Virus record (IMG/VR): IMGVR_UViG_3300029258_001677
Span: 1-20,573 of that record
From: a virus
Strand: one strand, 5' to 3'
DNA: 20,573 nt
This document shows positions 1 to 20,573 of this stretch, in pieces. The notes below the pieces were generated by a model. The model did no database searches. It was not told the origin of the DNA and saw only the letters and a program-made list of their open reading frames with translations. Each line of letters starts with the position of its first letter. The first letter of the stretch is position 1. Made by a program: the position numbers and the translations under genes.

Positions 1-599
1 CACGCATTGAGCTGCCCTTTCAGTTGCAGGCCCATGTTTGCCACCCTGTCATAAAAGGAATCAAAATCGAGGTTGTCCTCTGCAAAGGTACACCGGATTT
101 TGAGGGTGCCGGTGAAATCGTAGGTGATTCGGTCGCCTGCGGCCGGGGCTGCAGCAAAGGTAATCTTGTCCGCCCCGTCGGTGCCGGTGCCTTCTCCAAA
201 GGTGTAATCCACGCCGCCGCCTGACTTTTCCACACCGTTCACATATACGGTATAATCGCTTGAATTCTTGGCAGGCAGATTAAAGACCGTGGTGGACCCA
301 TCGCCGGTGCCGACATATTCGCCCTCGTAGGTATTGGCTGCATAGGTGGAGGATCCCACAAAAAAACTGAATGCCTCGTATGATCCCTTGCGGTCCAGAT
401 AAAATTGCCAGAGGGTGGCGGCATTGGCCTTAGTGATCCCTTGATATACAATTCGCGGGTGGCGCTTAGGATAGAGCCATTTTTGCTTGCGCTGCTCCTC
501 TCCCAGGTCATCGAATTGCGAGATCAGGGTCTTAAACTGGATAGTGAGCGGGAGGGGCTCATTTGGTGCGATGGTGTCGATTTCTGGGAATGTCGCCAT
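1..599 (-). CDS. Distal/minor tail protein, N-terminal part (runs off left edge)
   Basis: The frame is open from an ATG at 599 to the window edge (about 199 codons, no stop), so the C-terminus is missing. GGAG lies 8 nt before the ATG. The N-terminal part holds a segment with an aromatic, Gly-flanked core (LWQFYLDRKGSYEAFSFF, about residues 57-74) and later TFAEDNLDFDSFYD, a pattern seen in baseplate-hub/distal tail proteins after the tape measure. Between them sits a beta-rich module with GTGDGSTTVFNLP and YTVYVNG (about residues 87-112), which looks like a domain inserted into the hub fold. It directly follows the tape measure gene, where siphophages encode distal tail proteins. The family name is not certain; the tail role is inferred from position and the hub-like motifs. 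Confidence 0.7.
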   Translation of the reverse strand, partial: MATFPEIDTIAPNEPLPLTIQFKTLISQFDDLGEEQRKQKWLYPKRHPRIVYQGITKANAATLWQFYLDRKGSYEAFSFFVGSSTYAANTYEGEYVGTGDGSTTVFNLPAKNSSDYTVYVNGVEKSGGGVDYTFGEGTGTDGADKITFAAAPAAGDRITYDFTGTLKIRCTFAEDNLDFDSFYDRVANMGLQLKGQLNA

Positions 600-608
600 A
601 AAAATTAC

Positions 609-672
609 TCCGTAATTTAGCAATTCAGCTCATAGCTCTAAGCTGCTATTAACTATCAGCTAAACTGCTATC
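609..672. repeat. Degenerate AGCTGATAG-type repeat between tape measure and distal tail genes
   Basis: The gap is filled with variations of one word. On the minus strand the words are AGCAGTTTAGCTGATAG, TTAATAGCAGCTTAGAGC and TATGAGCTGAATTGC. There is no open frame of note, and the Shine-Dalgarno site of the downstream tail gene lies at the far end. It is one of five word families that fill gaps in this window. Confidence 0.5.
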
Positions 673-673
673 T

Positions 674-2578
674 TTAAATCGTACTTCTGATCATCTGCCT
701 GAGCGCTCTGCCCCGCTGTAATTCTTTGACTACCACATCGATGATATATTTGCCGGATTCCTGACGGCCGCCTCGCTGTGTGGCCTCTAATGCCTGGCCG
801 CTCTGGTTGATCATATTGATTTCGATATTCGTGCCAGCGCCCTGGGTCTTGACGCCCAGGTCGCCTGATCGTGTGCGTGTTAAGGGTAAGACCCCTTCCG
901 GGCCTTTTTCGCCCATGAGGCCGGCTCCTGTGGCCATTGGAAAGATGGTGGGCCGTTCCACAATGCCGCCCCTGCCATAGGGAATTATAGAGCCTTTTTG
1001 AAACACACCGCCATGTGCACCGGTGAATATTTTACTCCAGTCTAAGCCCAACATCGGCTCAACGACCTGTTTCTGGATCACCATCTGGGTGATCATGCGG
1101 CCGAATGATTCCAGGATATCGGCGAATGTGGTTTCAGCGGTCCAGAGCATATCATTGAGCTGGCTTGAAAAGGTGGACGCCCAGCCGGTGACGGCATTTT
1201 TTAGATGATCAAAGATGGTGACGCCCTTCTCGTCAATAGATTTCAATGATTGCGCCAGGCCCTCATCTATCTCTTTTTCAAGGAGCATTATTGCGGTCTG
1301 TTCGCCGGCGATCCCTTCTATAAATTTATTCTGATCTGGAATTGTTTCCTGCATTCCTTTCCGGTACGCTGCCCAGGCTGCCTCGCTCTGTAATTGAAAT
1401 AATCTGAGCTCTGCATTGATCAGGCCTAATTCATAATCAAATTTCATTGTGTCGGTTCCAGTATCCGTGATTCCGCCGCGTGTACTACTTTTTCCCAAAT
1501 TTTTTAATGATCGATCAAACTCTTCATTTTTTCGCATTTGTTCGATGATAATCTCTTCACCGCCTTTAATCATCGATTCAATTTCAATCATGAATCCTTT
1601 GATTGTTTCTGCAGCATCACGGTATGGTTCACCAAGACGACCGGGAAGCTTTCCTAAAACAGTATAAAATTTCTCTAAACCGGAAAGTAAGAAATTAAGA
1701 CTTTTAAGCGCCGAAACATTGAGAATGTCAATTGCAATAACGCCTTCACTTATCATATTTATAAGAAATCCCATGCTTTTTACTATGTTAGTCATCGCCG
1801 GTAATAATTTTATTCCTATTGCTGCTGACATGTCTTCAATATTGGCCTTGAGTTGCTTCATCTGGTTCGCATACCCTTCCGAGGTACGTGCCATATCGCC
1901 GATTGCCGCCTCCGATCCTTCGACCATCAATATATAGGCGGCATGCGCCTTGTGCGCTGCAGTGAGTTCATCCTTTGTGGCTGCCAATCCCATTGCGAGT
2001 GCTTTTTCTTGAACGACTGTTGCGTTTAGCACCACGCCGTATTTTTTCATCGTTTCGTAGTTACCCACCAGGCCGGACTGAATATCCGCCATTACCTGGG
2101 CGGTGGGAAGATTGTTGAAGCTTCCGAGATCCGCAGACAGCTTCACGACTTCAAAGGACATCCGGCCAGCCGCATCCCTGGCCATGCCCATCGGCACGAG
2201 CAAATCCTGGATCGATGCTAAAAATTGTTTCGATTCGCGGGTTGACATGGCATAGGAATCGACTAATTGACCTGCCCATTTTTCAGCGAGTGTGATCTGA
2301 TCTGCAAAAACCACATTAAATTTGCTGTTTACTTCCTGAAGGTCGGAGGCGGCAGTAATAACCTCTTTGGCGACTAAAACAACGCCTGTCATTGCCGCAG
2401 TTACTGCCAGCCAGTGCTGACGGAGCTTTTGTAGGGATGAGGACATGCTCGCGGTGGAGGCCCTGGCATTGGCTTTCATTTTATTAAATGCCTGCTCGGT
2501 GTTTTTATCGAAGCTTTTGACAATTTTCGTTCCCTTGTCAGTCACTTCCAGGGTAATATAGACTTTATCTTTGGCCAT
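674..2578 (-). CDS. Tail tape measure protein, lambda-type C-terminus
   Basis: This 634-aa protein would sit inside the tail tube, set its length and help DNA entry. Residues 1-50 are Lys/Ala-rich and helical. A hydrophobic stretch follows (about 54-77), then the conserved tape-measure region with ASDLQEVNSKFNVVF and FLASIQDLLVPMGM. The region around residues 465-520 (WASTFSSQLNDMLW, FADILESFGRMI) looks like the lambda tape measure C-terminal domain. The tail end carries GRGGIVERPTIFPMATGAGLMGEKGPEGVLPL, spread over Gly-rich turns, a hallmark of these proteins. The ATG overlaps the stop of the frameshift extension by one base (TAATG), so the two are translationally coupled. At about 0.15 nm per residue it would give a tail of roughly 95 nm, a family rule of thumb and not a measurement. 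Confidence 0.93.
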   Translation of the reverse strand: MAKDKVYITLEVTDKGTKIVKSFDKNTEQAFNKMKANARASTASMSSSLQKLRQHWLAVTAAMTGVVLVAKEVITAASDLQEVNSKFNVVFADQITLAEKWAGQLVDSYAMSTRESKQFLASIQDLLVPMGMARDAAGRMSFEVVKLSADLGSFNNLPTAQVMADIQSGLVGNYETMKKYGVVLNATVVQEKALAMGLAATKDELTAAHKAHAAYILMVEGSEAAIGDMARTSEGYANQMKQLKANIEDMSAAIGIKLLPAMTNIVKSMGFLINMISEGVIAIDILNVSALKSLNFLLSGLEKFYTVLGKLPGRLGEPYRDAAETIKGFMIEIESMIKGGEEIIIEQMRKNEEFDRSLKNLGKSSTRGGITDTGTDTMKFDYELGLINAELRLFQLQSEAAWAAYRKGMQETIPDQNKFIEGIAGEQTAIMLLEKEIDEGLAQSLKSIDEKGVTIFDHLKNAVTGWASTFSSQLNDMLWTAETTFADILESFGRMITQMVIQKQVVEPMLGLDWSKIFTGAHGGVFQKGSIIPYGRGGIVERPTIFPMATGAGLMGEKGPEGVLPLTRTRSGDLGVKTQGAGTNIEINMINQSGQALEATQRGGRQESGKYIIDVVVKELQRGRALRQMIRSTI

Positions 2579-2901
2579 TAGTGTTTCCCGCGTTCCTGTT
2601 TTGTGATCAGTTGATGAATCATGATTAATTTTTCCAGCATACTGCGTGCCTCAGCCCTGGTAACCTGAATATCGAGCACTTCAAAGACCAGAGGAAGAGC
2701 ATGGAAGTCATACACAAACTGTGTGTTAATAATGTGATAGAGCTCCCAGATCTCATAATTTGCATCCGTGATTTGGTCAATCGGGCAATTTTCACATTCC
2801 GGCTCTGTAGCAAAATCCTGCCAGACCCGTTCGCAATGCGTGCAATCAAACTCCGGATAGTAGATCCGGCGGGTGACGAATGCTTCGAGGTTTGCTATGT
2901 C
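2578..2901 (-). CDS. Frameshift extension of the tail assembly chaperone (gpT-like), reached by -1 slippage
   Basis: This is a 107-codon open frame with no usable start: it is open from the slippery run at 2901-2910, and its first Met is near codon 88. It begins DIANLEAFVTRRIYYPEF and carries two CxxC pairs (C20/C23 and C36/C39 counted from D1), a likely zinc-binding knuckle, followed by helical NYEIWELYHIINTQF. It ends KQERGKH and its TAA overlaps the tape measure ATG. A gpG-T fusion made by -1 frameshifting is the rule for long-tailed phages just upstream of the tape measure. The fused product would be 228 aa (121 from the upstream frame plus 107). The Cys4 motif in this part is less usual. 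Reading it as decayed non-coding DNA is unlikely given the sustained open frame and motifs. Confidence 0.82.
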   Translation of the reverse strand, partial: DIANLEAFVTRRIYYPEFDCTHCERVWQDFATEPECENCPIDQITDANYEIWELYHIINTQFVYDFHALPLVFEVLDIQVTRAEARSMLEKLIMIHQLITKQERGKH

Positions 2902-3263
2902 TTTTTTTTTCCCTCTTGATTGCCGCTGCTGATAGAATCTGCGTCACATGCCTCGATGATCTGCACCTTGACCGTGCCCGGGAGTTTATTTTTATTGACC
3001 TTTGCGCATTCCACATCCTGGCCCGTGAGCGGTGATTTGATATTCTTCCAATCAATGATCATATAATCGAGCAGATCCTCATTCACCGCATAATCATCCA
3101 CCTCTTTGATCCAGCCACCCTGCCGGAAATTTTTGGTTCGTGTGGTATGTCTCTTTTCAATCTCCTTGTAGATTTGCGAATCAAAGCGCCGCAGGGTGAA
3201 ACTGCTCTCTCCGATGGCCAGTTCAAAAGTCTCCTGGTCCTCGATAATTTCAATAAAGCTCAT
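2895..3263 (-). CDS. Tail assembly chaperone, zero frame (gpG-like)
   Basis: This 122-aa protein should coat the tape measure during tail assembly. It starts MSFIEIIEDQETFELAIG, giving a short beta-rich N-terminus (about residues 3-30), then helices rich in Lys/Arg/Glu and a Lys-rich C-terminus ending GKKKT. The start has a GGAGG site 4 nt upstream. Family assignment rests on length, position between tail tube and tape measure, and the slippery sequence at its end rather than on a recognised motif. A full-length product and a -1 fusion product are both expected; in known phages the unshifted form dominates. Confidence 0.8.
   Translation of the reverse strand: MSFIEIIEDQETFELAIGESSFTLRRFDSQIYKEIEKRHTTRTKNFRQGGWIKEVDDYAVNEDLLDYMIIDWKNIKSPLTGQDVECAKVNKNKLPGTVKVQIIEACDADSISSGNQEGKKKT
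2901..2910 (-). promoter_or_regulatory. Slippery heptamer A-AAA-AAG for programmed -1 ribosomal frameshift
   Basis: On the minus strand the zero frame reads GGA AAA AAA AAG ACA TAG, so A-AAA-AAG sits in the right phase, two codons before the zero-frame stop at 2895-2897. Slipping back one base gives AAA AAA GAC ATA and enters the 107-codon downstream frame. This heptamer is the classic one of E. coli dnaX. The nine-A run could also allow transcriptional slippage. I did not identify a definite downstream stimulatory hairpin by eye. Confidence 0.8.
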
Positions 3264-3274
3264 ATAGCCTCCTT

Positions 3275-4168
3275 TTATGCATTTGCTTTAAATGATGGCA
3301 CGCCCTCGAGTGTGAAGGCGATCGCCTCTTTGATGATCTCATTGACCGGTGCCTTGTAATCCAGGGATTCAAAGACAGCCCAGACAACAAAATGATCGCC
3401 GGTCTGGTCCTGGTCCGGGTCGTAATTGAAGAGCTCGAGCAGAAAATAGTTCTGCGTGGTATCGATGGAATCCTCGAGCTCCGGAAAGAACGCATCGCAT
3501 CCGATATAATAGGCTTGTGCATTTCCTTTACCGCCTGCCTGGCCCGGGAGATAGTCCTTCCACTCCTGACCCATACGCAGGATCTCCGATAAATCTAACG
3601 AGAGATCCAGAGACCATTCATAGAGATAGCCGACCTTTTCAAGGCCGGACCGGACAATATAGCCATTGTTGCCGGTAACGGTCACGACCGTGACATTGCC
3701 GTCAAAGGTAGCCTTGCCCTGGGAAAAATCGGTAATCAGGACGTTTTTTGACCCGGTATCGCTAAACGTGGGCGGGCTGTTCGGGTTGATGATCCGCCGG
3801 GTTGTCTCGGTGATCTGTGCATCGGCACCTGATTCGGTGCATGCCTCGTCCCTGAGGTTGCCGATGGTCCACTGATCATCGGCCGTGTGGCCGGTGGTGG
3901 CCCCGAATGTGATGGTCTGGCCGTCGCTCAAGGTCTGGGCCGCACCGGTGATAGAGACATTTTCCGTCCATCCGCCGCCGTCTTTTCGCCATTTGAATTT
4001 GTCGGGCGTGCCCTCGGTCTGGATCACCACCTCAAAATATGCGGATGCGCCGCCTGAGTAGCCGGTGCCCCAGGTGACATCATTGAGGCCGTTGCCCTTA
4101 AAATTGTTTGGTCGCAGGCGAAAGATTGCCGCCACCTTCCCATGCGTCGGGACTGTTGGGCTTGACAT
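3275..4168 (-). CDS. Tail tube protein homologue with inserted beta domain
   Basis: This 297-aa protein shares its N-terminus (PTHGKVA at residues 6-12), its core (QEWKDYLPGQAGG, GNAQAYYIG, about residues 200-221) and its C-terminus (SLDYKAPVNEI, AFTLEGVPSF) with the smaller neighbouring tail-tube protein, so the two are paralogues. It carries roughly 150 extra residues after the first 20: a Gly/Thr-rich beta module (GTGYSGGASAYFEVV, KFKWRKDGGGWTE, LSDGQTITFGATTGHTADDQWTI) of a kind seen decorating phage tails. GGAG lies 6 nt before the ATG. It is probably either the major tail tube subunit with a surface domain or a minor tube/neck component. Which paralogue forms the bulk of the tube cannot be told from sequence. 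Confidence 0.8.
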   Translation of the reverse strand: MSSPTVPTHGKVAAIFRLRPNNFKGNGLNDVTWGTGYSGGASAYFEVVIQTEGTPDKFKWRKDGGGWTENVSITGAAQTLSDGQTITFGATTGHTADDQWTIGNLRDEACTESGADAQITETTRRIINPNSPPTFSDTGSKNVLITDFSQGKATFDGNVTVVTVTGNNGYIVRSGLEKVGYLYEWSLDLSLDLSEILRMGQEWKDYLPGQAGGKGNAQAYYIGCDAFFPELEDSIDTTQNYFLLELFNYDPDQDQTGDHFVVWAVFESLDYKAPVNEIIKEAIAFTLEGVPSFKANA

Positions 4169-4179
4169 GATTCACTCCA

Positions 4180-4247
4180 TTCATGTCCGTTGTTAGTTGC
4201 TTGTTGTCCGTTGCAACGGACAATGGACCACGGACAACTGATAATTC
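4180..4247. repeat. TTGTCCG-family inverted repeat between the two tail-tube genes
   Basis: The gap contains GTCCGTTGTTAGTTG and TTGTTGTCCGTTG followed by complementary CAACGGACAATGG and CCACGGACAACTG. The centre (4204-4223) is a perfect 20-nt palindrome, and the outer arms extend the stem imperfectly. It has no coding potential. Similar words occur at 6438-6470 and 18302-18363. Confidence 0.8.
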
Positions 4248-4664
4248 TTACTGTGAATCTGACAGGCTCGGTGCGCCGGATCCCACAAAGGTGAAGGAAA
4301 TGTCAACGTGTCCGCCCACCGGTGCCGAAACATTTATGTTATTGATATAAATATCGCCGTTCCAGCCTTCGGTTGAGCCGTCGATCAGAAATTTCATATC
4401 CGTGAGCTTGGTGCCCGGGCTTGCCGTGCCCAGATTGTCATGCAGGGCCTTTTGCTCGGTGTTGCCGAGCACGCAGTGCCCCTTGAAATCACCGGCCCAG
4501 GATGCCTGGCCTGGGGTGTTATCTTTCCAGTTCTGACCCTGGCGTTCCTGTGGTGCCATATCGATAGCAAAATTGAGATTCCATCCACCGATATAATCAA
4601 CGGCAACGTCGTTTTTCTCCAGGCGTGCGACCTTGCCATGCGTGGGTGTGGTTGTATAGGACAT
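4248..4664 (-). CDS. Major tail tube protein
   Basis: This 138-aa protein is the likely structural subunit of a non-contractile tail tube. It begins MSYTTTPTHGKVARLEKND and has NWKDNTPGQASWAGDFKG in the middle, followed by helix-forming KALHDNLGTA and a beta-rich C-terminus ending VDISFTFVGSGAPSL. These fit the TP901-1/lambda-type tail tube fold, and its size is normal for that group. GGAGG lies 6 nt before the ATG. It lies directly before its larger paralogue, which repeats the same N-terminal, core and C-terminal motifs. Confidence 0.83.
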   Translation of the reverse strand: MSYTTTPTHGKVARLEKNDVAVDYIGGWNLNFAIDMAPQERQGQNWKDNTPGQASWAGDFKGHCVLGNTEQKALHDNLGTASPGTKLTDMKFLIDGSTEGWNGDIYINNINVSAPVGGHVDISFTFVGSGAPSLSDSQ

Positions 4665-4700
4665 TGTACACCTCCAATTTTAAATAAATGTTTTCTGTGG

Positions 4701-4901
4701 TTATGTTTTACGTTTTCCTGTCTTGACTGTTCCGCTTTTAGCGGAATACTCAAAGATTACTGTTCCTTCCAGGTCCAGGATCTGAGTGATCGCCTCCGGA
4801 CAATCCATGCACCCGGGCTGGACATCATTTTTTTTGAGATTCCGCAGGCAGCCCTTCTTTTTGGTGCACGATATTTGTACGATTCCTTTATATGGGATCA
4901 T
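4701..4901 (-). CDS. Small Cys4 protein of the tail operon
   Basis: This 66-aa protein begins MIPYKGIVQISC. Cysteines at 12, 18, 31 and 34 (the last two as CMDC) suggest a metal-binding knuckle, and the C-terminus is basic. AGGAG lies about 7 nt before the ATG. It sits between the tail terminator-like gene and the tail tube gene, so a tail-assembly role is a guess from position. I do not recognise a named family. Confidence 0.7.
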   Translation of the reverse strand: MIPYKGIVQISCTKKKGCLRNLKKNDVQPGCMDCPEAITQILDLEGTVIFEYSAKSGTVKTGKRKT

Positions 4902-4911
4902 GATTTAGCTC

Positions 4912-5361
4912 CTAACTATATGTTCCATGCCGCACATAGCGCACGGTCAGGGTTTTCATCTGAATCGCAGTTTCCTCGTTGGCCAGAAGCTCGCTTTCTG
5001 TTTCAGAGATCAGCCATACCTCATCGGCCTGGCCGGATAATGTGTTGTCTCTAAGCGAATCTTTTACGTCGGCAATGATATCCAGCACACCTTTTTTGCC
5101 GGTGGCCGTATCTCCCATGATTGCGGCCTCGGGTTTCTGGAGCTGTACATAGGCGACTATCTTCACCGCCAGCTCGCCCGCTTCATTCGCTCCCTGTGTG
5201 TCTACGCTGTAATCAATGGCGCCATCCTTGAGTGCCACCGCCGGGAATTTCACCGCCTCCGGGATCAGGCGCTCGTCTTCGGTCACGTAGATATCGCTGC
5301 TGCGAACGTACGTTAAATCCGCATATAATTGGGATTTAATGGCAGTTAAAAGACTCTTCAT
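4912..5361 (-). CDS. Tail terminator / minor tail-like protein (gp37 position)
   Basis: This 149-aa protein starts MKSLLTAIKSQL, with an amphipathic N-terminal helix and then strands (KFPAVALKDGAIDYS, ELAVKIVAYVQL) and a helix around GVLDIIADVKDSL, ending in TLTVRYVRHG. The helix-plus-sheet layout and the position after gpG match tail terminator proteins, and resemble Mu gp37 (DUF1834-like) in place and size. Its ATG overlaps the gpG stop by 4 nt. The function is inferred from order and fold pattern; no catalytic motif is expected. Confidence 0.72.
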   Translation of the reverse strand: MKSLLTAIKSQLYADLTYVRSSDIYVTEDERLIPEAVKFPAVALKDGAIDYSVDTQGANEAGELAVKIVAYVQLQKPEAAIMGDTATGKKGVLDIIADVKDSLRDNTLSGQADEVWLISETESELLANEETAIQMKTLTVRYVRHGTYS

Positions 5362-5861
5362 TTCGTCATATAGTCCTCAAATATTCGCCGAAATATTCTC
5401 CAGTCCGCATCCTGAATGACCAGGAAGGGCCGGGCTGGCATATCAAAGCCTGGAATCGTGACCTTCTTTGCAAACCGCACATTTCCGTTCCTGTCGATCC
5501 AGCGCAGGGCCTTTGCACGCTTTGGAAAAATGGTCCGTCCCGGAATCCTGCCGCCGAGTTGATGCATGGCAGCATATTTCACATTGGTGCCCACGGTGAG
5601 CGTTTTGCCTGCCGCCTTCATGGTGATCGAGCGCATAAGCCGGGCCGTATCGATCAGGGTCTTTCCTCCGGTAAACTGTGCACGCTTACTGGGCTTCCAC
5701 CGCACAGGGCGACCGCCCGTCTTGAAGGTTTTGCTAATCGAGCGCAGCAGCACCAGCCCGCACTCCTTGAGCGGCTTGCCTGGCCTTGTGAGCCGTGTGG
5801 AGAGATTCTTGAGCGTGGCCTTCATCTCTGCATCATGGATCGTGGTTTTGATGGTGATCAT
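5358..5861 (-). CDS. G: Virion morphogenesis protein, Mu gpG-like
   Basis: This 167-aa protein matches the phage virion morphogenesis family (Mu gpG, phage tail S-like), which acts in head-tail joining or tail completion. Visible family features are the basic GRPVRWKPSKRAQFTGGKTLIDTARLMRSIT stretch (about residues 50-80), KYAAMHQLGGRIPGRT in the middle, and the typical C-terminal MPARPFLVIQDADWR. It overlaps by 4 nt with the small basic gene upstream and with the terminator-like gene downstream, so it is part of a tightly coupled set. The symbol is by analogy with Mu. Confidence 0.9.
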   Translation of the reverse strand: MITIKTTIHDAEMKATLKNLSTRLTRPGKPLKECGLVLLRSISKTFKTGGRPVRWKPSKRAQFTGGKTLIDTARLMRSITMKAAGKTLTVGTNVKYAAMHQLGGRIPGRTIFPKRAKALRWIDRNGNVRFAKKVTIPGFDMPARPFLVIQDADWRIFRRIFEDYMTK

Positions 5862-5992
5862 TTCAATCCTCGAACGATCCGCCAGGCGAACCAGAGCCTC
5901 TTTCTGAAGGGTAGTTTCCCGATCGCCCGTATCATCGCCATATAGCGTTTATTGGCGACCTTCCTGATTTTTTTTGCCACACGCCCATTCAT
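5858..5992 (-). CDS. Small basic phage protein, 44 aa
   Basis: This short gene encodes MNGRVAKKIRKVANKRYMAM, then RAIGKLPFRKRLWFAWRIVRGLK. It is strongly basic, with one amphipathic helix and the PFRKRLWFAWRI block. Small proteins with this layout (basic helix, then PFRxRLxxAWxIxRG) occur in other phages as far as I recall; no function is known to me. The stop overlaps the gpG ATG by 4 nt, and the start lies 4 nt after the gp36 stop, which fits a real gene in the operon. An AAAGGG sits about 10 nt upstream. Confidence 0.72.
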   Translation of the reverse strand: MNGRVAKKIRKVANKRYMAMIRAIGKLPFRKRLWFAWRIVRGLK

Positions 5993-5996
5993 GCAA

Positions 5997-6422
5997 TCAA
6001 AACCCTTTCATTTTATCCCTGGTAAATATCCGGTCTGATTGATCAATATCCGGCGTGTTGGACTCGGCAGGGCTTCCGTCCGGGTCATCCTCTCCCAGGG
6101 TAGCCAGACCTTTGGCCACGTCTTTCAAGAAACGTATCGCATTCTCGTACCGCGTTTTTCGATCCTCGGGCGCGCCTTTCCGCCGTGAGTAGAGATTGTA
6201 GATGGCAATATCTACAGACAATTTTCGGACCCTGGGTGGCACGGTGGTAAAAGGGATCGTATACCGCTTACCGCAGTAGGAATCGATTTCCGAGTCGGCA
6301 TCCGCAATGGCCCGGGTGACCGCATCGTCATCGACCACGCCGGCATCGGCATCATCGGTGAGCTGGATGAGGATATCCTCATCCAGCTGCTCCAGAATGT
6401 CGCTCTTTTCGCTATAGGCCAT
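5997..6422 (-). CDS. Mu gp36-like protein (DUF1320), head-completion/neck
   Basis: This 141-aa protein begins MAYSEKSDILEQLDEDIL. The acidic helical N-terminus, then AIADADSEIDSYCGKRYTIPF (about residues 39-59) and VRKLSVDIAIYNLYSRR (about residues 65-81) are typical of the DUF1320 family, Mu gp36. These are thought to be head-tail connector adaptors. It lies downstream of the LEM/HeH-like gene and upstream of gpG, as in Mu-like phages. GGAG lies 7 nt before the ATG. The C-terminus is a disordered acidic/Gly-Pro tail before RIFTRDKMKGF. Confidence 0.9.
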   Translation of the reverse strand: MAYSEKSDILEQLDEDILIQLTDDADAGVVDDDAVTRAIADADSEIDSYCGKRYTIPFTTVPPRVRKLSVDIAIYNLYSRRKGAPEDRKTRYENAIRFLKDVAKGLATLGEDDPDGSPAESNTPDIDQSDRIFTRDKMKGF

Positions 6423-6437
6423 AAGAAAGCTCCGCTT

Positions 6438-6472
6438 TGGTCCGTTGTTCGTAGTCCGTTGTCAGTTGCCGT
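6438..6472. repeat. TTGTCCG-family half element
   Basis: The gap between the LEM/HeH-like gene and gp36 holds TCCGTTGTTCGTAGTCCG and TTGTCAGTTGCC, the same word set as at 4180-4247 but only one arm, without its inverted partner. It has no coding potential. Confidence 0.65.
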
Positions 6473-6474
6473 GA

Positions 6475-6843
6475 TTATTCCGGTTTTAGTAATTCAAACA
6501 ACTCCACCTTCCGTGCCTTGTCGTCGTATTCAATGCTCCGGGTATCGAGTTCGGCCTTAATCTGCGCAACGGTCATAGTGTCGATAGTAATGCTTTTTTC
6601 AAGCGCTGGCTCCGGTTCAGGCGCTGGCTCCGGTTCAGGCTCTGGCTCCGTCTCCGGTTCCGGCTCCGGCTCCGGTTCCGGTTCTATCTCATCGGGAATC
6701 AATTCCACAATCAGCATGGATTCGGTCTCCAGGGTTGCGAGTTCTTTTTTTGAAAATCGATCATCGGGATAATCAACCGGCTCCTTTGGATGTGACATAC
6801 CGCACCGGCGAAAGTTATGCCTTTTGCTCCGTATTCGGATCAT
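6475..6843 (-). CDS. Mu gp35-like protein with Glu-Pro repeat and HeH/LEM-like C-terminus
   Basis: This 122-aa protein has a basic N-terminus (MIRIRSKRHNFRRC), a middle of about 28 residues of alternating Glu-Pro (about 53-80), and a C-terminal domain MTVAQIKAELDTRSIEYDD then KARKVELFELL (about 88-119). This last part is a two-helix HeH/LEM/SAP-like fold seen in Mu-like gp35 proteins. GGAGG lies 6 nt upstream of the first ATG, favouring the longer start over the internal MSHPKEP. The Glu-Pro stretch is encoded by tandem near-identical 6-nt units (6606-6690) and can easily vary in length. A DNA- or capsid-binding role is a guess. Confidence 0.75.
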   Translation of the reverse strand: MIRIRSKRHNFRRCGMSHPKEPVDYPDDRFSKKELATLETESMLIVELIPDEIEPEPEPEPEPETEPEPEPEPAPEPEPALEKSITIDTMTVAQIKAELDTRSIEYDDKARKVELFELLKPE

Positions 6844-6847
6844 GATA

Positions 6848-6910
6848 AACCTCCGTTCTGAGTTCTGGGTTCAATCCCGATCAATCGGGACTGAACCTAT
6901 GAACCTTTAT
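6848..6910. repeat. GTTCA-family hairpin between capsid and gp35-like genes
   Basis: GTTCTGAGTTCTGGGTTCA leads into a strong palindrome at 6868-6897: GGTTCA, TCCCGAT, 2-nt loop, ATCGGGA, TGAACC, with one mismatch. It is followed by TATGAACC. There is no U-run directly after the stem on the minus strand, so it is not a standard intrinsic terminator. It could stabilise or process the capsid mRNA. Confidence 0.8.
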
Positions 6911-6916
6911 TTATTA

Positions 6917-7822
6917 TCAACCAGCGCCCGTGCTGCCGTAACTCATCTGCCAGAGACCATATCCTCCGGCTGCCCGTGCCTCAGCGCCAAAGCGGAACTT
7001 TTTCCGCATAAACACGTTATCGCTCTCCTCAGAGGTCTGCTGCACAAAAACAGGCTTTTTCCGCTCTTGATATACGTATGGCTTTAGCGGCCGATTCGTT
7101 ACATGAAGCATCCACTGGGTTGTGCTGGTAAGTCGTGGATTGACAAGCAGTTTTGCCGTGCCCTTATATGGGTTCGGGCTCTCGTCGGTGAGCTTATCGC
7201 TCTCGAGCAATAAGCGTCCCGTGGCCTCCAATGCAGGCCCGACTTCGAGCAGATCCGGGATCAGGCCAAGAGGCCTGCCCTCGTCATCCGTAAAGCTCAT
7301 GATCGCCAACCGGGCAGCGCCGTAACTCGCGGCTGCCGCTGCGGTAGTGGCCGCAGAAAGAGCCGCGGTGCCCTTATTGCTCACGCTGGAGCCGGCCACA
7401 TCATGATCATCGTCATAAAAGAACTGGCCGTCATAGCACAGATTTTCGAAGGCATTGTTCTTGAGATCCGCATCGAGCTCATCGGGTAATTGCTTGGCGC
7501 TGAACCCTGCCTCCTGGGCCTGGGGCGCATAAATACCAAGGTTATCATCCTCGATATCGTTGCGATCCACCTCTACAGTTGCCTCCCAGTCATCATTGAC
7601 CACGGTGTACTTAAAAGCCTCCAGGGCCTTGACAACCTTATCGCCCAGCCACTTGCGCATCTTAGGAAACCGGGAAAGCCAGGTGTAATCATTCTGGCTC
7701 GAGCCGCTGGGCACCAGCATGGTGGTTTTCTCCCACAGGCTCGGTGCCGCATCGAATGCCTTGTTGAATGTGGTTTTCAAAGTTATGAAAACCGCTGTGA
7801 GTGATGATTTGTTTACTAACAT
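6917..7822 (-). CDS. T: Major capsid protein, Mu gpT-like
   Basis: This 301-aa protein is the main head shell subunit and matches the Mu gpT family in length and in several blocks. These are LTAVFITLKTTFNKAFD at the start, TWLSRFPKMRKWLGDKVV (about 47-64), VEVDRNDIEDDNLGIY (about 82-97), and the C-terminal KPVFVQQTSEESDNVFM and ARAAGGYGLWQMSYGS. A strong AAGGAGG site lies 7 nt before the ATG, fitting high expression. It follows the decoration gene and precedes the gp35-like gene. The symbol is by analogy with Mu. Confidence 0.95.
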   Translation of the reverse strand: MLVNKSSLTAVFITLKTTFNKAFDAAPSLWEKTTMLVPSGSSQNDYTWLSRFPKMRKWLGDKVVKALEAFKYTVVNDDWEATVEVDRNDIEDDNLGIYAPQAQEAGFSAKQLPDELDADLKNNAFENLCYDGQFFYDDDHDVAGSSVSNKGTAALSAATTAAAAASYGAARLAIMSFTDDEGRPLGLIPDLLEVGPALEATGRLLLESDKLTDESPNPYKGTAKLLVNPRLTSTTQWMLHVTNRPLKPYVYQERKKPVFVQQTSEESDNVFMRKKFRFGAEARAAGGYGLWQMSYGSTGAG

Positions 7823-7841
7823 GATAAAACCTCCTTATTTT

Positions 7842-7962
7842 TGTTTCGAGTTTCGTGTTGCGGGTTTCGTGTTAACCTGTCGAGAGCGGCTCGACTTGAG
7901 CTCGCCGACAAGTCCTCAAGGTCGAACGACTCGTAGCCCGCAACTCGTATCCCGCAACTGTT
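7842..7962. repeat. GTTTCG-family long imperfect inverted repeat upstream of the capsid gene
   Basis: The left arm (7842-7875) repeats GTTTCGAGTTTCGTGTTGCG, GGTTTCGTGTT. The right arm (7928-7960) has the complementary words CGTAGCCCGCAACTCG and TATCCCGCAACTG. The core between holds a second set of CGAG/CTCG inverted words (GTCGAGAGCGGCTCGAC, TTGAGCTCGCCGAC). At about 120 nt it is the longest of the gap elements. It lies entirely between the decoration stop and the capsid Shine-Dalgarno site. Confidence 0.8.
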
Positions 7963-7964
7963 TT

Positions 7965-9008
7965 TTACGATGTTAACAGCTTGGGCGCATACTCAAGCCA
8001 TGATCCCAGCACATAGAGCGCATCGTCCGCGTGCGCGCTCGGGGTCAGCTCGATGGTAACCGTCTGTGCCCCTACCGGAATATCCGTGGCTGCGATTGTG
8101 ATTATGGTCTCTCCGAATGCCTGAGCAATCGTAGCCGTCACGTCTTCCACCTTGGTGTCCCCGTCCATGAAATAGGCATCCGATGCCAGGGTCACTGTAT
8201 TGGCATCCGCGTCCTTCTTGGTGAGCAGGTGCAGAACCAGGTCTTTCGTGACGTCTATATCCGGTGGCAGCGGCACTTGAACGATAATCGCCACCACGCT
8301 GGTAGCCACCCATGCCCACCTGAGTGCGCTGTCCGTATCGCCGTTGGCCATATCCAGGATCGGATCGGTTGCAGGCCCTCCGAAAGTGACCGTGTTTGTT
8401 CCGTCGCTGAGCATCCAGGATGTCAGGGGAATCGGGATAAATTTTTGTATGCTGATCAGGTGCTGGTAGATCTCCTGGAGTGCCGCCTCCACCTCGATCT
8501 CACTCGTGAATGTCCCGGCGTCCGCAATGCTAATGGCCGATGCCGCATGGGCCGCAGCGCCGTCGGCAATATGGGCCGCCGCATCCGACTGGCGCACGGC
8601 CGGCTCGATGTCGATCCATGCATGAGTGGTGTCGATATAGCCCGCGATGATCCCGCAAAAAACGTCATGCGTTGTTTCGCCCACTATATCCACGGTCTGA
8701 TCGTCCACCAGGTAGACGCTGTCTCCTACGTTCGCGATGGTGATGACCGTATTCAGAATCGCCTTGACCAGGCCGCGCCTTCGCAGGACGACGCTCTTAT
8801 CGCCGCTGTCGCCGTCGGAGTTATCCTTATACTCGGTGGCCCAGCCCATAAAAATTAACCCTGCCGTATCCGCGCCTGGCTGTGCATAGCCATCTGCATC
8901 CACACAAACAAATGAGCCGGCAAAGATCTCGGCTGCCGCTAACATCTCAAAGGGCAGCTCTACTCCTTCCATGTACTGCAATGCTTTGTCTCCAGTTAAT
9001 GCTGTCAT
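7965..9008 (-). CDS. Head decoration protein with C-terminal beta domain
   Basis: This 347-aa protein begins MTALTGDKALQYMEGVELPF. Residues 1-135 are a capsid-cement-like domain (FAGSFVCVDADGYAQPG, GLIFMGWATEYKD, VVLRRRGLVKAI). A linker of the AAHIADG, AAHAASAISI and EVEAALQEIYQHL kind (about residues 145-185) follows; similar DAHDASAI-type repeats are common in phage tail-fibre and surface proteins. The last 150 residues are Val/Thr/Asp-rich strands and may form an exposed beta domain. Ordinary Mu-like decoration proteins are near 110-150 aa, so this one is about twice as long. GGAGG lies 6 nt before the ATG. It lies between protease/scaffold and capsid, where decoration proteins are encoded. 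Confidence 0.75.
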   Translation of the reverse strand: MTALTGDKALQYMEGVELPFEMLAAAEIFAGSFVCVDADGYAQPGADTAGLIFMGWATEYKDNSDGDSGDKSVVLRRRGLVKAILNTVITIANVGDSVYLVDDQTVDIVGETTHDVFCGIIAGYIDTTHAWIDIEPAVRQSDAAAHIADGAAAHAASAISIADAGTFTSEIEVEAALQEIYQHLISIQKFIPIPLTSWMLSDGTNTVTFGGPATDPILDMANGDTDSALRWAWVATSVVAIIVQVPLPPDIDVTKDLVLHLLTKKDADANTVTLASDAYFMDGDTKVEDVTATIAQAFGETIITIAATDIPVGAQTVTIELTPSAHADDALYVLGSWLEYAPKLLTS

Positions 9009-9020
9009 TTTAAAACCTCC

Positions 9021-9090
9021 AGTTTTGGGTTCAGATGTTCAGAGGTTCAAGGTTAAATAGTAAAAACCGTTGAACGGTGAACCGTGAACC
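9021..9090. repeat. GTTCA-family imperfect inverted repeat between protease/scaffold and decoration genes
   Basis: The left arm has GGGTTCAGATGTTCAGAG and GTTCAAGGTT. The right arm, after an A-rich loop, has AACCGTTGAACGG and TGAACCGTGAACC. The two arms can pair over most of their length. There is no open frame, and the decoration gene's Shine-Dalgarno site lies just outside the left arm. Confidence 0.8.
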
Positions 9091-9093
9091 TGA

Positions 9094-9627
9094 TTAATTA
9101 AGTCCCCCGTACTTCTTGAGATCCTCTTTGTCCACATTCATCATTGTGGCCACGGTGAGTATGTCGTCGTTGAGATTTGCTTCGTCTGGTCCGGGTCCGG
9201 GTGAAATGTCGCTCACGGGTATGACGCTGCCTTTGGGCCGTGAAAGCACGATCACCTTGAATTGCTCCGGGCTTTTCAAGGCCAGGTCACGCGCCCACTT
9301 ATCCAGCTCCTCAGGGGATGTTTTGCCTTCCTTGAGGGCCATAGCCACCAGGTCATCCTTTTTCATCTCGGCGATCTCCGTAGTGAGCGTTGCCACCTGC
9401 TGGCTGAGTACCTGCGCTGCGGTATCGGTCGATTTCAAGCTACCGATTGCCGTGATCACGTCCTCTTTTGTTGCATCCTCTTTAAGTGTGAGCACCTCCA
9501 GGATTTCCTTGCCGGCCTTCTCAAGTTCCTTATTTTTGGCCACGACCGCCTCAACGGCCTCGACCACCTTTGCCTCGTCGGCATCCGCTGCCAACTTAAA
9601 TAATTTTTTAAGTTTTTCTAACATCAT
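9094..9627 (-). CDS. Z: Nested scaffold protein from internal start, Mu gpZ-like
   Basis: Inside the protease gene, at residue 159, two adjacent ATG codons (9627 and 9624) follow GGAGAGGAGACA, a stronger ribosome binding site than that of many full genes here. In-frame initiation gives 177 aa, beginning MMLEKLKKLFKLAADADEAK, all helical and coiled coil. In Mu, the scaffold Z is made the same way from the 3' half of gene I, so a separate scaffold product is expected. The alternative, that the site is only an accident of sequence, is less likely given its placement exactly at the domain border. Confidence 0.8.
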   Translation of the reverse strand: MMLEKLKKLFKLAADADEAKVVEAVEAVVAKNKELEKAGKEILEVLTLKEDATKEDVITAIGSLKSTDTAAQVLSQQVATLTTEIAEMKKDDLVAMALKEGKTSPEELDKWARDLALKSPEQFKVIVLSRPKGSVIPVSDISPGPGPDEANLNDDILTVATMMNVDKEDLKKYGGLN

Positions 9628-10101
9628 TGTCTCCTCTCCTGTTTTATGGTTATTAAAATCGCTATTCATTTTCGCCGTAATCGGATGCAGATTATTGATC
9701 TTCGGGAAGTTGGTCAGCGCAATATTCTCGATTTGAACGATTTTCCGATCTGCCTTGCGCACCCAAAACACCGGCGAGAAATAGCGGTATTCTTTTTTGG
9801 TGAGATATTCTTTTGCCTTTTCTGTCCATTCAACAACAGCCCATAAGCCTTCAGTCCCTTTCTTGATGAACTTGCGCAGCCAGCCTGCAGCCGGAGCCTC
9901 CTTTCCGGTGAGGGTCTGATGCTCGTAGTCGATCACCATGTCGTTTCCCCTTCGCTCAAACTCGCTTATGATGGAATCCATTGCCTCCTCGTCTACGAAT
10001 GCATCCTCTTCGCCCTCGATTTCTACTTTTCCAAAAGGGAGCACCTGAAATTCACCCGGCGCACCCTCAATCTGTTTTAGGATCACATATGCTTTTTTCA
10101 T
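9094..10101 (-). CDS. I: Head maturation protease with scaffold domain, Mu gpI-like
   Basis: This 335-aa protein fits the Mu gpI prohead protease family. The N-terminal domain (1-145) shows VIDYEHQTLTGKEAPAAGWL (about 56-75; the D58/E60/H61 cluster is the family hallmark), YRYFSPVFWV (about 105-114) and ENIALTNFPKINNL (about 125-138). From residue 159 the protein is Lys/Glu/Ala-rich coiled coil, the scaffold part, ending KEDLKKYGGLN. It overlaps the gpF stop by 4 nt. The protease should cut the scaffold and itself during head maturation. The catalytic residue set is inferred from the family, not shown. Confidence 0.92.
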   Translation of the reverse strand: MKKAYVILKQIEGAPGEFQVLPFGKVEIEGEEDAFVDEEAMDSIISEFERRGNDMVIDYEHQTLTGKEAPAAGWLRKFIKKGTEGLWAVVEWTEKAKEYLTKKEYRYFSPVFWVRKADRKIVQIENIALTNFPKINNLHPITAKMNSDFNNHKTGEETMMLEKLKKLFKLAADADEAKVVEAVEAVVAKNKELEKAGKEILEVLTLKEDATKEDVITAIGSLKSTDTAAQVLSQQVATLTTEIAEMKKDDLVAMALKEGKTSPEELDKWARDLALKSPEQFKVIVLSRPKGSVIPVSDISPGPGPDEANLNDDILTVATMMNVDKEDLKKYGGLN

Positions 10102-10772
10102 TGCAGTGCCTCGAATTGAAGTTTTAATTCCTCTGGATATTTACTCATATCCGGCTGCCATTGATGTTTCGCCGGATTATGATCCCAGCCCGCATCCGGC
10201 ATCTCCGGCGGCATATCCGACTTTATTTCTACCCCTTCAAGCTCCTGTTTGTGCACGGGATTTACCCCGCACCTGCAACGGTGTCCGTTTGGCGGATACC
10301 AGGTATCCCAGAAGGGGTGATCCACCGGATAAATTTTTCCATCTTGTGCTGCATGTTCAGGCCTGGTATCGGCATCATTGACCGCATCGTATTCCCAGCA
10401 GGGAAAGGCGTCTTTCTGATCCACCATCTGTTTATAGCGCCCCGTGTTATATGCAGTCTGCACGTTGTTACGAAAAACAGTTTCCAACCGATAGGGCGCC
10501 AGATCCGGCGGCGCCGTCCAGCCCCGTGTCTCAAATATGTCATCAACACGGTCCCTGAAATCCGCCAAAATCTCTCCCTCGGAGATTGCCTTTTCTATGG
10601 CGCCATGCATATCCACGAGCACGTCCATGCGCATTACCCCTGTGACGGTGAAGGCCGCTGCCCGTGCCTCCTGAGCCAGGGCATAAAACTCATCGGCAGT
10701 CATGGGCACCAGGCCCCTGAAGGCCTCGATTGCCTCTTCGAATGGTAGGGGTTTTAATTCCTCAATTCCCAA
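10098..10772 (-). CDS. F: Minor head protein, Mu gpF / SPP1 gp7-like (short form)
   Basis: This 224-aa protein matches the head morphogenesis family (Mu gpF, SPP1 gp7), a few copies of which sit near the portal. The C-terminal motif is clear: D133-A-D-T-R-P-x-H140, then DGKIYPVDHPFWDTWYPPNG and H164-R-C-R-C-G (Cys 166 and 168). It is about half the length of Mu gpF. The start is a TTG at 10772, inside an AATTGAGG-type repeat; GAGG lies about 10 nt upstream. The next in-frame Met is residue 24, which would cost part of the first helix, so TTG is preferred with moderate confidence. It lies 17 nt after the portal stop. Confidence 0.88.
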   Translation of the reverse strand: MGIEELKPLPFEEAIEAFRGLVPMTADEFYALAQEARAAAFTVTGVMRMDVLVDMHGAIEKAISEGEILADFRDRVDDIFETRGWTAPPDLAPYRLETVFRNNVQTAYNTGRYKQMVDQKDAFPCWEYDAVNDADTRPEHAAQDGKIYPVDHPFWDTWYPPNGHRCRCGVNPVHKQELEGVEIKSDMPPEMPDAGWDHNPAKHQWQPDMSKYPEELKLQFEALQ

Positions 10773-10792
10773 TTCCTTAATTCCTCAATTCA
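10755..10792. repeat. AATTGAGG-type repeat across the portal/gpF junction
   Basis: The minus strand reads GAATTGAGGAATTAAGG, AATTGGGAATTGAGG, AATTAA. The unit AATTGAGG or AATTAAGG repeats about four times. It covers the portal stop codon and the TTG start of gpF and encodes gpF residues GIEEL. It also supplies the GAGG ribosome binding site, so the repeat is part of the translation signals. Confidence 0.65.
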
Positions 10793-12346
10793 CCGCTTTG
10801 CGGTACTCCTCCCATACAACTCCGCCACATACATGGCTCGCGCGATCAATTCCTCCAGGTCCTTCTGATCCATCTCCCCATACAGCGCATACAGCCCGTC
10901 CCGGATCTCCTTGAGAGATTTTGCCTTTGCGATCAATTGTTTTACCGGCTCCTGGAGGCCATTCATGGCCCTTGCTGCGTTTTTTACGCTCTCCCCGACC
11001 AATCCCTCGATTTTTTCCTGTTCAGGGGTAAATTCGCCCTGTTTTGCCCCGACGATTCGGGACTTCATGGCAAATGGTCTCGAGGGGCCTTCCAGGACCG
11101 TCTCTCCCTTCTTTGGCATGGGGATCTTGAATCGTTCGGAAACATGATCTGCTGAAATGGGCTGATTGATCCCATGCAGGTTTTTGTATACCTCTGAGAG
11201 CATCTTCAAATCCTCCGGCGGCTCGAAATGGAATTTGAACCAGGGCAGTGGCGTATCCCAACCGAAATTATAGCCCACCAGGGGCCGGATAAGTTGCGAC
11301 CGATAGGTCTTGCTCAAAGACTCATTGTCTGCCTTGACCAGGTCATGCCTGACCAGATCCTGCGCCTTTTCATTGCCCAGCTTTCCAGGGGTTCCCTCTG
11401 TGGTTGCCGTCTGTCCGAGAATAGCCTTTGACATCTCTTTGTTTGTGAAATCCGCGAGTGCCTTGTAGATATTCTCCTTGGCAGCGGCCTTCACCGTCTC
11501 GATGAACTCGATCTCGGTATTTTTTGAAATGATCCCGGCTGCGTCGCTGCCCAGGCTTTGGATGGCAGCCACTAAGGCATCTTTATCTTCTTTGTTCGCC
11601 CCGGTGTCATACTTGCCCAGACGCAGCGGCATGCCGAAGACCTCGGCAAAGGCAACCCAATCCTTGATCGCATAGTTTTTAAAAAGATACATCCAGGCGC
11701 AGGTTCGAAGTATGCCGGCGCGGGTATCATAGCCTGATCGCGCCTTGTATTTGTGATAGATGAGTTTAAATGGCGGCATCTCCTCGCCCTTGACCTGTTC
11801 GGATTCCGTGATGATGCGAGGCATTTCAAAATCTTTTTCCCAGAAGCCCTTGGCGTAATCGGAATAAAAAAGTGCTCGTTTCTGATGGATCCAGGTAAGG
11901 CCGGTGATCACGGCTTGCTTTCCCTGCACATCCCACTTGATCTCGGAAAGCGCAAACCCTTTCCCTATGGCATCGAGCAAATCAAGCTGGGCATTATCAA
12001 ATTCTTGTATAGAGGAGATGACATCGGTTATGAAATCCCGAACCTTTTTATCCTCGGAACTCTCAGAATAAGGAAGGATCTCATATTCCAGGCCCAGCAC
12101 CGCATTTTTTCGTGTCTGGAGCTGGGAAAAGAGATGCGTATCTTTCTCTTCCATCTCTTCAAAAAGCTCTGCCTGGCGATAGACATTGCCGGCGTCCGCC
12201 TCCTTAAAGATCGTGGCCAGGGTCTGCGGGGTGAGCCCCTGGCTTGGGTAACTCGACCATCTATCCCGGATTGTAGTGACCGCGATCTCCCTGGTCTCGG
12301 GCTTTTTCTCGACTTTGATCTCTTTGCCGAATTGATCTAAAATCAT
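10790..12346 (-). CDS. Portal protein, DUF935 (Mu gp29-like)
   Basis: This 518-aa protein forms the portal ring through which DNA enters and leaves the head. It matches the DUF935 family in length and blocks: RWSSYPSQGLTPQTLATIF (about 29-47), EEMEEKDTHLFSQLQTRKNAVLGLEYEI (about 64-91), DLLDAIGKGFALSEIKW (about 122-138), CAWMYLFKNYAIKDWVAFAEVFGMPLRLGKY (about 217-247) and GQTATTEGT. The C-terminus is helical and Lys/Glu-rich. It follows the large terminase after a repeat-filled gap and precedes gpF. Confidence 0.95.
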   Translation of the reverse strand: MILDQFGKEIKVEKKPETREIAVTTIRDRWSSYPSQGLTPQTLATIFKEADAGNVYRQAELFEEMEEKDTHLFSQLQTRKNAVLGLEYEILPYSESSEDKKVRDFITDVISSIQEFDNAQLDLLDAIGKGFALSEIKWDVQGKQAVITGLTWIHQKRALFYSDYAKGFWEKDFEMPRIITESEQVKGEEMPPFKLIYHKYKARSGYDTRAGILRTCAWMYLFKNYAIKDWVAFAEVFGMPLRLGKYDTGANKEDKDALVAAIQSLGSDAAGIISKNTEIEFIETVKAAAKENIYKALADFTNKEMSKAILGQTATTEGTPGKLGNEKAQDLVRHDLVKADNESLSKTYRSQLIRPLVGYNFGWDTPLPWFKFHFEPPEDLKMLSEVYKNLHGINQPISADHVSERFKIPMPKKGETVLEGPSRPFAMKSRIVGAKQGEFTPEQEKIEGLVGESVKNAARAMNGLQEPVKQLIAKAKSLKEIRDGLYALYGEMDQKDLEELIARAMYVAELYGRSTAKR

Positions 12347-12350
12347 TAGG

Positions 12351-12445
12351 TTAATCTCGTTTATTGTTGTTCGGTTTCGCTACTCGTTTCGTTATTCGGT
12401 TGCGTGTTTCGGCGAGCTGCGCAACCAAAACCGTAACCAGTTTTT
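12351..12445. repeat. GTTTCG-family inverted repeat between terminase and portal genes
   Basis: The left part has GTTGTTCGGTTTCGC, ACTCGTTTCGTTATTCGG and TTGCGTGTTTCGGCGAG. The right part has the complement-like CTGCGCAACC, AAAACCGTAACCAG. It fills the roughly 100-nt gap between the terminase stop and the portal start. The Shine-Dalgarno site for the portal is weak (GAG at about 10 nt). Confidence 0.7.
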
Positions 12446-12450
12446 GCCCT

Positions 12451-14007
12451 TTAATACGCTCCTCCTCCCATCGCAAATCTGCGGGGTGTGACAGTTTCGT
12501 ATTCCGCCGGCCCGAATGCCCCTCCCTGTACCTGAGCCACCGACCCTTCCAGGGCATCGGGGCCGTCATCGTGCACGTTCGGATCATCGATATAGATGAG
12601 CTGCTCAATCAGAATATCCTGATCCGACTGCCCCTTGATGAACCGGAGTTTTCCGAACTCGATGAGCGGCTGGAGCCGGTTCACGATCCTGGCGATCTTT
12701 TCGGTCGTGTGATGCTCCTTGATGAGCCGCACGTATCGCCTGGCCTTTTCCGCATGGGCCTTGTAGGAGTCCAGAAGAAAATCCTCGAACATATTTGTCT
12801 CAACACCCATGCCGCACCCGAACTCTTCGTCTATCTGCCAAACCATCTCCCACATGGCATTGATCGTGGCGTGCCGGATCCAGGCATGGAGCACATCCAT
12901 GAGTCTGGTTTCCTTATCCTTCCCGACTACGACAATGGACTTGAAATCATTCCGCTCATTGCTCTTTCCGGAAGGATCCAGAAAGGCGGCAACCTGCCAT
13001 TCCTTTCTGACCAGGAGCTCTACCTGGGGCACGCAGATAATCCAGTTTTCCTTGATGGAACTGTCCTCTGCGCCCACCATGTTGCGCATCTCCTTATTGA
13101 ACCGCACCGTGCCCATCTGACGCCTGCGTTTCTCCAGGCGCTCCGCAGGCCACAGCGCCGGCCACAAGGGCCGCTGCTCGGGCTTGCCGTAATCGATCCA
13201 GCAGTCATAGACCCGTGCATGCGGATACAACCGCTCATCCGTTTCCTCATCTTTCATGGCGATGAGCTGGGAAAGCACACTCCGTGGCGCAAAGAGGTTT
13301 CCTACCATGAGCATTGAGTAGCTTCCTGCCAGCGAACCCAGCACCGCCTGAAGCAGCCAGTCGATTCCTTCCTTGACAAGCTTCGGGTTTTTGACGTTTT
13401 GATCGTTTTCAAAATCATCCACGATCACCCGATCCGGCCGGTACTGGCGGTGCTTTAATCCCCGCACCTTCTCACCCTTGCCGCGTGCCATCACCCGCAC
13501 ATTGTTGCCGGTCACAAAATCGTTTTTCATCCATGTGGCGGATCTACGTCCATACGGGCTCGAAAGCTCGCCGAAATCATGTTTGATGCGCGGATTCTCC
13601 TCCAACTCCGCACGGATCGGCAGGGTAAATCCCGTGGCCTGATCGTTTGAATCCGAGATGATCATGATGAAATGTTTCAGCTCGTAGGCGATATCATGCA
13701 ACGGCACCCCGAAGGTAAAAAAGGTGCTCTTGGCGTGCTCTCGAGGGGCTGCCACCGGCACGATCTCCTCGGTCACATCCGCGAGCTCGCTCCATTCCTC
13801 GTGAAATTCCTCAAATTCGCCATAAAAGTAATGCGGCAAGTACGTGGCCAGAAAATACAGGCGATCCCATTGTGCGCAGGATTTCCGCTCTTTCTGCTTT
13901 TCCAGGGTATCGTCCTCAAAGGGCGAGACATTCTCCTGGATCCAGGCGGCCAGATCATCTGCCCACTGATCGAATCTATATTCGGTTATTTTAGGTCGCT
14001 TGCGCAT
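12451..14007 (-). CDS. Terminase large subunit
   Basis: This 518-aa protein packages DNA with an ATPase and cuts it with an RNase-H-like nuclease. The Walker A-like motif is AAPREHAKST (86-95) and the Walker B-like VIVDDFE (194-200). The nuclease region shows DPSGKSN (D344), GVETNMFEDFL (E403) and HDDGPDALEG (D480/D481/D484), the usual three acidic positions. The overall pattern fits the phage terminase family that includes psiM2-type proteins. It starts 17 nt inside the small terminase gene, with GGAAG before the ATG. Mu-like phages pack by a headful mechanism from the inserted end; nothing in this sequence shows the mode here. Confidence 0.95.
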   Translation of the reverse strand: MRKRPKITEYRFDQWADDLAAWIQENVSPFEDDTLEKQKERKSCAQWDRLYFLATYLPHYFYGEFEEFHEEWSELADVTEEIVPVAAPREHAKSTFFTFGVPLHDIAYELKHFIMIISDSNDQATGFTLPIRAELEENPRIKHDFGELSSPYGRRSATWMKNDFVTGNNVRVMARGKGEKVRGLKHRQYRPDRVIVDDFENDQNVKNPKLVKEGIDWLLQAVLGSLAGSYSMLMVGNLFAPRSVLSQLIAMKDEETDERLYPHARVYDCWIDYGKPEQRPLWPALWPAERLEKRRRQMGTVRFNKEMRNMVGAEDSSIKENWIICVPQVELLVRKEWQVAAFLDPSGKSNERNDFKSIVVVGKDKETRLMDVLHAWIRHATINAMWEMVWQIDEEFGCGMGVETNMFEDFLLDSYKAHAEKARRYVRLIKEHHTTEKIARIVNRLQPLIEFGKLRFIKGQSDQDILIEQLIYIDDPNVHDDGPDALEGSVAQVQGGAFGPAEYETVTPRRFAMGGGAY

Positions 14008-14455
14008 GCTCTTCCTTCCATCTCTTCACAATCAGCCCGAAATGTTTTCCGAATAACTTCAGTGCCTGGGGATCCACCTCCTGGAGGATCTTCACGGCAA
14101 ACTCCATATCCTCCATAAACATCTTTGGCCGGTCGATATCCGGCTCCTTTTCATCTCCTTTTTCCTGCTTGCCGATTGCCGTGCGCAAACGGCTTAACGC
14201 ATAAATCTTTTGCGGATCAAGGCTTTCCAGGGCTTCCTTGGTGGCTTTCTGCAGCAGTCGAATGCTGTTATGCCGTATCTCGATATTGGCTGCCTGCATC
14301 TCCTTTTTGAGCTGATACCATCCCCGGTCGGATGACCACTGCTTTATCGTGTGCAGAGGCAGATCGAGTTTTTCCGCAATCTGCTCCTGGGTGAATCCGT
14401 CATAGACATACAGCTCCTCAGCCAGTATCCTGGTATCGTCGGGATAGCTCATCAT
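13991..14455 (-). CDS. Terminase small subunit-like DNA-binding protein (Mu gp27 position)
   Basis: This 154-aa protein begins MMSYPDDTRILAEELYVYDG; GGGG lies 6 nt upstream of the first ATG, and that ATG overlaps the previous stop by 4 nt. Residues 19-45 (FTQEQIAEKLDLPLHTIKQWSS, then RGW) are a clear helix-turn-helix. The remainder is helical, with LFGKHFGLIVKRWK near the end. The HTH followed by GWYQLKKEMQ fits small terminases of the DUF1804/DUF3486 kind, which bind the packaging site. It lies immediately before the large terminase. Confidence 0.82.
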   Translation of the reverse strand: MMSYPDDTRILAEELYVYDGFTQEQIAEKLDLPLHTIKQWSSDRGWYQLKKEMQAANIEIRHNSIRLLQKATKEALESLDPQKIYALSRLRTAIGKQEKGDEKEPDIDRPKMFMEDMEFAVKILQEVDPQALKLFGKHFGLIVKRWKEEHAQAT

Positions 14456-14700
14456 TCACGCCCCAGAATCTTTTTCGCCTTGGCGATTTCATCAAGAATT
14501 TCCTTATATTCCACCCATGCGGCGAAAAGATCCGTCATTTGTGAAAGGGCAGCGTCTATTTCCAGCTCTTCATATTTCTCCAGGGGATCCAAATACGTCG
14601 GTATCGATTCAAGGAGCCCTTTTATTTTAAATTTAAGCTTTCTGGCATCATCCTGCCTGATCGCTAATCTTCCTTGATGCATCTGCCGTACCCTATCCAT
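14452..14700 (-). CDS. Small helical protein of the Mu gp26 position
   Basis: This 82-aa all-helical protein begins MDRVRQMHQGRLAIRQDDAR. It contains LLESIPTYLDPLEKYEELEID in the middle and ends KAKKILGRE. There are no Cys, no membrane segments and no motif I can name. The start shares its A with the previous stop (TGATG), so it is coupled to the upstream gene. By order (DUF2730-like, this gene, small terminase) it corresponds to Mu gp26. Function unknown. Confidence 0.75.
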   Translation of the reverse strand: MDRVRQMHQGRLAIRQDDARKLKFKIKGLLESIPTYLDPLEKYEELEIDAALSQMTDLFAAWVEYKEILDEIAKAKKILGRE

Positions 14701-15023
14701 CAGCCGCCTCCTTTAATGACTTTCTTTTTGTTCACCCGTTGCATGGGACAAAATTCATTCTGCCGGATCTCCTCCGAGAGCTTGGTCATCGCCTGAGTGT
14801 TGACGATCACCACGTCCTTGAGGTCCGATGCCACGCTGTGATAATCATTGACCAGGCTCACATTGCTTTCATACATGCGGCGCTGCTCTGCCATGTCCGC
14901 CTTGTATTTATCTAGAATCTTGTAGACCTTTTTTTGATCAATCCACCAGAGCACTATAATCAGTCCAATCAGGCCGAAATTCTTGAAGACCTCGAAATAT
15001 CCGACAAGGTTGATGGTTTCCAT
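14700..15023 (-). CDS. DUF2730-like membrane-anchored coiled-coil protein (Mu gp25 position)
   Basis: This 107-aa protein has one membrane segment (about 16-28, LIGLIIVLWWID) and then a long hydrophilic helix (about 30-95) ending in a Lys/Gly tail. Layout and gene order match Mu gp25 (DUF2730). Alternatives are an inner-membrane spanin or a lysis accessory, since it sits two genes after the endolysin, next to the holin-like gene. There is no lipobox and no overlapping outer-membrane spanin gene that I can see. Confidence 0.7.
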   Translation of the reverse strand: METINLVGYFEVFKNFGLIGLIIVLWWIDQKKVYKILDKYKADMAEQRRMYESNVSLVNDYHSVASDLKDVVIVNTQAMTKLSEEIRQNEFCPMQRVNKKKVIKGGG

Positions 15024-15029
15024 ATTGCT

Positions 15030-15596
15030 TTAACCTTTTATCGCCTTAACAATATCAGCTAGTATGTTTGGTTGGGCAGGTTGTCCCGTGGCAGCACTAT
15101 ACCTCGCTTTTTTCTCCTTGCTTCTCATGCCGAAATATGCCCGTAAAAGAGCCGTGGGTGTTCCAAGTACCGTGAGCATCAGCGGCCATGACTCGGACAG
15201 TGCCTTGATCATACTCACGTGGTTCTGATAGATCGCCACTATCCACATGGACGCGAATGCAATGACAATGAACGCAATTATCTTGGCCATCATCAGCGCA
15301 ATCTCGGGCCTGGTCGATGAGCCTGCTTTATCGGCCTCTGCCAGGGACCCTTGAATCTGAGTCCACGAATTGATCTCTGCGATCTCCACATCGATCTCTT
15401 TCGAGAGCAATTGCGCCTGCTGGTCAGCCGGTAAACCACTTATAGTCCGGCCGATCTGCTCCCCGGTAGCCTCAACAGGAAGTTTCTTCTCCTCGGGTAA
15501 AAACCCATTGACGAGATCTATGATCAGACCGCCTCCCGGGACGACATTCTTAAGAATCGCCGCTCCCGCTCTGCTAATGATATTTCCAAGCTTCAT
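15030..15596 (-). CDS. Holin-like membrane protein (GTA_holin_3TM-like)
   Basis: This 188-aa protein has a helical N-terminus with GAAILKNVVPGGGLIIDLVNGF (about 11-32), a middle helix rich in Glu/Gln (about 55-90), and hydrophobic segments IALMMAKIIAFIVIAFASMWIVAIY (about 98-122) and SWPLMLTVLGTPTALLRAYFG (about 135-155). This pattern resembles the 3TM holin family of gene transfer agents and phages. A strong AAAAGGAG site precedes the ATG. It lies directly after the endolysin and a 34-aa membrane peptide, so a holin role is the simplest reading. Confidence 0.72.
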   Translation of the reverse strand: MKLGNIISRAGAAILKNVVPGGGLIIDLVNGFLPEEKKLPVEATGEQIGRTISGLPADQQAQLLSKEIDVEIAEINSWTQIQGSLAEADKAGSSTRPEIALMMAKIIAFIVIAFASMWIVAIYQNHVSMIKALSESWPLMLTVLGTPTALLRAYFGMRSKEKKARYSAATGQPAQPNILADIVKAIKG

Positions 15597-15609
15597 GGCA
15601 GATCTCCTT

Positions 15610-15714
15610 TTAGCTGTTGGCTGTAAAGGCGAAAATCAAAACAATCGTGCTTATGAAAATGATTATCGCCATAAGAATGGCCGTTCGTACTATCTCACGC
15701 GTAAATTGTTTCAT
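15610..15714 (-). CDS. 34-aa single-membrane-span peptide next to endolysin
   Basis: The minus strand encodes MKQFTREIVRTAILMAIIII-type sequence: basic N-terminus, then ILMAIIIFISTIVLIFAF as one membrane span, ending TANS. Its ATG overlaps the endolysin stop by 4 nt, and its TAA lies 13 nt before the holin-like ATG, within that gene's ribosome binding region. Such short membrane peptides near endolysins can be pinholins, antiholins or lysis regulators. The precise role is not readable from sequence. Confidence 0.72.
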   Translation of the reverse strand: MKQFTREIVRTAILMAIIIFISTIVLIFAFTANS

Positions 15715-16283
15715 GAGATTCCCCGTGCTTTTTCAAAATTCTTCCGTATCCCTGTGCCGATGGCTTTGGCCAGGGCAATCTGATGTTCAGGCTCCTTTAA
15801 AAAACGCCTGGTTTCGGGATTGGAAATAAACTCGCATTCCACCAGGACTGCGGGCATTGCGGTATGCCGGAGCACGTAAAAATTCGACTTCTTTGTTCGC
15901 CGATTGGTGTGATCCATGAATTTCTTGGTGAGTTCGGTCTGGATCCAGGTTGCCAGGACTAGTGACTCCTGAGAGGCGTGTGTATAGATATGGGTCGAGA
16001 TTCCTTTTGCGGTGATCTGGTGAAAGGCATCGGCATGAATGGATACGAACACGTCCGCTCCCCAGTAATTGGCCAGCACCACCCTGCGCCCTAACGTCAC
16101 CGGCTCGTCTTTTTCACGACTCAACCGCACGTCAAGCCCATTGAGCAGCAGCTCATAGCGGAGAAGAAAGCTAATGGATAGATTTAGATCATCCTCCTCG
16201 AGATAATCATATTTTTCACCCCAGGCAGCGCCGTTATCGCTGCCGCCATGACCGGGATCGATAAAGACTTTGTATGGTTTCAT
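15711..16283 (-). CDS. N-acetylmuramoyl-L-alanine amidase (Amidase_3), endolysin
   Basis: This 190-aa enzyme should cut the amide bond between muramic acid and the stem peptide at lysis. It is a single Amidase_3 domain with the zinc ligands in place: DPGHGG (H12), a Glu in the LEEDD stretch (E29 or E30), SIHAD (H83), plus the catalytic Glu in VECEFISN (E149). GRRVVLANYWGADVFVSIHA and SNFYVLRHTAMPAVLVE are typical. There is no signal peptide and no cell-wall-binding domain, so it needs the holin for export. GAGG lies just before the ATG and overlaps the stop of the small gene upstream. Confidence 0.93.
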   Translation of the reverse strand: MKPYKVFIDPGHGGSDNGAAWGEKYDYLEEDDLNLSISFLLRYELLLNGLDVRLSREKDEPVTLGRRVVLANYWGADVFVSIHADAFHQITAKGISTHIYTHASQESLVLATWIQTELTKKFMDHTNRRTKKSNFYVLRHTAMPAVLVECEFISNPETRRFLKEPEHQIALAKAIGTGIRKNFEKARGIS

Positions 16284-16290
16284 TCTGGCC

Positions 16291-16431
16291 TCAGTTAAGA
16301 CTCACAAATACATATAGAAGCGGATCAATCGATATCCGCAAATACACACCCGGTGGAATAACTCCTTTAAAAGTTCGGGCTTTCGGATGCCGCCATCGTT
16401 TCTCTATCCGGTCGATGATTTTCCAGAGCAT
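16291..16431 (-). CDS. Small orphan ORF between terminator and endolysin, 46 aa
   Basis: ATG at 16431 gives MLWKIIDRIEKRWRHPKART, then FKGVIPPGVYLRISIDPLLYVFVSLN. An alternative GTG at 16446 adds five residues (VDWWI). It has a basic amphipathic first half and a hydrophobic C-terminal part. Its TGA overlaps the ribosome binding site of the endolysin, the pattern of other genes here. I do not recognise a family; a lysis or membrane role is only a guess from place. It could be a chance frame, as the region is short. Confidence 0.5.
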   Translation of the reverse strand: MLWKIIDRIEKRWRHPKARTFKGVIPPGVYLRISIDPLLYVFVSLN

Positions 16432-16480
16432 GATCCACCAATCCACCCGCCTTCGCTCTTTGAGCTACGGCGCGGTACAT

Positions 16481-16527
16481 AAAAAAAGCCCGGCCCTCCG
16501 GAGATTTTTCTCCGAAGTAACCGGGCT
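16481..16527 (-). terminator. Strong intrinsic terminator at the end of the early block
   Basis: On the minus strand, AGCCCGG (16527-16521) pairs with CCGGGCT (16493-16487). Inside the loop a second hairpin forms, CGGAGA/TCTCCG with a 4-nt loop (16514-16499). Seven T follow immediately. This is a two-storey stem with a clean U-run, the best terminator in the window, and it points in the direction of all the genes. Confidence 0.85.
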
Positions 16528-16570
16528 GTGAAAGCCGCTCAATACCATCGGGCTGTGAAAGCCGCTCAAT
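16522..16570. repeat. Two exact copies of a 22-bp direct repeat
   Basis: The unit CGGGCTGTGAAAGCCGCTCA plus AT occurs at 16522-16543 and 16549-16570, separated by 5 nt. The first copy shares its start with the terminator stem. A shorter related string (GAAAAGCCGCTCAA) occurs inside the Gam-like gene near 16886, perhaps by chance. Confidence 0.9.
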
Positions 16571-16596
16571 TTGTAGCGTAGAAGAGCTACGCTATA

Positions 16597-16628
16597 TTTT
16601 GTATAGTTTTACAGGTATATATACAATA
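16597..16628 (-). promoter_or_regulatory. Possible promoter before the structured block
   Basis: The minus strand reads TTGTATATATACCTG, TAAAACTATACAAAA. TTGTAT is a fair -35, and TATACA (spacing 15) or TACAAA (spacing 17) a poor-to-fair -10. The GTATATATAC palindrome could be an operator. This is weak evidence from base pattern alone. Confidence 0.25.
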
Positions 16629-16630
16629 TG

Positions 16631-16822
16631 TCAAGTTTTTTCAGCATCTTCAATTTTCTCGATATACACCCATTTTCCGCAGTGCTTGCATCTGGTTTTA
16701 ACCTTACTTGTTTTGGCCTCCATTAAGATATGTTTACATTTCGGGCAGCGGAAAAAAGGGCCTGCATCCGTTTTCATTTCATCATGTCGCCATATTGATT
16801 TGTACCCGGGATTAATCGTCAT
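16631..16822 (-). CDS. Com-like zinc-ribbon protein
   Basis: This 63-aa protein has FRCPKCKHILMEAK then KTRCKHCGKWVYIEKI: two CxxC pairs about 15 residues apart, the layout of Mu Com, the zinc-finger regulator that turns on translation of the mom DNA-modification gene. The similarity is in layout and in the KHILMEA/CKxCGK positions; I cannot confirm homology by eye. No Mom-like gene is in the window. It overlaps the end of the Gam-like gene by 11 nt, so it is in the same operon. A generic zinc ribbon is the alternative. Confidence 0.65.
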   Translation of the reverse strand: MTINPGYKSIWRHDEMKTDAGPFFRCPKCKHILMEAKTSKVKTRCKHCGKWVYIEKIEDAEKT

Positions 16823-17276
16823 TGCCAGACAGATCCTCTTTCACCTCATAATCAAATTTTTCAACTAACTTCTTTTTTCCGCCGATCATGAAAAGCCGCT
16901 CAACCGGCCACGTTTCCACAATTGAGCGATCCAGGCTTTTTGATATTTTAATAGCATCGGTATAGCTATGATGCTCCGCCCGTGTTAGCGCATCCCTGGG
17001 AAGCGATACTTTATATTCTTTGCCATAGAGCAGTATCCCCGCAGTGAGGTTCACCTGATCACGACCGTCAAAGAGCGTGGTCTTATTTTCTTTCATTAAC
17101 CCGATAAGCTCCTTTTCCGTCGCCCGCATTCTTTCGCTCAACTGATCGATGCGCCCGCTGTACTTTTCAGTCACCGCCTTGATTTCATCTGCCGCAGATG
17201 CATCGAGGCGGGCGATCTTCGCCTCCTGCTGTGCGATTACTTGCAGTAGAATATTTGCGTGCTCCTCAATTGTCAT
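16812..17276 (-). CDS. gam: Host-nuclease inhibitor, Mu Gam-like
   Basis: This 154-aa protein binds double-strand DNA ends in the Mu family and shields them from exonucleases such as RecBCD; it is related to bacterial Ku. The N-terminal half (about 5-65) is coiled coil with VTEKYSGRIDQLSERMRATEKEL, comparable to the ITEKFAARI region of Mu Gam. The rest has strands DQVNLTAGILLYGKEYKVSL (about 72-91), VERLFMIGGKKKLVEKFDYEV and a charged tail. Length and layout fit. It lies between a possible winged-helix gene and the Com-like gene and overlaps each by about 11 nt. Confidence 0.82.
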   Translation of the reverse strand: MTIEEHANILLQVIAQQEAKIARLDASAADEIKAVTEKYSGRIDQLSERMRATEKELIGLMKENKTTLFDGRDQVNLTAGILLYGKEYKVSLPRDALTRAEHHSYTDAIKISKSLDRSIVETWPVERLFMIGGKKKLVEKFDYEVKEDLSGNDD

Positions 17277-17655
17277 GTCTCGCCTCCAGGTTCAATGCGA
17301 TCTGGCCTACATATTCAGGCATATTAAGCTTTAGCAACCGTGAATTCTTTTTAAGAATTTTCAGTGCCCGTATCTCTTCCCGCTCCACACGTTCTTTGAT
17401 TTCCGTACTGGATCGCAAAATATAATATCCATAATTATTGCGCCGTCTTGTAGAGGCAACCGGATACCCTTTCAATTGCAGTCTCTCGATAATTTTCCGC
17501 AAGGGCCTGGTGCTGTTGATTTTATCGTTGTATTCTTCGCCAAAGGTTTTTTTATACAACCCCAGCATGCTGATAGCCTTCTCTTCTCCAATGTGCTGTC
17601 CCAGGTTTAAGGCGGACAGCACAGTGGCCTCATCAGATGATAAATTTTCTTTCAT
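17266..17655 (-). CDS. Possible winged-helix DNA-binding protein
   Basis: This 129-aa protein has a helical N-terminus, then TRPLRKIIERLQLKGYPVAS and RRRNNYGYYIL (about 48-79), the recognition helix and wing of a winged-helix fold as seen in phage replication and regulatory proteins. A charged helix ending near KILKKNSRLLKLN follows. The start overlaps the upstream gene by 4 nt and the end overlaps Gam by 11 nt. In place it could control the early-to-late switch, but it does not resemble Mu Mor or C. Function unknown. Confidence 0.6.
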   Translation of the reverse strand: MKENLSSDEATVLSALNLGQHIGEEKAISMLGLYKKTFGEEYNDKINSTRPLRKIIERLQLKGYPVASTRRRNNYGYYILRSSTEIKERVEREEIRALKILKKNSRLLKLNMPEYVGQIALNLEARHDN

Positions 17656-18155
17656 GATCTATCTCCCTTGCCTAAATTATTTGCTATCCTTTTAAAATCG
17701 AACCGCCCCGGCCCACTTTGTGTTCGGCCTTGCGACTGCCGGGAAAATTCTCTCTCACTCTCTTCCTTTGCCGTAAGGCCCTCAGCGCTCAAACGATCTG
17801 CCGTCTCAGTTAAAATGCTGTAGAGGTAGCCATGCGTGGTGATCCTGATTTTATTCATGTCACACATAAGGATCATTCCCTTGACAATTTTTTGTCTGTC
17901 AGTGCGATAACGCTTCCCGTATCGTTCAAAGGTGAGTGTGCCAAAAAGCCTTGCGATCTCCTTTAATTTTCGCAGTCTTTTTTTCAGGCTCACAGTTCCA
18001 TATTCTGACATTCTCCAGCAGTCGATATACTCATTGGCAATCCGCCAGTGCTGCCCCAATTTTGCAGCAATGTCATGGGTTTCCGACTGTTCCAATTCCC
18101 TCACGGCCTGTTCCATTTCAAAGCGTGATCCGCATTTCGGGCATTGTAGTTTCAT
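17652..18155 (-). CDS. Phage protein with N-terminal zinc-ribbon half
   Basis: This 167-aa protein begins MKLQCPKCGSRFEMEQAVREL: one CPKC knuckle with no second CxxC, so a zinc site would need C46, C98 or another partner. It continues with a helical region containing ANEYIDCWRMSEYGTVSLKK and FERYGKRYRTDRQKIV, and a disordered Ser/Gln/Gly-rich C-terminus. I recall similar phage proteins of unknown role. The start overlaps the 42-aa membrane gene stop by 4 nt. Possible DNA-binding or replication role; not known. Confidence 0.65.
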   Translation of the reverse strand: MKLQCPKCGSRFEMEQAVRELEQSETHDIAAKLGQHWRIANEYIDCWRMSEYGTVSLKKRLRKLKEIARLFGTLTFERYGKRYRTDRQKIVKGMILMCDMNKIRITTHGYLYSILTETADRLSAEGLTAKEESEREFSRQSQGRTQSGPGRFDFKRIANNLGKGDRS

Positions 18156-18280
18156 GACTTTTTCGCCTCGTCTTTAACAAGTTTAACGATCTGTGCCACG
18201 GAGGCGATTCCGAAACAGATCACCAGCCACGGCCCCAGCCAGAACCAGTTCATGTTAATTGCTAGTACGATGTAGTCCAT
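18152..18280 (-). CDS. 42-aa membrane peptide
   Basis: ATG at 18280 gives MDYIVLAINMNWFWLGPWLV, ICFGIASVAQIVKLVKDEAKKS: a hydrophobic first 33 residues with one or two membrane spans and a basic tail. The strong GGAGGGAG site overlaps the end of the upstream gene, and the stop overlaps the next ATG by 4 nt, which makes it a solid small gene. Function unknown. Confidence 0.78.
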   Translation of the reverse strand: MDYIVLAINMNWFWLGPWLVICFGIASVAQIVKLVKDEAKKS

Positions 18281-18282
18281 AA

Positions 18283-18522
18283 TTAACTCCCTCCGGTCGT
18301 TATGTCCGTCGTTTGTTGTCCGTTGTCCGTTGCAACTGACGACTGACCACAGACAACTGACATTTGTTCCTCTTTTAACTCAGCGATCTTTGCCTCCAGA
18401 AGCTCTTTGCCCTTCTCACATTCCGCACATTTTTTGAGTCCTTTTCGATAGCGATTCATACACGCGGCCTCAGCCATCTGAAGATGCCACCGTTCACAAA
18501 AAAAGTATTTCTGTTTGCTCAT
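18283..18522 (-). CDS. Small Cys-rich protein with repeat-derived C-terminal tail
   Basis: This 79-aa protein starts MSKQKYFFCERWHLQMAEAA. Cysteines 9, 21, 32 and 35 (the last pair CAEC, before a Gly) and a helix KGKELLEAKIAELKEEQ follow a small zinc-knuckle pattern common in phages. Residues 54-74 (MSVVCGQSSV, ATDNGQQTTD) are the translation of a TTGTCCG-family repeat at 18302-18363, so the original end was probably shorter. The start overlaps the upstream stop by 4 nt. Role unknown. Confidence 0.68.
   Translation of the reverse strand: MSKQKYFFCERWHLQMAEAACMNRYRKGLKKCAECEKGKELLEAKIAELKEEQMSVVCGQSSVATDNGQQTTDITTGGS
18302..18363. repeat. TTGTCCG-family repeat inside a coding region
   Basis: It contains GTCCGTCGTTTGTTGTCCG, TTGTCCGTTGCAACTGACG and GACTGACCACAGACAACTG. 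The two halves are inverted relative to one another, as in the gap element at 4180-4247. It is read in frame as the tail of the 79-aa protein. Confidence 0.8.
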
Positions 18523-19373
18523 AACATCCCCTGCGCTTCATCGAACATATCTATCACCTCAGATGATACACCGTACTCCTCGTCCGGATCGTCAAAATCC
18601 ATCGACTCCGTAACCTCTGAACCTTTGAACCTTGAACCTTGAGCCTCTTCTCCCTGAACCTTCGTTAGAATCTCCACCATCCAATATTTATCCACCTTCC
18701 GGAAATCGATCACCGCCACATTCGCAACGATAAACTCCCGCACCCATTCCGGCCGGATATACCATTCATCCCCGCCCTGGGACTCTGTCCGTGCCGTGCC
18801 GCGCCGCTGCGCCGTGAGCCAGCCCCTGGTGATCCACCGCATGATTGAATGAGCATCAATGCCAAACAGCCGTGCCAGCGACCGCATAGTATAGCCGTTC
18901 ATGGTAGCGCGGGAAAGATGCAGATGTTTTCGTTTGAGCTGGATCCCCTGCTGTGACCTTCGATATCCCGCACGTTTCAAATATTTTTGGATGACCGGTG
19001 TGCTCCGGTGCGCGCACTGCTTGAGGATCCAGATCTCGGTATCCGACCAAGGCGGCTCCTTTTTCTGCACGGGTACGACCCCGAGCTCGACCGCCCGTTT
19101 GCCCACCGCCCACCAGGGCATGCCGAATCGTTCGGCCAGTTTCTTGACCGGGCCTTTATACCGATCTTTCTTCCATCCCATTTTTACCCGCTCCAGGTAG
19201 AGCTTTATGATCTTCGCATCCATCTCAGCGGTGAACACATGTTTTCTTGGCTTATGTCCGGAATGGAACCGGTGTTTGCATGCCGCATTGCAGTATTTCG
19301 GGGCCGGAGCCCCCGGACCCCGGTATATCATTTTGATTTCCCCGCATGGGCATTTCACTTCATGGTATGGCAT
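18519..19373 (-). CDS. Zinc and SANT/HTH-type DNA-binding protein
   Basis: This 284-aa protein has an N-terminal Cys/His cluster (C8, C10, C28, C32; about residues 8-40), two SANT/Myb-like helical units (about 46-97, with FTAEMDAKIIKLYLERVK, and 108-154, with WSDTEIWILKQCAHRSTPVI), and then an HTH (about 159-190, MRSLARLFGIDAHSIMRWIT). A strong GGAGG site precedes the ATG. Residues 239-256 (QGEEAQGSRFKGSEVTES) are the translation of a GTTCA-family repeat. It is likely a transcriptional or DNA-targeting regulator. Target unknown. Overlaps the DUF5131 gene end by 14 nt. Confidence 0.65.
   Translation of the reverse strand: MPYHEVKCPCGEIKMIYRGPGAPAPKYCNAACKHRFHSGHKPRKHVFTAEMDAKIIKLYLERVKMGWKKDRYKGPVKKLAERFGMPWWAVGKRAVELGVVPVQKKEPPWSDTEIWILKQCAHRSTPVIQKYLKRAGYRRSQQGIQLKRKHLHLSRATMNGYTMRSLARLFGIDAHSIMRWITRGWLTAQRRGTARTESQGGDEWYIRPEWVREFIVANVAVIDFRKVDKYWMVEILTKVQGEEAQGSRFKGSEVTESMDFDDPDEEYGVSSEVIDMFDEAQGML
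18614..18660. repeat. GTTCA-family repeat inside a coding region
   Basis: It reads GAACCTTTGAACCTTGAACC, TTGAGCC, then CCTGAACC, the same word set as the gap elements at 9021-9090 and 20431-20466. It encodes the low-complexity QGEEAQGSRFKGSE part of the 284-aa protein. Confidence 0.78.
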
Positions 19374-20205
19374 AATCTACCTCCGGGATCTCATTCCATT
19401 CCCGGCCATCGAGAATGTGGCCGGTTGATTTTTTATTAATCCCGCCCCACTGCTTAAAAAAGAACGGCACTCCCGCCGCCTGGCATTGATCTCTGATCGA
19501 ACGGGGCCAGTCAGGATGCATGGGCCGTGCCCCTGGTCCGGACTCGCCGCCGCAGATGATCCAATCAATTCCATCATCTCGTGGCTCAATGTCGTAGCCC
19601 CAGTCATCCTCACCTGGCCCCCAGCAAACGGTAGTTTGTTGATATAACCATTCATCGAGATTAATCGGCCCTAACATCGGCTCGATGCTCACGCCCCGTT
19701 TGGCCGCAGGAATCTGCAACAAGATCGGGATCCGCTCATCTGCTCGCTTTTGATTTTCAACGCTAACCCCGAGCCAGACATTTTTTCGTTCATATCCATG
19801 TGGATATCTATGAGACAGAAACTCTAATGCCCTTTCCGGTCTTTTAGTCAGCACCATATATGTATGACCAGGTCTTTTTTTAACTGGCAAAATATCGCCA
19901 TTCCGATCGTGAAATTCGCCCATTCGTTGCCATATTGCGAGAATATCGTATTCAGAGACATCTGGATGAAACAGATCACCCATCGAGCAGACAAATATCA
20001 TTCGGGGCTTTTTCCAGCGGAGCGGTTGATACAGCCTGTCCGGATGAAACGTCACACGAAACGGATCATCCTTTGGATAACCGCATCGTCCCCGGAGTCG
20101 CTGGGCCATGCGGCGGGCATAGCAGTGTTCACACCCTTCGCTGATCGGTGTGCATCCGATGATCGGATTCCATGACTCCTCTGCCCATTCAATCTTTGTC
20201 GGCAT
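19360..20205 (-). CDS. DUF5131 family, phage Gp37/Gp68-like protein
   Basis: This 281-aa protein (start MPTKIEWAEESWNPIIGCTP, chosen because GGGGAAGAG lies just upstream of this ATG) carries the family motifs: WNPIIGCTPISEGCEHCYA with C18/C25/C28, FVCSMGDLFHPDVSEYDI (about 82-99), VLTKRPERALEFL, NVWLGVSVENQ and WIICGGESGPGARPM, PFFFKQWGG near the end. The Cys pattern is C-x6-C-x2-C; radical-SAM-like fold and a nucleotide- or DNA-modifying role have been suggested for this family, but the reaction is not established to my knowledge. It overlaps the upstream 73-aa gene by 17 nt. An extended start at 20238 is possible but lacks a site. Confidence 0.9.
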   Translation of the reverse strand: MPTKIEWAEESWNPIIGCTPISEGCEHCYARRMAQRLRGRCGYPKDDPFRVTFHPDRLYQPLRWKKPRMIFVCSMGDLFHPDVSEYDILAIWQRMGEFHDRNGDILPVKKRPGHTYMVLTKRPERALEFLSHRYPHGYERKNVWLGVSVENQKRADERIPILLQIPAAKRGVSIEPMLGPINLDEWLYQQTTVCWGPGEDDWGYDIEPRDDGIDWIICGGESGPGARPMHPDWPRSIRDQCQAAGVPFFFKQWGGINKKSTGHILDGREWNEIPEVDYAIP

Positions 20206-20410
20206 CTCTCTTCCCCTTATATCCATGAAACGGCACAATATGATTTCTGGTGAACCGCCGGGTATATTCCTGCGAGAGCGCTTTCATATCCGCACGCAGC
20301 TTCATAATTTCATCGTTCAGTTCAAGAGGCTGATACATCTGCAGCATGATCGCCGCTCCCAGACATGCGCCCAACAATATAATCGCCACAAATCGTATCG
20401 TTGAAATCAT
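20189..20410 (-). CDS. Small membrane-anchored protein
   Basis: This 73-aa protein begins MISTIRFVAIILLGACLGAA: one membrane span (about 5-25), then a helix with LNDEIMKLRADMKALSQEY and a basic C-terminus. I see no good Shine-Dalgarno before the ATG. It could be translated weakly or by coupling; the gap upstream is repeat-filled. Role unknown. Confidence 0.55.
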   Translation of the reverse strand: MISTIRFVAIILLGACLGAAIMLQMYQPLELNDEIMKLRADMKALSQEYTRRFTRNHIVPFHGYKGKRDADKD

Positions 20411-20430
20411 ATGCTAATGCTATGTTATTG

Positions 20431-20466
20431 TTATGTTAAACCCTGAACGGTGAACCTTGAACCTTT
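20431..20466. repeat. GTTCA-family half element
   Basis: It reads GTTAAACCCTGAACGG, TGAACCTTGAACC, one arm only, ending at the stop codon of the upstream partial gene. No inverted partner is visible in the gap. Confidence 0.6.
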
Positions 20467-20573
20467 CAGTCCCATATCGCCTCGGTCTCCCGCTTGTTAG
20501 CCATATCAGCTGAAATGATCTTTGATAAATCATAATCCTTGTAAATTTCCCCTTTGGATTTCTTGCCTCTAAT
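20466..20573 (-). CDS. C-terminus of an unidentified protein (runs off right edge)
   Basis: The frame is open from the window edge to TGA at 20466-20468 and encodes 35 residues: IRGKKSKGEIYKDYDLSKII, then SADMANKRETEAIWD. It is hydrophilic and Lys-rich. Nothing identifies the family. It is the only support for a gene upstream of the small membrane protein. Confidence 0.5.
   Translation of the reverse strand: MRGKKSKGEIYKDYDLSKIISADMANKRETEAIWD

Follow-up and report, generated by a model that had tools for sequence, protein, structure and literature searches.

A probable gpG/gpGT-type tail assembly chaperone pair whose T part carries a conserved Cys4 knuckle, in an uncultivated virus contig

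Pairs of tail assembly chaperones made by a change of reading frame, a short G protein and a longer G-T fusion, are a known kind of phage gene product. The closest described system is gpG/gpGT of phage lambda, with counterparts in HK97, P2 and the T1-like phages, in which the genes stand in the order tube, G, T, tape measure; T overlaps the end of G in the -1 frame, has no start of its own and is entered at a slippery heptamer near the G stop. In the Drexlerviridae the corresponding T part is the DUF1799 (PF08809)/TfmS "tape measure chaperone", which is reached by a -1 shift at A_AAA_AAC or G_GGA_AAC. Two other kinds of system change frame on runs of A residues. Among the A-type heptamers, A_AAA_AAG shifts most readily in E. 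coli and is also the dnaX site (PMC5009743), and a run of nine As is itself a place where bacterial RNA polymerase slips (PMC1088944, PMC5009743); runs of A8 to A10 fuse open reading frames by transcriptional slippage in IS elements and likewise in Thermus dnaX, and selection against slippage is seen at run length nine in many bacteria (PMC1088944).

The window (the whole stretch of DNA analyzed here, a 20.6-kb virus contig) carries on its minus strand a set of Mu-type head genes (terminase, portal, protease I, major head protein and gp36) and a tail module with the major tail protein, the G/T pair, the tape measure protein and a DUF2460 protein. Of the proteins searched, none was recognised as a tail sheath. 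The features of the locus are as follows:

674 to 2578, minus strand: tail length tape measure protein gene (phrog_1716, E 8.6e-20), with its ATG at 2578-2576
2578 to 2901, minus strand: T extension in the -1 frame (107 amino acids and a TAA), predicted to be reached through the shift alone
2785 to 2844, minus strand: Cys4 knuckle, CX2C-X12-CX2C, cysteines 141, 144, 157 and 160 of the fusion
2895 to 2897, minus strand: zero-frame stop TAG, one codon past the heptamer
2895 to 3263, minus strand: G-type tail assembly chaperone ORF, zero frame, 122 amino acids (homologues match PHROGs; its model resembles chaperones)
2901 to 2910, minus strand: A9G shift site, with the nine As at 2910-2902 and the in-phase heptamer A_AAA_AAG at 2907-2901
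3275 to 4168, minus strand: tail protein upstream of G (weak PHROGs match, phrog_365, E 0.0076)
4248 to 4664, minus strand: major tail protein (phrog_1407, E 1.2e-11)

The G ORF lies directly upstream of the tape measure gene, and the G/T pair sits between that gene and the tail tube gene, which is the classical gpG/gpGT place. The G ORF ends in CAA GAG GGA AAA AAA AAG ACA TAG, and the -1 frame is open from 49 nt ahead of the zero-frame stop to the TAA at 2580-2578; this stop and the ATG of the tape measure gene overlap as TAATG. A shift at the heptamer would add 107 residues and give a G-T fusion of 228 amino acids, in which the four knuckle cysteines fall in the T part and two further cysteines (86 and 106) in the G part. 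Ahead of the knuckle the -1 frame has no ATG, GTG or TTG; the first such codon is a GTG about 190 nt past the heptamer, downstream of the cysteines. All of this agrees with the original prediction, which had been made from the letters of the window and had given the 122-codon ORF, the heptamer close to TAG, the 107-codon -1 frame without a usable start, the TAA/ATG overlap and the two CxxC pairs at 141-144 and 157-160 in the same positions.

Several other elements of the window were seen in passing. A 70-nt element is present twice (4183-4252 and 18302-18371, 80% identity); it is partly palindromic, has a unit like GTCCGTTGTC...GACAACTGA, runs into the 3' ends of two genes and looks like a small mobile or host repeat. 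A 122-residue protein with a long Glu-Pro repeat is encoded between the head genes (6475-6843, minus strand), and a full DUF5131 protein (19360-20238, minus strand, E 4e-87) lies beyond the structural module, at the end of the contig. Finally, positions 16631-16822 (minus strand) encode a 63-residue, zinc-ribbon-like protein with two CxxC pairs, below Pfam cut-offs, which is reminiscent of the Mu Com regulator.

Are the two parts of the predicted fusion related to known tail chaperones? Sequence searches with the window protein in Pfam, PHROGs and PDB gave nothing significant, BLAST detects no similarity of its G or T to phage records, and the annotated phages and plasmids searched yielded relatives of neither the window fusion nor a core homologue. 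The structural model of G (pLDDT 72.7) has as its two top solved-structure matches YqbN (3klu, Z 6.3) and the HK97 tail assembly chaperone (2ob9, Z 5.1); these Z values are moderate, both being below 8, yet both of the top two rows are chaperones. The model also matches many viral tail chaperones in BFVD (best E 3.2e-6), and homologues of the G part match the PHROGs tail assembly chaperone/XkdN. The G part thus resembles, as far as a model can tell, the tail assembly chaperone fold.

The T part has no Pfam hit, being below the curated cut-off of DUF1799, and its model is all helical (pLDDT 81.7). The best match of that model is the T part of the T1-like phage F20, a "tape measure chaperone" (Foldseek probability 0.99, but with an E of 0.10, which is weak); against PDB structures it finds only unrelated helical proteins at Z 3.6 or less. 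Profile comparison is more informative: the T profile aligns by hhalign with nine cultured-phage T parts at a probability of 94% (E 1.5e-7), the wider Cys4 set does so at 96.8% (E 2.7e-10), and one Cys4 relative (L068/L080) scores above the Pfam threshold for DUF1799 (E 2.4e-12); its match to TfmS of T1-like phages (E 1e-8) covers residues 28-111 and so leaves out the first Cys pair. These comparisons support a shared C-terminal helical core and a remote relationship of the window T part to the frameshifted DUF1799/TfmS T parts of T1-like phages; since it lies below Pfam detection we call it a remote relative and not a member of DUF1799. The four cysteines are absent at that place from the examined DUF1799/TfmS members, and lambda T also lacks the motif. 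Because the cultured T parts inspected share the core but not the knuckle, we take the core to be an old domain, and it is the knuckle that sets this branch apart; the N-terminal segment of a DUF1799/TfmS-like T domain may have been replaced by the knuckle, or may have gained it.

With G resembling tail assembly chaperones and T remotely related to known frameshifted T parts, the original assignment of the locus to the gpG/gpGT type is strengthened, and we consider it very probable that the locus is such a pair with a Cys4 knuckle in T. Most translations would then stop at TAG and yield the 122-residue G protein, and a minority would enter the -1 frame at A9G and yield the 228-residue fusion. 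Following the lambda model, the tape measure protein would receive a coat of G parts, and tail tube subunits would be brought in by the T part; we infer the synthesis of the fusion, its ratio to G, its binding partners and its binding of a metal, and observe directly the layout of the ORFs, the conservation of frame, heptamer and cysteines, and the remote homology.

Homologues of G and T were sought by scanning IMG/VR and GTDB genomes, and the homologous set was defined as the 18 loci that hold both parts after removal of duplicates. T lies in the -1 frame of G in 18/18, and the overlap contains an in-phase heptamer in every one of them (A_AAA_AAG/A/C/T in 17 and G_GGA_AAA in L045), with the zero-frame stop 1-17 codons past it. 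Since in-phase X_XXY_YYZ heptamers make up only about 0.5% of codons in the other long ORFs of the same loci, their presence in 18 of 18 short overlaps is not chance. Three more distant loci (L029, L033 and L034) have a different G and the site A_AAT_TTG, and T is again in the -1 frame. The T frame has dN/dS values of 0.09-0.23 among the homologues, which indicates purifying selection. Among 395 bacterial genomes from the phylum to which L051's genome belongs, 15 have a match to the T profile, and 11 prophage-like loci in Desulfobacterota genomes carry a knuckle-bearing T in the -1 frame behind very different G parts, some of which match PHROG 313 "Tail assembly chaperone"; an in-phase heptamer was identified in nine of the 11 (the shift-site script assigned no site in L068 and L070). 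The original prediction was open to refutation by stops scattered through the -1 frame of related phages; in every relative that frame is open and conserved.

The above comparisons bear on the presence of a frame change, but by which route is it made? The shift sites split into two kinds, runs of A8 to A10 without an SD sequence and short or mixed heptamers mostly with one. Runs of A8 to A10, most often of exactly nine, are found in 13 of the 18 homologous loci, the window included, and A4, A6 or A7 in the other five. An SD sequence at stimulatory spacing is present at none of the 13 A8-A10 loci and at 14 of 17 short/mixed loci (Fisher p 5e-6, uncorrected for relatedness), a contrast that was noticed after the fact and is partly confounded by relatedness. 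At those 14 the sequence is GGAGG or close to it and stands 4-13 nt upstream, mostly at 7 or 10, and its pairing energy ranks in the best 0-8% of the locus's own G sequence. (Near-perfect GGAGG 4-13 nt before the shift site was recorded in L026, L027, L029, L033, L034, L058-L063, L071, L072 and L074.) It looks as though run length and SD stimulation trade off between sites. In the window, the SD-like GAGGG is just 3 nt from the heptamer, which is too close and not unusual for this gene. The site thus has the same A_AAA_AAG as E. coli dnaX but not the upstream SD sequence that dnaX and many relatives have, and, again unlike dnaX, it has no significant 3' stem-loop, and the shift would yield an extension instead of a truncation. 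The nearest hairpin is about 31 nt past the heptamer (z -0.6 to -1.5, not significant), and the window and five relatives together have z values of -2.3 to +1.5 with no consistent element; folding of 2800-2900, where the original prediction had proposed to look for a stimulator, therefore gave no convincing candidate.

The alternative that survives best is that in some mRNAs one extra A is inserted by RNA polymerase at the A9 run, after which ordinary translation would run from G into T, this route acting alone or in addition to the ribosomal one. Transcriptional slippage gives the same fusion, so a ribosomal -1 shift is not the only reading of the locus. The window's A9 is its only A-run of at least nine on either strand, in 83 kb of these loci a run of exactly nine As occurs nine times, each time at the shift site, and none of the 13 A8-A10 loci has a stimulatory SD sequence; the length lies within the A8-A10 used by IS elements and is the one at which many bacteria show selection against slippage (PMC1088944). 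The window resembles the IS elements and Thermus dnaX in joining two frames by an A9 run, but it differs from them in being a phage tail gene, part of whose family uses non-homopolymer ribosomal sites with an SD sequence. Runs of at least eight As always contain an in-phase A_AAA_AA and so cannot discriminate between the mechanisms, the window has the best E. coli heptamer, and sites that fit ribosomal and not polymerase slippage are found both in close relatives (A6, A7, G_GGA_AAA) and in distant ones (A_AAT_TTG, G_GGA_AAC). The variety of X_XXY_YYZ heptamers in the relatives supports tandem ribosomal slippage for the family. Given the two kinds of sites, the non-discriminating runs and the known slippage of polymerase on A9, we regard tandem tRNA slippage at A_AAA_AAG as the likelier route in the window and polymerase slippage there as possible but rather unlikely. 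The "programmed -1 frameshift" of the original prediction thus stands in its conserved open frame and heptamer, and not in taking the ribosome as the sole route from the A9 run. A still bolder version, that the window's clade uses transcriptional slippage on a selected A9, that its Cys4 sister phages use an SD-stimulated ribosomal -1 shift, and that the level of recoding was switched in evolution, we hold to be a tentative and slightly more doubtful proposal.

The knuckle itself is the most constant part of T. Its four cysteines are the only invariant columns across the 21 T parts (those of the 18 homologous and three distant loci), although their codons vary between TGC and TGT at every site, and answer the original call to look for kept cysteines in related phages. 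The spacing is CX2C-X12-CX2C or a few residues longer in 21/21; more distant loci alter the second pair, to CX3C in L061 and CX5C in L063. Inspection of T parts from cultured phages (F20, Loki, lambda and nine records) showed no knuckle. The literature searched yielded no description of a zinc or cysteine motif in tail chaperones, and although absence there is no proof, a Cys4 knuckle in a gpGT-type T part is apparently undescribed so far. Small zinc ribbons usually have this spacing, CX2C-X12-CX2C. Its spacing and conservation suggest that the knuckle is probably a metal site, which would most likely hold a single structural zinc ion and lie between the linker of G and the helical core of T. 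The four cysteines could instead be ligands of an Fe-S cluster or a thiol redox switch, and the lack of a His among them and the occurrence of relatives in genomes of Desulfobacterota, largely anaerobes in which Fe-S sites are stable, are in keeping with this; the zinc-ribbon spacing, and the absence of an obvious need for redox chemistry in what would be a transient cytoplasmic chaperone, make it improbable.

Outside the phage loci, Desulfobacterota chromosomes contain eight single ORFs of about 200 amino acids (L064-L067, L069, L073, L075 and L076) that combine the same Cys4 knuckle with a T-like part in a single frame; L083 (G287:C1 near 3172800) is an example of such single-frame ORFs. Their neighbourhoods are non-phage; the ones read have a recJ-like gene next to the ORF and enolase nearby. 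Their profile matches T (97.8%, E 6.7e-13), and their N-terminal part is colinear with G at a level that is not significant (E 0.06). They are possibly domesticated in-frame GT genes.

Two remaining explanations were rejected on the evidence of the relatives. Separate translation of T from its own start, with no fusion, has a precedent in one T1-like record annotated with an independent RBS for the T part, but it is very improbable in a frame that offers no start codon ahead of the knuckle. Least credible of all is a sequencing error or decayed gene (one in-frame ORF in the true genome, or T as a pseudogene): homopolymers are error-prone and the window is a single metagenomic contig, but the sequence recurs unchanged in two further contigs (L002/L006 and L003/L007), the -1 layout is shared by many independent contigs, some of whose sites have no homopolymer, purifying selection acts in both frames, and the retention of layout, heptamer and cysteines in relatives makes chance very unlikely as well.

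The probable G/GT pair described here thus brings to light a variant of the T domain, its putative metal site strictly conserved, that is carried by many uncultivated phages and Desulfobacterota prophages and was not found in the phage records searched. Its relatives also provide a natural series of shift sites, A9 without an SD sequence, A6 with one and A_AAT_TTG with one, which allows a direct test of whether phages exchange transcriptional for ribosomal recoding as a means of setting the ratio of G to GT.
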